Positions 1-64,000 of a stretch of DNA of 64,000 nucleotides are shown here, one piece after another (positions within the stretch are counted from its first letter, which is position 1; each line of letters begins with the position of its first letter). The DNA comes from Holophagaceae bacterium (GTDB lineage Bacteria > Acidobacteriota > Holophagae > Holophagales > Holophagaceae): NCBI GenBank assembly GCA_025363715.1, contig JANYLR010000098.1, positions 1-64,000 of the forward strand. The letters are read 5' to 3'. The notes under the pieces are model-generated. The model worked only from the letters and a program-made list of their open reading frames with translations. It did no database searches and was not told where the DNA came from. A program made the translations under genes and the position numbers.

Positions 1-37
1 CGGCAAAGCCGCCCGATTCCGCGCAAGTCGGGACCTT

Positions 38-499
38 CTAAGCCTCCACCACCGTCACCTTCACGACCCGGTCATTGGCCTTGATGGCCTTGACAACCTG
101 GGTGTCGGCGTCCGAGGCGCACTGGCCGAACACCGTGTGAACGCCGTCGAGGTGGCTGGGGGCGCTGCCATTGCAGATGAAGAACTGGCTGCCCCCGGTG
201 TCCTTGCCCGCATGGGCCATGGAGAGGGCGCCCAGCTTGTGCTTGTGGGGGTTGCCCGCGGTCTCGCACTTGATCTTCCAGCCGGGGCCACCGGTGCCGG
301 GCATGCCCGAAGCGCCGGCCTTGGTGTTGGGGCAGCCGCCCTGGATGACGAAGTCCGGGATGACGCGGTGGAAGGCCAGGCCATCGTAGAAGCCTGCCTC
401 GATGAGCTTCACGAAGTTCGCCACGGTGCCGGGCGCCTCCTTCGGGAAGAGCTCCAGGTTGATGTCGCCCTTGTCGGTCTGGAAGAGTACGCGGGTCAT
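38..499 (-). CDS. Cytoplasmic cyclophilin-type peptidyl-prolyl isomerase
   Basis: A 153-residue protein covering a single cyclophilin domain, the usual length for the small bacterial cytoplasmic enzymes. It interconverts cis and trans X-Pro bonds during protein folding. Visible family motifs are [13 protein letters not shown] (catalytic Arg at about residue 45), [16 protein letters not shown] (Gln and Phe of the active site) and [10 protein letters not shown]. No signal peptide is present, unlike the second cyclophilin at 40840-41418. The gene stands alone, and the next gene rightward (727) is divergent. The product assignment is secure; the physiological substrates cannot be read from sequence. 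Confidence 0.96.
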
Positions 500-726
500 G
501 GTTCACCTCTCATGGTCAAACCATCAGGATAGGATCCAGATCATCCTGAGTCAGCATGAACTTCCTGCGCACTAGGACCATCCCCTCGTAGAGCGAAGAT
601 CCATCGCGACGACAAATTCATTCTTTTTTCCCTCAGAGGGGACTAGGCTAGGCCTTGATTTGGATTAATTGGGGTTTTGAGACTCAAAATCCACTTTTTC
701 AATCAGCCCCTTTCAAGGAGGAAGCC

Positions 727-1065
727 ATGTCGACCAAGCAGGTCAAGGTGCATGCCGATGGCTGCACGCCGAATACCCTGGAGCTCATGAAGTACGAAGA
801 CAAGGTTGTGTTCATCCAGGGTGACCCCAAGGCCCCCCTGACCGTCCACGTGGACAACCAGGACCTCTTCGGAACCACCATCTGCTCCGTGGGCAGCACG
901 CCTTCCGAGGCCACGATCTATACCCCCAAGGCCGTCGGGAACTACGTCATCAGCCTGAAACCTGCCGGCACTTCCGCGGGAAACAACACCGTCCAGGTGC
1001 TTTGCCTGGCGCCTGCCAAGGCCATGGGCGTTGGCGGCACCGGTTCCATCAAGGTCACCGGGTAG
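727..1065 (+). CDS. Small hypothetical protein, probable beta-sandwich
   Basis: Not recognised. A 112-residue protein whose start is fixed by an AAGGAG Shine-Dalgarno at 715-720; an in-frame extension back to 655 has no ribosome site. There is no signal peptide or membrane segment. The chain is rich in Val, Thr and Gly with alternating hydrophobic residues, and has three cysteines (in DGCTP, TTICSVG and VQVLCLAP). It vaguely recalls a small cupredoxin- or Ig-like beta-sandwich, but I see no complete Cys/His/Met copper site. It is monocistronic between a divergent cyclophilin and a convergent kinase. Expression looks likely from the strong ribosome site; the function is unknown. Confidence 0.75.
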   Translation: MSTKQVKVHADGCTPNTLELMKYEDKVVFIQGDPKAPLTVHVDNQDLFGTTICSVGSTPSEATIYTPKAVGNYVISLKPAGTSAGNNTVQVLCLAPAKAMGVGGTGSIKVTG

Positions 1066-1090
1066 GTTGCGCCTTGACGGTGAACGGGGC

Positions 1091-4000
1091 CTAGCCGAGT
1101 TGCTGGGCCCGATCTGCCGCCGGCTTCCAGACCGGCCGTAGGTTCTTGTTGAGGGTGAAGGCCTGGATGAAGCTCTGAATGGATTCCATGGCTTTCGGAC
1201 CTCGCTCGACCAGCCTAAGGCCCTGGGCCTCTTCCAGATAGAGGCCCCCTTGCAAAGCCACGGCCTCGGACCAGGCCGGACGATCCTTCAGGATCCCCAG
1301 GATCAGGGCCCGGCCCTGGGCCAGGCTGGGAGCCGGGTCCTGGCCGCTGGCACGCTCCCACCGGGCCCGGGCTAGGTAGAGCGTGGCCTGGGCCAGCTGG
1401 AGTTCCTTGGAGGCAGGGTTGACCTGACGAGCCACTCCGAAGGTGTCGACAGCACGATCAAAGTCTTTCCGCTCGGCTCTCAGATGCTGGGCCTTCCACC
1501 GCGCCTCGGCCGAGCGGAGTTCCCCGAGACTCAGCAAAGCATCCCGATTCCTAGGATCCATCCTCAAAGCCCTGGCCAGGGCCCCTTCCCCCTTGACCAG
1601 GCTCGGGCCCGGATCCCCGCCATCCCGCAAGGCGAGCTCGATTCGGGCGGCCTGCACCCGGCCAAGATTGATCAGAGGCTCCTTGGTGCCAGGTGAGACC
1701 CTGAGGGCTTTTTGCAGAATGCGATCCGCAGCGAGGAGGGCCTGCTGGGCCCTGGGCCCGTCCTCCCAGTGGGCCTGCTGAATCAGGAGATCCCCCAGGT
1801 TCAAGTACCCGTGCACCTGGTTCGGGGCAGCTCGCATGGCCTTTAGAAAGGCCTCCCTGGCCTCTGTTAGGTGTGGCCCCGGATCTCCTCCGGATTCCCA
1901 GGTCCAGCGAGCCAGCTCGAGTTCCGCGAGGCCCGACCCGTTGTGGAGGTGGGGAACGGCGGCGTTGATGGCGAGGCCCCGCCGGTTGAAGTCCAGGGAG
2001 CCTCGCAGATCCGGTTCTGGATTCTCGCCGCGGTCCCGTTTCTTCAGGGCGAGGCTGTAGAGGACCTTGGCCCGGACGAAGTAAGGCACGAAGTGCTTCG
2101 GGTTGAGGGTCTGCGCCCGATCAAGCACCTTCAGCGCCGCCTGGAGGTCGCCCTCGGGATCCGGGTTCCGGGGCAGCGAGGCCCGCTGCTGTAGGCAGGT
2201 GCCCAGGTTGATCCATGCAGGCAGCAGGTGGGGTTCCATTCGCGTGGCGCGTTCGAAGGCGGAGATGGCACCACTCAAGTGCGTGGAGGCGTCCTGCCCA
2301 TTCTGCTCTTGGAAATCCGACCAGGTCTGGTGGATGAGACCGAGATGGTTCTCGACACGGTAGTCCCGCTTCTCGGTGGAAAGGGCTTCGAAGGCTTCCA
2401 TTCCCTTGGCCAGCTGGTCCGTGGGATCGAGGTTCTGATCCTGCCGGGCATTGCCCCACTGGTAGTAGGCCATCCCCAGGGCAATCCGAGCATCCGCCCG
2501 CAGAGGTCCGGCCTCCAGGGCCCTCTTGGCGACCGTCACAGCCTGCTGGACCAGGGCTTCGGCGGGGTCGCCCCGGTTCCTCCTGAAGTCCGCGAGTTCT
2601 CCCATGAGCGCGGCTTCCAGAATGAGGGAAGGGACATGGTCCGCCTGGGCCGCTAGAGCGGTTCGAGCGGCGGCCATGCCCCGTTCGAAGGCCTGCTCCA
2701 CCTGGCCCTGTCCGTACTTCTCCATGATCAGTGCGTTCAGTTCCAGTTCGGCCAAGGCGGCATGGGCGGCGGGGGCGCTGCGGCCACTGGCGGCCGCGGC
2801 GGCCAGGGCCCGGCGACCGGCCTCGAAATCGACATGCGCGGCGTCCCGGTTCCCCTGGTTCCACTGCCTCCAGGCCCGGGCCTGCAGCAGGGACCCCCGG
2901 AGCAAGGGCGCCTCGTAGAACCAGGGCAGGTCACCCTCCACCGCCTTGAGCCGGTCCAGGGCCTCATCGAATCGCCCATCATAGGAGGCCACGAGGGCCT
3001 CGAGATAGGCCGGTGAAGGCGCGTCCGAACCCTTGGCTTGCTGCAGGAGGGCGAGGGCGGGAAGCCTGAGTCGAGCTTCGATGTCGCGCTTCCGGGCCTC
3101 GCGCTGATCAGCCGAGGGGATGCGTTCCGCCTCCAGCAGCTTCTCCTGGAATTGGCGGCCCAGCGCCACAGCCAGGGCATAGGCCGCCCGAGGTTCCCGG
3201 AAACCAGCGTCCCAGGCCATCTGCAGGTGCTCCCGGGCTTTCTCACCGTCATCCAGGGTCCAGTAGCCGCGACCCAGGGCGTAGTGGCCTGGACCATTGG
3301 CGATGGCCCCAGCCCGCTTCATGTCCTCCAGCAGCTGGCCCATGTGGTTCCGCACCGCTTGCAGATCAGGCCGGATGTCATGCAAGGGAGAAAGGGCGGA
3401 GTAGCGCGCCATGGATTCGATGCGGCCCATGGATTGGGTGAACTGCTGGGCCAGGCGTTCCCGGCGTCCCGCATCCCGCCTGGCCTTGAAGGCCATGCCA
3501 AGCGCGGCCACCACCACCAGGAAGGCCAGGGCCCCGCTGACGACCAGCTGCCGGTGCTTCTGGACCTTGCGCTGGATCCAGTACCAGAGCCCCGTGGGAT
3601 GCGCATGGACGGGTTCCCCCGCCAGGAAACGGTCGAGATCCTCCGCGAAGGCTTTGGCGGAACCGTACCGCTTGGACCGATCCTTCTCCAGACATTTCAA
3701 CGTGATGGCTTCCAAGTCCCGCGGCAGGTCAAGTCCCAGGGACCGCATGGTGGGCACCTCCACCGTGGCGATGGCGCTGAGGACCTCCAGGGGATTGGAG
3801 CCCCCGATGGGCGGGCGACCCGTGACCAGGTGGTAGAGGGTGGCCCCGAGACTGTAGACATCCGTGCGGCGGTCCAAAGCTGACACTTCCCCGCGGGCCT
3901 GTTCGGGGGACATGTAGGTGGGCGTGCCGAGCACGGAGCCCGTTTCGGTGACGTCCTGGTTCCATTCGTGGGCCAGACCGAAGTCCATGACGAAGGTGCG

Positions 4001-4534
4001 GAGGGCGCCATCCTCTGCCTGCTCCACCATGAGGTTCGAGGGCTTGAGATCCCGGTGGATGATCCCCAGCCGGTGGGCCTCGTGGACGCCTCGGGCCGCA
4101 TCCCGCAGGACCAGCACTTTCTGCTCGAGGGAGAGGCCAGCGGCAGCGACCTCCAGCGAAGAGCCGGCGATGTGCTGCATGGTGATGAAGACCCGGCCTT
4201 CGACCTCGCCCACCTCGAAGACCTTGCACACATGCTCGTGATCCACCCGCGCCTGCGCTCGCGCCTCAAGCAGGAACCGCTCCACATGGCGGTCGTTTTC
4301 GATACGGACGAACTTGATGGCGACTTCCCGGCCCAGCCGCCGGTCCCGGGCCAGGAACACCATGCCCATGCCGCCCTGGCCCAGGAAGCCCAGGAATTCG
4401 TACCGGTCCCAGTCCTTCACCGGAAAGTCTGGAGGCTGGGCACTGCTGGTGGGCAAGGGGCCGTAACTTCCAGCCCGGGTCTCGGCCTGCGAAAGCAGGG
4501 GCACAGTGGGCGGCTCGCTTGGCTGTGGGGACAT
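1091..4534 (-). CDS. Membrane Ser/Thr protein kinase with large extracytoplasmic TPR domain
   Basis: A 1147-residue Hanks-type kinase. The kinase domain spans about residues 44-305: glycine loop GQGGMG (52-57), catalytic Lys74 in VAIK, HRDLKPSN with Asp162, DFG at 184-186, and SPEQARG in place of APE at 209. One transmembrane helix (about 330-348) separates it from roughly 790 residues of degenerate helical repeats resembling TPRs, with recurring motifs such as AWINLGTCLQQ and GYLNLGDLL. It probably senses envelope or protein-protein cues and phosphorylates cytoplasmic Ser/Thr targets. Its start is about 110 bp from that of the divergent FHA-GAF-PP2C gene (4646), a layout typical of a kinase and its phosphatase or FHA partner; that pairing is inference. 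Confidence 0.93.
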   Translation of the reverse strand: MSPQPSEPPTVPLLSQAETRAGSYGPLPTSSAQPPDFPVKDWDRYEFLGFLGQGGMGMVFLARDRRLGREVAIKFVRIENDRHVERFLLEARAQARVDHEHVCKVFEVGEVEGRVFITMQHIAGSSLEVAAAGLSLEQKVLVLRDAARGVHEAHRLGIIHRDLKPSNLMVEQAEDGALRTFVMDFGLAHEWNQDVTETGSVLGTPTYMSPEQARGEVSALDRRTDVYSLGATLYHLVTGRPPIGGSNPLEVLSAIATVEVPTMRSLGLDLPRDLEAITLKCLEKDRSKRYGSAKAFAEDLDRFLAGEPVHAHPTGLWYWIQRKVQKHRQLVVSGALAFLVVVAALGMAFKARRDAGRRERLAQQFTQSMGRIESMARYSALSPLHDIRPDLQAVRNHMGQLLEDMKRAGAIANGPGHYALGRGYWTLDDGEKAREHLQMAWDAGFREPRAAYALAVALGRQFQEKLLEAERIPSADQREARKRDIEARLRLPALALLQQAKGSDAPSPAYLEALVASYDGRFDEALDRLKAVEGDLPWFYEAPLLRGSLLQARAWRQWNQGNRDAAHVDFEAGRRALAAAAASGRSAPAAHAALAELELNALIMEKYGQGQVEQAFERGMAAARTALAAQADHVPSLILEAALMGELADFRRNRGDPAEALVQQAVTVAKRALEAGPLRADARIALGMAYYQWGNARQDQNLDPTDQLAKGMEAFEALSTEKRDYRVENHLGLIHQTWSDFQEQNGQDASTHLSGAISAFERATRMEPHLLPAWINLGTCLQQRASLPRNPDPEGDLQAALKVLDRAQTLNPKHFVPYFVRAKVLYSLALKKRDRGENPEPDLRGSLDFNRRGLAINAAVPHLHNGSGLAELELARWTWESGGDPGPHLTEAREAFLKAMRAAPNQVHGYLNLGDLLIQQAHWEDGPRAQQALLAADRILQKALRVSPGTKEPLINLGRVQAARIELALRDGGDPGPSLVKGEGALARALRMDPRNRDALLSLGELRSAEARWKAQHLRAERKDFDRAVDTFGVARQVNPASKELQLAQATLYLARARWERASGQDPAPSLAQGRALILGILKDRPAWSEAVALQGGLYLEEAQGLRLVERGPKAMESIQSFIQAFTLNKNLRPVWKPAADRAQQLG

Positions 4535-4645
4535 GATTCCCTGGGGTCGTTAACATCATAGGCCAAGCCATGATTCCCAAGGTGATGTACCTTGCCTGTT
4601 CAAGACCAGCTCCCCGGTCGGTTCCTCTTTGTGCCAGAAGGCCCC

Positions 4646-6280
4646 ATGAAGACACTCCTGCTGCATGTCCCCGGCCGGCCATCCATCCCCCTGGAAGGCG
4701 AGGCCCAGACCTGGACGCTGGGTCGTTCCTCGCAGAATGACGTGGCCATTCCCGACCCCAGCCTGAGCCGCCACCACGCTCGAATCACGATGAAGGACGG
4801 CATTCCCCACCTGGAGGATCTGGGTTCCCTGAATGGCACCTTCATCAACGGCGAGCGGATCACCCTGCCCCATCCCCTTGGCGAACAGGACGAGATCCAG
4901 CTGGGACAGGTCCCCATGACCCTCGGCTCCGCTGCGCCGGGGCCGAGGTTCCGCATCGGCGCGGATACAAATGCCTCCTCTTCGGCGGGTTCGCTCGTGC
5001 TGCCGCTGGAGCGCCTGCGGGCCGCGCCCGAGCGGAGCGAGGCCCCGGAGACCCTGCGCCTGCGAGAGGTGATCCAGGAGATCCAGGCACTTTCGCTGGA
5101 ACTGCTGGAGGACAGCCCCCCCGAGCAGCTGCTCTCGAATCTCTTGGACCGGCTTTGGACCCTCCTCAAGCCCTGGCGGGCTGCCGTGCTGATCCTGGAC
5201 GGGAAGTCTGAGCTGCACACCGTGGCTTCCCGGGGGCCCGAAGGCAAGCAGCCCATCCTGCTGGCGCGCAGCCTGGTGGACGCCGCCCTAGAGCGGAAGG
5301 AATCCGTGCTCTTCAACGATCTGGCCGAGAACCAGAACCTGGCCTCCCCTTCCCTCATGCTCAGCGGTGTCACCTCGGCCATGGTCACGCCCCTCGAGCA
5401 CCAGGGCGTGGTGAAGGGCCTGCTCTACCTGGATTCCCATCTACCCCGGCGGCCCTTCACCGAGGAGGACCTGCGCCTGGCCAGCATCCTGGCCCACCTG
5501 GCCACGGCCAAGCTGGAGCAGGGCCGGATGCGGGAAGAGGCCATGGCCCGCAAGAAGGTGGATCAGGAACTGGACCTGGCCCGCCACATCCAGCAGGGCC
5601 TGCTCCCCGGCTTTCCACCCGATATTCCCGGCTACGAGGTGCACGGCAACAACCTGCCCAGCCGTCAGGTCTCGGGTGACCTCTTCGGCTGGTGGCCGCG
5701 GAGCGATGGGCGCTGGCTGTTCTGCCTGGCGGATGTGAGCGGCAAAGGCCTGGGGCCGGGGCTGTTGATGGCCTCCCTGCAGGCGACCCTGGAGGCCTGG
5801 ACTGAACGGGAGCTGTCCACGGCGGACCTGGCCTTCCAACTCTCCAAGGTGCTAGCCCGTCATACCGATGGACGGCGCTTCGTGACGGCTTTCCTCGCCC
5901 TGCTGGATCCCGCCACGGGCGAACTCACCTACACCAATGCCGGGCACAATCCGGCCCTCTACTTCCACCTGGATGGCAGCTTCGAGACCCTGGACGCCCA
6001 GGGTCTGCCCCTGGCCATGCTGCCGGGCCAGCCCTATGGGGAACGGATCCTGGCGCTGCAGCCCGGGGATCTGCTGGTGATGTACACCGATGGCATCACC
6101 GAGGCCAGCGATCCACAGGACGAGGAATTCGGCACGGAAGCCCTCACCTCCGTGCTGCTTCCGAAGCGACACGAACCGCTTATGGCCCTGGATGCCGCCC
6201 TTCTGGGTGAACTGGACCAGTTCACCCGGGGGGCCCCGTACCTGGACGACCGCACCCTGCTGATGCTTCGCCGAAGCTGA
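4646..6280 (+). CDS. FHA-GAF-SpoIIE/RsbU-type PP2C phosphatase
   Basis: A 544-residue protein. An N-terminal FHA domain (about 1-95; LGRSSQNDVAIPDPSLSRHHARI) binds phosphothreonine. A GAF domain follows (about 145-300), then a short coil with ELDLARHIQQGLLP and a C-terminal SpoIIE/RsbU-type phosphatase (ADVSGKGLGPGLLMA, NAGHNPALY, YTDGITEASD, DDRTLLML). I chose the ATG at 4646, preceded by AGAAGG, over a TTG at 4592 because the FHA strand begins directly after it. The first Asp motif reads SGDLFGW where the family usually has GDYYD-like sequence, so one expected acidic residue is absent. It is divergent from the Ser/Thr kinase gene and probably reads or reverses its phosphorylation (inference). 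Confidence 0.92.
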   Translation: MKTLLLHVPGRPSIPLEGEAQTWTLGRSSQNDVAIPDPSLSRHHARITMKDGIPHLEDLGSLNGTFINGERITLPHPLGEQDEIQLGQVPMTLGSAAPGPRFRIGADTNASSSAGSLVLPLERLRAAPERSEAPETLRLREVIQEIQALSLELLEDSPPEQLLSNLLDRLWTLLKPWRAAVLILDGKSELHTVASRGPEGKQPILLARSLVDAALERKESVLFNDLAENQNLASPSLMLSGVTSAMVTPLEHQGVVKGLLYLDSHLPRRPFTEEDLRLASILAHLATAKLEQGRMREEAMARKKVDQELDLARHIQQGLLPGFPPDIPGYEVHGNNLPSRQVSGDLFGWWPRSDGRWLFCLADVSGKGLGPGLLMASLQATLEAWTERELSTADLAFQLSKVLARHTDGRRFVTAFLALLDPATGELTYTNAGHNPALYFHLDGSFETLDAQGLPLAMLPGQPYGERILALQPGDLLVMYTDGITEASDPQDEEFGTEALTSVLLPKRHEPLMALDAALLGELDQFTRGAPYLDDRTLLMLRRS

Positions 6281-6387
6281 GTTGATACCCATGGAAAGCC
6301 ATGGTCGCGTGACTCGCATCAAGAGTTGAGCCCCAAACTCGCTCTGTCGATCGATAATGGCGCCACCACTTTCCCGCCTGGGATTCC

Positions 6388-9300
6388 ATGCCCGACGCGT
6401 CTTCCTCATCTGGTCTTCCCCAGACCCGGGCCTCTTTGATGGAGGCCCTCCCCACGGGCGTGCTGATCGCCGACGCAGGCGGCCGTTACCTCGAAGCCAA
6501 CGCAGCCGCCTCCAGGATCCTCGGCTATCCGCGGGAAGCCCTGCTGGCCAGCGGCCTCCCGGAAGCCCGCTCCAATCTGCTCAACGCCGATGGTTCCGTG
6601 CTCTCGCCCGAGGAGACCCCGGGCGTCCTCGCGTTAAGGAGCAGGAAGCCCGTACTCCACCAGGTGCTGGGACTGGTGCGCGAGAACGGCGACACCCAAT
6701 GGCTAGAAGTGTCTGCCGAACCGCTGCCGGAAGGTGGCGTGCTGGTGTGCTTCGATGACATCACCCGGCAGCACCTGACGGAGAGCATCCTCGCCGCTCG
6801 CGCCCGCATCGCCGAAATGGCGGCCACCGCCACCCTGGAGGAGGTCCTGCGGGCCACCTTGGATGAAGTGGAGCGCCTGACCGGCAGCTGCCTCGGCTTC
6901 TTCCACTTCATGGAGGCCGACCAGAAGACCCTGACCCTGCAAGCCTGGAGCACGCGGACCGAGAACGAATTCTGCATGGCGATCGGGAAGGGCATGCACT
7001 ACTCAGTCGACGAAGGCGGGGTCTGGGCGGACGCAATCCATGCCCGAAAGCCCGTGATCCACAATGACTATGCAAGTCTGCCGCATAAGAAGGGCATGCC
7101 GGAAGGCCACGCCACCGTGCTGCGGGAACTGGTGGTGCCCGTGCTCCGCGGCGAGCGGATCGTCGCCCTCCTCGGCATCGGCAACAAACCCTTTCCCTAC
7201 GGAAACCGGGACCTGCAGACGGTCCTGCGGCTGGCGGACTTGGCCTGGGACATCACCGCCCGCAAGAGGGCAGAGCAGGAGGTCAAATCCGCCAAGGACA
7301 TGCTCGGGCTGGTGCTGGATTCTCTGAACGCCCACGTGGCGGTCCTGGACGCTGATGGAAACATCCTCACCGTCAATGAACCCTGGCGCCGGTTCGCCCG
7401 GGAGAATGGCATCACGGAAACCCCAGGCACCGTGGAGCAAGCGAACTACTTGTCGGCCATGGCGGGTTCCTCCCAGGATTCGTCCCACTGTGCCACCGAT
7501 ATCCGTCAAGGGCTGGAAGGCGTTCTGAGTGGCCTACACCCTGCCTTCCAGGTCGAGTATCCCTGCGACACCCCCACCGAGCCGAGGTGGTTCCGGACGC
7601 ACATGCTCGCACTACAATCCGACCAGGGTGGAGCGGTTATCACCCACGAGGACATCACCGAAGAGAAACTAGCCTACGCGTCGCTCCAGAACAGTGAAGC
7701 CCGGTTTCGATCCATGTTCGAGGCGGCCCCCATCGGCCTTTGGGAAGAGGATTTCTCAGAGATCAAGGCCCGGTTTGATGCCCTCCGGCAGGCCGGTGTG
7801 TGCGACCTCCGGGCTCATTTCGATGAACACCCTGGGGAGGTCGCCGACCTTGCCAGCCGAGTGCGCATCCTCCGCATCAACGAAGCCAGCGTGCTGAGCC
7901 TCAAGGCTGAAAGCGAAGGGGACATCGTCCGCGAGCTGCCCAGGTATTTCACCCCGGGCTCCCTGCAGATCTTCAAGGAGGAGCTCCTGGCCTTAGCTGC
8001 GGGGAAGACCCGGTTCAGGGTGGAAGGTCCTCATCTGGATGCCCATGGCCAACTTCTCTTTTTCGACATTGGCTTCACCGTGCAACCCGGGCATGAGGAA
8101 TCGCTGTCGAGGGTGCTGGTCTCCTTCCTGGACATCACCGGGCAGAAACAAACCGAGGACTCCCTCAGGGCCAGTGAATCCCGGCTTCAGACCCTGACCG
8201 AGCATTCACCCGATCACATCCTCCTTCTCGATCTGGATGGAACCATTCTCTACATCAACCATGTCCTCCCGGGGCATCGGTTGGAGGAGGTGATTGGCCA
8301 GAACTGGCTGAACTGGATGACTCCCAGTGCGCGGGAGATTGCCCACAGGGCCTTCACCCAAGTGATTGAATCCGGGCATAGGATCGACTATGAAGTGGAG
8401 GGGATGGGGTCCCCCGGTGAATCTCGGTGGTACGGTTGCCGTCTTGGCCCCGTCCTCGAGAATGGGGTGGTGGAAAGCCTCGTGCTATTCAGCACAGATA
8501 TTTCCGAGCGCAAACAGGCCGATATGGCCTTGCTGCGCAGCGAACACCAGTACCGCAGCCTTTTCGACTCCATGAAGGAAGGCTTCGCCCTCCACGAAAT
8601 CCTGCTGGATGAAGGGGGCCAGCCCATCGACTACCGCTTCCTCGACGTGAACCCCGCCTTCGTCGCCATGACGGGCCTGCCCAGGGGCCAATGGATCGGC
8701 CGAACGGTGCGAGAAGTCCTCCCGGGCATCGAACCCCGCTGGATCCAGGGCTACGGCGAGGTCGCCCGGACGGGGAAGTCCATTACCTTCGAGGATGAAT
8801 CCAGGGATCTTGGTCGTTGGTACAGGGTCACGGCCTACCGGCCCGGCCTAGGTAAGTTCGCGGTGCTGGTGACTGACATCACCGAACACAAGCGTACCGA
8901 ATCGGAACACCGGCTCCTTGAGCAGCAGGTCGCCCGCACGCAGAAGATGGAGAGCCTGGGCAGCCTGGCCGGTGGCGTGGCCCATGACATGAACAATGTG
9001 CTGGGCGCCATCATGGGCCTGGCTTCTATTCACCAGGAGCAGGCCCCGGAAGGCACGCGCCTGCACAAGAGCATGAGTACCATCCTCATGGCCTGCACCC
9101 GGGGGCGGACCCTGGTCAAAGGCTTGCTGGGCTTTGCCCGCCAGGGGCTGGAGGAAGTACGACTCCTGGATCTGAACGAGGTGATCCGGGAGGAAGTCGC
9201 ACTGCTGGAGCGCACCATTCCGGCGAACGTGCGCATCGTTCCGGAACTGGCTCCCGGGTTGAACCTGATCCATGGCGATCCGGCCTCGCTGAGCCATGTC

Positions 9301-10017
9301 CTAATGAACCTCTGCGTGAACGCGATGGATGCCATGCCCGGGGGCGGCTCCCTCTACCTTCGCACCCGCAACGAAGGGCCTGACCTGGTCTGCCTCGAAT
9401 TGGCGGACACCGGCTGCGGCATGGCCCCGGATGTACTTGAGAAGGCTCTGGACCCCTTCTACACCACCAAGAGCCACGGGAAGGGCACCGGGCTGGGACT
9501 GGCCATCGTCTATGGCAGCGTCAAGGCCCACCATGGCATGCTGGAACTGTCCAGCTCGCCCGGGGCCGGAACCAGCGTCCTGATGCGCTTCCCGGCCACT
9601 TCGTCCCCGCCCCTGCCGGGAACCCCGAGCCATCGGACTTTCCACGCCGGGCACGCCCTGGACATCCTGGTGGTCGACGATGACGAGCTCATCCAGGACA
9701 GCCTGGTGGAACTGCTCCAATCCATGGGCCATCGGCCGACGGTGGCCCGTTGCGGCGAGGACGCCCTGCGCCTGCTGGAACAGGGCCTGGCTGCCGAGGT
9801 CGTGCTCCTGGACCTGAACATGCCTGGCCTGGGGGGAGCCGGCACCCTGCCCCGGCTGCGGGCAGCCTACCCCGATCTGCCGATCCTGCTCGCCACGGGG
9901 CGGGCGGACCAATCGGCCATGGATCTGGTGGCCCATACCTCAAAAACCTTGCTGCTCCCCAAGCCTTTCTCAGTTGCGGAACTGAATAGTCATTTCCGGC
10001 AGCTGGGCCTGGATTGA
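6388..10017 (+). CDS. Multi-PAS/GAF hybrid sensor histidine kinase with C-terminal receiver
   Basis: A 1209-residue soluble sensor with no membrane helix. In order it holds a PAS (about 12-120), a GAF of the large redox/ligand type (about 130-290, with WSTRTENEFC and GMHYSVDEGGVWAD), several further PAS/PAC segments to about residue 850 (recurrent VSFLDITGQKQ and VLVTDITEHKR endings), HisKA with phospho-acceptor His866 in GGVAHDMNN, HATPase_c (DTGCGMAPD, KGTGLGLAIVYG) and a receiver domain with Asp1142 in LLDLNMPG. The C-terminal receiver suggests relay to a separate Hpt or response regulator. No partner gene lies beside it. Signal unknown. Confidence 0.94.
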   Translation: MPDASSSSGLPQTRASLMEALPTGVLIADAGGRYLEANAAASRILGYPREALLASGLPEARSNLLNADGSVLSPEETPGVLALRSRKPVLHQVLGLVRENGDTQWLEVSAEPLPEGGVLVCFDDITRQHLTESILAARARIAEMAATATLEEVLRATLDEVERLTGSCLGFFHFMEADQKTLTLQAWSTRTENEFCMAIGKGMHYSVDEGGVWADAIHARKPVIHNDYASLPHKKGMPEGHATVLRELVVPVLRGERIVALLGIGNKPFPYGNRDLQTVLRLADLAWDITARKRAEQEVKSAKDMLGLVLDSLNAHVAVLDADGNILTVNEPWRRFARENGITETPGTVEQANYLSAMAGSSQDSSHCATDIRQGLEGVLSGLHPAFQVEYPCDTPTEPRWFRTHMLALQSDQGGAVITHEDITEEKLAYASLQNSEARFRSMFEAAPIGLWEEDFSEIKARFDALRQAGVCDLRAHFDEHPGEVADLASRVRILRINEASVLSLKAESEGDIVRELPRYFTPGSLQIFKEELLALAAGKTRFRVEGPHLDAHGQLLFFDIGFTVQPGHEESLSRVLVSFLDITGQKQTEDSLRASESRLQTLTEHSPDHILLLDLDGTILYINHVLPGHRLEEVIGQNWLNWMTPSAREIAHRAFTQVIESGHRIDYEVEGMGSPGESRWYGCRLGPVLENGVVESLVLFSTDISERKQADMALLRSEHQYRSLFDSMKEGFALHEILLDEGGQPIDYRFLDVNPAFVAMTGLPRGQWIGRTVREVLPGIEPRWIQGYGEVARTGKSITFEDESRDLGRWYRVTAYRPGLGKFAVLVTDITEHKRTESEHRLLEQQVARTQKMESLGSLAGGVAHDMNNVLGAIMGLASIHQEQAPEGTRLHKSMSTILMACTRGRTLVKGLLGFARQGLEEVRLLDLNEVIREEVALLERTIPANVRIVPELAPGLNLIHGDPASLSHVLMNLCVNAMDAMPGGGSLYLRTRNEGPDLVCLELADTGCGMAPDVLEKALDPFYTTKSHGKGTGLGLAIVYGSVKAHHGMLELSSSPGAGTSVLMRFPATSSPPLPGTPSHRTFHAGHALDILVVDDDELIQDSLVELLQSMGHRPTVARCGEDALRLLEQGLAAEVVLLDLNMPGLGGAGTLPRLRAAYPDLPILLATGRADQSAMDLVAHTSKTLLLPKPFSVAELNSHFRQLGLD

Positions 10018-10174
10018 TCCACCACCGATCCGCAAGGGAACTGGTGTCAGCGGATTCTCGCCATTGCCTTATCTGCGGAGACAAACCACGGGTTTCATCG
10101 GATCATGGGACGCGATGGACCACCCTGAACACGACCCACGGCCGACTCCGAGCCCCCAGGCGATCCCCCCAGAG

Positions 10175-11131
10175 ATGGTCCAGAATCCTGATTCTCCACC
10201 GTTGAATTCGCCACCACCCAGCCACCCTTACAGCGAAGCTTCGCCCCGTCGTTCTGGGCTCAACCAATCCCGCGAGTTGCTCGACATGATCAAGTTCGAG
10301 CACACGGTCTTCGCCCTGCCCTTCGCCCTCTTGGGTGCCCTGTCGGCGGCGCAGGGCCTCCCGCCATTGCGCACGTCCCTCTGGATCCTCGCGGCCATGG
10401 TGGGGGCGCGGACGGCGGCCATGACTTTCAACCGGCTGGTGGACGTGGATGTGGATGCGGAGAATCCTCGCACGGCGAGCCGCGCCTTGCCCGCGGGCCG
10501 AGTCTCCAAGGCCGGCGCCATGGCCATGCTGGGCGCCGGGATCGTACTGTTCGGCCTAGCCGCGGGGGCTCTGGGCCCGCTTACCTGGGCGCTCTCGCCC
10601 CTGGCGCTGGTCATCATCCTCGGCTACTCCCTGTGCAAGCGCTTCACCTCCTGGGCCCACGTGGTGCTGGGTCTGTCCCTCTCCGGAGCACCGCTGGGAG
10701 CCTGGATCGCCGTCTCTGGGCGCATCGAGGCTCCGGCCCTCTGGCTGTCCGGCGGCGTACTGGCGTGGACCGCCGGCTTCGATATCCTGTACTCCCTGCA
10801 GGACGAGGCCTTCGACCGCTCCAAGGGGCTCCACTCGATCCCCTCGAAACTGGGTACGAAGGGGGCGCTGATCCTGTCCCGCAGCCTGCACCTCGTCGCC
10901 CTGCTCTGCTGGGGCAGCTTCAACCTGCAGGTGGATGGCCATCTGTGGCCCTGGGCTGCCTGGGGCGCGGTCGCGGCCATGCTCTTGCGGGAACAGTGGC
11001 TGGTGCGGGAAGGGGATCTCTCGCGCATCGACCAGGCCTTCTTCACGGTGAACAGCCTCATTGGACTCGTGTTTTTCATGGGCCACGCGTTGGAATACTG
11101 GTTATCGAAGACACTGCTGGCGCCACTCTAG
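10175..11131 (+). CDS. UbiA-family prenyltransferase (menaquinone/4-hydroxybenzoate type)
   Basis: A roughly 318-residue polytopic membrane prenyltransferase that attaches a polyprenyl chain to an aromatic quinone precursor. Both Mg-diphosphate motifs are visible: NRLVDVDVDAENPRT and YSLQDEAFDRSKG. The N-terminal MIKFEHTVFALPFALLGA matches the UbiA-like subgroup often linked to futalosine-pathway menaquinone synthesis (MqnP). That pathway assignment is inference, because no other menaquinone gene is here. The start is uncertain: ATGs at 10115 and 10175 both lack a good ribosome site, and family alignment favours the shorter form with its Pro/Ser-rich leader. Confidence 0.88.
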   Translation: MVQNPDSPPLNSPPPSHPYSEASPRRSGLNQSRELLDMIKFEHTVFALPFALLGALSAAQGLPPLRTSLWILAAMVGARTAAMTFNRLVDVDVDAENPRTASRALPAGRVSKAGAMAMLGAGIVLFGLAAGALGPLTWALSPLALVIILGYSLCKRFTSWAHVVLGLSLSGAPLGAWIAVSGRIEAPALWLSGGVLAWTAGFDILYSLQDEAFDRSKGLHSIPSKLGTKGALILSRSLHLVALLCWGSFNLQVDGHLWPWAAWGAVAAMLLREQWLVREGDLSRIDQAFFTVNSLIGLVFFMGHALEYWLSKTLLAPL

Positions 11132-11191
11132 GCCTTAAGTTGTAAGAAATCGAATCACCCGGACACTCTTTCCCAGGTATGCTGGGGGCCC

Positions 11192-12163
11192 ATGTCCACC
11201 CAGCTCCCTGAACGCCGTCGCGCCGTGCGCTCCAGCCGTCCTGATACTGGGCGGTGGCTCACCATCATGGTCGTCTTGAGCCATCGGACGTTCCGCTGGT
11301 CCCTCACGAGAAGGCTGATGCTTTGGGTCATCGGTGGCGTGGCCGGTTTCTCGGCCCTGGCGATGATCGGATCAGGTTACGGATTCTGGGCGACGAAGAA
11401 GATCATGAACTTTGGCCGCCTCCAGAAAGAAACCCAGGAGCAGCAGGAGCAGATCCGATCCTCCCTCGACCAGGCCCAGGCCCTGGAGAATGAGGTGTCG
11501 ACCCTGCGGAAGCAGCACACGGAACTTCTGAAGCTGCTGGACCCCAAGGCACCTGCCGGGAATCCCCTGTCCGTGCTGCCGGGCCAGCCGAGTTCCACGC
11601 CACTCCCACCGGGAGCCCAGGAACGACTATCCCGTTTACGCCAAGATCTCGACTACACCGCCAAACAGGCGGCCGTGGTTAGGGCCCGCATGGAGCCCGT
11701 GATCCGAGCCTGGTCGCACACGCCTTCCATTCCACCCACGGCCGGATACCTCAGCTCCGGATTCGGCGTGCGGGTCAGCCCCTTCTCGCGATCCAATGAA
11801 GCTGGCGAGGGTCTGCTTGGGTACCACTCAGGCCTCGATATCAGCAATGCGCTGGATACTCCCATTCAAGCCACCGCTGATGGCGAAGTCGTGGATGCCG
11901 GGTGGATGGATCGCTATGGCTGGGGGGTGAAGATCCGGCATACGCCTGACCAGGAGACCCTCTACGCTCATCTCAACCGAGTGGACGTGAAAGTCGGGCA
12001 GAAGGTGTCCCGGGGGGATATCCTGGGGGCCATGGGACGCACCGGAAACGCTACGGGCGTCCACCTCCACTACGAGGTCCGCCGGAACGGGAAGCCAGTG
12101 AACCCCCAGCCCTACCTTCGGCTCCAGCGCCAGTGGCTCAGCGCCCTCGGCAGGCCTTCCTGA
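11192..12163 (+). CDS. Membrane-anchored M23 (LytM) peptidase with coiled coil
   Basis: A 323-residue protein: basic cytoplasmic N-terminus, one membrane helix (about 43-65), a coiled coil rich in Gln and Glu (about 75-118), then a periplasmic M23 domain (about 185-312). All zinc-site elements are present: His212 and Asp216 in HSGLDI, His260 in YAHL, and HLHYE at 291-295, so it should be an active peptidoglycan endopeptidase rather than a degenerate EnvC-like activator. The next gene encodes a bactofilin 17 bp downstream. M23 peptidase-bactofilin pairs are a known arrangement in cell-shape control, so the two probably act together on local wall remodelling. Confidence 0.94.
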   Translation: MSTQLPERRRAVRSSRPDTGRWLTIMVVLSHRTFRWSLTRRLMLWVIGGVAGFSALAMIGSGYGFWATKKIMNFGRLQKETQEQQEQIRSSLDQAQALENEVSTLRKQHTELLKLLDPKAPAGNPLSVLPGQPSSTPLPPGAQERLSRLRQDLDYTAKQAAVVRARMEPVIRAWSHTPSIPPTAGYLSSGFGVRVSPFSRSNEAGEGLLGYHSGLDISNALDTPIQATADGEVVDAGWMDRYGWGVKIRHTPDQETLYAHLNRVDVKVGQKVSRGDILGAMGRTGNATGVHLHYEVRRNGKPVNPQPYLRLQRQWLSALGRPS

Positions 12164-12179
12164 CTCAAGGAGTGACCCC

Positions 12180-12638
12180 ATGGCAGTCTTCCGCAACAAA
12201 CCCAAATCGGAACCCGCACCCGCCATCCACTCCCTGCTGGGGAAGGATGTGCTGTTCAAGGGCGAGGTCCACACCAGCACCCACAGTTTCCGGGTGGAGG
12301 GCACGGTGGAAGGCTCCATCCATTCCACGGGAGAGGTCTCCATCGCCCAGGGTGGACTGGTGAAAGGCACCATCTTCGCCAAGCACCTGGTCGTCACAGG
12401 CCGGGCCGAAGGCACCATGAAGATTTCCGACTGCCTTGAAATCCACGGCACTGGCTTCGTGGAAGGAGATGTGGAGGTCGGTTCGCTGGTGGTGGACGAA
12501 GGCGGCACGCTCCAGGGGGTCTGCGTCCGGAAGGAGCAATCCCGGAAGGAGGACCCTCAGCCCGTAGCCAAAGGCGGATTCCTCCCTACACCCAAGCACC
12601 CTGACACCGAGCCGAAGAAGGTCGACGTCAAGCACTAG
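12180..12638 (+). CDS. Bactofilin (polymer-forming cytoskeletal protein)
   Basis: A 152-residue bactofilin. The central domain (about 17-110) shows the regular beta-helix rhythm of glycine-valine turns (VEGTVEGSIHSTGEV, GLVKGTIFAKHLVVTGRAEG) typical of DUF583. Charged, Pro-rich tails flank it. Bactofilins polymerise without nucleotide and scaffold wall enzymes at the membrane. The upstream M23 peptidase gene is 17 bp away and an AAGGAG precedes the ATG, so the two form an operon. Its 3' end overlaps the convergent ruvB end by 4 bp (12635-12638). Confidence 0.95.
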   Translation: MAVFRNKPKSEPAPAIHSLLGKDVLFKGEVHTSTHSFRVEGTVEGSIHSTGEVSIAQGGLVKGTIFAKHLVVTGRAEGTMKISDCLEIHGTGFVEGDVEVGSLVVDEGGTLQGVCVRKEQSRKEDPQPVAKGGFLPTPKHPDTEPKKVDVKH

Positions 12639-13648
12639 CGAAACAGCGGCCCCGGATCCGACTTCACCCCCAGGTAGGCGTAGGCGGCATCGGTGGCTTT
12701 GCGGCCCTGGGGCGTGCGATCCAGGAAGCCCACCTGCATGAGGTAGGGCTCCACCAGATCCTCCAGCGCCCCTTCATCCTCGCCCAGGGCCGCGGCGAGG
12801 GTTCGCACACCTACCGGGCCGCCCCGATGCTTGTGGCAGAGAGCTTGGAGGTATTCCCGATCCAGGGAATCAAGGCCGAGATCGTCCACCTCATGCAGTT
12901 TCAGGCAGGCATCGGCGGAAGCCTCGGTGATGGTGCCGTCGCCCTTCACTTCCGCGTAGTCCCGGCAGCGCCTCAGGAGGCGGTTGCAGATGCGCGGGGT
13001 CCCTCGGCTGCGCCGGGCAATGGCCTCCGAACCTTCCTTCGCCAGGTGGATGTGGAGCAACTCCGCCGAGCGGTTCGCGATGATGGCCAGCTCCGCGCGG
13101 GTATAGAACTCCAGGCGATGGACCATGCCGAACCGGTCGTGAAGGGGTTTCGAAATCAATCCGGCCCGGGTGGTGGCCCCCACTAGCGTGAAAGGGCGCA
13201 GATCCACCTTGAGAGTCTGGGCGCTGGGGCCCTGGCCGATAAGGATGTCCAGCTTCCGATCCTCCATGGCTGAATAGAGCAGTTCCTCGATGGGCGCCGA
13301 GAGGCGGTGGATCTCGTCGAGGAAGAGAAATTCACCGGCCTCGAGGTTCGTGAGGATGGCGGCCAGGTCTCCCTTTTTCTCCAGGGCCGGGGCCTGGATC
13401 ACCTTGCAGGGCGCCCCCATTTCGTTGGCCAGGACATGGGCCAGGGTGGTCTTTCCGAGCCCTGGTGGGCCGAAGAGCAGCACGTGATCCAGGACCTCTC
13501 CGCGCCGGGTGGCGGCCTGGAGGGCGATCTCCAGTCGGGCCTTCACCTTCTCCTGGCCGATATATTCCTGGAGCCGTTGCGGCCTCAGTGAGTATTCGGC
13601 GGGATCGTCGGTGCTACCAGTGGGATCCAGGTCGGGGTGTCGATGCAT
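12635..13648 (-). CDS. ruvB: Holliday junction branch-migration helicase RuvB
   Basis: A 337-residue RuvB of standard length, the AAA+ motor that drives branch migration with RuvA. Walker A is GPPGLGKTTLA, Walker B LFLDEIHRL, and sensor 1 LVGATTRAG. The RPQRLQEYIGQ start motif and the winged-helix C-terminus (GGPVGVRTLAAALGED) are intact. ruvA and ruvC are not in the window. The gene is convergent with the bactofilin gene and divergent from the FHA histidine kinase gene at 13755. Confidence 0.98.
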   Translation of the reverse strand: MHRHPDLDPTGSTDDPAEYSLRPQRLQEYIGQEKVKARLEIALQAATRRGEVLDHVLLFGPPGLGKTTLAHVLANEMGAPCKVIQAPALEKKGDLAAILTNLEAGEFLFLDEIHRLSAPIEELLYSAMEDRKLDILIGQGPSAQTLKVDLRPFTLVGATTRAGLISKPLHDRFGMVHRLEFYTRAELAIIANRSAELLHIHLAKEGSEAIARRSRGTPRICNRLLRRCRDYAEVKGDGTITEASADACLKLHEVDDLGLDSLDREYLQALCHKHRGGPVGVRTLAAALGEDEGALEDLVEPYLMQVGFLDRTPQGRKATDAAYAYLGVKSDPGPLFR

Positions 13649-13754
13649 GACTCCTATTCCCTCACGGGACTTCCACTTGTGTCCAGCCGATGGCCGGATA
13701 ATCTTGGGTTCACGAACTTGCCCCCCTCCCCACCTTTAACCCCCTGGAGATGTT

Positions 13755-15281
13755 GTGGCCCAGCGCTACCAGCTCCTGATCCGTGACCGGCATGGCTTCG
13801 AGCGCTCCATTCCGCTTAACCGTTCCGTCACCCTGGGGCGGCAGAGCCTTTGCGATCTGGTGCTTTCGGACAGCATGATCAGCCGCAACCACGTGCGGTT
13901 GGAACTGCGTGACGACATCTGGTGGGCCGAGGATCTCCAGACCACTCATGGCACGTTCTACAAAGATCAGGCCATCGGCCGCGTGGCCTGGGAGCCTGGC
14001 GCGCCCCTCCGGCTCGCGGACGGCGCCTACACCCTCACCCTGGTGAGCCAGGATCAGACCAGTTCGGAATTGCACCTCCAGGCCATCCTTGAAACGGCCC
14101 AGCTCCTGGCGGAGGAGGTGGACCTCGAGGATCTGCTCGAGCAGTCTCTGGACAAGCTGCTGGCCATTTCGGGCACGGATCGCGGCTTCCTGATGCTGCT
14201 GGAGGACGGCGAGCTGGCGATCCGTGTCCAGCGCAACCTGGGCCATGAACTCGAAGGCAAGATCCAGCTCTCCCTCTCCAGCGTCCACAAAGTGTTTGAG
14301 ACTGGGGATCCCATCTGGATCCTGAACGTGGCCGACGACCACCACCTCATGAGCCAGAAGTCCATCCACCGCCTCGAACTCAAGACCATCCTCTGCCTTC
14401 CCCTCCTGCTCCAGGGCAAGCGGCTCGGCGTGGTCTACCTGGATAGCCGGCGACCCATCACCGAGCCGCCGGACCGGGAGACCTTCGAGGCCATCGTGGC
14501 CCTCTGTGCCATCGCCATCGAGCGGACGCGGCTTTCCGAAGAGAACCTGCGCGGCCATGTGCTCGCCACCGTGGGCCAGGTGGCCAGTTCCATCGTCCAC
14601 GATTTCAAAAACGGGTTGTTCGTCCTCCGGGGCCACGCGGACCTCCTGGAGCTGTCCACCGAGGACCACAAGATCCGGCACCACTGCCGCAAGATCCTGG
14701 AGTGCGTGGACCGACTCACCCACCTGAGCCAGGACGTCCTCGATTTCGCCAAAGTGCGCGAACCCAACCGGGAGACCGTGGACCTGCGTGCCTTCCTTGA
14801 CGCCATCCTCGAGCCGATGGTGCCGCGGGCCGCCGAACTCGGCGTCCAGCTCCGCACGGAAGGCACCACCTGCCTGGTGAAGATCGATCCGGGCCGCTTC
14901 ACCCGGGTCATGGAAAACATCATGACCAATGCCCTCGATGCCACCCTCGACATGGACGGCGAGGTCTACGTCTCCTGGGGCCCGGTGACAGGCGGGATCC
15001 AAATCCGGGTGAAAGATCGGGGCCGTGGCATCCCGCGCAAAGTGATCAAACGGATCTTCGAGCCCTTCTTCAGCTACGGCAAGAAAAAGGGGACAGGGTT
15101 GGGGATGGCCACCGTGAAGAAAATCGTCGAAGAGCACGCTGGCACCCTGGAGTTCATCAGCGAAGAAGGTAGCGGCACCGAGGTGATCATCACTCTGCCG
15201 GACCACCCCATCACCGGCACCTTCAAGATCTCTGATGAGTCCACCGGCAACCATCAGGTGCTCCAGGCGGAAGACCCATGA
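13755..15281 (+). CDS. FHA-GAF sensor histidine kinase
   Basis: A 508-residue soluble kinase starting at a GTG preceded by GGAG at 13745-13748. It has an N-terminal FHA domain (about 20-95; VTLGRQSLCDLVLSDSMISRNHV), a GAF domain (about 120-265), a HisKA-like dimerisation helix with acceptor His282 in SSIVHDFKNG, and a HATPase_c domain with DRGRGIPR and KGTGLGMATVKKIVEEH. An FHA module on a two-component kinase suggests crosstalk with Ser/Thr phosphorylation, perhaps by the kinase at 1091-4534 (inference). No response regulator gene adjoins it. The stop overlaps the ispF start by 4 bp (ATGA), so the two are translationally coupled despite unrelated functions. Confidence 0.92.
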   Translation: MAQRYQLLIRDRHGFERSIPLNRSVTLGRQSLCDLVLSDSMISRNHVRLELRDDIWWAEDLQTTHGTFYKDQAIGRVAWEPGAPLRLADGAYTLTLVSQDQTSSELHLQAILETAQLLAEEVDLEDLLEQSLDKLLAISGTDRGFLMLLEDGELAIRVQRNLGHELEGKIQLSLSSVHKVFETGDPIWILNVADDHHLMSQKSIHRLELKTILCLPLLLQGKRLGVVYLDSRRPITEPPDRETFEAIVALCAIAIERTRLSEENLRGHVLATVGQVASSIVHDFKNGLFVLRGHADLLELSTEDHKIRHHCRKILECVDRLTHLSQDVLDFAKVREPNRETVDLRAFLDAILEPMVPRAAELGVQLRTEGTTCLVKIDPGRFTRVMENIMTNALDATLDMDGEVYVSWGPVTGGIQIRVKDRGRGIPRKVIKRIFEPFFSYGKKKGTGLGMATVKKIVEEHAGTLEFISEEGSGTEVIITLPDHPITGTFKISDESTGNHQVLQAEDP

Positions 15282-15769
15282 CCGCCCTGCGGATCGGGCA
15301 GGGCTTCGACGTCCACCGTTTCACCACGCCTGAAGCGCGCCGCCCGCTGGTCCTCATGGGTTGCGAGATTCCCCACGACCGCGGCCTCGAAGGCCACAGC
15401 GACGCCGATGTGATGCTCCATGCCCTCATGGATGCCTTGCTGGGCGCCGCGGGCCTGGGCGACATCGGCCTGCACTTCCCGGACACCGATGCGGCCTACC
15501 GGGGTGCGGACTCGAGCCGACTGCTGGAGAAGGTGATGGGCGACCTGGCCGAGCGCGGCTGGGGGGTGGTGAACGCGGATGTCTGCCTCATCGGCGAGCG
15601 ACCGAAGATCGGGCCGCACCGGCAGCGGATGCGGGATCGCGTGGCGCCGCTGCTGGGCCTGCCTGCGGATGCCCTGAACGTGAAGGCCACTACCACCGAG
15701 CAACTAGGCTTCACCGGCCGTGGCGAGGGACTCGCCGCTCAGGCCGTGGTTCTGATCCAGCGGAGCTGA
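15278..15769 (+). CDS. ispF: 2-C-methyl-D-erythritol 2,4-cyclodiphosphate synthase
   Basis: A 163-residue IspF, the MEP-pathway enzyme that converts CDP-ME 2-phosphate to the cyclic diphosphate with release of CMP. Signatures are GQGFDVHRF (metal Asp and His), GHSDADVMLHALMDALLGAAGLGDIGLHFPD shown here only in part as HSDADVMLHAL, and the C-terminal TTTEQLGFTGRGEG. The length is typical. It overlaps the upstream histidine kinase gene by 4 bp. ispD, often fused or adjacent, is not in the window. Confidence 0.97.
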   Translation: MTALRIGQGFDVHRFTTPEARRPLVLMGCEIPHDRGLEGHSDADVMLHALMDALLGAAGLGDIGLHFPDTDAAYRGADSSRLLEKVMGDLAERGWGVVNADVCLIGERPKIGPHRQRMRDRVAPLLGLPADALNVKATTTEQLGFTGRGEGLAAQAVVLIQRS

Positions 15770-15815
15770 GACCTTCCAACCATTCATCGCATATGATGGA
15801 AGTTCCGGAGGGTTC

Positions 15816-16241
15816 ATGAGGTTTCACCCCGCAATTCCCGCCCTGGTGCTGTTGGGCGCCGCGACCTTCTTGGGGTGCACGAAGGTGCCGCTGACACCCG
15901 GAAAACCGATTCCCGCCGGAACCATGGTCTTCCGGTTCACCCGCAAGGTGGCCGGCCCCGTGGAGCTCAGCGTGGATGGGGCCCGTCTCCCCGTCCAGCA
16001 GCTCCCCAAGGGTGCCACCAGTCTCCACGTGAAGGGCCTCAGCCCCGGCAAGCACCGCTTCTTCCTGACCAGTCAGCGGGAGACCTTCAGCCCGGACCAG
16101 GGAGAGCTCGACCTCCCGGCCGACAAGGGGCTCTACCAGATCACCCTCACCCAGAAGCTGGACTCGGTCCTATACGGCAAGCCGGATCCGCTGCCCACGG
16201 CCGAGGGCCTGCCTGGCGTGACGGCGACCCTCGCCAAGTAG
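15816..16241 (+). CDS. Hypothetical lipoprotein
   Basis: A 141-residue protein with a lipoprotein signal peptide: a short N-terminal hydrophobic stretch ending in TFLGC, so lipidation at about Cys21 is expected. The mature part resembles a PEGA/carbohydrate-binding-like beta domain (FRFTRKVAGPVELSVDGARL, LSPGKHRFFLTSQRE), but I do not recognise a named family. A GGAGG ribosome site lies just before the ATG. It lies 46 bp after ispF and 1 bp before the next gene, so it may belong to the same transcript. It probably sits in the outer membrane or periplasmic leaflet. Confidence 0.78.
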   Translation: MRFHPAIPALVLLGAATFLGCTKVPLTPGKPIPAGTMVFRFTRKVAGPVELSVDGARLPVQQLPKGATSLHVKGLSPGKHRFFLTSQRETFSPDQGELDLPADKGLYQITLTQKLDSVLYGKPDPLPTAEGLPGVTATLAK

Positions 16242-16242
16242 T

Positions 16243-16539
16243 GTGATGACCGCAGTGGCCCGCACCCGCCAGCGGGACCGTGTGCTCCACGGGCGGGGCA
16301 CCCTGATGGTCCGGTGCCTGGCCATCGGGCTACCGGTGGCCTCGGCCTGCTCCGGACGCGGGGCCTGTGGCAAGTGCGTGATGACTGTCCTGGCCGGCGC
16401 CGAGGCCCTTCGACCGCCCACCGCCCATGAAGCCCGCGTCCTGGCCCGGAACGGGGCCGGGAGCGATCAGCGCCTCAGCTGCCAGTGCCGGATGCCCAGC
16501 AGCCGGGTGGAGCTGGTGATCACCATGGGCTACTGGTGA
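16243..16539 (+). CDS. Small 2Fe-2S ferredoxin-like protein
   Basis: A 98-residue protein with a plant-type 2Fe-2S cluster motif: CSGRGACGKC followed about 40 residues later by CQC, giving four candidate cysteine ligands. It may start at GTG 16243 or at the immediately following ATG 16246. Its stop overlaps the GTG start of the next gene (TGA within GTGA), suggesting translational coupling to the alpha/beta hydrolase. It likely carries electrons, but no reductase partner is adjacent. The Arg-rich N-terminus is unusual for a ferredoxin. Confidence 0.8.
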   Translation: MMTAVARTRQRDRVLHGRGTLMVRCLAIGLPVASACSGRGACGKCVMTVLAGAEALRPPTAHEARVLARNGAGSDQRLSCQCRMPSSRVELVITMGYW

Positions 16540-17525
16540 GACGCCTCGCCTGGACGATCCTCGGCTTGACCCCCCTGCTGGGCGTCTTCGGCTTCGCCGC
16601 CTGGAAGGCCCGCGCCGTGGCCCGGGAGCTGGTGGACCCGCCCTTCTACCGCGCCCAGCCCCTGGCCCGGGTGGAGGCCACCTACCGGGAGCTAGCAGAA
16701 GGCCGGGATGGGGATCCCGGTGGCACCTGGATCAGCGAAGAGGTGGGTGGACTCCAGCTATGGCGTTTCAGGCGCCCTGCGACCTCGCCCGGAGTGGTGC
16801 TCCTGCTCCATGGTTTCGGGGACGACCGCTGGGGCACCAGCCCTGCCCTCAAGTGGTTCCCGGGCCTGGATGCCGCCATCTTCACCTACCGGTGCCGGGA
16901 CGATGCCATGCGACGGGGTGGCCCTGTGCCGGCCGTGACCTTCGGTGCGGAGGAATCCAAGGATGTCATCCGGATCGTGCATCATCTGGAAGCCTGCGGA
17001 CGGCCCCGGAACCGCATCCTCCTGCTGGGCCGCAGCCTGGGCGCCTCCGTGGGCCTGCTGGCCCTGGCCGGCCTGGAGCGCGAAGGCAAGGGCCCCCTGG
17101 CGGGCATCATCTGGGAGGGCGCCCCCGCCAGCAGCCGCAGCTTCGCCGAGCGCCTGGTGCGGGGCCCGGAGGATCGCGCCTGGCATGTCCTGGCGCCTCC
17201 TATCGGAGCTGTCGCCGCCTTTGCCGCCGGCCACATGGGTGGCTATGCGCCTGAGGAAACAGACCTCCTGCACCGCACGGGGGGCCTGCGCTTCGTTACC
17301 CCCAGCCTTTGTTTCCTGGCCACCCAGGATCGCCTGGCGCCACCGGAGGTCCAGCGGTCCCTGGCAGCCCGATTCCAGGACGGGCGCGTGATCGAAGTAT
17401 TGACCTGGCACCTGCATTGCGCCGATGCGCTGGGACCCGCCTATACAAACGCCATCCAGGCAGCGGTGACCACCTGGTTCCCGGAAACGGAAAGGGGCCC
17501 CGCGGGGCCCCGTCCAATGCGATGA
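16536..17525 (+). CDS. Membrane-anchored alpha/beta hydrolase
   Basis: A 329-residue protein starting at a GTG that overlaps the ferredoxin stop by 4 bp. An N-terminal hydrophobic helix (about residues 5-22) anchors it. The alpha/beta hydrolase core shows LLHGFGDD (oxyanion region), the nucleophile elbow GRSLGAS, a candidate acid in ATQDRLAPP and a candidate catalytic His in TWHLHC. The closest general group is BEM46/YqkD-like hydrolases of unknown substrate. The last codons contain an 18-bp GC palindrome (17494-17511). Confidence 0.82.
   Translation: MRRLAWTILGLTPLLGVFGFAAWKARAVARELVDPPFYRAQPLARVEATYRELAEGRDGDPGGTWISEEVGGLQLWRFRRPATSPGVVLLLHGFGDDRWGTSPALKWFPGLDAAIFTYRCRDDAMRRGGPVPAVTFGAEESKDVIRIVHHLEACGRPRNRILLLGRSLGASVGLLALAGLEREGKGPLAGIIWEGAPASSRSFAERLVRGPEDRAWHVLAPPIGAVAAFAAGHMGGYAPEETDLLHRTGGLRFVTPSLCFLATQDRLAPPEVQRSLAARFQDGRVIEVLTWHLHCADALGPAYTNAIQAAVTTWFPETERGPAGPRPMR
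17494..17511. terminator. GC palindrome at convergent gene ends
   Basis: GGGGCCCC-GC-GGGGCCCC is an 18-bp fully self-complementary sequence inside the last codons of the hydrolase gene, 20 bp before the convergent CsgG-like gene ends. It can form a hairpin on either strand. There is no following T-run, so an intrinsic terminator role is only possible, not shown. Confidence 0.35.
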
Positions 17526-17531
17526 CTGGTA

Positions 17532-18269
17532 CTACTCGTCTTCGTTGGCCGAGACGGTGGCACGCAGCAGCTTCGGCGTGATGCGGGTAACGATGGGTTC
17601 GAACACCTTGTTCACCAGTTCCTCATCGTAGGAAACCTCGGCTCCGGTCCCGGCGACCTTCACGCTGGTATCCGAAACCTTATCTTCATCCTTCCAGGCT
17701 CCCAGGATTTCTCCGGTCTCCACCTCGATGAGACGGATATCGAGGCGGCCCGTGAAGGAGGCCTTCTTGACGTTGACGCTACCCGCTACGGCGCCGGCCA
17801 TGCCATCGCCCGTGACCTTGCCCACCAGGGCACCCACGCCCCAGCCTGTCCCGAAGCCACCTTCCTTGTAGGCGAAGCGGGTGATCTTGCCGGTCATCAC
17901 GTACTTCACGCCCAGCAGCTTGCCGATCTTCTGGACGGTGGCGGTATCCACTTCGCCACTCTGCTGGAAGTTCAGTTCCCCGCGGATCTCAGCCAGCCGC
18001 TCCCGCTCGATGACACGGATCTTGTTCTTGCCCTTGTCGACGATCTCGGTGGTGAACATGTCTCTGATCTGGTTGGAGATGGTGCTCATGTTGTTGCCCC
18101 AGCCGCCGTGGCGCCAGCCGTGCCATGCATCAGGCGCCGCCTTGAAATCCAGGATGGCGATGCGCGGCAGCTTGGCCTTGTCCTCCTTGGACATCTTTTT
18201 CTGCGCAAAGGCCGGGGCGGCCAGAGCCAGCACCGCTAGACAGGAGACGAGCAGCTTATGAAGGCGCAT
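17532..18269 (-). CDS. CsgG/HfaB-family exported protein
   Basis: A 245-residue protein with a clear Sec signal peptide (about 1-22, cleavage after APAFA). The mature part matches CsgG-like proteins: PRIAILDFKAAP near the start, then IRVIERERLAEIRGELNFQQSGEVD and IGKLLGVKYVMTGKITRF, then LDIRLIEVETGEILGAW. CsgG forms the outer-membrane pore for curli export, but this one has no lipobox cysteine and no curli genes nearby. A periplasmic or outer-membrane role in envelope assembly is more cautious. It lies 24 bp downstream of the HU-like gene on the same strand. Confidence 0.85.
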   Translation of the reverse strand: MRLHKLLVSCLAVLALAAPAFAQKKMSKEDKAKLPRIAILDFKAAPDAWHGWRHGGWGNNMSTISNQIRDMFTTEIVDKGKNKIRVIERERLAEIRGELNFQQSGEVDTATVQKIGKLLGVKYVMTGKITRFAYKEGGFGTGWGVGALVGKVTGDGMAGAVAGSVNVKKASFTGRLDIRLIEVETGEILGAWKDEDKVSDTSVKVAGTGAEVSYDEELVNKVFEPIVTRITPKLLRATVSANEDE

Positions 18270-18293
18270 GGGGACTCCGTGGATACCAAGGGT

Positions 18294-18590
18294 TCAGTCG
18301 TCGATGAGCTTGCTGCGCAATTCCTTGCCCAGCTTGAAATAGACCACGCGCTTGGGCGGCACCTGGATGCTTTCCCCGCTGCGCGGGTTCCGGCCCTGGC
18401 GGGCACGGCGGTCCCGGAGGCGGAAGCTGCCGAACCCGCGCAGTTCCACGCCTTCGCCGGTCTTGAGGGACTCAATGATGCTCTCCAGGAAGGTGTTCAC
18501 CAGGAGATCAGCATCTTTCTTCCCCAGTTCCAATCGCTCCATCAAATGCCGGGAGAGATCAGCCTTGGTGAGGGTCTCCATCGCTTCCAT
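18294..18590 (-). CDS. HU/IHF-family DNA-binding protein
   Basis: A 98-residue histone-like protein. TKADLSRHLMERL begins the dimer core, GFGSFRLRDRRARQGRNP is the family signature with the DNA-intercalating arm, and RVVYFKLGKELR closes it. The GRNPRSGE arm looks more like IHF-alpha than HU. It bends DNA and shapes the nucleoid. GGAG precedes the first ATG; a second ATG three codons on is also possible. A candidate promoter lies at 18639-18668. Confidence 0.94.
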   Translation of the reverse strand: MEAMETLTKADLSRHLMERLELGKKDADLLVNTFLESIIESLKTGEGVELRGFGSFRLRDRRARQGRNPRSGESIQVPPKRVVYFKLGKELRSKLIDD

Positions 18591-18638
18591 GGGAACTCCG
18601 AGGGGTGAGGTGGCCTAAGTGACTTGAGGGCAGTCCTC

Positions 18639-18668
18639 AATAAATCCCCATCTGTGCCCTGCGGTCAA
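18639..18668 (-). promoter_or_regulatory. Candidate sigma-70 promoter for HU-like gene
   Basis: On the minus strand TTGACC (complement of 18663-18668) is followed by an 18-bp spacer and TTTATT (complement of 18639-18644). It lies between the pepA terminator and the HU-like start. The -35 match is good and the -10 is moderate. Confidence 0.4.
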
Positions 18669-18690
18669 GGGGGACATCTTCATCTATTTG

Positions 18691-18720
18691 AAAAAAAGGG
18701 GGCCGAACGCCCCCCTTTTG
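18691..18720 (-). terminator. Intrinsic terminator of pepA
   Basis: Inverted repeat AAAAGGGGG / CCCCCTTTT (18694-18702 with 18711-18719) around an 8-nt loop. On the minus strand the hairpin is followed by seven T residues, a textbook rho-independent terminator 20 bp after the pepA stop. Confidence 0.85.
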
Positions 18721-18739
18721 AACCAGATGGGTGGGTCTC

Positions 18740-20212
18740 CTAGTCCATGAGCCATTCCAGGAGGAAGCGGGGGCCTTCGCCGCTGCCGCCGTGGGTGCGG
18801 TAGTCCCGCTCCTTGCCGGACCAGCTTCCCGACAGGTCCACATGGGCCCAGGAAGCCGTACCCACGAATTCCCGCAGGAAGAGGCCAGCCGTGATGGTGC
18901 CCCCCCAGCGGATGCCCGTGATGTTCTTCAGGTCGGCCAACGGGCTCTTCAGCAGGTCCGTGTACTCCTCCACCAGGGGCAGCTGCCAGAGATACTCCCC
19001 GACAGAGCCACCGGCGTCCAGGAGCCGGTCCACCAGCCGCTGGTCCGTGCCCATCACCGCGGAGACGCCATCGCCCATGGCGATGAGGGCGGCCCCAGTC
19101 AGGGTGGCCAGATCCACCACGTGGTCCGCGCCCTGTTCCCCGGCCAGGTGGAGCAGATCGGCGAGGACCAGACGACCCTCGGCGTCCGTATTGAGCACCT
19201 CGATGGTTTTCCCGCTGCGGCTGCGAAGCACGTCCCCGGGCTTGTAGCTGGAGCCCGAAGGCATGTTCTCCACCAGGCCCATGAGGCCCGTCACCTGGAC
19301 CGGCACTTCCAGCTGGGCGCAGGCCACGAGGGTGGCCAACACGATGGCGGCGCCGGTCATGTCGTCCTTCATGGTCTCCATGCCGGAGGCATCCTTGAGG
19401 GAGAGGCCACCCGAATCGAAGCAGACGCCCTTGCCCACCAGCACCACGTGCTTCTTGGGCTTCTCCTTGGGCTTGTACTCGAGCTTGACGACCCGGGGCG
19501 GGCGGACGCTGCCCTGGCCCACCGCCAGCACGGAGCGGAAGCCTCCCTTTTCCAGGGCGGGCACATCCAGGACCTCGCAATGGAGCTTGTGCTGTTTCGC
19601 GAGCTTGACGACCAGGTCAGCGAAGACCTCGGGGTAGAGGTCGCCAGCGGGCGTATTGGCCAGGTCCCGGACCCGGTGACAGGCAGCCACACCCGCTTCG
19701 ACCACGGGCAACTTGCGCCGCGCCTTGCGGGTGTCATCGCCGTTGGTGAAGATTTCGATGGAGGAGAACTGCTTGGGTTCAGGTTTTCCACTCTTGAAGG
19801 TGACGAGATCGTAATTGGCGAGCAGGGCGCCTTCAGTCACGGCCACCTGCACCGCATCGTGATCCAGGGTCGAGGTTGAAGGAGATAGCACACCAATCTT
19901 CTTCCATTTTTTCTTGAGGCAGAAGCGTCCTGCGGTACCCACGGCTTTGCGAATTTTGTTGAGTGTCACCTTCTCTTCATCCCCAAGGCCGACCAGCACC
20001 ATCCAGCGGCTTTCCTTGACCCCATTCGGGTGATGCAGAGGCACGACTTCAAGATAGTCCGCCTTGAAATCCTCCTCATCCATCACCTGCCGGGCGACTT
20101 TACTGATGGCAAGGGGGAGGCGATGGCGTTCCCGTCCAGAAAACACTGGCACGATAAGCACGTCACCTGCGAAATCCTTGCCGGTTTGAGAGCTGATATC
20201 CACTGAAGGCAT
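18740..20212 (-). CDS. pepA: Leucyl aminopeptidase (M17)
   Basis: A 490-residue M17 peptidase that removes N-terminal residues from peptides with two catalytic metals. Conserved sites are visible: LVGKGVCFDSGGLSLK, MKDDMTGAA and the family signature NTDAEGRLVLADLL. The N-terminal macro-like domain is more divergent, as usual. AGGAGGAA sits just upstream of the ATG. The gene ends at a strong intrinsic terminator. It shares an AT-rich 149-bp intergenic region with the divergent pabB-like gene. Confidence 0.97.
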   Translation of the reverse strand: MPSVDISSQTGKDFAGDVLIVPVFSGRERHRLPLAISKVARQVMDEEDFKADYLEVVPLHHPNGVKESRWMVLVGLGDEEKVTLNKIRKAVGTAGRFCLKKKWKKIGVLSPSTSTLDHDAVQVAVTEGALLANYDLVTFKSGKPEPKQFSSIEIFTNGDDTRKARRKLPVVEAGVAACHRVRDLANTPAGDLYPEVFADLVVKLAKQHKLHCEVLDVPALEKGGFRSVLAVGQGSVRPPRVVKLEYKPKEKPKKHVVLVGKGVCFDSGGLSLKDASGMETMKDDMTGAAIVLATLVACAQLEVPVQVTGLMGLVENMPSGSSYKPGDVLRSRSGKTIEVLNTDAEGRLVLADLLHLAGEQGADHVVDLATLTGAALIAMGDGVSAVMGTDQRLVDRLLDAGGSVGEYLWQLPLVEEYTDLLKSPLADLKNITGIRWGGTITAGLFLREFVGTASWAHVDLSGSWSGKERDYRTHGGSGEGPRFLLEWLMD

Positions 20213-20361
20213 GAGAGTTCCTCCTGGAAAAAGAGCCTAGAGCTGATTCATATAAAAGAAAAGGGTCTTTTTCGTTCATTATTTGTCATGACTGCACAAT
20301 TTATTAACGGCAACTTTTTCCACACTAGCCTTGTAGGACAAAGCCGGGTTCCAATGGGGTC

Positions 20362-21651
20362 ATGTCCTTTTTGGATCTCGTCCCCCGGCATCGCCAGCCC
20401 TTTCCGCTTCCGGGCCCCTGGCCTGCCTGCGTCAAGGACCTCCTGCGCCCAGGGGGGGCTTGGCTCCAGTCCGGCGATTCCGGGGAAGGCCTGCTTGCCA
20501 TGCCCGGTCCGGCCCTGGTCTCCGCCTGGGATGGTCTGGCCTGGATCACTCGGCTGGAGGGAGTGGTGCTGGAGCTGCCCCCCTGGGCTGCCCTGGAAGG
20601 GGTCCTGGGCCTCCAGGCAGGTCCCTGGATCGGCGCCGCCACCTTCGAACTGGCCTGCGACGAAGCGGCTCTGCCCCGGCAGCCCCTGGCACCCGGAGCC
20701 CTCGGCCAGCACTGGGCGGCCGTTGCAGAAGCCCTGTGGGTCCAGGGAGACCGGGCGGAGCTCTGGTCCTGGAGCGATGACCTCCCGGACCCGGCCCATT
20801 GGACTACCCAACCTGCCTCGTCCAAGGCCCCGGGCGATCTGTCTGTGGACCTGGCCGCCGCCTGGAGCGAGGAGCAGCACCGGGCCGCGGTGGAGCGGAT
20901 CCAGGCCTGCATCCTGGATGGCGGCTTCTACGTGGCCAACCTTTGCGTGCCGTTCGAGGGGCGGTTCTGCGGCGACCCGCTTGATCTGGCCCTGGCGGCC
21001 TTCCAGCGGGCCCGGCCTCCCTTCGGGGCCCTGCTGGACCTGGGGGGTCCCCGGCTGCTGAGCCTGAGCATGGAGCGTCTGCTGTCCCGGCGCGGAGAGC
21101 GCGTCTGGTCCCAGCCCATCAAGGGGAGTGCGCCACTGACGGGGGATTTCGAGGTGGATCGGGCCCAGGCCGAGGCCCTCCGGGCGGATCCCAAGGAGCG
21201 GGCGGAGCACACCATGATCCTCGACCTGGTGCGCAATGACCTGGGGAGGGTGGCCCAGACCGGTTCGGTCGAGGTGGTCCGGCCCATGGTCGTGGAGCCC
21301 TACCCCACCGTCCAGCACCTGGTCAGCACCGTGGAAGCCATGGCGCGGCCCGGCCTGGGCCTGGCCGACCTGCTCCGGGCGGTCCTGCCCGGCGGCAGCG
21401 TCACGGGGGCACCCAAGCACGCCGTCTGCAGCCACCTAGCTCAGGCCGAGGCCGGTCCCCGGGGCTTCTACTGCGGGGCGGTGGGCTGGATTTCGCCTGG
21501 AGGGGACCTGGATCTGGCCCTGCCCATCCGCACGGCCCAGATCGAGGGCAGCCGTCTCACCTACTGGGCCGGCGGCGGCATCACCCGGCTCAGCGACCCG
21601 GGTCGCGAGTGGGCCGAGCTGCACCTCAAGACGCGGGTGATACGAAACTGA
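20362..21651 (+). CDS. pabB: Aminodeoxychorismate synthase component I-like
   Basis: A 429-residue chorismate-binding enzyme. The C-terminal domain has PIKGSAPL, HTMILDLVRNDLGRV, VQHLVSTVEA, PGGSVTGAPK and YCGAVGWISPGG. PIKG with Lys, where anthranilate synthase has Ala, is characteristic of PabB, so it likely forms 4-amino-4-deoxychorismate for folate. folP lies 14 kb away (35485). No pabA or pabC adjoins it. Its stop TGA abuts the stop of the convergent HNH gene with no gap. An isochorismate or anthranilate role is less likely. Confidence 0.9.
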   Translation: MSFLDLVPRHRQPFPLPGPWPACVKDLLRPGGAWLQSGDSGEGLLAMPGPALVSAWDGLAWITRLEGVVLELPPWAALEGVLGLQAGPWIGAATFELACDEAALPRQPLAPGALGQHWAAVAEALWVQGDRAELWSWSDDLPDPAHWTTQPASSKAPGDLSVDLAAAWSEEQHRAAVERIQACILDGGFYVANLCVPFEGRFCGDPLDLALAAFQRARPPFGALLDLGGPRLLSLSMERLLSRRGERVWSQPIKGSAPLTGDFEVDRAQAEALRADPKERAEHTMILDLVRNDLGRVAQTGSVEVVRPMVVEPYPTVQHLVSTVEAMARPGLGLADLLRAVLPGGSVTGAPKHAVCSHLAQAEAGPRGFYCGAVGWISPGGDLDLALPIRTAQIEGSRLTYWAGGGITRLSDPGREWAELHLKTRVIRN

Positions 21652-22161
21652 TCAGGCTGCGCTGGCCCGCTTGAGGAGCTGCTCGAACTGCTCGAAGAGG
21701 TGGGCCCGGGGGCCCTTGGGCTGGCGCTTGAGGACCATGCCCGCCTGTTCCGGAGTCCGGCCCCCCTTGGCCTGGTTGCAGTGGAGACAGCAGCCCACCA
21801 GGTTCTGCCAGGTGGTGGAACCGCCCTGGCAGAGCGGGACTACGTGATCCACCGTGGTGGCCTTCTTCAGACAACCCTCGTATTGGCAGAGGTAGTGATC
21901 CCGACGGAGGACCCGCCGTTCCAGGCGACCCAGCAGCAGCTTGGAGTCGCTACAGGCCTGGGCGTGGGGGAAGATGATCAGCTCCAGCCTGCCTGCCAGG
22001 TCCCTGTGCCGCTCGAAGGTCGCCGGGTTGAGCACATGGGCCCTTCCTGAGACCACAGCACAGAGGGCACGGCGGCGGCTGACTTCTTGCATGGGGACGT
22101 AGTTCCGGTCCACGGCGATCACCTCGCCGAGCCCGTGACGTTCCCTCCCCTTATGCATCAC
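21652..22161 (-). CDS. HNH endonuclease family protein
   Basis: A 169-residue protein with a full C-terminal HNH domain: RRDHYLCQYEGC, then TTVDHVVPLCQGG (catalytic His and the DH pair), then NLVGCCLHCNQAKGGRTP. The two CxxC-like pairs probably bind structural zinc. The N-terminal half (VIAVDRNYVPMQEVSRRRAL) matches the common stand-alone bacterial HNH group found in single copies of unknown role. No restriction or phage genes are nearby, so a housekeeping or DNA-repair nuclease is as likely as a mobile one. Confidence 0.9.
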   Translation of the reverse strand: MMHKGRERHGLGEVIAVDRNYVPMQEVSRRRALCAVVSGRAHVLNPATFERHRDLAGRLELIIFPHAQACSDSKLLLGRLERRVLRRDHYLCQYEGCLKKATTVDHVVPLCQGGSTTWQNLVGCCLHCNQAKGGRTPEQAGMVLKRQPKGPRAHLFEQFEQLLKRASAA

Positions 22162-22213
22162 ACCCCCGGTGTTTGCCCGAATCCTAAGGCATTCTCCCGA
22201 ATTGTGAAGTGAA

Positions 22214-23485
22214 TTATTCCTCGCTGTACGGGCCCGACAGCGTGGCCAGCGCCTCCGGCTCGGGCAGGGCTTCCACCCCAGCCAGACGCTTCTCCATGCG
22301 TTCCTTGCCTTTGGAGACTTCGCCCAGCTTCGTGCTGGCCTCGTCGAGTTTTTTCTGGACCACCGCCAGGGATTCCCCGAATTTCCCGAATTCGGTCTTC
22401 ACCTGGCCCAGGACCTTCCAGACTTCGCCGCTCTGCTTGGTGATCGCCAGGGTCTTGAATCCTACCTGGAGGCTGTTGAGGAAGGCGGTGAGAGTGGTGG
22501 GACCCACGAAGGTCACCTTGCATTCCCGCTGCAGTCGCTCCAGCAGGCCCGGCCGCCGCAGGGCTTCCGCATAGAGACCCTCGAAGGGCAGGAAGAGCAG
22601 GGCGAAATCGGTGCTGTAGGGCGGGGCGATGTACTTGTCGCGGATGTCCCGGGCTTGGGAGAGCAGCCGGACCTCCAGGGCCCGGCCCGCCGTCTCCACC
22701 GCCGCGAGATCGCCGAGTTCGTAGGCCTCCATAAGCCGCTGGTAGTCCTCCAGGGGGAACTTGGCATCGATGGGCAGCCAGACGGTGGCGCCCTCCTCGG
22801 GGCCCGGCAGCTTCACCGCATACTCCACCACCTCCGGCGAGCGGGGCCGGATCTTCACGTTCGTCGCGTACTGCCCGGCCGATAGGAACTGCTCCAGCAG
22901 GGCACCCAGCTGAGCCTCGCCGAGCACGCCGCGGGTCTTCACGTTGGTGAGGGCCCGCTTCAATCCCCCCACATCCTGAGCCAGGCTCTGCATCTCGCCC
23001 AGGCCCTTCTGGACCAGCTCCAGACGCTGGGCCACGAGGTTGAAGCTTTCGCCCAGCCGCTTTTCCAGGGTCTCGTGCAGCTTCTCGTCCACCGTGCGCC
23101 GCATCTGTTCCAGGCGTTCCTCGTTGGAGGTCTGGATGGCCTCCAAGCGCTTCTCCACCTGCTGCTGGACCTGGTTCAGCTGGGTGGCCTGCTCCTCCCG
23201 CGAGGCCCGCAGGGCCTCCTGCGTGACCGCCGCCAGGAGCCGGAACCCCTCCGCGAGTTTTTCCGCCTGGGCGGTCCTGAGCTCGCCGAGCTCCGCCATC
23301 AGGGGCCGGAGCTGGGCGACCAGCGCCTGCTGCGACTCGATCCGGTCCCGGGAGGCCAGCTCCTCCGCGTGGCGGCGCAGAGTCTCGAAGGGCGCGGGAT
23401 CCGCAGGGGGCTTCCGGAGGCCGGCCCACAGGGCCAGCGCCGCCAGCAGGCAGGTGAGGAGGGCAAGGGCGAGGAGCAGGCTCAC
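22214..23485 (-). CDS. rmuC: DNA recombination protein RmuC
   Basis: A 423-residue RmuC-like protein. The GTG start at 23485 gives an N-terminal membrane helix (SLLLALALLTCLLAALALW), followed by a long coiled coil (about 40-170) and the RmuC nuclease-like domain (about 175-380; TRGVLGEAQLGALLEQ, WLPIDAKFPLEDYQRL, FLPFEGLYAEAL). RmuC limits inversions at short inverted repeats. A longer in-frame extension upstream overlaps tsaE and is implausible. It follows tsaE by 7 bp and closes a leftward run nnr-tsaE-rmuC. Confidence 0.92.
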   Translation of the reverse strand: MSLLLALALLTCLLAALALWAGLRKPPADPAPFETLRRHAEELASRDRIESQQALVAQLRPLMAELGELRTAQAEKLAEGFRLLAAVTQEALRASREEQATQLNQVQQQVEKRLEAIQTSNEERLEQMRRTVDEKLHETLEKRLGESFNLVAQRLELVQKGLGEMQSLAQDVGGLKRALTNVKTRGVLGEAQLGALLEQFLSAGQYATNVKIRPRSPEVVEYAVKLPGPEEGATVWLPIDAKFPLEDYQRLMEAYELGDLAAVETAGRALEVRLLSQARDIRDKYIAPPYSTDFALLFLPFEGLYAEALRRPGLLERLQRECKVTFVGPTTLTAFLNSLQVGFKTLAITKQSGEVWKVLGQVKTEFGKFGESLAVVQKKLDEASTKLGEVSKGKERMEKRLAGVEALPEPEALATLSGPYSEE

Positions 23486-23492
23486 GGAATCA

Positions 23493-23927
23493 TCACGGCG
23501 CAGGGGGCCTGTCTGGCAGTGTCCATTCCGCCCGGCGCCCCTCCCCTTCCGTTCTGAGGTGCAGGCTGGCCACCCAGGTCGTAGGCCAGGGCCCGTCGCT
23601 GCCGGCCCACTCGACCACCAGCCGGTCGGCGGCCGTGACGATCTCTTCGAGGCCCAGGGACCAGGCGCCCCCTGGCCCAGGCCGGTAGAGATCCAGATGG
23701 AAGAGCCTGCCGCCGGGATGCTCGTAGCGGTGCAGAACGGCATACGTGGGCGAGGCCACCTCCTCGGGGTCCCCGCCCAGGCCCCGGAGGAAGCCTCGGG
23801 TCCAGGTGGTCTTGCCCGCGCCCAGGTCCCCGCTCAGCAGCCAGGCACCGCCGGGAGGGGTGAGGCGGGCCAGAGCCTCGCCATGGGCTTCGGTGGCCCT
23901 TTCGTCCGGCAGGAACACCTCAGGCAC
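23493..23927 (-). CDS. tsaE: tRNA N6-threonylcarbamoyladenosine ATPase TsaE
   Basis: A 144-residue P-loop ATPase needed for t6A37 modification of ANN-decoding tRNAs. Motifs: LSGDLGAGKTTWTRGFLRGLG (Walker A) and VASPTYAVLHRYE, then FHLDLYR. I place the start at the GTG at 23927, giving VPEVFLPDERAT; it overlaps the nnr stop by 8 bp. The GTG at 23918 is an alternative. A much longer in-frame extension overlaps nnr out of frame and has no homology. nnr-tsaE adjacency is common in bacteria and supports both calls. Confidence 0.94.
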   Translation of the reverse strand: MPEVFLPDERATEAHGEALARLTPPGGAWLLSGDLGAGKTTWTRGFLRGLGGDPEEVASPTYAVLHRYEHPGGRLFHLDLYRPGPGGAWSLGLEEIVTAADRLVVEWAGSDGPWPTTWVASLHLRTEGEGRRAEWTLPDRPPAP

Positions 23928-25320
23928 GCAGCAACTCGGGCAGCAGCTCGGCCATGTCCCTGGGCAGCAGGCCGGCTCCAGGCAGGCGATCCGCCGCGGC
24001 GCCGTGGAACCAGGCCGCCGCAGCCGCCGCCTCGCGCATGGGCAGACCCTGGGCCCGGAACCCCGCCACCATGCCCGCCAGCAGATCTCCGCTGCCCCCG
24101 GTGGCCATACCCGGATGCCCCGTGGGATTGATCCAGAGCTCCTCGCGGGCGCCTCCGGCAATGACGCTCTGGGCCCCTTTGAGCACCAGAACGCCCGGCT
24201 TTCCCACGGCCACCTTCCGGGCCTGAACCAGCCGCTCATCCATCAGCAGGGGTCGGGAGAGGTTGAACAGGCGCGCGAATTCTCCCGGATGGGGCGTGAT
24301 GGCCGTTCCCGGACGCTCCATCCAGCGCTTCCCTTCCCCGGCCCTGAGGGCTGAGGCATCCACCACCAGAGGGCCATCCCAATCGGGCACCGTGGAGATG
24401 CCTCCGGGACCCACGAGCAGAACGTCCGCCTCTTCGGGCACAGCGCCCTGCCAGACACGCACCATGGCCTCGGGTAGCTGGGTGGCGATCTCAGCGCGGA
24501 CTTCGGGTTCCGTCAGCACGGTCACCAGACCGGCGCCCACACGGAGGGCGCCCAGCGCGGCCAGGACCGCCGCTCCGCTCATGCCCAGGCTGCCCGCCCG
24601 GATGACCACATGTCCGAAGGTGCCCTTGTGAGCATTCCAGTCCCTGGTGGGCAGGACCGGGCGTTCCAGCATCTGCAGCGAGGCCTGCGGGGTTAGCCCC
24701 AGGGGAATGGGGATGACGGTGATGTCACCACACAGCTCCCGGGCCGGCAGCAGGCCGTGACAGACTTTGCGGGCTCCGAAGCAGGCGGTCCGCAGGGCGC
24801 GAATGGCTTCGCCGGGGAGCTCTGCCGCGCTGGGATCCAGACCCGAGGGCAGATCCAGCGCCAGCACCGGCAGTCCACTGGCATTCAGGGCCTGAACCCA
24901 GGCTGCGGCCGGCCCCTCCATGGGCCGGGAGGTGCCCAGGCCGAAGAGGCCATCCACCACCCAGCCGCGCCAAGTCCGCATGGCTTCCGCCGGATCTCCC
25001 GCGCCTTGCACCAGGCCGCCGAGGCCCTTCCAGAGCCGGGCCTGGATGGCCGCATCGCCTCGCCACTCGGGCTGGGGGAAGGGAGACCAGACGGCGACTT
25101 CCCGCCCCTGCAGGCGGGCCAGGCGGGCCAGGGCGAGGGCATCCCCGCCATTGTTTCCAGGCCCTACCAGGATCTGCAGCGGCTCGCTGGGGGGCAGCAG
25201 GGCCAAGGCCCCCAGGGCGGCGTGTTCCTGAAGGATCAGCGACGGAATGCCCCAGCCCTCGATGGCCTGGCGCTCCGCAGCCCGCATCTCGTCGGCAGTG
25301 AGGAGGGGAATCATCCCCAC
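23920..25320 (-). CDS. nnr: Bifunctional NAD(P)H-hydrate epimerase/dehydratase
   Basis: A 466-residue fusion that repairs hydrated NADH and NADPH. The N-terminal YjeF epimerase domain (about 1-205) has ILVGPGNNGGDALALARL. The C-terminal ADP-dependent dehydratase domain (about 220-460) has ITPHPGEFARL and TGGSGDLLAGMVAGF. The length matches E. coli Nnr, though shorter than many. tsaE overlaps its 3' end, the usual partner. The gene starts 3 bp from the purN stop on the same strand. Confidence 0.96.
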   Translation of the reverse strand: MGMIPLLTADEMRAAERQAIEGWGIPSLILQEHAALGALALLPPSEPLQILVGPGNNGGDALALARLARLQGREVAVWSPFPQPEWRGDAAIQARLWKGLGGLVQGAGDPAEAMRTWRGWVVDGLFGLGTSRPMEGPAAAWVQALNASGLPVLALDLPSGLDPSAAELPGEAIRALRTACFGARKVCHGLLPARELCGDITVIPIPLGLTPQASLQMLERPVLPTRDWNAHKGTFGHVVIRAGSLGMSGAAVLAALGALRVGAGLVTVLTEPEVRAEIATQLPEAMVRVWQGAVPEEADVLLVGPGGISTVPDWDGPLVVDASALRAGEGKRWMERPGTAITPHPGEFARLFNLSRPLLMDERLVQARKVAVGKPGVLVLKGAQSVIAGGAREELWINPTGHPGMATGGSGDLLAGMVAGFRAQGLPMREAAAAAAWFHGAAADRLPGAGLLPRDMAELLPELLRA

Positions 25321-25323
25321 AGT

Positions 25324-25905
25324 CTAGAACTTTTCTGAGAGATATGCCGCCAGGGCAACCGGGAACAATTCCATTTCCGCACCATAGACCCGCTTCTGCA
25401 GGTCCTCGGTCGTATCCCCCGGCAACACGGGCACCCGCAGCTGCCGGAGGAGGCGCCCATGGTCGTATTCGCCATCCACGAGATGGACGGTGGCGCCAGA
25501 TTCGGCCTCTCCAGCGTCCAGGACGGCCCGGTGGACGTGCATGCCGTACATGCCCGGGCCGCCATACTGGGGGAGCAGACCCGGATGGATATTGAGGATG
25601 CGTCCTTCCCAGCGGCGGGGCACGGCCAGCTTCTTCAGCCAGCCGCACAGGCAGATCACCTCGGCGCCGGCCTTTTCGGCGGCCTGATAACAGGCCTCCG
25701 AAAAGGCTTCATCCGATCCAAAGTCCTTGCGGACCACCACCACCGTGGCAAGGCCCTCCGTCTCCAGCCGGGGCAGGCCCAGGGCCTTGGGCGTGGAGGC
25801 CAAACCCAGCACCGGGAGCGCCGGAACCCGGCCCTCACGGCAGGCCCTGAGCAGGTTCAGGGCATTGCCACCACCGCCGGAGATGAAGAGGGCGAGCCGT
25901 TTCAC
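25324..25905 (-). CDS. purN: Phosphoribosylglycinamide formyltransferase
   Basis: A 193-residue GAR transformylase using 10-formyl-THF in purine synthesis. The GTG start at 25905 overlaps the pta stop by 4 bp (GTGA) and gives [14 protein letters not shown], the expected N-terminus. Catalytic residues are visible: Asn and His in [12 protein letters not shown] and Asp in GEYDHG. The sequence is somewhat divergent from the E. coli type but of full length. Coupling to pta is likely translational. Confidence 0.93.
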
Positions 25906-26906
25906 TGCAGGGCAGTCAGGACGGCCACGTCCGCGATGTCCTGGGCGCTGCAGCCGCGGCTCAGGTCGTTGGCGGGCTTCGCGAGCCCCTGGAGGAAGGG
26001 CCCGATGGCGGAGCATCCACCCATGCGCTCGGCGATCTTGTAGGAAATGTTCCCGGCGTCGAGGTTCGGAAAGACCAGCACGTTGGCCTTGCCAGCCACC
26101 GGCGAACCCGGCGCCTTCTTCTGGCCCACGGAAGGCAGCAGCGAGGCATCAGCCTGCAGTTCGCCGTCCACCGCCAGATCAGGCCGCCGCTCCTTCACGA
26201 TGGCCAGGGCTGCCCGCACCTTGTCCACGCAAGGATGCTCGGCGGAGCCGCGGGTGGAGAAGCTGAGCAGGGCCACCCGGGGCTCCACGCCCATGACGCT
26301 GCGGGCGTTCTCCGCGGCGGCGATGGCGATATCCGCCAGCTGCTCCGGCGTGGGATCCGGCACCACGGCGCAATCTGCGAAGATTACCGCGCCCTGCTCG
26401 CCGAAGGAGGCCTCCGGATGCACCATCATGAAGAAGCTGGAGACGGTCTTGATGCCCTTGGCGGCGCCGATGGCCTGGAGGCAGGCCCGCACGGTCTCGG
26501 CCGTGGTGTTCAGGGCGCCCGCCACCATACCGTCGCAGTGGCCCACCTGCACGAGCATGGCTCCGAACCAGAGGGGGTTGTGCACGGCGTCCAAGGCCTG
26601 GGCTTCGGTGATGCCCTTGGCCTTCCGGCGCTCGAAGTAGGCGCCGGCCAGCTCCGCGAGCCGGGGACTGGTGGCAGGGTCCACCATCTCCGCGCCCTTC
26701 AGGGACAGGCCCAGGGCGGCCCCGCGCTTGAGCATGTCGGTGGGCTCCCCCAGCAACGTAAGGCGGCAGAGGCTTTGATCTAGCAGCAGCTGGGCCGCCT
26801 GGAGCGTGCGGTCATCCCGGCCTTCGGGCAGGACAATGTGGCGCTGCAACTCCTTGGCGCGGGCGCGGAAGCGCTCCATCCAATAGGCGTGGTTGGCATG
26901 GGTCAT
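25902..26906 (-). CDS. pta: Phosphate acetyltransferase
   Basis: A 334-residue single-domain Pta that interconverts acetyl-CoA and acetyl phosphate. Family motifs: [73 protein letters not shown] in part, and [18 protein letters not shown]. The length fits the short form without the DRTGG domain. No ackA is adjacent. The start overlaps the stop of the upstream 120-residue gene by 4 bp, so it is part of a coupled unknown-pta-purN run. Confidence 0.95.
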
Positions 26907-27265
26907 GGTTTCCTCCGATGGGGGGGAGTTGGTTTAGGGGAGTTGGGTGTCGCCAGGAAAGCCTGCGGGTCCAGGCCTGTCCGATCCTGGAAGATGTGCG
27001 CCAGGCTAGGGGCTCCGGAGCTGGGCTCGTCCAGGTACATGGCCTCCACGCGATGCATGGGGAGGAAGCGGGTGCCGAGGGCCACCTGGTCGGATTCGCC
27101 GGTGCGGACGAGCGTCAGCACTTCTTCCCAGGGAGTCAGATCCAGCCCACGGATGGCGATGCCCGCTGCGTCCAGTCCCAGCAACCGGCCCCAGACGCGC
27201 TCGCGCGGCGCCAGGAGGACGACCACCACCAGATCACCGGACTGGAAGGGCATGGTCAGGGGCAT
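26903..27265 (-). CDS. Hypothetical protein coupled to pta
   Basis: Not recognised. A 120-residue protein without signal peptide. Residues about 8-75 ([35 protein letters not shown]) have the alternating pattern of a small SH3- or Sm-like beta barrel; the C-terminal 30 residues are Pro/Lys-rich and probably disordered. The ATGA overlap with pta (26903-26906) indicates co-translation. A regulatory or RNA/protein-binding role is conceivable, but nothing in the sequence proves it. Confidence 0.75.
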
Positions 27266-27449
27266 GGACGGGCTCCAGTTCGATGATTAAAGGGCTTGAA
27301 GAATCGCGGGTGAGAGGGCCGCCATTGGTAAACGATCTATCGATCATCTACGATCCGCCCTCCTCTAGCTTACCTCGCAGAGCCCACTTGAACAGGGTCC
27401 CATCGCACGGCCGGGGGCCCCAGGGTATAGACTGATGCCAGGAGTACCC

Positions 27450-27635
27450 ATGACCAAGCCACTCGTCCCCGCCGATCTCCTGAAATCCGTTCAGGCCGCG
27501 GACAAGCCGGCCGCCTCCGCTTCTGCCTCCCGGCCCAAGGCCAACGCCGGTCCCAAGCCCACGGTCCGAGCCTCCACCAAGCCCCAGGGCAAAAGCGGCG
27601 TGACGCACACCCGCATGAGCAACCGCGGAAAGTAG
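27450..27635 (+). CDS. Small basic low-complexity protein
   Basis: Not recognised. A 61-residue protein with ATG at 27450 preceded by AGGAG at 27440-27444. The first 15 residues (MTKPLVPADLLKSVQ) look foldable; the rest is an Ala/Pro/Lys/Ser-rich basic tail ending THTRMSNRGK. It resembles small lineage-specific nucleic-acid-binding proteins in composition only. It stands alone in a 390-bp interval between divergent and convergent neighbours, with a hairpin straddling its stop codon region (27634-27658). Confidence 0.6.
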   Translation: MTKPLVPADLLKSVQAADKPAASASASRPKANAGPKPTVRASTKPQGKSGVTHTRMSNRGK

Positions 27636-27658
27636 GAACCCCCGCGCCCAGGGTTCCT
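27634..27658. terminator. Possible bidirectional hairpin terminator
   Basis: AGGAACCC (27634-27641) pairs with GGGTTCCT (27651-27658) across a 9-nt loop, between two convergent genes whose stop codons it touches. No T-run follows on either side. Confidence 0.4.
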
Positions 27659-28130
27659 AGTCGGCCAGGTTCCAGACCTGGATGTGGCTGGTTCGCTTCA
27701 GCACTTCCTCCACGAGTCCAGGTGCGGGTCGGCCGAAGGTGCGAACCCGGAAGACACCTCCCCCGGGCAGGTGCACGAGGTGCACGGAGGCCCCGCCCGG
27801 AAAAGCAGGGTGACGGGCCAGGGGCCGGGCCAGGGCCGGGAGATCCAGAGCATCGAACCAGCCCTCCGGCAGCGGGGCCGTCCTCGACCCCGGCACCAGG
27901 GCGCCCACTTCCCGCGCCTGCAGCAGCACCAGGTGCCAGGCACCGTCCTCCTGGCCCCGCCAGCAGAGGAAGGGCGGCAGGCCACCGAAGGCAATGCCGC
28001 CTCTTCGCACCTCCGGCCAGGCCCGCAGCGAGCTAAGGCCGGCCTCGTCCGCGGCGTCCATGGCCAGGAGCCCCAGGTCGGGTGTGGTCGGGGGGAGCCA
28101 GGGGTCCACGCTCAGCATGCCGACGAGCAT
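27657..28130 (-). CDS. Hypothetical protein
   Basis: Not recognised. A 157-residue protein, soluble, Leu/Pro/Gly-rich, with no signal peptide, metal motif or repeat. Coding is supported by an open frame with normal codon bias in a slot between a convergent small gene and the divergent bshC gene. The ATG at 28130 could be replaced by an internal Met four codons on. Its start lies 77 bp from that of bshC, so the two could share a divergent promoter region. Confidence 0.6.
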   Translation of the reverse strand: MLVGMLSVDPWLPPTTPDLGLLAMDAADEAGLSSLRAWPEVRRGGIAFGGLPPFLCWRGQEDGAWHLVLLQAREVGALVPGSRTAPLPEGWFDALDLPALARPLARHPAFPGGASVHLVHLPGGGVFRVRTFGRPAPGLVEEVLKRTSHIQVWNLAD

Positions 28131-28207
28131 CGCATATCGGTTAGGCTTGGGCGCATGTGTACGATGCGCCAGCGCTGCCTGCCATGGCCCAGCCAGGATG
28201 GACGCCC

Positions 28208-29380
28208 ATGAGCCCCAGGCCCGTCATCGCCACCGGCCAGCAGATCGGCGCCGGCTGGAGCCCCGCCCTGTCGGTGGCCAAAGCCCTGGCCGCCCTGGCT
28301 GAGGCCCGCCGCACCGGAGCCGAGGCGGTCTACTGGCTCGCCGATGAGGACCATGACCGCGCGGAAGTGGCCTCCGTCGTCGGCTGGAGCGGGGACCGGC
28401 TCCTTCGCCACCGATTCCGGTTCGAGACCCGCCCCGGCACTGCCACGGGCTGGCTGCCCTGGACCGAAGCACACCAGTCGGAAGCCGAAGCCTTGTGGGG
28501 GCCCTTGCCGAAACCTAGGGAGCCGACACTGCGAGGCCACGTGCTGGCCCTGGGGCAGCCCCTGTGGAGCCGCGGTCTCCGATCTTTTTCTCCCACGAAT
28601 CCAGCGGTCCGGGAGCCCATTCAGGCCGAATTGGTACGCTGGCGGGGCCTGGATCTGGAAGCCCTGATGGTCCAGCAGGCCGCCGTCCTGGAAGCCCAGG
28701 GTGCCCCCCTGCCCCTGGATCCACGGAACCAATCCGCCTGGTTCTCCCTGGATCCCCGCACGGGCCAACGACAACGGCTGGAGCGGGACGCGGCCCTTCC
28801 CGCGGGCTGCTGGCTCAGCCCTGGCGCGGCCCTCCGCCCCCTGATGCAGTCACTGCTGCTGCCGGTGGTGGCGGCGGTGCTCGGTCCATCGGAGCGGGCC
28901 TACTGGCGCCTCTGCGAGCCGCTCTGGGAACGGGTCGGCCTCACGGCCCCGCGGATCATTCCCCGCCCCAGCGTCTTCGTGGTGCCCCGGAGGTTCCGCC
29001 TTGAGGCAGGCCAGCTCGACGCGCTGAAGCAGGGTGCCTGGGAACACTTCGCAGCCTGGCCGGGCCCCCTTCCCAGCGAACGGTTCCACGCCGTGGCCCC
29101 GGATCCCGCCTGGTCCCCGGAGCTTCGGCAGCGCTTTGTTCGCGAGCAGGAGCGCAGCCGGAAGCGGTTGGGCAGGCTCGATCAGCGGCTGCACCGCGAT
29201 GCTGCGGCCCACTTGCTGGGCGGGGATCCCGAGCGGCTGCGCCAGGCCCTCTTCCCCTTCGGCCTCCCCCAGGAGCGCGCGCTGCCCGCAGTTCCCTGGC
29301 TGCGGAACGAGGCCCTCCTCGATGCCATCCTGGAGCGGATGCAGGTCGCCGACCCCGTGATCCTGGTGGAGGAACCATGA
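28208..29380 (+). CDS. bshC: Bacillithiol synthase BshC (putative cysteine-adding enzyme)
   Basis: A 390-residue BshC-family protein, which ligates Cys to GlcN-malate in the last step of bacillithiol synthesis. Family hallmarks: VIATGQQIG, then VYWLADEDHDRAE, later LSPGAALRPLMQSLLLPVVAAVLGPSERAYW in part, and PRPSVFVV. The C-terminal helical coil (about 310-385) is present. It is shorter than the roughly 540-residue Firmicutes enzymes, and the GQQ motif sits at residues 10-12 instead of after a long N-terminal segment. I chose ATG 28208, which has AGGA nine bases upstream; ATG 28184 and GTG 28157 are alternatives. bshB1 overlaps its 3' end by 4 bp, which strongly supports the assignment. Confidence 0.9.
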   Translation: MSPRPVIATGQQIGAGWSPALSVAKALAALAEARRTGAEAVYWLADEDHDRAEVASVVGWSGDRLLRHRFRFETRPGTATGWLPWTEAHQSEAEALWGPLPKPREPTLRGHVLALGQPLWSRGLRSFSPTNPAVREPIQAELVRWRGLDLEALMVQQAAVLEAQGAPLPLDPRNQSAWFSLDPRTGQRQRLERDAALPAGCWLSPGAALRPLMQSLLLPVVAAVLGPSERAYWRLCEPLWERVGLTAPRIIPRPSVFVVPRRFRLEAGQLDALKQGAWEHFAAWPGPLPSERFHAVAPDPAWSPELRQRFVREQERSRKRLGRLDQRLHRDAAAHLLGGDPERLRQALFPFGLPQERALPAVPWLRNEALLDAILERMQVADPVILVEEP

Positions 29381-30102
29381 GTGCAAATGCCAGCCAGCCG
29401 GGTCTTGAGGTTCTCGCCCTGGGGGCCCATCCGGACGACGTGGAAGTCCACGTGGGCGGGCTGCTGGCCCTGGCTTCGGACCGGGGTCTGAAGGCCGCCA
29501 TCCTCGACCTCACCAGCGGGGATCTCGGCACTCGCGGCACCGCGGAGACCCGCCGCGCCGAGGCCCAGGATGCCGCCCGGATCCTCGGCGTGCCCAGGTT
29601 CGTGCTGACGCTGCCGGATGGCCGCTTCGCGGAGGATGAGACCTGTAGGCTCGTGGTGATGACCGAGCTTCGCCGCCTGCGTCCCCGGGTGCTGATCCTG
29701 CCGGATCCGGAGGATCGCCATCCCGATCACCGCCGCGCCCACCGGTTGATCAAGGAAGCCGCCTACTACGCTGGCCTGAAGAACTACCCCTGCCCGGGCA
29801 CGCCCTGGCGGCCCGAGGCCCTGGCCTGGGTGGGGGGCGAGAATCCCGGCCAGCCTGACCTGCTCGTGGATGTGAGTGCCGTGTGGGAGCGGCGCATGGC
29901 CGCTTTCGATGCCTTCGGCAGCCAGTTCAATCAGGATCCTTCCCTTCCCGCCACCCGCATCGCCCACCCGGCCTTCCGCCGGGGCGTGCAGGGTCGTGCC
30001 ATGCATTGGGGCTCACTCCGACTATGTGATTGGGCCGAGGCGCTGTGGTGCGAACGGCCAGTGCCCCGGGCCCTCCTCGATCTCGTGGTCCGGCTCTCCT
30101 AG
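29377..30102 (+). CDS. bshB1: Bacillithiol biosynthesis deacetylase BshB1
   Basis: A 241-residue PIG-L/LmbE-type zinc deacetylase. The metal motif AHPDD (with VEVHVGGLL) is near residue 18, and the second metal region is DRHPDHRRAHRL. The C-terminal half matches the BshB1 subgroup: KNYPCPG-like, SQFNQDP and GVQGRAMHWG. It removes the acetyl group from GlcNAc-malate. It overlaps bshC by 4 bp. bshA, the glycosyltransferase, is not in the window and must lie elsewhere if the pathway is complete. Confidence 0.94.
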   Translation: MSANASQPGLEVLALGAHPDDVEVHVGGLLALASDRGLKAAILDLTSGDLGTRGTAETRRAEAQDAARILGVPRFVLTLPDGRFAEDETCRLVVMTELRRLRPRVLILPDPEDRHPDHRRAHRLIKEAAYYAGLKNYPCPGTPWRPEALAWVGGENPGQPDLLVDVSAVWERRMAAFDAFGSQFNQDPSLPATRIAHPAFRRGVQGRAMHWGSLRLCDWAEALWCERPVPRALLDLVVRLS

Positions 30103-30122
30103 CCCAGGGTGGAATCCGTGCC

Positions 30123-32393
30123 TCAGGATGGGGGGTCGCCCTTTCGCTTCGAGTGAAGGGTGGCCCAGGCGCGCTCCAGATCGGCCAGCTCTGCCTTTCG
30201 ACCAAGGGCCATCAGAGCCTCGCGGTACCCCTCATGGATGGCCATCTCCCGCTCCGCAAACGCAGGCTGATTCGACCCCTGCGTTCCAGACATCATTTGA
30301 GTCCAGGCTCCCTCGAACCACTCGGCCATGGGCCCGAACCTCCGTTCCTTCCGGCACTCCTTGGCCACGGCTCGATGGACTTCGGCTGGAAGCCGCGAAA
30401 TCCACCTTGGGCGGGAGCCGAACACCGGCAAGCCCGCCGCGAAGGCCACCACCGCTGTAGGTTTCGGATGAAAGGCAGCCCAAGAAACCCAGACCCTCCA
30501 TAGGCCCGCATTGTCTGGCCACCGCTGCAGCACCGCTCCCAGTTCTGGAACCACGCTCCGGGCCTTGGCTCGCCAGCCCTCCAAATCCGAGATCCAGGGG
30601 GCCTCGGGGCCAAAATCAAGTGGGAGATGGGCCTTGGCGGCGTCTTCCATCAGGCGGAATTCGAGCGCGGCTTGAGGCATCCGTGACCGTACCAGGGCGA
30701 ACCTGTCCTTCCTCGCATCCAGGTGTTCCGGATGATTGGCCACGAAGGCATCGAGCATGTGGAGGCGCGAAGGCGTCGAGTCACGCAACCGCATTGCCAG
30801 CCCTTCGACTTCAGGGAGGGATTCACCCCGGGCCAGGATGGTCGAATCACCCCGGAAGACAGCCCAGCCGGTGGCCGGGAACCCGGCCTGGGCGAGTCGG
30901 ATCGTGTCCTCTTCCCGGGGCGATTCCCGCATCAGTTCAGAAGCGCTCCAGGGGGCAAGGAGCGGGGTGGAGCGAAGCGCCTCCCACTGTGACATCCATG
31001 CGGGTTGCCCCCAGACCAGGAACCGGAGGGGCACGGGTGGTGGAGGTGGCACCAGCTCTTCCAGAGCAGGGAGCCGCAGCACGTCCTTGAACACGTCGGG
31101 AAGTGCGACCTCTGCCGGCGCCTCGGTTTTCCCTCGCGGGTCTGGCGATGCGACATTCGACGACACGCTCAATAGAGAAGAGGCTGTATCGGTCCAGTGT
31201 TTCCCGGACCACCGCCGGAGCTCCTGCAAGGCCAGAGCTGCTTCCTGCCACCGGCCCTGGCTGGCCAAGGCTCTTGCCCGATGGAAAGACACGAAGGATT
31301 TGAAATGCAGCCACTCAGACCAGGCGTCATTCCACAGGAGCGAAACCTCGGGATCTTCAGGCAGGCTGTCCAGGAACGAAAGGATTTCCTGGGCGTTCGT
31401 TCCATTGGGCCTTGGACTCGGCAGATTCCATAGGAGATCGGGATGGGGCCAGAAGCGCCCGGGAGTTGGGATAAGTCGAGGCAGTTCAGACAGCGCACCG
31501 GAAGGACGGGTCGCCGCGTCGCAGGATATCCAGAACCCTCCCAGTCCTGCGGCGTTTCCATCTTCCTTCCGGGCCGGTACTGTATTCAACTCTGAATGAG
31601 GGCTTCTTTCCCAGGCTTCCAGAATGGACTCTTTCAAGGCGGCCAGTTCCTGCCGAAGACTGAAGGGCGCCACCTGTCCATAAAAATCCAGCCAGACCTG
31701 AAAGTACACCTTCTCGCCGAGACGCCATGGATCCGGCATTTGGTTAAGACGATGGAGGGTGTCCTCGACCTCCCGACACCACTCCCCTGAGTTGGCCTGA
31801 TCGACCATTTTCGCGGGTTCGATGGCGAGAAAGGCTGATTCGGAGGATACCTTGGGTGTCTCAGCCTTCCCTCGATCCCGGAGGTTCTGGAATCGCCGCC
31901 TGGCCAATCTCATGGCGATGCTCAAACGCCCCTGAAGGGCTGAGCCGTTGCCTGGGTGAAGGCGAAGGAATTGATCCAGCGCCTCCCAGGTGGGGGTCAT
32001 ACCCAGGGCCCGAAGGCGGCCCTGGAGCTGCTCACCCGTCGGCAGTTCCCTGCCTTCGTCGAGAATGCTCCCATCTTCGCCAACCAGGACCCAAGGCGAG
32101 CCGGCCTTCCAGCCCCGGGACTCGCGGATGCTGTCCAGCACGGGACCTTCTAACGTTTGAACGCCCAGATCGCCGGTGGTGGTCAGGAACAGGATGGCCT
32201 CATCGGATCTTGCAAAACCAGGTGTTAGACCGTCCTTGGGTACCAGCAGCGTGACCGGCGGGTGGTCCAGTTTTCGCCAGGCCGCGAGGTATTCCGCCCA
32301 GGAACCGCTCTGCGCCGACAGGGTCGGGGGAGCAAGCAGAGCGAGCCAGCCCAGAAACCAGCGGACACACCAGCCTGCCAACCTTGACTTCAC
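30123..32393 (-). CDS. Large exported hypothetical protein with duplicated module
   Basis: Not recognised. A 756-residue protein. GTG at 32393 has GGAG five bases upstream and gives a clean signal peptide (about 1-27, WFLGWLALLAPPTLSAQ); an ATG at 32444 would add 17 residues. Two related modules are visible: about 95-165 (WVLVGEDGSILDEGRELP, then LDQFLRLHPGN) and about 507-572 (WAVFRGDSTILARGESLP, then LDAFVANHPEH). Each reads as a thioredoxin-like strand pair followed by helices. The middle and C-terminus are helical and Trp-rich, perhaps TPR-like. It is probably periplasmic. Codon use is slightly less GC-biased than its neighbours. Confidence 0.75.
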   Translation of the reverse strand: MKSRLAGWCVRWFLGWLALLAPPTLSAQSGSWAEYLAAWRKLDHPPVTLLVPKDGLTPGFARSDEAILFLTTTGDLGVQTLEGPVLDSIRESRGWKAGSPWVLVGEDGSILDEGRELPTGEQLQGRLRALGMTPTWEALDQFLRLHPGNGSALQGRLSIAMRLARRRFQNLRDRGKAETPKVSSESAFLAIEPAKMVDQANSGEWCREVEDTLHRLNQMPDPWRLGEKVYFQVWLDFYGQVAPFSLRQELAALKESILEAWERSPHSELNTVPARKEDGNAAGLGGFWISCDAATRPSGALSELPRLIPTPGRFWPHPDLLWNLPSPRPNGTNAQEILSFLDSLPEDPEVSLLWNDAWSEWLHFKSFVSFHRARALASQGRWQEAALALQELRRWSGKHWTDTASSLLSVSSNVASPDPRGKTEAPAEVALPDVFKDVLRLPALEELVPPPPPVPLRFLVWGQPAWMSQWEALRSTPLLAPWSASELMRESPREEDTIRLAQAGFPATGWAVFRGDSTILARGESLPEVEGLAMRLRDSTPSRLHMLDAFVANHPEHLDARKDRFALVRSRMPQAALEFRLMEDAAKAHLPLDFGPEAPWISDLEGWRAKARSVVPELGAVLQRWPDNAGLWRVWVSWAAFHPKPTAVVAFAAGLPVFGSRPRWISRLPAEVHRAVAKECRKERRFGPMAEWFEGAWTQMMSGTQGSNQPAFAEREMAIHEGYREALMALGRKAELADLERAWATLHSKRKGDPPS

Positions 32394-32531
32394 GTTTTCT
32401 CCGAACAGGGCCCGGTGGGGCAGCGGTGGACTGAATGGATCCACCCTGGGCCACGCGCTGGCAGCCGGTCAAGTTCGCAATCCAGGATTCCCGACATATT
32501 CAGTGTGGCTCTGGTCGATTAGCCTGGAGAG

Positions 32532-33515
32532 GTGAACCGCTTCGAATCCAGTCTACTGACCCAGATCCAGCGCCGCGGTGACGGCGTCAGCGGCCGTGTG
32601 CTGGTGGCCTGTTCCGGCGGGGGCGATTCGGTGGCGCTGCTGGTGCTGCTCTGGACGCTGCGGAAGAGCCTGGGGCTGGAGCTGTGCGTGGCTCATGCGG
32701 ATCATGGTCTTCGCGAGGAATCTGTTGAGGATTCAGCGCTGGTGCGTCGGCTCTGCCGAGCCCTGGATTTGGATCTCGCCGAGGCCTCCCTGGGCGTGCG
32801 GGCGCACGCGGCGAACCGGAGCATCGGCCTTGAGATGGCCGCCCGGGAGCTGCGCTGGGACTGGCTACGGCAGGAAGCCGGGCAGTGGGGAGCCAGCGCC
32901 GTGGCCACCGGGCACACCCTGGACGATCACACCGAGACGGTCCTCCTGCGCCTGGCGCGGGGCGGAGGCCTGGGCTGCCTGCATCCCCTGGCACCGCGCC
33001 AGGGCCTGCGCTGGTCGCCCCTGGTGGAGACCCGGCGGGCGGACCTGCGCGCCTACCTGAAGGTGCGCAACATCCCCTGGCGGGAGGATGCCAGCAACGC
33101 CGAGCCCTTCACCGCCCGCAACCGCTGGCGGCCCTTGCTCGCAGAGATCCGGAAGGAAGCCCCGGAACTGGACCGCCATCTGTTCGAAACGCACCTGCAG
33201 GCCGCGGAGGCGGAAGGGCTGGCCAGGGCTCTAGTGTCCAGCTGGGAGGGAACCCGTTGGTCGCTTGCGGATGGATGCGTCGTCTTCAGACGGGAGCCCT
33301 GGTCTGAGCCAGAACTGCGCTGGACCCTGGAAGGGGCCTTCCGCCGCCTGGGCTGGCCCCGGGAATCCACCATGCTCAGGGGGCTGGCGCCCTGGCTCGT
33401 GGAGCGCCTCCTTCACGCCCGCAAATGCTCGACTTGGGGGAATTTCCAGCTAAACCCCGAACCAAGAGGCGGGTATCTGCATCTAAGACAAGCAGCGCTG
33501 CCTTCCCGTACCTAG
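32532..33515 (+). CDS. tilS: tRNA(Ile)-lysidine synthase
   Basis: A 327-residue enzyme that adds lysine to C34 of the tRNA-Ile with CAU anticodon so that it reads AUA. The GTG start follows GAGAGG. The PP-loop is [18 protein letters not shown] and [20 protein letters not shown] are the TilS signatures. The C-terminal domain is short compared with E. coli (432 residues), as in many bacteria. It lies 44 bp upstream of ftsH, a conserved neighbourhood in many phyla. Confidence 0.95.
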
Positions 33516-33546
33516 TAAACTGGAGGGCCACCTGGGCTTCGGCCCC

Positions 33547-33562
33547 AAGGAGTGACCCTTTG
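33547..33562 (+). promoter_or_regulatory. Ribosome site indicating a TTG start for ftsH
   Basis: AAGGAG at 33547-33552 is 7 bases from TTG at 33560 but 16 from the first ATG (33569). Spacing favours TTG initiation, adding three residues to FtsH. Confidence 0.6.
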
Positions 33563-35488
33563 AATTCCATGATGAAAAGCGTGCTGGTCTGGCTGGGCAT
33601 CATCGCCCTCTTGGTGCTGGCCTTCCGCCAGATTCCCCAGAACAGCAAGCAGATCGAAGTCCCCTTCTCGACCTTCTACACCGAAGGTGTGGCAGGCAAG
33701 TACAAATCCGTGACTCTGTCCGGATTCGATGTTGAAGGCACCTACAAGCAACCCGAAAAGAATGGCAAGACCGGCGAGGTCATCGAGAAGTTCCGCACGG
33801 TGGCCCCACCCATGCAGGATCTGGGCAAGGTCATCCTCAGCTGGAAGACCGAAGGCCAGATCGAGGAGTTCAAGGCCACCAAGCCCAGCGAGAACAACTT
33901 CGCCTACGTGCTGATGTTCTGGGCGCCCCTGCTGGTCTTCGTCGTGCTCTGGTTCGTCTTCATGCGCCAGGCCCAGATGGGCGGCAACAAGGCCATGAGC
34001 TTCGGCAAGGCCCGCGCCAAGGGCCTTTCCACCAGCGGCAAGCGCACCACCTTCGCGGATGTCGCCGGTTGTGACGAAGCCAAGGAAGAATTGAAAGAAA
34101 TCGTCGAGTTCCTGAAGGATCCCGCCAAGTTCCTGAAGCTGGGCGGCAAGATCCCCAAGGGCGTTCTCCTCATGGGGCCTCCGGGCACCGGCAAGACCCT
34201 GCTGGCCCGCGCCATCGCGGGCGAAGCGAAGGTGCAGTTCTTCTCCATCTCCGGTTCCGACTTCGTGGAGATGTTCGTGGGTGTGGGCGCCAGCCGCGTC
34301 CGCGACCTCTTTGAACAAGCCAAGAAGAGCGCCCCCTGCATCGTGTTCATCGATGAGATCGACGCCGTGGGCCGCCACAGGGGCGCCGGCCTGGGCGGCG
34401 GCCATGACGAGCGCGAACAGACCCTGAACCAGCTGCTGGTCGAGATGGATGGATTCGAAGGCAACGAAGGGGTCATTCTCGTCGCCGCCACCAACCGCCC
34501 CGATGTGCTGGATCCCGCCCTGCTCCGCCCTGGCCGCTTCGACCGCCGGGTCGTGGTGGACCGCCCCGATGTGAAGGGCCGCTTTGAAATCCTCAAGGTC
34601 CACACCGCTGACAAGATTCCCCTCAGCCCCGATGTTGAGCTTGAGGTGATCGCCCGGGGCACGCCCGGCTTCGCCGGTGCCGACCTGGCCAACCTCTGCA
34701 ACGAGGCCGCCCTCACCGCCGCCCGGTGCAATAAGAAGTGGGTGGAGATGGCCGACTTCGAGAACGCCAAGGACAAGGTCTACATGGGCGCCGAGCGCCG
34801 CAGCCTAGTCATGACCGAAGAGGACAAGAAGATCACCGCCTACCATGAAGCCGGCCACACGGTCGTGGCCGCCGTAGTGCCTGACAGCGATCCCCTCCAC
34901 AAGGTGACCATCATCCCCCGGGGCCGCGCCCTGGGCGTCACCTGGCAGCTGCCCGTGAAGGACCGCTACAACACCACCCGGGACTACATGGAAAGCCGCA
35001 TCGCCATCTCGATGGGTGGTCGCATCGCCGAGGAGATCTTCTTCAACCAGCTGAGCACCGGCGCCTCCAACGACATCCAGCAGGCGACCGACCTGGCCAA
35101 GTCCATGGTCATGGAATTCGGCATGAGCGACAAGCTGGGCCCCCTCAACTTCGGGGGCGGCCAGCACGAGATCTTCCTGGGCCGGGACTTCACCCAGCAC
35201 CGGGAGATCTCTGAAGACACGGCCCGCATGATCGACGCGGAAGTCCATGAGTTCGTCATGCGCAACTACCGGAAGGCCAAGGCCGCCATCGAAAGCCACC
35301 GGGACCAGCTGGTGGCCATTGCCGAGGCCCTGCTAGTGCGCGAGACCCTCGACGGCAATGACATCGACATCCTGATGAAGGGTGGCACCCTGCCCCCGCC
35401 CAAGGCCGGTCCCACACCATCCGCGCCGGCCACGGTGGAAGGCCATTCCACGGACCCCGGGCTCAACCCCGTCCTCAAACCCGCGTGA
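33560..35488 (+). CDS. ftsH: ATP-dependent zinc metalloprotease FtsH
   Basis: A 642-residue membrane protease that degrades misfolded membrane proteins and short-lived regulators. Two transmembrane helices (about 6-22 and 115-135) bracket a periplasmic domain. AAA motifs: [32 protein letters not shown] and the SRH region [19 protein letters not shown]. The zinc site HEAGH is followed by the third-ligand region. The C-terminal 40 residues are Pro-rich and variable. TTG 33560 is preferred by ribosome-site spacing, with ATG 33569 as alternative. folP overlaps its stop by 4 bp. Confidence 0.97.
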
Positions 35489-36303
35489 GCGGAAGTTCGT
35501 TCCATTGGGGACCGCTCCTGCAGGGCGGTCCCCTTTTCATCGGCATCCTCAATCTGACCCCAGATTCCTTCAGCGATGGAGGGCAGTACCTGGATCCGGA
35601 CGCCGCTTTGGCCCATGCCCTGGATCTGGTTCGTCAGGGTGCCCGCCTGCTCGACCTGGGGGCCGAAAGCACCCGGCCCGGGGCCTTAACGGTGGATCCC
35701 GTCACCGAGTGGAACCGCCTCGAGCCCGTGCTATCCGCCCTGATGGGCTGCCTGCCGAACCTCCCCCTCAGCCTGGACACCCGCCATGCGGACGTGGCCG
35801 CCCGTGGCCTGGCGAAGGGCGTATCGGTGATCAACGATGTCACCGGCTTTTCCGATCCCGACATGCTGGCCCTGGCCCGCGCTTCCACCTGCGGCCTGAT
35901 CGCCATGCGCAGCCGGAGGCTCGGTCCTGGGTTTCACATGCCGCCCTATGACGATCCGGCGCCTAGAGCCGCCGCGGAGGCCATCCAGGAGCTCTGCGAG
36001 GTGCGGAATCGCCTTCACCGGGCCGAAATCGCCGAGGACCGGGTGCTGCTGGATCCTGGCTTCGGCTTCGGCACTACCTACCTGGAGGATCTGGCGCTCT
36101 GGGAGGCCCTGCCAGATCTTCCCAAGGCCATGGCCTGGCCCGGGGACCGCCTCTGCCTCGGCCTGTCGCGCAAGCGCTTCCTGGCGGCCCGGGCCGGAAC
36201 CCCCGGCCTTCCGCCCGCGCAGCGGGATGGGCTGACCCACACAGCCCACGCCGAGGCATTTGCCTGGGGCTATCAGGTCTTCAGGACCCACACCATCGGG
36301 TAA
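35485..36303 (+). CDS. folP: Dihydropteroate synthase
   Basis: A 272-residue enzyme joining p-aminobenzoate to the pterin diphosphate in folate synthesis; the sulfonamide target. GTG start within the ftsH stop (GTGA overlap). Motifs: [50 protein letters not shown] and LGLSRKRFL. It lies in the ftsH-folP-glmM run seen in many bacteria. Confidence 0.97.
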
Positions 36304-36312
36304 TCTGGCTGC

Positions 36313-37632
36313 ATGAGTCTTCGCTACTTTGGAACCGATGGCATTCGAGGCGCGGCCCTGCGCTCCCCGCTCACGCTGGAGGAGGTCGCCCGCTGGGGCG
36401 CCGCCTGGGCGCAGGTGGCCTTGGAGGCAGGCGTGAAGCGCCTGGTGGTGGGCTGGGACCCGCGGTCCAGTTCCGGCCCCATGTCCGAGGCCTTCATCCT
36501 GGGCGTGGGCATGGGCCTGAAGGTGCTGGTGCTCGGCATGGCACCCACGCCCGCCGTGGCCTGGAACGTGGCCAGGCTCAGCACCGAAGGCGACAAGACC
36601 TGGGGTCTCATGATTTCCGCCAGCCACAACCCGCCGGAGGATAACGGCCTCAAGGGCTTCAACGAGCTCGGCGAGAAGCTGGAAGAGGATCAGGAGCGCG
36701 CCATCGAGGAGGCCTTCGGCGAACTCTCGGAGCCCACCACGATTTCGGCGCCGGCTGCGAGCCTGGACCTGCAGCCCTACCTGGATCACCTCAAAGGCAT
36801 CACCCTGCCCCCGGAGTTCCGGGTGGTGATCGACTGCGCCCACGGCGCGACGGCCGAGGCGGCTCTCGAACTGTTCCGTGGGGGCGAGATCCACTGGATC
36901 GGCGTGCCCGCTGATGGTTCCAGGATCAACGTGGGCGTGGGCTCCACCCACCTGGATGCCTTGGCCGCGGCGGTGGTGGCCCGGGGGGCGGAGCTGGGGA
37001 TCGCCTTCGATGGCGATGGCGACCGTTGTCTACTCGTGGATGGCCAGGGCGAGGTGGTGGACGGCGATCAGATGGTCTGGCTGCTGGCGCAGGATCGGTT
37101 GGCCTGCGGGGATGCACCCCCCGGCGTGGTGGGCACTCTGATGACCAATGGCGGCTTGGCCCAGGCCCTGGGCCAGGCCGCCATTCCGTTTATCCGGACG
37201 GCCGTGGGCGACAAGTACCTGCTGCGGGAGATGGCAAAGCGTGGCTGGGACCTGGCCGCCGAAGCCTCCGGCCACCTCATCCAAAAACGACTGGGCCCCA
37301 GCGGCGATGGCCTCGCGGCGGCGCTTTCCATTCTGCGTGCGCTGTTGCACCGGCCCACGGATGAGCGCTGGGCCTGGACCTTCCGGCCCTGGCCCCAGCG
37401 ACTCGTCAATGTACTGGCCAGGGATCGCAGGGCCGTGGAGGCCTGCACCAGGCTCATGTCCGCCATGGCGGGCATCGACGCCCGCTGGGGGAACGGCGTG
37501 CGCCAGGTGGTGCGCTGGTCCGGTACCGAACCCAAGCTCCGCCTGATGGTGGAGGCCCAGGAAACCGCCTGGGTAGACGAGGCACTGGCTGAGCTTGAAG
37601 CCGCGGCCCGCCGCGATCTGGCTCTGGTCTAA
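36313..37632 (+). CDS. glmM: Phosphoglucosamine mutase
   Basis: A 439-residue alpha-D-phosphohexomutase converting glucosamine-6-P to glucosamine-1-P for peptidoglycan and LPS. Starts FGTDGIRG; catalytic phosphoserine loop MISASHNPPEDNG; metal loop FDGDGDR; sugar-binding EASGH; phosphate-binding RWSGTEPKLRLMVEA. Length is normal. Ten bases separate it from folP, and ftsW begins 1 bp after its stop. Confidence 0.97.
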   Translation: MSLRYFGTDGIRGAALRSPLTLEEVARWGAAWAQVALEAGVKRLVVGWDPRSSSGPMSEAFILGVGMGLKVLVLGMAPTPAVAWNVARLSTEGDKTWGLMISASHNPPEDNGLKGFNELGEKLEEDQERAIEEAFGELSEPTTISAPAASLDLQPYLDHLKGITLPPEFRVVIDCAHGATAEAALELFRGGEIHWIGVPADGSRINVGVGSTHLDALAAAVVARGAELGIAFDGDGDRCLLVDGQGEVVDGDQMVWLLAQDRLACGDAPPGVVGTLMTNGGLAQALGQAAIPFIRTAVGDKYLLREMAKRGWDLAAEASGHLIQKRLGPSGDGLAAALSILRALLHRPTDERWAWTFRPWPQRLVNVLARDRRAVEACTRLMSAMAGIDARWGNGVRQVVRWSGTEPKLRLMVEAQETAWVDEALAELEAAARRDLALV

Positions 37633-37633
37633 C

Positions 37634-38749
37634 ATGGCCGCCGACGTCCGCCGCCCCGTTGACCGCTGGCTGGTGTTTTTCGCCCTGGCCCTGGTCGCCA
37701 TGGGCATGGTGTGGATCTACTCCGCCTCTGCCATCAAGGCCTCCCAGAACCATGCGGCGGCCACAGCCTTCCTCACCCGGCAGCTGCTGGGCGGCGGCAT
37801 CGGCATCGCCTTCATGCTGGCGCTTTCCCAGGTAGATCTCGCCGCCCTGCAGGATCAGCCCAAGCCCCTGATGGTGGCCTACTTCATCATCATCGGCCTG
37901 CTGGTGGCGGTACTCTTCATCGGCCCCAGGGTGAACGGCGCTCATCGCTGGATCCGGCTCGGCCCCATGAGCCTCCAGCCTTCGGAGCTGTTCAAGCCAC
38001 TGTCCGTGCTGATCGCGGCGTCCTGGATGATCCGGAACCGGGAGGCCTGGACCAACCACCGCGACGCCCTGCCCAAGCTGCTGGGCCTCGCCGGCGTCCT
38101 GCTGCTGCCCCTGGCCCTCATCCTGCGGGAACCGGATTTCGGCACCACCTTCCTCATCGTCTTCGTGGCCCTGATGGTGGTGTTCCTCGGCGGGGCCCCG
38201 AAGTGGATCTTCGCGGTGGCCATTCCGGTCCTCGGCGCTTTGGGAACGGCCTTCGTGGTGCTGTCACCCTACCGCCTGGCCCGGGTCACCAGCTTTCTCA
38301 ATCCCGAGGCAGATCCCCTGGGCAAAGGCCACCAGGCCCTCCAGAGCCTCGTCGCCGTGGGGAACGGCGGCTTCATGGGCGTCGGCCTCGGCGGTGGGAA
38401 GCAGAAACTGTTCTACCTGCCGGAAGCTCATACGGATTTCATCTATGCAGTCATCGCCGAGGAGGCGGGGCTCATCGGCACCGTGGCCATCCTGGCTCTT
38501 TTCGTCGCCATTCTCTGGCGCGGCTACCGGATCGCCCGCCGGGTGGGTGATGGCTACCTGAAGCTGTGTGCCATGGGCTTCGTGCTGCTGCTGGTGGTGC
38601 AGGCCCTCATGAACATGAGCGTCGTGCTATCGCTGGCCCCGAACAAGGGAATCCCCCTGCCCTTCATCTCCTTCGGGCCCAACAGCCTCATCGCGAGCCT
38701 GATCTGCCTGGGGCTACTGCTGTCCATCAGCAAAGACGCGTCAACCTAG
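37634..38749 (+). CDS. SEDS-family peptidoglycan polymerase FtsW/RodA
   Basis: A 371-residue polytopic protein of the SEDS family, the glycosyltransferase for septal (FtsW) or elongation (RodA) wall synthesis. About ten membrane helices are apparent. Motifs: WIYSASA at the first helix, HRWIRLGPMSLQPSELFK, LREPDFGTT, and PLPFISFGPNSLIASL with its nearby FSYGG-equivalent. The SASA/GPM pattern and PEAHTDFIYAVIAEEAG fit FtsW a little better than RodA, but no division-cluster genes adjoin it. Start ATG 37634; an upstream extension overlaps glmM. It overlaps the convergent gene end by 9 bp. Confidence 0.92.
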   Translation: MAADVRRPVDRWLVFFALALVAMGMVWIYSASAIKASQNHAAATAFLTRQLLGGGIGIAFMLALSQVDLAALQDQPKPLMVAYFIIIGLLVAVLFIGPRVNGAHRWIRLGPMSLQPSELFKPLSVLIAASWMIRNREAWTNHRDALPKLLGLAGVLLLPLALILREPDFGTTFLIVFVALMVVFLGGAPKWIFAVAIPVLGALGTAFVVLSPYRLARVTSFLNPEADPLGKGHQALQSLVAVGNGGFMGVGLGGGKQKLFYLPEAHTDFIYAVIAEEAGLIGTVAILALFVAILWRGYRIARRVGDGYLKLCAMGFVLLLVVQALMNMSVVLSLAPNKGIPLPFISFGPNSLIASLICLGLLLSISKDAST

Positions 38750-39856
38750 GAGTATGGGTTCGTCGTCATCCTCATCCACGAGGATGATGTTCGATCCGCC
38801 GCTGAGCAGCACGGCATCCTCGTACATGTTCTTCAGCTTGGGCTCGAACCGTTCCGCCTGGCCCATCCGCAGGTCGGGCTTCAGGTCCACCCCGGTACGG
38901 ACGAGTCCCACGATGGCGGCCGGTGCCAGCCCCAGAACCGCGCCCAGCATCTTAAGCGGGTTCACGGCCTGGAAGCTCCCCATGATGCTGGTGAAGCAGA
39001 GGGCGTCCTCATCCCAGTGCAATTCCGGGATCAGCTTGCGAAGGTCCAATGGCGCCTCCGCCTTCGAGGGGCCCCGGTCCCAGGGCCAGAGGTTGGCCTC
39101 AAGAAAGGATGCAACCCGCTTCTCGAGGTGGTTTCTGTGATCGGGATGGACCTGCCAGCGCCAGTGGGACACCAGGACCAGATCACCCACCGCAGATGCA
39201 TAGGTCGGCAACACATCCCACCGGTGAATCCGCAATCCCTCCGGCAGCCGATGATTCAGCCTGGCCAGCAAGACGGAGGGGTCATCTTCGGGTTCCTTCT
39301 TGAACACGGCATCGAGCGTCTCGGCCAGGCCACCCACGCCTGCCGGTAGCGGCAGGCCGGCACCCAGGAGGGGACGGGGTCGTTTGGCGAGGTCGAGGAC
39401 GAACACCAACCCCTCCAGCCGGAAAGTCTGGAGGAAGATGGCGTGAAGATCCCCATCATCCAAGCCAGAAGCAGCACCCTCTTTGATGAAGCTGAACCGC
39501 ACCAGCTGGCGCCGGGTGTCCAGATGCCAATGGGCTTCCCTGCGCAGTTTGGCTTTCCCCGCCAGAGGCGCCAGTCGGGCAGCCAGCAGCTGGACCAGGT
39601 CCGGGTCCCGGGCCTCGCGCCGGGCGGCGCGGAGCAACTCGCCCGCCTCCTCTTCAAGATGTGCTGCCTCGATCATCGCGATCAGAGGGTCAAATCCCGG
39701 GCTTGCACCACCGGCGAGGCAGTCCCGAAGGGCCTGCAGGGGCGCGGGTTCCAGGCTGCGGCCTTGGGCCGCCATCGCCTGGAGAATCGCCTGCAGACGG
39801 GCCCGCCGGGCCAAGGCCTCGGTGGGGATGGAGGGATGGGGAGTCGGAGAGCTCAC
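38741..39856 (-). CDS. DUF2344 / radical-SAM-linked protein (stand-alone)
   Basis: A 371-residue protein. The central part (LVRFSFIKEGAASGLDDGDLHAIFLQTFRLEG, cited here by its first and last parts, and RPRPLLGAGLPLPAGVGGLAETLDA) matches the DUF2344/TIGR03936 domain, usually fused to or encoded next to a radical SAM enzyme of the TIGR03960 type. Here it stands alone, with an N-terminal helical segment and an acidic C-terminal tail (VDEDDDEPILLG). The start is probably GTG at 39856; the frame stays open to 40066 without a better site. Function unknown; a tRNA- or ribosome-linked role has been suggested for the family's neighbourhoods, but I cannot confirm it. Confidence 0.75.
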   Translation of the reverse strand: MSSPTPHPSIPTEALARRARLQAILQAMAAQGRSLEPAPLQALRDCLAGGASPGFDPLIAMIEAAHLEEEAGELLRAARREARDPDLVQLLAARLAPLAGKAKLRREAHWHLDTRRQLVRFSFIKEGAASGLDDGDLHAIFLQTFRLEGLVFVLDLAKRPRPLLGAGLPLPAGVGGLAETLDAVFKKEPEDDPSVLLARLNHRLPEGLRIHRWDVLPTYASAVGDLVLVSHWRWQVHPDHRNHLEKRVASFLEANLWPWDRGPSKAEAPLDLRKLIPELHWDEDALCFTSIMGSFQAVNPLKMLGAVLGLAPAAIVGLVRTGVDLKPDLRMGQAERFEPKLKNMYEDAVLLSGGSNIILVDEDDDEPILLG

Positions 39857-40073
39857 GTCATCAGCATAGTGATCCAGGCCGAGGGGTGGGTCAGAAACGC
39901 CCAGGATGGGCAAGGTAGAAATCGGGGGAATCAGGCTGCGGGACAAGTCGTGCCGGAATCGATTTCCACATCCACTGTGGGAAGCGGATTGCGGAAGCCA
40001 AGGAATTCCTTTCGCCACAAGCGACTTGAGTCCGTGCCCGATTTTGGTGGCAGGTGTGGGCCGCATCTTTTGT

Positions 40074-40079
40074 TTGACA
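40074..40079 (+). promoter_or_regulatory. Consensus -35 hexamer upstream of kdkA-like gene
   Basis: A perfect TTGACA 76 bp before the ATG at 40155. No good -10 hexamer is found at 16-18 bp, so this is only a hint of a promoter. Confidence 0.25.
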
Positions 40080-40154
40080 TGTGCCTCCGGCTACGTTCTG
40101 GCATCCTTCTTTTTGCCTTCTCTGCGCCAAGGCCCCAAGCTGGAAGACATCGCC

Positions 40155-40865
40155 ATGATCCACGACCCCTACATCGTCCCCCCCCTGCCGCCGGAATGGC
40201 CCTACGCGCCTGGTCCCCCGCTCCACCCTCTGGGCTGCCGCCTGAACCTGGACTTGCCAGGACTCGGTGGTGGCTGGCGCGTCTGCACGCCCGGCGGCAT
40301 CGTCCCCACCGGTGAGCCGATCCCCCTCGCCGGCGCCTATGGTCGCGGCGGCATCCTGCGGGTGGGCGACATGGTCCTCAGGCCCTATCGAAGAGGTGGG
40401 TTCCTCCGCCATTTCAACGAGCGCACCTACCGCACGCACCTCCGCTTCGCCGCCGAGCACGCGGTCCACCGGGGCCTCTGGGATTCCGGCTTCCCCACCG
40501 TGGAACCGCTTGGCTATGCCTGGCGCCCCAGCGGACTTGGCGTCGAAGGGGTCCTGATCACACGCCTGGCGGAAGGCGAGGCCTGGCCCGGACGATGGGA
40601 TCTCAGCGCCGGCCGGGGCCCCGCCATCCGTCACGCCATCAGTGCTCTCTGCGACTGGGGACTCTGGTCGCCGGATCTGAACGCCACCAATGTCATGCTG
40701 CCCCCCCAGGGCGGCGCCTTGTTCCTCGACTGGGACCGGGCTGCCTTCGTGCCCGCCGGTACGGATCTGTGGACCCGCTACCGCACCCGTCTCCACCGCA
40801 GCCTGCAGAAGCTGGGCGCACCGGAAGAGGCCTACGCGGTCATGGAAGTTGCACAGCGTCCTTAA
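40155..40865 (+). CDS. KdkA-like lipopolysaccharide kinase
   Basis: A 236-residue protein of the Kdo kinase / lipopolysaccharide kinase fold. Visible motifs: VLRPYRRGGFLRHF, the ATP-site region, DLNATNVML in place of the catalytic DLHxxN, and FLDWDRA as the DFG-like metal site. KdkA phosphorylates Kdo of lipid A in a few Gram-negatives; here a similar sugar kinase role in the inner core is likely but the exact acceptor is unknown. Start ATG 40155 with weak GGAAGA upstream; the frame is open to 39906. Its 3' end overlaps the convergent cyclophilin gene by 26 bp. Confidence 0.82.
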   Translation: MIHDPYIVPPLPPEWPYAPGPPLHPLGCRLNLDLPGLGGGWRVCTPGGIVPTGEPIPLAGAYGRGGILRVGDMVLRPYRRGGFLRHFNERTYRTHLRFAAEHAVHRGLWDSGFPTVEPLGYAWRPSGLGVEGVLITRLAEGEAWPGRWDLSAGRGPAIRHAISALCDWGLWSPDLNATNVMLPPQGGALFLDWDRAAFVPAGTDLWTRYRTRLHRSLQKLGAPEEAYAVMEVAQRP

Positions 40866-41418
40866 TCAGCACCGTCTTCACCGGCAGGTTCAGGAAGTCG
40901 CTGCGCTTGTTGCTGGTCTTGACCGCCTTGATCCGATCCACCACGTCCATGCCCTGGACGACCTTTCCGAACACGCAATAACCCCAGGTCTTGTCATTGG
41001 CCTTGCCCTTGAAATCCAAGGCGGGGTTGTCCACCACGTTGATGAAGAATTCGGCCGCGGCGCTGTGCGGATCCGGCGTCCTGGCCATCGCCAAGGTCCC
41101 ACGCTTGTTCTTCAGGCCCGCGGCAGCGGCCCGGTCCGCTTCATTGGGAATCGAGGGCTCCGTCCGCTTCTTGCCCAGGTAGTCCACATAGCCACCCCCC
41201 TGGATCATGAAGCCGGGGATGACGCGGTGGAAGATGGTCCCCTTGTATTGCCCCTTCTTCACGTACCGCAGAAAGTTGTCCACGGTCTTCGGCGCGGCCT
41301 CAGGTTCCAGCTCCAGCACGATCACACCCATGGAGGTGGTCAGCTTGACCTTCGGCTTGGGCGCGGCATCCAAGTTCAGCGCGGCGAGGCACACAAGGGC
41401 GGCGATCAGGGGGCGCAT
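40840..41418 (-). CDS. Exported cyclophilin-type peptidyl-prolyl isomerase
   Basis: A 192-residue PPIase with a Sec signal peptide (about 1-19, ending NLDAA). The cyclophilin domain has IFHRVIPGFMIQGGGY, LAMARTPDPHSAAAEFFI and KTWGYCVFGKVVQGMDVVD, closest to periplasmic PpiA-type enzymes. It assists folding of exported proteins. It converges with the KdkA-like gene and overlaps it by 26 bp. The upstream gene on the same strand ends 154 bp away, with a strong hairpin between. Confidence 0.95.
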   Translation of the reverse strand: MRPLIAALVCLAALNLDAAPKPKVKLTTSMGVIVLELEPEAAPKTVDNFLRYVKKGQYKGTIFHRVIPGFMIQGGGYVDYLGKKRTEPSIPNEADRAAAAGLKNKRGTLAMARTPDPHSAAAEFFINVVDNPALDFKGKANDKTWGYCVFGKVVQGMDVVDRIKAVKTSNKRSDFLNLPVKTVLIKDAVQLP

Positions 41419-41484
41419 CAGGATCTCCGGGGATGCCCCAGCATACCCGTACTGAAGGAGGGCGAATCAGGCTTCGGTCTTCTG

Positions 41485-41517
41485 ACGCAATAGCCGGGCT
41501 CTGCCCGGCTATTGCGT
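41485..41517. terminator. Perfect 15-bp stem-loop downstream of the fli-TPR operon
   Basis: ACGCAATAGCCGGGC (41485-41499), a TCT loop, then GCCCGGCTATTGCGT (41503-41517), with no mismatch. It lies 56 bp beyond the stop of the leftward operon and 67 bp before the exported cyclophilin start. No T-run follows, so it may be a terminator, a transcript-end stabiliser or an attenuator-like element. Confidence 0.6.
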
Positions 41518-41572
41518 GGGGGCTCCGGGGGACATCGCGAGCACCGCGCGCAGGCGGTCCCCCCGGACAGCA

Positions 41573-43375
41573 TCAATAGGCTCCGAGGCTCTTGGCTATG
41601 GCATCCCGCTGGCCCTTGAAGCCCGGCTCGTCCCGGGTCTCCTTGATCAGCAGCCTGGCCTGATCCCGCTGGCCGAGCTTCAGGAGGGCCTGCGACCGCA
41701 TGAGGGCCACCCATCCCCGCTGCTCAGGCGCCGCCGGCTTGGCCGGGTAGAGGGCAAAGGCACCCCGGGCGTCCCCGCGCTGCAGGCGTAGGTCCGCTAC
41801 CAGGATTGCCAGGAGCTCTCTGGCTTCGCCCTTCTCGGGCGCACGGGTGAGCCAGCCTTCCGCCTCTGCCAGCCGCTGCATGGCCGTTTCCGGGCTCACA
41901 AGGGGACGCTGGAGGAATCTTACGGTGGCCTTGATGCGCTCGGGTCCCGGCCGCGCCTTGCCCAGGGCCGAACGCAGGGGTCCCCAGTGCTCCAGGGCTC
42001 CTTCGGCTCTGGCCCTCATCAAGGCCTCGTCCGGTGATTCCCCCTTGGCGGACAGTAGCCGGAGGACCGCCTGGGGCTGGGCTTCAGGCTGGACCTTGGC
42101 CAGCGCGGCTTTCTTCAGCGCGGTCCGCTCCGCTGCGGGTGTCTCGGTCAGCAGGCGGGGCAGCAAGTCCAGGAGCCCTTGGCCGGCGAGCAATTCGGCC
42201 ACGCCGATCCTCGATGGGGCGTCCAACGCGGCGAAAGATCCTTTCTTCAGGCGGGCGAGCAGCTCTCCGGGGAAGCCCTTTCCCAGGCGCTGAGCCACCC
42301 AGGCCCTCCAGGCCTCGGTCCATAATTTCTTCACCTCCGGCTGGGTTTCCCGGGTCACCGGATCCATGCGATCCACCAGATTGAGGGCTTCCTCCCAAAG
42401 GGATTTCCCGATGAGCAGCCGGAGTTCCACCGTCAGGGCGGCACCCTTCGGCAGGCCCTTGCCACTCTTCCGGACCTCGGCCAGAAGCGATTCGGCGCTG
42501 GGCATATCCTTGGTGTCCAGCAGGCTGCCATCCGTCAGCAGGCTGGCCAGCGCAAGCCGGGCATCGTCGGCCTGAGTGGAACTCGGATGATCCTTGATGA
42601 GCTTCCGGAGGATCTGGGCGGATTCCTTGGCATCCCCGGACCGTCCAAGCAGCCTTCCCCAGGCGAGGTCCAACCGGGGCCGCAGTTCGCTTCCAGGATA
42701 AAGATTCTGGAAATCCTTCAGCCCAGCCTGGGCCTGGGCCCGGTCCTCCATCGCGCAGAACACCTGGACAATGGCCGCCAGCCCCTTTTCGGTGGGCTTC
42801 TCCTTGGCCTCCAGGGGCTGGAGAGACTGGACGATGGGCAGGGCCTCCTGAGAGCGGTCCTGCTCCACCAGGGTCCAGATCAGCAGTTCTTGCGGTTTCC
42901 GTTTGGCCTCGGAGGGAATGTCTGCGGCCAGGGCCTGGTGCAGCCGGCCTTCCGCCTCCTTGAACCGCCGGTGGGCCACGGCGTCCTCGGCCAGGATGGT
43001 CTGCGCCTCGCCCATAAACGGGGACTTGGGCCACTGGCGCTCGAGTTTCTTCAGGGCGACGGTGGCAGCGGGGAGGTTGCCGAGCCGGGCTTCCAGGATG
43101 CCCTGGGCATAGAGCACGAGCTCCCGCTCGGGCACCTTGCTGGACTTGAAGGAGTGACCCTTCAGGCGGTTCAGGGTCGCCCGGATCGAGGCCGCATTCT
43201 GGGCACCCAGGGCCTGCTTGGCCAGTTCTTCGGCCTGCGCATCGGTCAAATTGATGCTGCCCGGCTTGGCGGCCTGGGCGTGTTCCTCGGACTTGACCGG
43301 AGCCACTCCGTGCTGGGCTGACAGAGGCAGCGCCAGCAGCAGGGACCATCCCGCGCAGCGCCCGGCGAAGCTCAT
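41573..43375 (-). CDS. Exported tetratricopeptide-type repeat protein
   Basis: A 600-residue protein with a signal peptide (MSFAGRCAGWSLLLALPLSAQ). The remainder is almost wholly helical with degenerate TPR-like repeats (for example KLERQWPKSPFMGEAQTILAEDA and DFQNLYPGSELRPRLDLAWGRLL in part), resembling periplasmic repeat scaffolds. I chose ATG 43375 because its ATGA overlaps the response-regulator stop; an ATG three codons earlier exists. It is the last gene of the fliO-to-flhB operon, so a role in flagellar assembly or motility is possible but not shown. Confidence 0.8.
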   Translation of the reverse strand: MSFAGRCAGWSLLLALPLSAQHGVAPVKSEEHAQAAKPGSINLTDAQAEELAKQALGAQNAASIRATLNRLKGHSFKSSKVPERELVLYAQGILEARLGNLPAATVALKKLERQWPKSPFMGEAQTILAEDAVAHRRFKEAEGRLHQALAADIPSEAKRKPQELLIWTLVEQDRSQEALPIVQSLQPLEAKEKPTEKGLAAIVQVFCAMEDRAQAQAGLKDFQNLYPGSELRPRLDLAWGRLLGRSGDAKESAQILRKLIKDHPSSTQADDARLALASLLTDGSLLDTKDMPSAESLLAEVRKSGKGLPKGAALTVELRLLIGKSLWEEALNLVDRMDPVTRETQPEVKKLWTEAWRAWVAQRLGKGFPGELLARLKKGSFAALDAPSRIGVAELLAGQGLLDLLPRLLTETPAAERTALKKAALAKVQPEAQPQAVLRLLSAKGESPDEALMRARAEGALEHWGPLRSALGKARPGPERIKATVRFLQRPLVSPETAMQRLAEAEGWLTRAPEKGEARELLAILVADLRLQRGDARGAFALYPAKPAAPEQRGWVALMRSQALLKLGQRDQARLLIKETRDEPGFKGQRDAIAKSLGAY

Positions 43376-43992
43376 GCGAGCCACCGGGCCAGGAGATTCT
43401 TCTTGCCCTGTTCAAATTCTTCATCGGAAAGGAGCCCCTTGGCTTTCAGGGCCGCCAGCCGTTCCAGGTCCGCAAGGGCGTCGGATCGACCAGGCCCGCC
43501 GGTGGGGGCCATCTGGTTGGCCAGGATTTCCATGCGGCCCAGGGTGGTCTCCAGTCGCTCGGCCCGCTCGGTGAGGGATTTCACCTTCTCCCTTAGTTCA
43601 TCCCGTTCATGGGTGAGGGCCCGCCGTTCCATGAGGCGACGGAGGGTGTTCCGGAACTGATCGATCTGCATGGGTTTGGTGACGAAGTCGAAGGCGCCCA
43701 GTTCCATGGCCTCGGTGGCTTCCCGCACGCTGCCGAAACCCGTCAGCACGAGCACGGTGCAGCTGGGATTCCGGTTGAGGGCACATTTCAGCACATCCAT
43801 GCCCGTCTTCCCCGGCATGACCAGGTCCGTGATCACCAGGTCGAAGGGGGGCTGCTCGGCCTTGAGCTTCCGCTCCGCCTCTTCCCCCGTGGAAGCGGTG
43901 ACCACCTGGAAGCCCTCCCCTGAAAGGAGGGTCGACAGGGTCTCCCTCGGCATGGGGTCATCGTCCACCAGCAGGAGGCTGGGCGATGGCAT
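43372..43992 (-). CDS. Response regulator with C-terminal SHOCT-like domain
   Basis: A 206-residue protein. The receiver domain (about 1-120) has the acidic pair in LLVDDDP, acceptor Asp56 in VITDLVMP, and Lys106 in TKP. A coiled segment (about 125-165) links to a C-terminal SHOCT-like motif (about 178-205; LERLAALKAKGLLSDEEFEQGKK). No DNA-binding domain is present, so output is probably by oligomerisation or protein contact. ATG 43992 lacks a ribosome site; TTG at 44019 has AAGGA six bases upstream and may be the true start. It sits between flhB and the TPR gene in the flagellar operon. Confidence 0.85.
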   Translation of the reverse strand: MPSPSLLLVDDDPMPRETLSTLLSGEGFQVVTASTGEEAERKLKAEQPPFDLVITDLVMPGKTGMDVLKCALNRNPSCTVLVLTGFGSVREATEAMELGAFDFVTKPMQIDQFRNTLRRLMERRALTHERDELREKVKSLTERAERLETTLGRMEILANQMAPTGGPGRSDALADLERLAALKAKGLLSDEEFEQGKKNLLARWLA

Positions 43993-44113
43993 GTGGGGTG
44001 GAACGATGGGGCGGGTCAATGGAGGTCCTTGGGATGGCCTAACGATACCCTTTCGGAAGGTTGGATTGGGAACTGCAGCCCTGCACAAAGAAGTGGAATT
44101 CCAGGCCCGAGAC

Positions 44114-45169
44114 TCAGGCCGCCCCCCTCAGCCGGTAGACGAAGGCCAGGACCTGGGCCACGGCCTGGTAGAGGTCCTGGGGAATGGCCTTTTGCACATC
44201 CACTGTCCGGTAGAGGGCCCGGGCCAAATCTGGGCGCTCCAGGATGGGCACGCCGGACTCGCGGGCCTTCTCCCGGATCTTGAGGGCCAGGTGATCCAGT
44301 CCCTTGGCCACGCAGATGGGAGCGGTGTTCCTTTCGTCGTACCGCAACGCCACAGCCACATGGGTCGGATTCGTCACCACCACGGTGGCCTTCGGCACTT
44401 CGGCAAGCATGTGGCGCCGGGCGGCGGCCATCCTGATGGATCGCTGCCTCTGTTTGATCTCTGGGTTTCCTTCTGAATCCTTGCCCTCGTCCTTCACCTC
44501 CTGCTTGGTCATCCGGATGCTCTTCTCGAACGAACTGCGCTGCCAGGCGAAATCAGCCAGGGCCAGCACCAGCATGGCCAGCATCACGTTCCGGTAGAGG
44601 GCGAACACCGCGCTCTGGAACAGGTCCATGGATTGGGCCAGGGGCAGCTTCAGCGTGGCCATCAAGGCGGGGATCCGGGGTTCGAGAACGGTAAAGGCGA
44701 CCCAGGCCAGAAGGCCGAATTTGGCCAAACTTTTCATCAGGTCGATGATGGCCTTGCTGGAGAACAGGCGCTTGAAGCCCTGGGCGGGATTCAGCCGATC
44801 GAACTTGGGCTGCAGTGGCTTGGCACTGAACGTGAAGCCCCGCTGGGCGAACCCCACCCCCAGGGCCACCAGCAGATTGAGCCCCAGGAAGGGCAGCAGC
44901 AGGCGACCGGAGATCATGAAGACATCGCCGACGAGGGTCATGATCCCGGCCTCCGCCAGCGCACCTGGCTTGGCCATCTGGAGGAAGTGGGCCACCTGTT
45001 GAACCATCAGGGCCAGGGTGGCGCCGCCCAGCCCCAGGAACATGAAGAAGTTCCCCCAGAGCAGGATGGCACTATCGAAATCCGCGCTCCTTGGGACGGA
45101 GCCTTCCTCCCGTGCCTTCTGGCGTCGCCTGGGGGTGGCCTTTTCGGTCCGGCCGGGATCCTGGGCCAT
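44114..45169 (-). CDS. flhB: Flagellar export switch protein FlhB
   Basis: A 351-residue type III export component. Four membrane helices lie in the N-terminal half; the cytoplasmic C-domain has the autocleavage site NPTH at 267-270 (VVTNPTHVAVALRY), which switches export from rod/hook to filament substrates. The basic N-terminus GRTEKATPRRRQKAREEG is typical. It begins 1 bp after the fliR stop. Confidence 0.97.
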   Translation of the reverse strand: MAQDPGRTEKATPRRRQKAREEGSVPRSADFDSAILLWGNFFMFLGLGGATLALMVQQVAHFLQMAKPGALAEAGIMTLVGDVFMISGRLLLPFLGLNLLVALGVGFAQRGFTFSAKPLQPKFDRLNPAQGFKRLFSSKAIIDLMKSLAKFGLLAWVAFTVLEPRIPALMATLKLPLAQSMDLFQSAVFALYRNVMLAMLVLALADFAWQRSSFEKSIRMTKQEVKDEGKDSEGNPEIKQRQRSIRMAAARRHMLAEVPKATVVVTNPTHVAVALRYDERNTAPICVAKGLDHLALKIREKARESGVPILERPDLARALYRTVDVQKAIPQDLYQAVAQVLAFVYRLRGAA

Positions 45170-45170
45170 G

Positions 45171-45983
45171 TCAGGCGCCCAACAGTTTCAGCGTGAGCCG
45201 CGGCGCGGCTTCCAGCAACGGCGTCAGCCAAGGTGCCAGTTCCCTCAGGACCAGGCCCAGGATCACCATGCCCAGGGCGATCTTCAGCGGGAAGCTCAGC
45301 TGCAGCAGCTGCAACTGGGGCATGAACTTCCCCGAGATGCCAAGGATCAGATCCAGCAGGAAGAGGATCGCCAGCACCGGGAAGGCCAGCTGGAAGCCCT
45401 TGGCCAGGAGCTGACCGATGAGGGTGACGAGCCCCAAGATCTGGAGCGGCACGCCATGGCCCATGGGAGCCACCCGGTAGCTATCCACCAGCGCCAGGAT
45501 CATCTGGTGGTGCAGGCCCGTGATGAAGATCAGCAGCGAGGCCATCTGCAATAGCAGGGCGCCGGAGATCGAAGCGCTTTGCGCACTGGAGGGATCGACC
45601 AGCTGAACGAAGGAAAAGCCCACCTGCATATCGATCACCGCGCCGGCGAAGGCCACGGCTTCGAGGATCCAGGCCACCACGGTGCCCATCAGGAGGCCGA
45701 TGGCCAGCTCCGAGGCCATCAGCCCCACCAGTTCCGGAATTCCCGCGGGAATGCTTGAAGGCACGGGCACCACAGGCAGGATGACCGTGGTCATCAGGGC
45801 GGCCAGAGCCGCCCGCAATTGCAGCGGCATCCGCTCACCGCCAAGGATGGGGAAGACCGCCAGCAGCCCCGTCATGCGCGTCAGAACCATTACCCACAGG
45901 GCCGCCTTCGCCCCGGTGAGGGCCCAGACGGCGGGGTTCAGAAGGGTGGGCGACACGGGCGACTCAGTTGAGCTGCCGGACAA
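45171..45983 (-). CDS. fliR: Flagellar export gate protein FliR
   Basis: A 270-residue polytopic protein with the expected six or so helices, forming the FliPQR export gate in the inner membrane. Motifs: RMTGLLAVFPILGGERMP near the start, GAVIDMQVGFSFVQLVDP, and a C-terminal AP-rich end. Its start overlaps the fliQ stop by 20 bp. Length and order are normal. Confidence 0.95.
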   Translation of the reverse strand: MSGSSTESPVSPTLLNPAVWALTGAKAALWVMVLTRMTGLLAVFPILGGERMPLQLRAALAALMTTVILPVVPVPSSIPAGIPELVGLMASELAIGLLMGTVVAWILEAVAFAGAVIDMQVGFSFVQLVDPSSAQSASISGALLLQMASLLIFITGLHHQMILALVDSYRVAPMGHGVPLQILGLVTLIGQLLAKGFQLAFPVLAILFLLDLILGISGKFMPQLQLLQLSFPLKIALGMVILGLVLRELAPWLTPLLEAAPRLTLKLLGA

Positions 45984-46242
45984 CCGCGTTGAAGTCCGTG
46001 AACATGTGGGTGGTGAAACGGACCATCACCTGGAGCATCCAGGGGAAGCTGATGGCTACCACCAGCAGCACCATGACGACCTTCGGCACGAAGGCGATGG
46101 TCTGATCCTGAAGGCTCGTCACCACCTGGAACACCGAGATCATCAGGCCCACCACCAGCGATACCAGGAGGGCCGGGCCGGCCACGAGCAAAGCCGTCTT
46201 CAAGGCTTCCTTTCCAATCTGCGCAATCACCAGTTCGTTCAT
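45964..46242 (-). CDS. fliQ: Flagellar export gate protein FliQ
   Basis: A 92-residue protein with two membrane helices (LLVAGPALLVSLVVGLMISVFQ and VVMVLLVVAISFPWML), the usual length for FliQ. The ATG overlaps the stop of a 50-codon frame (ATGA) that ends with a second copy of the FliP C-terminus. In most operons fliQ directly follows fliP; here an extra 149 bp separates them. Confidence 0.96.
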   Translation of the reverse strand: MNELVIAQIGKEALKTALLVAGPALLVSLVVGLMISVFQVVTSLQDQTIAFVPKVVMVLLVVAISFPWMLQVMVRFTTHMFTDFNAVVRQLN

Positions 46243-46391
46243 CCCGTGTACCCCTTCACTAGCGAGCCGATGATCAGGTACCAGCCGTCCACCTCCCGAC
46301 TCCGCGAGCGCAGCGAGTGGGAGCGTGCCGCATACGCGGCATGCGATAGGAGGGAATGCTGGTGGACCAGCACAAGGGCCGAAAAGCTCAT
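46239..46391 (-). CDS. 50-codon frame bridging fliP and fliQ, ending in FliP tail copy
   Basis: An open frame from ATG 46391, overlapping the fliP stop by ATGA, to a stop overlapping the fliQ start by ATGA. Residues 1-33 are low-complexity (SLLSHAAYAARSHSLRSRSR) and come from the hairpin-rich spacer. Residues 34-50 (VDGWYLIIGSLVKGYTG) are identical to the FliP C-terminus. It may exist only to keep ribosomes moving from fliP to fliQ, or be incidental. No independent function is recognised. Confidence 0.4.
   Translation of the reverse strand: MSFSALVLVHQHSLLSHAAYAARSHSLRSRSREVDGWYLIIGSLVKGYTG
46241..46293. repeat. Direct repeat copy A of fliP 3' end (fliQ-proximal)
   Basis: 53 bp matching 46390-46442 at 45 positions. 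All 8 differences are synonymous in the 17 shared codons plus stop. Copy A uses the GC-rich codons typical of the genome (GGC, CTG, ATC, ATC, GGC). Confidence 0.92.
46294..46389. other. 96-bp hairpin-rich spacer between fliP tail copies
   Basis: Contains a 9-bp stem GCGTGCCGC/GCGGCATGC (46323-46331 with 46336-46344, one G-T pair, ATAC loop), a 16-bp palindrome TGCTGGTGGACCAGCA (46357-46372), and CGCGAGCGCAGCGAGTG-like sequence of the kind found in dispersed palindromic repeats. No transposase is encoded. Confidence 0.7.
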
Positions 46392-47143
46392 CCGGTGTAC
46401 CCCTTCACCAGGGAACCAATAATCAAGTACCAACCGTCCACCAGCACGAACAGCAGCACCTTGAAAGGCAGGGATATGGTCACCGGTGGGAGCATCATCA
46501 TGCCCATGCTGAGGAGGATGCTGGCCACCACCATGTCCACGATCAGGAAGGGCAGGAAGATCATGAAGCCGATCTCGAAGGCGGTCTTCAGCTCACTGAT
46601 GAGAAAGGCGGGCAACAGGCATTCCATGGGCACGTCGGCCTTGGTCCTGGGCGCCGGCGCCTTGGCGATCTTGAGGAAGAGCGACAAATCCTTCTTGCGC
46701 GTGTAGCGGAGCATGAAGACCTTCAGCGGCGCGGCGGTGCGGTCCAGAGCCTGTTCCGTGGTCAGCTCGTTCCTTTGGAGGGGCTGGAGCACCGTCGTAT
46801 TGATCTCCCTCGCCGTGGGCGCCATGATGAAGAAAGTGAGCACCAGGGAGAGGCTGATGAGCACTTGGTTCGAGGGCGTCTGCTGCTGGCCCAGCCCCTG
46901 CCGCAGGAAGTGGAGCACCACCGTGATGCGGGTGAAGCTGGTGGCGGTCATGAGGATGGTCGGGGCCAGGCTGAGGACCGTCAGGACCAGCAGGGCCTGA
47001 AGGCTTGAACTCAGGCCCGCTCCGGCGGGCGCCTTGCTGAAATCCACCGTCACCGTGGGCAGGGGCGCGGCCTGCTGGGCGCAGAGGCTCAGACCGGCCA
47101 ACAGCAGCAGGGCCGCAGGCAGCCAGCGCAGCAGGCGCTTCAA
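46388..47143 (-). CDS. fliP: Flagellar export gate protein FliP
   Basis: A 251-residue export-gate subunit with an N-terminal signal peptide (about 1-22, ending SLCAQQ) as is usual for FliP, and four membrane helices. Family motifs: TSFTRITVVLHFLRQGLG, QVLISLSLVLTFFIM, and the C-terminal FKVLLFVLVDGWYLIIGSLV. The final 17 codons are duplicated downstream (46241-46293). Its start overlaps the fliO stop by 4 bp. Confidence 0.97.
   Translation of the reverse strand: MKRLLRWLPAALLLLAGLSLCAQQAAPLPTVTVDFSKAPAGAGLSSSLQALLVLTVLSLAPTILMTATSFTRITVVLHFLRQGLGQQQTPSNQVLISLSLVLTFFIMAPTAREINTTVLQPLQRNELTTEQALDRTAAPLKVFMLRYTRKKDLSLFLKIAKAPAPRTKADVPMECLLPAFLISELKTAFEIGFMIFLPFLIVDMVVASILLSMGMMMLPPVTISLPFKVLLFVLVDGWYLIIGSLVKGYTG
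46390..46442. repeat. Direct repeat copy B, the actual end of fliP
   Basis: The partner of 46241-46293, 149 bp away in the same orientation. It is less GC-rich (GGT, TTG, ATT, ATT, GGT) than copy A or the rest of fliP, as if it came from another source. Confidence 0.92.
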
Positions 47144-47670
47144 TGGCCACCCCCGCCCTGCTTCAGGAGGGCCTCCATCTCCTTCACGGGCACGGGGCGG
47201 CCAAGGTCCACCTGGCGGGATAGCGCCTCGTCGAAGGTGCCGGGCTCACCCCGGTCACCAGGATCGAGCTTTGAAAGCAAGTGAATGCCCTGGGGCGTCA
47301 AGGCGATGAGGAAGCGCTCTCCTTCGGCGTCCAGGATGGATACGAAGCGACGGTCGCCCAGGGCCAGGGTCTCTTCCACCTTCAGCTTGCCTCCCCCGCC
47401 GCCGGGAACACGCCCCCGGCCGTATTTCTTCAGGGCCCAGAGGCTGGCGCCCGCCAGACCCAGCACCAGGACCAGGGAGCCGAAGGTCCGCAGGCCCGAG
47501 GGGGAGGACTCCTGGGCCAGCCCCTGCGTCGGTTTTCCGTCCTCGAGCGTCAAGGGAGCCTGCAGTTCCTTCTCCGCCGGGGAGGGCGGAGGCGCCGGCC
47601 GGTCAGCCCCCTGGGCCCCAAGACCCAGGCCCACCATCAAACCAAGAGAAAGCATCAACCGTCGCAGCAC
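47140..47670 (-). CDS. fliO: Flagellar biosynthesis protein FliO
   Basis: A 176-residue FliO, which helps assemble the FliP ring. GTG 47670 is chosen because GGGAG lies six bases upstream; it gives a signal peptide ([19 protein letters not shown]). A second membrane helix ([23 protein letters not shown]) precedes the cytoplasmic domain with [29 protein letters not shown] cited in part. It is the first gene of the leftward operon, and a sigma-54-like site lies about 30 bp upstream. Confidence 0.9.
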
Positions 47671-47700
47671 GACAAACTCCCGACACAGCACGGGAGTGGG

Positions 47701-47715
47701 GCGAGAGGAATGCCA
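47701..47715 (-). promoter_or_regulatory. Candidate sigma-54 promoter of the fliO operon
   Basis: Minus strand TGGCATTCCTCTCGC keeps the GG-N10-GC spacing of -24/-12 promoters (consensus TGGCAC-N5-TTGC). It would start transcription about 20 bases before the fliO GTG. Sigma-54 control of flagellar genes is common in related groups. Confidence 0.4.
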
Positions 47716-47791
47716 TTCGAGCCACCGTTGCACCGGCACCTGGCTGGGCGTAGGGTTGAACCCTCACCATGTGATGTCTCCAGGAGCTGCC

Positions 47792-48253
47792 ATGCCCACC
47801 CACCAGCTCACCGTGAATGGCCGCGTCCATCATGTCGACGCGGACCCCGCTACTCCCCTGCTCTGGATTCTGCGGGACACCCTCGGACTCACCGGAACGA
47901 AGTTTGGCTGCGGCCAGGGCGTCTGCGGATCATGCGTGGTCCACCTCGATGGCCAGGCCCAGAAGTCCTGTCAGACCAGCCTCCGGGAGGCCGCAGGGCA
48001 CAAGGTCGTGACCATCGAAGGCCTGTCGAAGGCCGGCACCCACCCGGTGCAGCACTCCTGGATCGCCGAGGACGTGGCCCAGTGCGGCTACTGCCAGCCC
48101 GGCATGATCATGACCGCCGCCGCCCTGCTCCAGCACAAGCCCCATCCCACGGATCGGGACATCGACGATGCCTTCGCCGACCATGTCTGCCGTTGCGGTA
48201 CGTACTCCCGGGTCCGCAAGGCCGTGCATCGCGCCGCGGGAGGTGTGAAATGA
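47792..48253 (+). CDS. 2Fe-2S subunit of a molybdenum hydroxylase (IorA-like)
   Basis: A 153-residue iron-sulfur subunit with both clusters of the xanthine oxidase family: plant-type [10 protein letters not shown] plus a later Cys (QKSC), and the helical-domain cluster CGYCQPG with CRCGTY. It passes electrons from the molybdopterin subunit encoded just downstream (4-bp overlap). Closest to isoquinoline 1-oxidoreductase and aldehyde oxidoreductase alpha subunits. The ATG has CAGGAG upstream. An AGGGTT-G-AACCCT palindrome at 47752-47764 may be an operator. Confidence 0.92.
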
Positions 48254-50406
48254 CCGATCGCCGCGACTTCCTGAAAGTGACCGGCGCCCTGGGGGCGGGC
48301 CTCGTGCTGGGCCTCCGCCTGGACGCCAAAGCCCTCCCGGGCAAAGTCGCCAAGACCGAGTTCCGACCCAATGCCTTTCTGGCCCTGGGACCGGATGGCC
48401 GAGTTCGCATCACCGTCCCCAAGGTCGAGATGGGCCAGGGCGTGCGCACGGCCCTGCCGATGGTGCTGGCGGAAGAAATGGACCTCGACTGGTCCAGGAT
48501 CGACGTCGTCAACGCGACGCCCGGCCCGGACTTCAAGTCCATGGGCACCGGCGGCAGCACCAGCGTAAGCACCACCTGGACGACCCTGCGCCAAGCAGGC
48601 GCCGCGGCCCGGGAGATGCTGAAGGCCGCCGCCGCTGCCCAGTGGGGCCTCGCCGTGGGGCAGTGTCACACTGAAAAGGGCTTCGTGCTGGGCCCCGGCG
48701 GCCGGAAGCTCGGCTATGGTGACCTGGCAGATGCTGCCGCCAAACAGCCTCTCCCTTCCAAGCCCCCTCTGAAGAAACCCGGGGACTTCCGACTGCTGGG
48801 GAAGCGGACGCCTCGCTTCGACGGCACCGATATCGTCACGGGCAAGGCCGTCTTCGGGCTTGATGTGCGTCGCCCCGGCCAGCGCTTCGCCGCGGTCCTG
48901 CGCTGCCCGGTGCCCGGGGGCAAGCCCAAAGCCTGGGACAAGTCCAAGGCCGAAGCTGTGCATGGTGTGAAGGCCGTGGTGGAAGTGCCCACAGGCTTGG
49001 CGGTGATCGCCGAATCCACCTGGGCCGCGTTCAAGGGCCGCGAGGCCCTGGCCGCCACCACCACCTGGGACGAGGGTGCCGCCAAGGACTTCAGCTCCGC
49101 CAGTCTGGAGACGAAGATGAGGGCCGCCCTCACCGGACCCGCCGACGAGGCCCGCAAGGTCGGTGACGCAGAGAAGGTCCTGGCCACAGCCGCCCGGTTG
49201 CTGGAAGCGGAGTACAGCTTCCCCTACCAGGCCCACGCCACCGTCGAGCCCATGAACGCCACCGCGCACATCGGCCAGGCCGGTGCCGAGCTTTGGGTCG
49301 GCAGCCAGTCGGCGAACCGGGCCCAGGACCGGGCGGCCGCGGCCCTGGGCCTCAAGCCCGAGCAGGTTCAGCTGAACGTGCCACTCATCGGGGGGGGCTT
49401 CGGACGTCGCCTCGGCACCGACTTCAGCACCGAGGCCGCCCAGGTGGCCAAGGCCGCCGGGGGCGGGCCGATCCAGGTGGTGTGGGACCGGGAGGACGAT
49501 TTCCGCCATGATCTGTTCCATCCGGCCACCCTGCACCGCATGCGGGTGGGCCTGGATGCCACCGGTGGGATTTCCGCCTGGGTCCACCGCATCGCGGGGC
49601 CCGCCATCCTCCGCTCCTGGATGGGCGGTCAGAAGTCCCCAACCCAGGCAGCGTCGGAAGCCAATGGCGCCCTGGATCTTCCCTATGGCATCCCGGCCAT
49701 CACCGTGGATTTCGGCGAGGTCGAAGCGCCGACGCCCCTGGGCTGGTGGCGTGGCATCCAGATCGTGCCCAATGTCTTCGCTCGCGAATGTTTCCTCGAT
49801 GAAGTGGCCCATGCCACCGGCATGGATCCCCTCCAGCTTCGCCTCAAGCTCCTGGGCGACCAGGGCGTGGTGAAATTCGGCGGTGAAGAAGCCGACATCC
49901 GGCGTCTCAAGAAGGTGCTGCAGGTCGCGGCCGCCAAGGCCGGCTGGGGCCGCAAGTTGCCCCCGGGCCGCGGTCTGGGCCTCGCCTGCCACGCCTACGA
50001 CGGCCGCACCTATGCGGCCCAGGTGGCGGAGGTCTCTGTGGAAAAGGGCCAGCTCCGCATTCACAAGATCACCTGCACCGTGGACTGCGGCTTCGTCGTG
50101 AATCCCCTGGGCCTCGAGGCCCAGGTGGAAGGCGGCATCGCCTTCGGCCTCTCCGCCCTGTTTTCGCAGATTACCTGGGAGAAGGGCCGCACCGTGCAGA
50201 CGGGGTACCATGATTTTCCGGTCCTTCGCCTCGCCGACATGCCCAGCGTCGAGACCCACATCGTCTCGAGCGGCGCTGATCCTTCGGGTATGGGCGAACC
50301 ACCGGTGCCCCTCGCCATCCCGGCGGTGCTGAACGCCCTGTTTGCCGCCACGGGAATCCGCGTGCGCAGCCTGCCCCTCCTTCCCCAGATGCTCCAAAAG
50401 GCCTGA
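48250..50406 (+). CDS. Molybdopterin-binding subunit of aldehyde/isoquinoline-type oxidoreductase
   Basis: A 718-residue IorB-like catalytic subunit. The N-terminus has a Tat signal ([20 protein letters not shown]), so the enzyme is exported folded with cofactor. Motifs: [36 protein letters not shown], and [17 protein letters not shown] near the C-terminus with the catalytic Glu region. It oxidises a periplasmic aldehyde or N-heterocycle; the substrate is unknown. It overlaps the 2Fe-2S gene by 4 bp. A frame extending upstream to 47281 is an artefact of GC-rich DNA. Confidence 0.92.
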
Positions 50407-50412
50407 GTCCCC

Positions 50413-51390
50413 ATGCACAAAGAACTCCAAGACATCCTGGCGCTGCTCCGGGACCAAGAGCGGCCGCTCGCCCTGGCCACCCTCCTCCGGGTGGAGGGCT
50501 CCAGCTACCGCCGGCCTGGTTCGCGGCTGCTCACGGATGGCGAACAGGTGCTGCGGGGATCGCTCAGCGGGGGCTGCCTCGAAGGTGAGGTGCTGGCCAG
50601 GGCGAACGATGTCCTCTCCGATGGCGTGCCCCGCCTGCTCCGCTATGACCTGCGGGGCGATCTCGACCTGATCTGGGGCAGTGGCAGCGGCTGCGAAGGC
50701 GTCCTGGACATCCTGGTGGAGCGGCTCGATCCGGCGTCGCCGCCCCCTTGGCTGGCCTGGATGGACGAGGTCCTGCGCCACCGTCAGACCCTCCGCCTCG
50801 CCACCTCCCTGGGAGATGGCTTTCCGCGCCGTCGGCTGCTGGAAGGGGAATCGCCCGGTGAGGTGGAAACGGAGGAGACCATCCAGCCCCCCACATCCCT
50901 CTGGATAATCGGGGCCAGCGATGACAGCCGCCCCATGGTGCGCCTCGCCCGGGAACTCGGCTGGACCGTGGGCCTGCTGGACCATCGCCCGGCTTTCGCC
51001 CGGCCCGAGCGCTTTCCCGAGGCCAACCGGGTCCTCTCCGGTCATCCAGCACAGATGATTCCCGGACTGGCCCTGGATGGACGCAGCGCCGTGGTCCTCA
51101 TGACCCACAACTACCTGAAGGATCTGGAGGCCTTGAAGGCCCTGAGTGCTTCCCGGACCGGGTACCTGGGCCTCATGGGCAGCCGGGCCCGCTCCCGCAA
51201 GATGGTCGCGGAGCTGGCCGCCGAAGGCATCCACTGCGGGGACCGGCTCCACAGTCCGGTGGGGCTGGACCTGGGCGCCGAGGATCCTGAGACCATCGCC
51301 CTCGCCATCCTCGGTGAGATCCAGGCTACCTTCCTGGGTCGGACGGGCGGCTCGCTCCGTGCGGCGCAAACAGCCGTCTCGGCCCAATGA
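50413..51390 (+). CDS. XdhC/CoxI-family molybdenum hydroxylase maturation factor
   Basis: A 325-residue protein with the N-terminal XdhC_CoxI domain (GSSYRRPGSRLLT, GSLSGGCLEGEV) and a C-terminal Rossmann-like XdhC_C domain (LWIIGASDDSRPMVRLARELG, MTHNYLKDLEAL, YLGLMGSRARS). XdhC binds Moco, aids its sulfuration and loads it into the hydroxylase. It lies 6 bp after the catalytic subunit gene and overlaps the next gene by 4 bp, so all four genes form an operon. Confidence 0.93.
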   Translation: MHKELQDILALLRDQERPLALATLLRVEGSSYRRPGSRLLTDGEQVLRGSLSGGCLEGEVLARANDVLSDGVPRLLRYDLRGDLDLIWGSGSGCEGVLDILVERLDPASPPPWLAWMDEVLRHRQTLRLATSLGDGFPRRRLLEGESPGEVETEETIQPPTSLWIIGASDDSRPMVRLARELGWTVGLLDHRPAFARPERFPEANRVLSGHPAQMIPGLALDGRSAVVLMTHNYLKDLEALKALSASRTGYLGLMGSRARSRKMVAELAAEGIHCGDRLHSPVGLDLGAEDPETIALAILGEIQATFLGRTGGSLRAAQTAVSAQ

Positions 51391-51941
51391 CCGCCGGCCT
51401 GATCCTGGCGGCCGGGGCGGGACGGCGCATGGGCGGACCGAAGGCGCTGGTGACGGTCGATGGGGAGACCCTGTTGCGGCGCGCGGCGCAGTCCGCGCTT
51501 GAGGCGGGCTGCTCCCCCGTGGTGGCGGTGGTGGGTCTCTGGGAACCGGGGCTCGGAGATCTGGCCGTCCACAGGGTGGTGAACGGCGAAGCCAAAGAGG
51601 GCATGGCCAGCTCCATTCGCGTGGGAATCGCGGCCCTGCCGGAAGAGGTCCAGGCCGTCCTGATCCTGACCGTGGACCAGCCGGCAGTGGATGGGCCGCT
51701 GCTGAAACGATTGCTGATCCTGGCCGCGGAGGACCCACTCCGACCGGTGGCCTGCGCCTACGGCGGCACTTTGGGCATTCCGGCGGTACTGCCGCGGCGC
51801 CTCTTCCCTGACCTCCTGGCCCTGAGTGGGGACCGGGGTGCCAAGGCGATCCTGCTGCGGGAGCAGGCGGCCGCCCTGGTTTTTCCCGGTGGTGAGGCCG
51901 ATCTGGATACACCCGAAGATCTGGAACGACTCAGGCGCTGA
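51387..51941 (+). CDS. Molybdenum cofactor nucleotidyltransferase, MocA-like
   Basis: A 184-residue NTP transferase. LILAAGAGRRMGGPKALV is the signature loop of MobA/MocA proteins, and VDQPAVDGPLL carries the metal-binding Asp. Beside an XdhC gene and a hydroxylase, it is probably the MocA type that makes the cytosine dinucleotide form of Moco, as xanthine-oxidase-family enzymes often use. GMP versus CMP specificity cannot be settled from sequence alone. Its stop region overlaps the convergent HxlR gene by 11 bp. Confidence 0.88.
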   Translation: MTAGLILAAGAGRRMGGPKALVTVDGETLLRRAAQSALEAGCSPVVAVVGLWEPGLGDLAVHRVVNGEAKEGMASSIRVGIAALPEEVQAVLILTVDQPAVDGPLLKRLLILAAEDPLRPVACAYGGTLGIPAVLPRRLFPDLLALSGDRGAKAILLREQAAALVFPGGEADLDTPEDLERLRR

Positions 51942-52329
51942 GGGTGGCCTTCTTCTGGAGGTGGTCGTAGCGCTTGCGGGCCTGCTCGAGCTCCGCGAGG
52001 TGGGTCCCGGCCCATTCGCAGAGGGCGCCCATGGGTTCAATGAGGGTGTGGCCCAGCTTGGTCAGCTCGTACTCGGTGCGGGGCGGCACTTCGGGAAAGA
52101 CATGGCGAGTGACCAGGCCATCCCGCTCCAGCTTGCGCAGGGTCTGAGTGAGCATCTTCTGGCTGATGCCACCCACCTGGCGGTGCAGGTCGCCATAGCG
52201 CTGCTTCCCGCGGGAAAGCAGATAGATCAGCAGAGTGGTCCACTTGTCGGCGATGAGATCCAGGGCCTGGCGGGTGGGACACTGGGCACTGAGGACGTTG
52301 GGGGCAAGGCTGCAGGCTTTACGAACCAT
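51931..52329 (-). CDS. HxlR-family transcriptional regulator
   Basis: A 132-residue winged-helix regulator. CPTRQALDLIADKWTTLLIYLL is the HxlR signature, followed by the recognition helix region (GISQKMLTQTLRKLERDGLV) and wing (PPRTEYELTKLG). Cys6 and Cys17 lie before the first helix, where redox-sensing relatives such as YodB carry their sensor Cys. I chose ATG 52329, which has AGGA upstream, over 52380. It is divergent from the flavodoxin-like gene, the usual layout for a repressor next to its target. Confidence 0.92.
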   Translation of the reverse strand: MVRKACSLAPNVLSAQCPTRQALDLIADKWTTLLIYLLSRGKQRYGDLHRQVGGISQKMLTQTLRKLERDGLVTRHVFPEVPPRTEYELTKLGHTLIEPMGALCEWAGTHLAELEQARKRYDHLQKKATLSA

Positions 52330-52434
52330 TAGGTTCCTACCTTCCAAAATAGTGCCTACTTTCTTTTCGATTGTAAGCAACTAAATTATGGGTCACGGGC
52401 CAATCGAATGCAAGTGCTCGTAAAAGGAGGAAGC
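52330..52434. promoter_or_regulatory. Divergent control region, HxlR regulator / redox run
   Basis: A 105-bp AT-rich interval. It holds a partial palindrome TAGG-TT-CCTA (52330-52339) and related steps CCTACCTT (52336-52343) and CCTACTTT (52355-52362), possible HxlR half-sites, plus an AAAGGAGG ribosome site before 52435. Confidence 0.5.
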
Positions 52435-52986
52435 ATGACCAAGGTAGCCATCGTGTTCCACAGCGGCTTCGGCCACACCAAGGTGGTGGCCGAGCGGGTG
52501 AAGGCCGGCGCCGAATCGGTACCGGGCACCCACGCCAGCCTCATCCCAGTGGAGGAGATCGATGCCCACTGGGCTGACCTCGAGGCTGCAGATGCCATCG
52601 TCTTCGGCAGCCCCACCTACATGGGCAATGTGAGCGGCCCTTTCAAGATGTTCATGGATGCCAGTTCCAAGCCCTGGTACGAACGGAAGTGGAAGGACAA
52701 GCTGGCCGCCGGGTTCACCATCAGCGGCAGCCCCAGCGGCGACAAATTGAATACCCTGCAGTCCCTGATGATCTTCGCCATGCAGCACGGCATGGTCTGG
52801 GTCGGCATTGCGGAACTGCCCCAAAACGACGAGGGCACCAACCGCCTGGGCAGCTTCTCCGGCGTCATGGCCCAGGCGGGCCAGGTATCCCCGGACCTCG
52901 AGCCCAATCTTGAGGACCGCAAGAGCGCCGAGCGACTCGGCCAGCGCATCGCCACTGCCACGGCCCGCTGGGCCAAAGTCTCCTGA
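52435..52986 (+). CDS. Flavodoxin-like NAD(P)H:quinone reductase (WrbA type)
   Basis: A 183-residue flavodoxin-fold protein. The FMN phosphate loop is HSGFGHTKVVAE and the second FMN loop FGSPTYMGNVSGPFKMF. It resembles WrbA-like proteins that reduce quinones by two electrons without forming radicals. A very strong ribosome site (AAAGGAGG) precedes the ATG. It is divergent from the HxlR gene and heads a rightward redox run. FMN binding is expected; substrate unproven. Confidence 0.88.
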   Translation: MTKVAIVFHSGFGHTKVVAERVKAGAESVPGTHASLIPVEEIDAHWADLEAADAIVFGSPTYMGNVSGPFKMFMDASSKPWYERKWKDKLAAGFTISGSPSGDKLNTLQSLMIFAMQHGMVWVGIAELPQNDEGTNRLGSFSGVMAQAGQVSPDLEPNLEDRKSAERLGQRIATATARWAKVS

Positions 52987-53071
52987 AGCCCGGCCGGCCT
53001 TCCTTGGGGATTGTGATGACGGATATTCCTGCCAGATCCGTTAATGTGGAAGCCTGAACAGGAGTTCCCGC

Positions 53072-53389
53072 ATGTCGAATCTCATCCATCTGACCGACAA
53101 AACCTTCTCCGCAGGCATCGCCAAGGGCATCACCGTGGTGGACTTCTGGGCCCCCTGGTGCGCCCCCTGCCGTGAGATCGCCCCCGTCACCGAGGCACTT
53201 GCTGTCGAATTCCAAGGGAAGGTCACCTTCACCAAGCTCAATGTGGACGATTTCACGCCTCTCTCCGAACAGTACGAAGTCGTGAGCATGCCCACCCTGG
53301 TGATCTTCAAGGACGGGCTGCCCGTGGATCGCATCGTGGGTTCCCTGCCCATCGAGCAGATCCGAACCCGGCTCCAGCAAAATCTGTAA
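53072..53389 (+). CDS. Thioredoxin
   Basis: A 105-residue cytoplasmic thioredoxin. The active site is WCAPC (Cys30 and Cys33), with Ala in place of the usual Gly. VDFWAPWCAPCREIAP and VSMPTLVIFKDG carry the cis-Pro loop. It reduces protein disulfides and could regenerate oxidised cysteines, including those of the HxlR regulator (inference). It lies 85 bp after the flavodoxin-like gene and 27 bp before the nitroreductase gene. Confidence 0.95.
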   Translation: MSNLIHLTDKTFSAGIAKGITVVDFWAPWCAPCREIAPVTEALAVEFQGKVTFTKLNVDDFTPLSEQYEVVSMPTLVIFKDGLPVDRIVGSLPIEQIRTRLQQNL

Positions 53390-53416
53390 TCCCAACCCGA
53401 CCCATCGAGGACACCT

Positions 53417-54067
53417 ATGAGCACCATCACTGGCGAAAGCCTGCTCGAGCAGCTGAACTGGCGCTATGCCACCAAGAAGTTCGATGCCACGAAGAAAATC
53501 TCCGCCCCAGACTGGGCGGTGCTTGAACAGGCCCTGGTCCTCACGGCTTCCAGTTACGGCCTCCAGCCCTGGAAGTTCATCGTCGTCACGGACCCGGCCC
53601 TCAAGGCGAAGCTTCGCCCAGCCTCCTGGAACCAGGCCCAGGTGGAGGACTGCAGCCATCTCGTGGTCTTCACCGCGAAGCAGGACATCAGCGAAGCCGA
53701 CGTGGACCGCTTTATCGCCCGCATCGCCGAGGTGCGCGGTGGCGCCGTGGAGAGTCTCGCGGGCTACAAGGGCTTCATGGTGGGCGACCTGGTCAAGGGC
53801 GCCCGGCACGCCATCATCCAGGAGTGGGCGGCCCGCCAGACCTACATCGCCATGGGCAACCTGCTCACCTCGGCAGCCTTGCTCGGCATCGACGCCTGCC
53901 CCTTCGAAGGCATCGAGCCCGCCAAATACGACGAGATCCTGGGCCTCCAGGGCACGGGCTATGCCACCGTGGCCGCCTGCCCCCTGGGCTACCGCGCGAG
54001 CGACGACAAGTACGCCAGCGTCCCCAAGGTCCGCTTCGAGACCAAGGACGTCGTCGAGCACCGCTGA
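53417..54067 (+). CDS. Nitroreductase-family NAD(P)H oxidoreductase
   Basis: A 216-residue FMN enzyme of the NfsB/YodC class. LNWRYATKKFDATKKIS is the FMN-phosphate region and SSYGLQPWKFIVV the typical follow-on; the C-terminus has GYRASDDKYASVPKVRF. Such enzymes reduce nitroaromatics, quinones or flavins. The B. subtilis homologue yodC is under the HxlR-type repressor YodB, which supports a similar circuit here (inference). A palindromic repeat element follows the stop. Confidence 0.94.
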   Translation: MSTITGESLLEQLNWRYATKKFDATKKISAPDWAVLEQALVLTASSYGLQPWKFIVVTDPALKAKLRPASWNQAQVEDCSHLVVFTAKQDISEADVDRFIARIAEVRGGAVESLAGYKGFMVGDLVKGARHAIIQEWAARQTYIAMGNLLTSAALLGIDACPFEGIEPAKYDEILGLQGTGYATVAACPLGYRASDDKYASVPKVRFETKDVVEHR

Positions 54068-54069
54068 AA

Positions 54070-54190
54070 AAGCTGAACCACGAAGTCCACCAAGACCACG
54101 AAGGAATTTCGCCCTTCTTCGTGGTCTTCCTATCCTCCCGGCAATCGGCTCCGCCGATTCCGGGGCCAAAAAGGCGGCTCGTGGTGAATC
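54070..54190. repeat. Palindromic intergenic element, copy 1 (interrupted)
   Basis: AAGACCACGAAG (54092-54103) pairs with CTTCGTGGTCTT (54117-54128). The outer left arm ACCACGAAG (54078-54086) should continue pairing to the right, but about 50 bp (54129-54178) intervene before GTGGTGAATC (54181-54190). The intervening DNA holds its own hairpin AATCGGC-TCC-GCCGATT-type stem (54143-54149 with 54153-54159). Copy 2 at 57829-57900 has an uninterrupted right arm. Confidence 0.8.
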
Positions 54191-54231
54191 ATTTATTTTG
54201 ATTCGATCAGAATGAGGAAAAGGAGGTTCCC

Positions 54232-55221
<990 letters not shown>

Positions 55222-55238
55222 CCGGCATCTAAGGCCCC

Positions 55239-56099
55239 ATGGCCCGCCGCACGGAAGCCCATCCCGACAACACTCCTGGTCCATTCTTCGTGGACCGCAC
55301 CTGCATCGACTGTGGCACCTGCTACCAGTTCGCCCCGGGCATTTTTGTCGATGGGGGTGATCACGCCCGAGTCCAGGCCCAGCCGGTCGAAGCGGCGGCG
55401 CGGCTGCGGGCCTCCATGGCCCTGGTGGCTTGCCCGGTGGGTTCCATCGGCACTGATGACAAGGCCGCCATCGCCGAGGCCACCAAGTCCTTCCCCCATC
55501 CCCTGGCCGAGACTGTCTCCTTCTGCGGCTACACCAGCGACAAGAGCTTCGGCGCCTGGAGCTACCTGATCCACCGCCCCGAAGGCAACGTCCTCGTGGA
55601 TTCCCCCCGGGCGGCGGAGCCGCTGATGAAGAATCTGGAGGCACTCGGCGGCGTGGCCATGCTGGTACTCAGCCATCGGGACGACGTGGCCGACCATGAG
55701 GCCTACCACGACCGCTTCGGCTGTGAGCGGATCATGCACCGCGGCGATGGCATTCCAGGAATGGAACGACTGGTGGACGGCGATGCGCCCATCGAGCTGG
55801 CCGAGGATCTGCTGTTGATCCCCACGCCAGGGCACACGGCCGGAAGCGTCTGCCTGCTGCACCGGGGCTTCCTCTTCACCGGCGACCACCTCTGGTGGAA
55901 CCCGGACAAGGGCCGCCTCTCCGCTTCAAAGGCCTACAACTGGCACTCCTGGGCCCAGCAGCTTGACAGTCTGGAAAAGCTGCTGGCCTTCGATTTCACC
56001 TGGGTGCTGCCCGGCCATGGCAGCATCCACCGTGCCTCCAGCCCCGCCGCCATGAGGACCGACCTGGAGGTGGCGATCCGGGTCCTCAGGAGTCTCTGA
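55239..56099 (+). CDS. Ferredoxin-metallo-beta-lactamase fusion protein
   Basis: A 286-residue fusion. Residues about 15-75 are a ferredoxin module: CIDCGTCYQFAPG and ACPVGSIG give four Cys for one 4Fe-4S cluster. Residues about 85-280 are an MBL hydrolase fold: LSHRDDVADHEAYHDRF in place of canonical HxHxDH, then PTPGHTAGS and FTGDHLWW, then LPGHG. The first metal loop replaces the second His by Asp and has a longer spacing, so metal content may differ. A cluster-bearing MBL suggests redox-linked hydrolysis or oxygen/thiol chemistry; substrate unknown. Confidence 0.87.
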   Translation: MARRTEAHPDNTPGPFFVDRTCIDCGTCYQFAPGIFVDGGDHARVQAQPVEAAARLRASMALVACPVGSIGTDDKAAIAEATKSFPHPLAETVSFCGYTSDKSFGAWSYLIHRPEGNVLVDSPRAAEPLMKNLEALGGVAMLVLSHRDDVADHEAYHDRFGCERIMHRGDGIPGMERLVDGDAPIELAEDLLLIPTPGHTAGSVCLLHRGFLFTGDHLWWNPDKGRLSASKAYNWHSWAQQLDSLEKLLAFDFTWVLPGHGSIHRASSPAAMRTDLEVAIRVLRSL

Positions 56100-56150
56100 T
56101 GCCGTCCTTGGCGGCCCGTGGGAAACTGGAGCGTTCCACCGGAGTCCCCC

Positions 56151-57815
56151 ATGAGCACTGCCTCGGATGCCCCTGTCATCACCGCCCCTCGCGGCACCCA
56201 CCTGCACTGCAAGGGCTGGGTGCAGGAGGCCGCCCTGCGCATGCTCATGAACAACCTCGATCCCGAAGTGGCCGAGCGGCCCGGGGACCTGGTGGTCTAC
56301 GGCGGCCTGGGCAAGGCGGCCCGCAACTGGGACTGCTTCCACGCCATCGTGAAGGAACTGAAGCACCTGGGCGATGACGAGACCCTGCTGGTGCAGAGCG
56401 GCAAGCCCGTGGGCGTGGTGAAGACTCATGCCGACGCGCCCCGGGTGCTCATCGCCAATTCGAACCTGGTGCCCAAGTGGGCCACCTGGGAGGTCTTCCG
56501 CGAGCTCGATCAGAAGGGCCTGATGATGTACGGCCAGATGACCGCCGGCAGCTGGATCTACATCGGAAGCCAGGGCATCGTGCAGGGCACGTACGAAACC
56601 TTTGCCGAAGCAGCGCGGCAGCACTTCAACGGCACCTTGGCCGGCACCTGGACGCTCACCGCCGGCCTGGGTGGCATGGGCGGTGCCCAGCCCCTGGCCG
56701 TGACCATGAATGGCGGCGTGGCCCTCTGCATCGAGGTGGATCAGACCCGCATCCAGAAGCGCATCGACACCCGCTACCTGGATGAGTGGACCGACAACCT
56801 GGACACGGCCCTGGCCCTGGTGGACCAGTACGTGGATGCCCACGAGGCCCGCAGCATCGGGCTGCTGGGCAATGCTGCAGAGCTCCTGCCGGAGATCCTC
56901 AAGCGTGGCTACATCCCCCAACTCGTCACTGACCAGACCTCGGCCCACGACGAATACAACGGCTACATCCCCGCCGGGCTCAGCCTCGAGCAGGCCGCCC
57001 TCATGCGCAAGGATGAGCCCGAAGCCTATGTGCAGCGGGCCCTGGCCTCCATGCGCACCCATGTGGAAGCCATGATCGAGTTCCAGCGGCTGGGCTCGGT
57101 GACCTTCGACTACGGCAACAACATCCGCGCCCAGGCCCAGCGGGCTGGCTGCGAGAACGCGTTCGCCTTTCCGGGCTTCGTGCCCGCCTTCATCCGGCCC
57201 CTATTCTGCAAGGGCATCGGCCCCTTCCGCTGGGTCGCGCTCTCGGGCGATCCCGCCGACATCGCCGTCACCGACGCGGCCATGATGGAGTTGTTCCCAG
57301 AAAACGAAGGCCTGCTCCGCTGGCTCAGGGCCGCCCAGGAGAAGATCGCCTTTCAGGGTCTGCCGGCCCGCATCTGCTGGATCGGCGCCGGCGAGCGCCA
57401 TCTGGCGGGCCTGAAGTTCAACGAGCTGGTGCGCACTGGCAAGGTAAAGGCCCCCATCGTCATCGGCCGCGACCACCTGGACAGCGGCAGCGTGGCCAGC
57501 CCCAATCGGGAGACCGAGGCCATGAAGGATGGCTCCGATGCGGTCAGTGACTGGCCCCTGCTGAATGCCCTGACGGCGGCCTCCGGCGGCGCCTCCTGGG
57601 TGAGCTTCCACCACGGCGGCGGCGTGGGCATGGGCTACAGCCAGCACAGCGGCGTGGTCATCGTGGCCGACGGCACCGAGCGCGCCGAGCGCTGCATCAC
57701 CCGCGTCCTCTGGAACGATCCCGCCATGGGCGTCTTCCGCCACGCCGACGCCGGCTACGACTCCGCCCGCGAGCATGCCGAGACCATCGGATTGCACATC
57801 CCGATGAAGGGATGA
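56151..57815 (+). CDS. hutU: Urocanate hydratase
   Basis: A 554-residue HutU of normal length, converting urocanate to imidazolone propionate with tightly bound NAD. The NAD-binding and active-site signature is seen around [12 protein letters not shown] and SHARED-type motifs such as [11 protein letters not shown] and [13 protein letters not shown]. No hutH, hutI or hutG lies nearby, so histidine degradation genes must be scattered or incomplete. It starts 52 bp after the ferredoxin-MBL gene. A palindromic element follows its stop. Confidence 0.97.
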
Positions 57816-57828
57816 ATACAGACTGATC

Positions 57829-57900
57829 AACCACGAAGACGGGAAGACCACGAAAATAATCCGCACTTCTTCGTGGTCTTGGTGGTCTTCGTGGTGGATC
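57829..57900. repeat. Palindromic intergenic element, copy 2
   Basis: A long hairpin: the left arm 57830-57854 (ACCACGAAGAC then GGGAAGACCACGAA) pairs with 57870-57895 with few mismatches, across a 15-nt loop. It begins just after the hutU stop and shares its CACGAAG/CTTCGTG units with copy 1 (54070-54190). It could terminate hutU or be a dispersed REP-like element. Confidence 0.85.
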
Positions 57901-57921
57901 TTTTGTCTTTGAGAGGTTTCC

Positions 57922-58320
57922 ATGTCCCGCCCCTGCCCCTGCACTTCCAAGAAGCCCTATGACCGCTGCTGCGGCCCCTTCCATGCGGGCACTGCCCTGC
58001 CGGAAACGGCGGAACAGCTCATGCGGTCGCGCTTCAGCGCCTACGCCCTGGGCAAGGTGGACTACCTGATTGCCACTCGCTCCGAATCCAAGCGGGCTGA
58101 AGAGAACCGGGAAGAGATGGTCCAGTACTGCAAGTCCGTAAGTTGCGTGGGATTGAAGATCGTGACCAAGGAGAAGGGTGGCAAGGCGGACGACACGGGC
58201 CGCGTCACCTTCCATGCCAGCCTCCAGACCAATGGCCGCCGGAACCTCCACATCGAGACCAGTACCTTCGCCCGGGAGAACGGGAGGTGGGTCTACGTGG
58301 ATGGGGTGGTGAAGGGCTAG
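57922..58320 (+). CDS. YchJ-like SEC-C motif protein
   Basis: A 132-residue YchJ/UPF0225 protein. The N-terminal SEC-C zinc motif is CPCTSKKPYDRCCGPF. The body matches YchJ (SAEQLMRSRFSAYALG-like TAEQLMRSRFSAYALGK, and TFHASLQTNGRRNLHIETSTF in part), which has an NTF2-like fold. Function unknown. GAGAGG precedes the ATG. It follows the repeat element and is probably transcribed separately from hutU. Confidence 0.9.
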   Translation: MSRPCPCTSKKPYDRCCGPFHAGTALPETAEQLMRSRFSAYALGKVDYLIATRSESKRAEENREEMVQYCKSVSCVGLKIVTKEKGGKADDTGRVTFHASLQTNGRRNLHIETSTFARENGRWVYVDGVVKG

Positions 58321-58529
58321 GCCGATTTCATCAGAAGCCTCCTATGAAAAAAAGAGGGGCGACAACGGCCGGACCTGCGCTGGTTTTGATGGGAAGACTG
58401 GTTCTGCCCTTGGCGGATTGATTGGTCAGTCAGTTCACAACCCAGCAGGTCTTCTATTCGGCCCCACGACATTTGTTTCGAAATTTCAGATCCATGCCAC
58501 CTATCCCGAAGAAGTCTCAGAGGTTGGGC

Positions 58530-59705
58530 ATGGAGGGTGAGGCCGTATTCATTCGCCGGGCGGACCACGGGGCACGCATCCTCGTGGTCGATGACGATGC
58601 CCTGGCCCGCCGCAGCCTCCGGGCCATGCTGGAGCGCTCCTACTATGTGGTCGAAACCGTAGAGAGCGGACCGGAAGCGCTCGCACTGCTCACGACCTAC
58701 CAGCCGGATCTGATCCTCCTGGATATCCAGATGCCCGGGATGGATGGACTGGAAGTCTGCCGTCGGATCCGAGTGCTGCCGGATGGTGACCTGCTCCCCA
58801 TCATCTTCCTGACGGGCGACGAGCGCCTGGATCTGCACGCCGAGGCGCTGCGGGCCAAGGGGGACGACTTCCTCCGGAAACCCATCCGCTCGGCAGAACT
58901 GATCATTCGGGTCAGGAGCCTCATGCGGCTGAAGCGGCTCCAGGCCGAGGTCCTGGCCGAACGGGACAACCTGCTGGATCTCCAGAAGCAGCGGGAACAG
59001 CTCTTCGAATTCATCGTGCACGACCTGAAGAATCCTCTTTCGGCCATTCAGATGGGACTGGAGCTGCTGGACACCGGAGACGCCATCGACGCTACGTCTC
59101 AGATTCAGGTCCACCGGCTCCGGGACACCGCCCGTTACATGGGCCGCATGATCCAGAACATTTTGGACATCGGGCGGGCCGAACAGGTGGGGTTGGAACT
59201 CCGCAGGACCCGCTTCGGCCTGGCCACCTGGATGTCTGGCCTGCAACAAGAAGTGGAGTCCCAGGCCCAATCCCGGCACCACCAGTTGTCCTGGGAATGT
59301 CCGGACGAGCTGGAAGTCGAGGCCGATCCAGAGTGCCTGCAGCGGCTCCTGCTGAACCTCATCGATAACGCGCTGAAGTACTCACCCTCCGGCAGCCACA
59401 CCCGGATCATGGCCCGATCTGAAGGGAGTGGCGTGCGTCTGGAGGTACGGGACCAGGGTGAAGGGATCCCAGAAGCCATGCGGGAGCAGATCTTCGGGAA
59501 GTTCGTCCGGCTGGACGAAGGGAGTGCAGATCTCCGCTCGGGATCGGGCCTGGGCCTAGCCTTCTGCCGCATGGCGGCCGAAGCCCACGAGGGGCGGATC
59601 TGGGTAGAGGACAACACCCCCAAGGGCAGCGTGTTCGTGCTGGAGATTCCGCGGATCCACCGGGCTGGCCTTCGGGATCCTGATTCCGATGGCGGGAAGG
59701 CTTGA
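58530..59705 (+). CDS. Receiver-histidine kinase hybrid (REC-HisKA-HATPase)
   Basis: A 391-residue soluble protein. An N-terminal receiver (about 15-130) has Asp65 in LLDIQMPGMDG and Lys117; a coil follows, then HisKA with acceptor His164 in EFIVHDLKNPLSAIQ, then HATPase_c with NLIDNALKYSPSGS, DQGEGIPE and GSGLGLAFCRMAAEAH. Receiver-first kinases are usually mid-chain relays controlled by another kinase. ATG 58530 has AGAGG upstream; ATG 58494 is possible. No partner is adjacent. A strong hairpin follows the stop. Confidence 0.92.
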   Translation: MEGEAVFIRRADHGARILVVDDDALARRSLRAMLERSYYVVETVESGPEALALLTTYQPDLILLDIQMPGMDGLEVCRRIRVLPDGDLLPIIFLTGDERLDLHAEALRAKGDDFLRKPIRSAELIIRVRSLMRLKRLQAEVLAERDNLLDLQKQREQLFEFIVHDLKNPLSAIQMGLELLDTGDAIDATSQIQVHRLRDTARYMGRMIQNILDIGRAEQVGLELRRTRFGLATWMSGLQQEVESQAQSRHHQLSWECPDELEVEADPECLQRLLLNLIDNALKYSPSGSHTRIMARSEGSGVRLEVRDQGEGIPEAMREQIFGKFVRLDEGSADLRSGSGLGLAFCRMAAEAHEGRIWVEDNTPKGSVFVLEIPRIHRAGLRDPDSDGGKA

Positions 59706-59749
59706 GGAAAGCGGATCCGGGGTTCCTCTGCAACCCAAGTTGCATTGAG

Positions 59750-59784
59750 GGCGACCCCAGATCCTGGGGGGATCTGGGGTTGCC
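59750..59784. terminator. 15-bp stem-loop between convergent genes
   Basis: 59750-59764 (GGCGACCCCAGATCC) pairs with 59770-59784 (GGATCTGGGGTTGCC) with one G-T pair and a 5-nt loop. It lies between the convergent receiver-kinase and hcp genes and probably ends both transcripts, though T-runs are absent. Confidence 0.6.
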
Positions 59785-59816
59785 ATCAATCGGGGAAAGA
59801 CAGGCCGTCACGCTGT

Positions 59817-61124
59817 TCAGACGGTCTGGCACTCCTTGGCGGCGCAGGCTTCCAGGACGTCGACCCGGCCATCCTGGCCGATGAGCTTCAAGCCGTAGGC
59901 ATCCTGGAGCACCTTGAAGACGTTGGGGGTGAGCCAGGCGGGAGCGGCCGGACCCACGGCGATGTCCTTCACGCCGAGGTGGAGAAGGGTGAGGAGCACG
60001 GCCACGGCCTTCTGCTCGAACCAGCTCAGCACGATGGTGAGGGGCAGGTCATTCACGCCGCACTTGAAGGCGCCCGCGAGCCCCACGGCCACCTGGATGG
60101 CACCATAGGCGTTGTTGCACTGGCCCATGTCCAGCAGCCGAGGCAGACCCAGCAGCGTGCCGTAGTCGTGGCCCATGATGCGGTACTTGCCGCAGCCCAG
60201 GGTGAGGATGAAGCTGCTGGCGGGCGCGTTCTTCGCGTAGTCGGTGTAGTAGTTGCGGCCTGGCTCCGCGCCATCACAGCCGCCGATAACGAAGAAGCGG
60301 GTGATGGCGCCCTTCTCCACCGCCTCGATGATGGCGGGAGCGGCCTCCAGGATCACGCTGTGATGGAAGCCCACCGGAATGATCTCGCCCTGGCGCTCAG
60401 GCAGGGCGCCGATCGCCTGGGCACGGGCGATGACCGCTGAAAAATCGTCAGTCTTCAGGCGCGTGGCGCCGGGGACGGCGGTGACCCGGGTGGTGAAGAA
60501 CTTGTCGGCGTAGCCCGGCCTGGGATGCAAGACACAGTTGGTGGTGGCCAGGATGGCGCCACCGAATTCCTCGAACTCGCTCTTCTGCAACTGCCAGGCG
60601 CCGCCGAAGTGGCCCGCCAGGTTCGGGTGGTCGGCGAGCTTGGGATACATGAAGGCGGGCAACATTTCGCCGTGGGTGTAGACCATCACATCTGTGCCCT
60701 CTACCTGCCGCAGGAGGTTCTCCAGATCGAGCAGGTCATGGCCGGTGACCAGGATGCCGGGCTTGGCCTGGGTGCCGGTTTGAACTTCCCGGACCTGGGG
60801 CTTGCCGTAGCGTTCGACATGGGCCTCATCCAGCATCTCCATGACCCGCAGGTTCTGCTTGCCGCATTCCAGCACCAACTCCAGGAGGCTGGGGATATCG
60901 AAGTTGACGTTGGTGACGGTAGCGAAGAGGGCTTCCTCCGTGAACGCATCCACGGCCTCATCCACCTTGCCCAGGCGCCGCGCATGGTGCGCATAGGCAG
61001 CCATGCCCTTCAGGCCATAGAGCAGGGTTTCCTGCAGGCTCTGGACGTCGGGATCCTTGCCGCAGATGCCAATGGCATCGCAGCCGACGCCTCCTTTGGC
61101 CTGTTCACATTGATTACAGAACAT
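59817..61124 (-). CDS. hcp: Hybrid cluster protein (hydroxylamine reductase), short class
   Basis: A 435-residue Hcp. The N-terminal cluster has Cys3, Cys6, Cys15 and Cys21 (FCNQCEQ to GICGK). Hybrid-cluster ligand regions are visible as TNCVLHPRPGYADKFFTT in part, FVIGGCDGAEPGRNYYTDYA in part, TLGCGKYR and GQCNNAYGA. At 435 residues it is about 100 shorter than E. coli Hcp and fits the short class lacking one helical bundle. Proposed roles are NO reduction, S-nitrosylation or nitrosative-stress defence. GGAGGTAA precedes the ATG. No hcr reductase gene is adjacent. Confidence 0.94.
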   Translation of the reverse strand: MFCNQCEQAKGGVGCDAIGICGKDPDVQSLQETLLYGLKGMAAYAHHARRLGKVDEAVDAFTEEALFATVTNVNFDIPSLLELVLECGKQNLRVMEMLDEAHVERYGKPQVREVQTGTQAKPGILVTGHDLLDLENLLRQVEGTDVMVYTHGEMLPAFMYPKLADHPNLAGHFGGAWQLQKSEFEEFGGAILATTNCVLHPRPGYADKFFTTRVTAVPGATRLKTDDFSAVIARAQAIGALPERQGEIIPVGFHHSVILEAAPAIIEAVEKGAITRFFVIGGCDGAEPGRNYYTDYAKNAPASSFILTLGCGKYRIMGHDYGTLLGLPRLLDMGQCNNAYGAIQVAVGLAGAFKCGVNDLPLTIVLSWFEQKAVAVLLTLLHLGVKDIAVGPAAPAWLTPNVFKVLQDAYGLKLIGQDGRVDVLEACAAKECQTV

Positions 61125-61582
61125 GGATTACCTCCGATGGGGTGCCCACTTGGGGCGATGGCAGGGGTAGGAACCGGGCTCGACTTGGCAGTGGTATCGA
61201 TGTCTGGCTGGGAGATGAGCTCGACGCAGGCGCAGCCAACGCCTGAGGCGCGACTGGAACCTTCTTTTGCCCGAATTTGGACCAACACCCTGGTTTCGGA
61301 TTTCTTTGGGTGAAATAGCCTTGCTTCCTGGATGGACGCTCTTGCCTGGATGGGTGGAGGAGTTTACTATCCCTCGGCCAATGCTCCTTGAATGCGCTGG
61401 TGGTATGGGTTTGCGGGATGGCTGCCTGTTTTCACTTCGCAGGCCACTCGAGCGAGTCACCTGCCGCCGGCCGGGCTGACTACTAGCATGCGGTTTATTG
61501 AAGACATGTCAATCTTCAATTTTGACGACTATGCAAAACCAGCATCATCAAGTGATGCAATGGGATGGAGCCCAGGACAGGT
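61125..61582 (-). promoter_or_regulatory. 458-bp gene-free region upstream of hcp
   Basis: No supported gene. The hcp ribosome site is at the left end. At the right, an AT-rich patch (about 61490-61560) holds inverted repeats ATTGAAGA-N8-TCTTCAAT (61497-61504 with 61513-61520), GTCAA...TTGAC (61508-61512 with 61522-61526), and GCATCA-N5-TGATGC (61542-61547 with 61553-61558). These resemble binding sites for CRP/FNR- or HcpR-like regulators but none is a clean consensus. If this is the hcp promoter, its leader is about 350 nt. Confidence 0.5.
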
Positions 61583-62815
61583 TTAGCGTTTTCGGGACTG
61601 CTCGAACACCTGGAGCGCATCCGGGAAGGGCGCCAGGGCCCGTTCGAAGACGCCAAGGGAGTAGGCGATGGTGAGTCCGTAGTTGGTGATGGGGACTCCT
61701 GCTTCGTGGCAGCGGTGGATGCGGCTGGTCATTTCCTTGCGGTTGCCCGTGCAGTTCCCGCAGTGGATCACGAGGCGGTAGGGACTCAAATCCTGCGGAA
61801 AATCTCGACCCTGGACGTTGGCAAAGTGCACCTTGGCGCCCACGTACTGGGTGAGCCAGCGCGGGATCTTCACCCGGCCGATGTCCTCTCCGACGGGATG
61901 GTGGCTGCAGGTCTCCGCAATGAGCACGGTGTCGCCACCCTTGAGCTGCTCGATGCCAAGGGTGCCCCGCACCTGCTCCGCCAGATTCCCCTGGAACCGG
62001 GCCATGAGGATGGAGAAAGAGGTCATGGGGATGCTCTTGGGCACATCCGCTGCAACCTTGAGAAAGGCCTGGGAATCCGTGACGACAAGGGCCGGAGGAG
62101 ACTTCAAGCGTTCCAGGGCCTGTTTCAGTTCCCGCTCCTGCACCACCATGGCCATGGATTCAGCATCCAGCAGATCGCGGATGGTCATGACCTGGGGCAG
62201 GATGAGCCGTCCCTTCGGCGCTTCCTTGTCGATGGGCACCACCAGGATGGCTACCTCACCGGGCGGGACGAGATCCGCCACCAGGCGCTGGTTGTCGAAG
62301 AAATTGGCAGGGGCCAGCTTGAGCAGGCCAGCCCTCAGATCGGAGAGGCCCTCTCCTGTCAGCGAAGACACCGCCACCGGCCAGGCTCCCATGGCTTCGG
62401 CGAGGCTGCATTCATCAGGTGTCGGCAACCGCAGGTCCGTCTTGTTGAAGACCACCAGGGCGGGCACCTTCCGGTTCTTCAACTCTGCTAGGAGCGCCCG
62501 TTCGAAGTCCCCCCAGGCGCCGGCCTCGGTGACGATCATCCCCAGATCCACGCGGTCCAGCACACTCCGGGTGCGGGCGATGCGCAGTTCGCCCAGGGCG
62601 CCCTCGTCATCCACTCCGGCAGTATCCACGAACTGTACGGGCCCCAGGGGGAGCAGCTCCATGGGCTTCTCCACCGGGTCCGTGGTGGTGCCCGCATGAG
62701 CCGACACGATGGAGACCTGCTGCCGTGTGATGGCGTTCAGCAGCGACGACTTGCCCACGTTCCTGCGTCCGAAGAGGCCGATATGGAGGCGAAGGGATTT
62801 GGGAGTGGATTGCAT
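61583..62815 (-). CDS. hydF: [FeFe]-hydrogenase maturation GTPase HydF
   Basis: A 410-residue HydF, the scaffold on which the diiron subcluster of the H-cluster is assembled and delivered to the hydrogenase. The N-terminal GTPase has GRRNVGKSSLLNAI, DTAGVDDEG and FNKTDLRL. The 4Fe-4S site is CSHHPVGEDIGRVK plus HCGNCTGNR. ATG 62815 overlaps the aspartate ammonia-lyase stop by 1 bp. hydE, hydG and the hydrogenase genes are not in the window and may lie to the right. Confidence 0.96.
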   Translation of the reverse strand: MQSTPKSLRLHIGLFGRRNVGKSSLLNAITRQQVSIVSAHAGTTTDPVEKPMELLPLGPVQFVDTAGVDDEGALGELRIARTRSVLDRVDLGMIVTEAGAWGDFERALLAELKNRKVPALVVFNKTDLRLPTPDECSLAEAMGAWPVAVSSLTGEGLSDLRAGLLKLAPANFFDNQRLVADLVPPGEVAILVVPIDKEAPKGRLILPQVMTIRDLLDAESMAMVVQERELKQALERLKSPPALVVTDSQAFLKVAADVPKSIPMTSFSILMARFQGNLAEQVRGTLGIEQLKGGDTVLIAETCSHHPVGEDIGRVKIPRWLTQYVGAKVHFANVQGRDFPQDLSPYRLVIHCGNCTGNRKEMTSRIHRCHEAGVPITNYGLTIAYSLGVFERALAPFPDALQVFEQSRKR

Positions 62816-64000
62816 CAGGCCCTCCGGGGATCCGGCGCATTCATCGTTCGCGATCCCAGCTGATTCACGGCCTCGGCGCTGGTGAGTTCGGAGAACTGAG
62901 CTTCGGTGAACAGGCCCTCCTGGATGCCCTGGTCCTTCAGGCTCCCCCCCTGGGTCCGGGCCACCAGGGCGCAGGTCGCCTCGTAGCCCAGAAGCGGTAG
63001 CAGGGCCGTGGCGGCGGCGGTGCCATTCTCCACGTGCCGGCGGCACCGCTCCTCATCCGCTTCAAGGCCCTCGACGCAGTGGCTTCGGAGGATGGCGCAG
63101 GCCCGGGCCAGGAGATCGAAGCTCTCCAGCAGGCTGTGGGCCACCAGGGGCAGGAAGGGGTGCAGTTCAAGGCTGCCCAGCGACACGGCGAAGGTCAGCG
63201 CGTGATCATGGGCGATGGCGAGGATGGCTGCCTGGGTCGCGGCCTCGGGGATCACGGGGTTCACCTTGCCCGGCATGATGCTGCTGCCGGCTTGGCGGGC
63301 CGGCAACCGGAGCTCGGCCAAGCCCGCCTCGGGACCGCTGGAGAGCAGGCGGAGGTCGCCGCTGATCTTGATGAGCGTCGTCGCCAAGGCCTTCAGTAGT
63401 CCGGAAACTTCCACAAAAACATCGGCGTTCTGGGTGGCTTCGACCAGATTTTCGGCCCGGGCCAAGCCCAACCCCGTGATCTCGCGCAGCTCATCCACGG
63501 CCCGGAAGATGAACTCCCGCGGCGCCGCGAGCCCCGTGCCGATGGCCGTTCCGCCCAGGTTGACCACCCGCAGCCGTTCCTCGCATTTGGCCAGGCGCCA
63601 GCGATCGCGATTCAGGGCTTCCGCGTAGGCACCCATCTCCCGCCCCAACGTCATGAGTACGGCATCCTGCATTTCGGTCCGCCCCACTTTCACGATGTGC
63701 GCGAAAGCCTTTTCCTTGGATTGGAAAGCCTCCTGGAGCCCCAGCACCTGCCGCTCCAGCTCCTTCAGTCCCCAGATGGCCGCGATGCGCAGGGCCGTGG
63801 GGTAGGTGTCATTGGTGCTCTGGTGCAGGTTCAGGTCGTCCAGGGGGGACACCCGGTCATAGGAACCATGGGCGAGGCCAAGGATTTCCAGGGCCCGGTT
63901 GGCGAGCACTTCGTTGACGTTCATGTTGGTGCTGGTGCCGGCGCCTCCCTGCAGCGCGTCTACCCGGATGTCCACGCCCAGGTCACCTTCCAGCAACTCG
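62815..64000 (-). CDS. aspA: Aspartate ammonia-lyase (3' part, cut by window edge)
   Basis: At least 393 residues of a fumarase/aspartase-superfamily protein; the N-terminal part lies beyond the right edge. Motifs: GAGTSTNMNVNEV, LNLHQSTNDTYPTALR, TEMQDAVLMTLG, GGTAIGTG and the signature GSSIMPGKVNPV. The SSTNMN-like TSTNMN sequence favours aspartase over fumarase. It releases ammonia and fumarate from aspartate. Its stop overlaps the hydF start, so the two are co-translated; aspA-hydF linkage is reported from other [FeFe]-hydrogenase gene clusters. Confidence 0.92.
   Translation of the reverse strand, partial: ELLEGDLGVDIRVDALQGGAGTSTNMNVNEVLANRALEILGLAHGSYDRVSPLDDLNLHQSTNDTYPTALRIAAIWGLKELERQVLGLQEAFQSKEKAFAHIVKVGRTEMQDAVLMTLGREMGAYAEALNRDRWRLAKCEERLRVVNLGGTAIGTGLAAPREFIFRAVDELREITGLGLARAENLVEATQNADVFVEVSGLLKALATTLIKISGDLRLLSSGPEAGLAELRLPARQAGSSIMPGKVNPVIPEAATQAAILAIAHDHALTFAVSLGSLELHPFLPLVAHSLLESFDLLARACAILRSHCVEGLEADEERCRRHVENGTAAATALLPLLGYEATCALVARTQGGSLKDQGIQEGLFTEAQFSELTSAEAVNQLGSRTMNAPDPRRA

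Follow-up and report, generated by a model that had tools for sequence, protein, structure and literature searches.

Between fliP and fliQ, the Holophagaceae genome studied here carries a short structured repeat, E, enclosed by two copies of the fliP 3′ end. On balance, positions 46293–46387 of the window (the whole stretch of 64,000 nucleotides that was analyzed), together with the gene end D to which they are attached, probably constitute one copy of a non-coding mobile micro-element that enters gene ends and brings a second copy of the end along. The repeat belongs to a family, many copies of which lie between duplicated gene ends. Relatives possess empty versions of the same sites, both copies of the end have diverged under coding constraint, and a segment next to the repeat is antisense to the insertion site.

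On the minus strand, the order at the site is X (the rest of fliP), D, spacer s, a guide-like segment, E, D′ and fliQ. The features are as follows.

46388–47143, minus strand: fliP, complete (Pfam FliP)
46442–46446, minus strand: X0, the final 5 nt of fliP ahead of the insertion point (TGCTG|GTGGAC)
46388–46441, minus strand: D, the gene-attached copy of the fliP 3′ end, i.e., the last 18 codons of fliP up to the stop codon; derived compared to relatives
46368–46387, minus strand: s, a variable spacer 3′ of the stop codon
46357–46367, minus strand: guide-like segment GTCCACCAGCA, the exact antisense of the insertion junction TGCTG|GTGGAC
46293–46356, minus strand: E, the structured repeat of 64 nt, scoring 86.3 bits with covariance model R1
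46323–46344, minus strand: HP1 of E, a hairpin with a 9-bp stem and compensatory changes at 9/9 pairs family-wide
46295–46321, minus strand: HP2 of E, the conserved imperfect palindrome CCCACTCGCTGCGCTCGCGGAGTCGGG
46239–46292, minus strand: D′, the displaced native fliP 3′ end, abutting E
45964–46242, minus strand: fliQ (Pfam FliQ), the start codon of which overlaps the stop of D′

D and D′ lie in a 55-nt direct repeat (46239–46293 and 46388–46442; 85% identical, start-to-start distance 149) and are separated by a hairpin-rich spacer of 95 bp. Over 54 nt, or 18 codons including the stop (VDGWYLIIGSLVKGYTG and the stop codon), they differ at eight positions, all of them synonymous. D is AT-richer than D′ (five versus one positions) and, when polarized by relatives, is derived at five clear positions and D′ at one. 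D′ provides the upstream region of fliQ as well as the overlapping stop and start codons (ATGA). The window genome, G000, is a draft of 121 contigs that is 84% complete. A first-pass annotation of this DNA had described two copies of the fliP end, 149 bp apart around a hairpin-rich insert, that encode the same residues plus stop, differ by eight synonymous changes only and are AT-richer where they end fliP. Each of these points is borne out, and relatives indicate in addition that the fliP-attached copy is the derived one.

A search of 100 relatives recovered FliP in 61, and 30 fliP–fliQ junctions were read. In most of these the fliP stop overlaps the fliQ start without an insert, while some have an unrelated short spacer; the fliP-end repeat is absent from every E-less junction among the 30. 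The layout of the window recurs in G034 and G014, and in the tree the three carriers group in one clade with G016, whose site is empty. G055, which belongs to another genus of the same family, carries E in fliP at the identical codon boundary, with a 54-nt D that ends at the stop codon and two synonymous differences. As the same layout is present at the same codon in two other species and another genus, chance can be excluded as its origin. G021 is organized differently, with the fliQ start duplicated around a similar palindrome, and its sister G001 lacks the duplication. Integration at the 3′ end of the gene, with the native end displaced and a synonymous end supplied, had been suggested by the first-pass annotation and is supported by the empty sites in relatives; neither an arrangement common to all relatives nor a lack of empty sites, which the annotation had set against its own reading, was encountered. 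Several E-less relatives have another short repeat between fliP and fliQ, consisting of tandem units like GCTATCAGCTATCGGC (L011, L016, L021, L026, L027, L028, L030, L032), and such units adjoin E in L170.

To describe the family, covariance model R1 was built from seven copies of E. With this model (E-value ≤0.5), E was detected in 47/47 genomes of the same genus, at 2–37 copies per genome; because the copies were picked on their model score, members that score lower or have another structure escape this search. Outside the genus, E is present in two more genera of this family, and there are sporadic copies in family f5, one of them with a 47-nt duplication that terminates at a start codon. 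Two genomes of f5, which belongs to the same phylum, contain clear copies without a flanking duplication (L287 and L288, in G106 and G078). Across 96 aligned copies, both-side changes occur at every pair of the 9-bp HP1 stem and 97.7% of cells are paired, a covariation far above shuffled and slid controls. The sequence of the HP1 stem is free, HP2 is nearly invariant, and the conserved unpaired positions are KAWC, TC and A. An Rfam search of eight loci gave no family matching E, its hits being confined to tRNAs (one of which also drew Plastid-ycf2 calls below the threshold), and the open-access literature (subscription literature lay outside the search) yielded no description of such an element family. 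The E family is best read as a group of previously undescribed, tiny non-coding mobile elements. The spacer at fliP is the element itself rather than a footprint: the earlier proposal that a cargo has been lost is not supported, given that this spacer holds a repeat family found in all same-genus genomes searched, and no larger version was seen at any copy fetched. A second repeat, GGGGGACCGCC...GTCCCCC(C)TCGTGCACCCC, makes a hairpin of its own; E sits within it in L228, L230 and L238, and it stands alone, without E inside, in G028 (L334).

Host sequence is duplicated around E at a wide range of sites. A flanking direct repeat scoring >22 was found for 61 of the 106 copies with both flanks (mixed flank pairs score 9 at the median and 12 at the 95th percentile); strong duplication was not seen at the other 45, nor did copies without a direct repeat have a second D at a distance within their loci. 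Altogether, about 20 unrelated genes and two tRNA genes are involved, including fliP, gidA-like, tRNA-Ala and tRNA-Arg sites. The length of the duplication, from ~20 to >100 bp, is set by the site, with the stems internal, and the spacer between D and D′ measures 84–145 bp at most sites. D′ starts 0–8 nt past the 3′ end of E at nearly all sites. The orientation of E relative to transcription is not fixed. In protein genes with a sense-oriented E, the end of D coincides with the stop codon in 11 loci and lies no more than 2 nt from it in 18; for an antisense E at the 5′ end of a gene, the start codon marks the end of D, and at the tRNA-Ala site CCA does. In L197 and L237, the similarity between D and D′ ceases at the stop codon although D is 100% identical. 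Since the duplication in G009 extends 12 nt beyond the stop, the sharp end of D at stop codons is partly due to constraint. Two or three tandem units of gene-end duplicate and E are present in L196 (G016:C83), L268 (G045:C8), L252 (G034:C415), L303 (G055:C7) and L291 (G019:C26), which is what reuse of filled sites would produce. In L002 (G000:C120, ~1–1250 and 1330–1600), an integrase-like gene, called by eye, adjoins a tRNA-Ala 3′ half, which in turn is followed by a copy of E; this tRNA-Ala end appears to be used by both a conventional island and the micro-element.

The two copies of the gene end have diverged as coding sequences do. In 36 loci, D and D′ differ by 87 synonymous and 23 nonsynonymous changes, while ~76% of sites are nonsynonymous; several of these loci are orthologous and hence not all independent, and the open frame is short in a few. 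A D′ without function since the time of duplication should have gathered mostly nonsynonymous changes, whereas 79% of the changes are synonymous. Within one genome D and D′ are 92–99% alike at most sites, compared to 80–89% between orthologs of different species. From the synonymous excess and this likeness within genomes it follows that loss of function in the displaced copy is either recent or often reversed. The earlier argument that a recent, simple tandem duplication would not give synonymous changes only thus holds for the family as well, and duplication in situ followed by neutral decay was rejected in view of the synonymous excess and the dynamics of filled and empty sites. The AT-richness of D at fliP is not supported as a general rule, as the family-wide bias is not strong (44 versus 33).

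Exact empty sites were seen in relatives. A kinase-like gene that was compared in 30 genomes is filled in 6 and empty in 22, with two further genomes (G039 and G028) having E without a full D′. On the tree, filled and empty states are intermingled, with 6 changes against a mean of 5.6 after shuffling, and they differ within close pairs, namely G044 (filled) versus G013 (empty), which are 91% identical, and also G029/G020 and G015/G025. D′ starts at the same base in all, and a 20-nt block ahead of E, GGTGAGGCCACGCTTCCCAC, is identical in five genomes behind unrelated spacers. At gidA, tRNA-Arg and tRNA-Ala, the same position is occupied in many species, with E related and the spacer mostly related.

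The insertion junction between X and D is matched in antisense by the ~18 nt that precede E, on its 5′ side, at the same site. The summed match is 137.4, compared to 101.2 ± 5.2 after permutation, and none of 20000 permutations scored as high; using the whole spacer gives z 7.6 (p<5e-5). Taken by half, the X side has z 3.4 (p 0.001) and the D side z 3.5. In these permutation tests, targets moved by 14–30 nt gave a null result and the sense orientation z 1.6. Only the X half counts as independent evidence of target pairing, because the D half of the guide also forms a stem with the adjacent D′, and stand-alone copies of E have a like outer stem (z ~4.9). A clear guide is present in ~12 of 21 site families, with ~9 lacking one. 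Guides change along with their targets: for fliP, GCTG|GTGGAC is combined with GTCCAC^CAGC in G000 and GATG|GTCGAC with TCGAC^CATC in G055, and for gidA in seven species the targets GATTCCC, GATCCC and AATCCC are met by matching guides in most. In the kinase-like gene, the target changes from CTCACC to CTCGCC in G028 and the guide from GGTGAG to GGCGAG, while in G001 and G021 the X sequence changes from GGAA to GGAG and the guide from TTCC to CTC[GC]. In the filled allele, the X–D junction still matches the guide. Judged from these sequence matches, the antisense segment is perhaps the 'address' of its own insertion site.

Protein families that could mobilize E were searched in the 47 carrier genomes of the genus. 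Reverse transcriptase (PF00078) occurs in only 15/47 and is absent from G044 and G015, both of which have clear copies; Y1 transposase (PF01797) occurs in only 5/47 and TnpB (PF07282) in only 6/47. IscB (RRXRR) gave matches in 0/47, with a control search that was silent as well. This distribution rules out retroelements, RAYT and TnpB as general mobilizers. Nor do the neighborhoods of the copies contain a recurring open reading frame (ORF) or an endonuclease ORF. Two genomes of the genus, G040 and G020 (L199–L212), hold a Y1 transposase gene in multiple nearly identical copies.

A dedicated reaction may account for these observations. In the proposed model, the element would comprise the spacer, the ~11-nt guide-like segment and E, the 3′ end of which would become joined to fliP DNA at a point 54 nt short of the stop codon. 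Along with the element would come a further copy of the gene end, drawn from the same cell or from a donor, so that fliP retains an intact end (D) and fliQ its start region (D′). In single-stranded or RNA form, the guide could base-pair across the junction of the empty gene, to ~5 nt at the end of X and ~6 nt at the beginning of D, lying over the cut like a splint, and a host enzyme would join the 3′ end of E to D at the guide-paired site. Recombination between D and D′ would take the element out without a scar. As a splint, the guide could hold X0 and D0 together at an empty site or X0 and D0′ at a filled one, thereby serving both insertion and exact excision. More generally, and tentatively, E may exemplify a gene-less kind of bacterial mobile DNA, in which each ~100-nt copy combines an 11–15-nt guide that addresses one gene end through base pairing, a structured scaffold for recognition by an enzyme (unlinked or of the host) and a rescuing copy of the gene end, such that a new guide and end would make a new address.

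Other explanations account for part of the data. Homing-like copying, comparable to that of the mobile ORFs (mORFs) discussed below, is an unlikely one: an empty allele would be cut at the X–D junction and repaired from a filled donor (cell or species), by which D, s, guide and E are copied in, D being the donor end and D′ the resident one. This agrees with the coding-constrained history of both D and D′, with a fliP-attached D that is derived at five clear sites in G000 next to a native-like D′, and with the abrupt end of D–D′ similarity in L197 and L237. However, no endonuclease ORF or family-wide nuclease was found, the filled allele keeps the target, and the 12 nt of duplication past the stop in G009 are what a local duplication would give. 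Recombination with a foreign fliP without any mobile element, which the first-pass annotation had also offered, would explain a synonymous and AT-rich D in G000; it is refuted as the sole cause, and hardly credible, given that E and the layout recur at ~20 unrelated genes and two tRNA genes.

Quite unlikely, too, is an origin in old tandem duplications that have a hairpin repeat at their junction and whose copies gene conversion keeps similar; E would then be regulatory or mRNA-stabilizing and not mobile now. The related copies shared by many species at gidA, tRNA-Arg and tRNA-Ala and the concerted evolution of D and D′ would fit this explanation, but the predominance of synonymous changes in a D′ that should decay neutrally, the scattering of filled and empty alleles with close sisters empty, and the lack of a fixed orientation of E to transcription do not. 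Template switching of replication at hairpins could have generated direct-inverted-direct rearrangements, and the order X, D, s, reverse complement of the X–D junction, E, D′ resembles a tandem inversion duplication, with the guide as a fold-back scar. This origin is nonetheless improbable: decay would be expected of a scar, but the antisense segment tracks its target across species and one guide block recurs in five genomes behind unrelated spacers. Further candidates were rejected. Splicing of D-s-E at the RNA level, where spliced and unspliced mRNA would encode the same protein, misfits the copies at gene 5′ ends, in which E is antisense and D′ nonetheless coding-constrained; the remnant of a lost large island misfits the copies fetched, which include no larger version and no distant second D; and translation or bypassing through E found no support.

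A mobile micro-element of this type would be of interest for several reasons. Mobile elements usually disrupt their target or keep to safe sites, whereas E enters many genes and leaves them intact by duplicating their ends. Its targets are partly likely essential (fliP, gidA/mnmG, tRNA genes), and the sites are numerous per genome and occur genus-wide. Should the antisense segment truly serve as an address, E would be a further natural system of programmed DNA insertion. For annotators, the family is a warning that a duplicated gene end may be the footprint of an insertion.

Compared to known systems, the family shares single properties with several of them. In integrase-type islands, as in E, the element restores the gene end and the displaced copy is found on the far side (attL/attR). 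Such islands, each with one target gene, encode an integrase and are loaded with kilobases of cargo. In the E family, in contrast, a single repeat family uses many unrelated genes. The terminal inverted repeats, short fixed target-site duplication and parent transposon by which MITEs are defined are not found in E. REP/BIME sequences of the GTAG and CGTC types are likewise short, dispersed, non-coding hairpins near gene ends, and the CGTC type resembles E in its 8–9 bp stems and the lack of a known transposase (PMC3733652). However, REPs are units of 20–40 bp for which no gene-end duplication is described there (PMC3733652), whereas E is a ~64-nt unit of two hairpins with a free HP1 sequence and a site-specific antisense segment. 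Ahead of HP1, aligned E copies show KAWC (TATC/TGAC/GATC) rather than the GTAG or CGTC tag. The GTAG type is further defined by a RAYT/Y1 transposase in its genome, whereas PF01797 occurs in 5/47 of the genomes and E in all 47.

IS608 of the IS200/IS605 family has hairpin ends and chooses its target through base pairing of an element-borne guide just 5′ of the hairpin (PMC5934647), the position at which E has its putative guide. The IS608 guide is 4 nt long and gene ends are not duplicated (PMC5934647), while the putative guide of E, whose antisense match is significant, is ~11 nt long and partly confounded by the outer stem. Moreover, an IS200/IS605 derivative would require a Y1 (HUH) TnpA, which is absent in 42/47 E carrier genomes. 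The mORFs of fungal mitochondria, known from atp6, atp9, cox2 and nad3 of Glomus and atp6 of Allomyces, enter the 3′ part of a gene, bring a C-terminal end that completes it and displace the native end, and the two ends differ in a coding-type (synonymous) manner, as is the case for E (PMC3630166). In contrast, mORFs are ~1 kb long and encode LAGLIDADG or GIY-YIG endonucleases (PMC3630166), whereas E has no ORF, is ~65–120 nt long beyond D and targets the 3′ and 5′ ends of genes as well as tRNAs, with many copies per bacterial genome. The mORFs are thus the nearest published parallel for the exchange of gene ends and IS608 is the nearest for guide pairing, although each fails at least one of the defining features tested.
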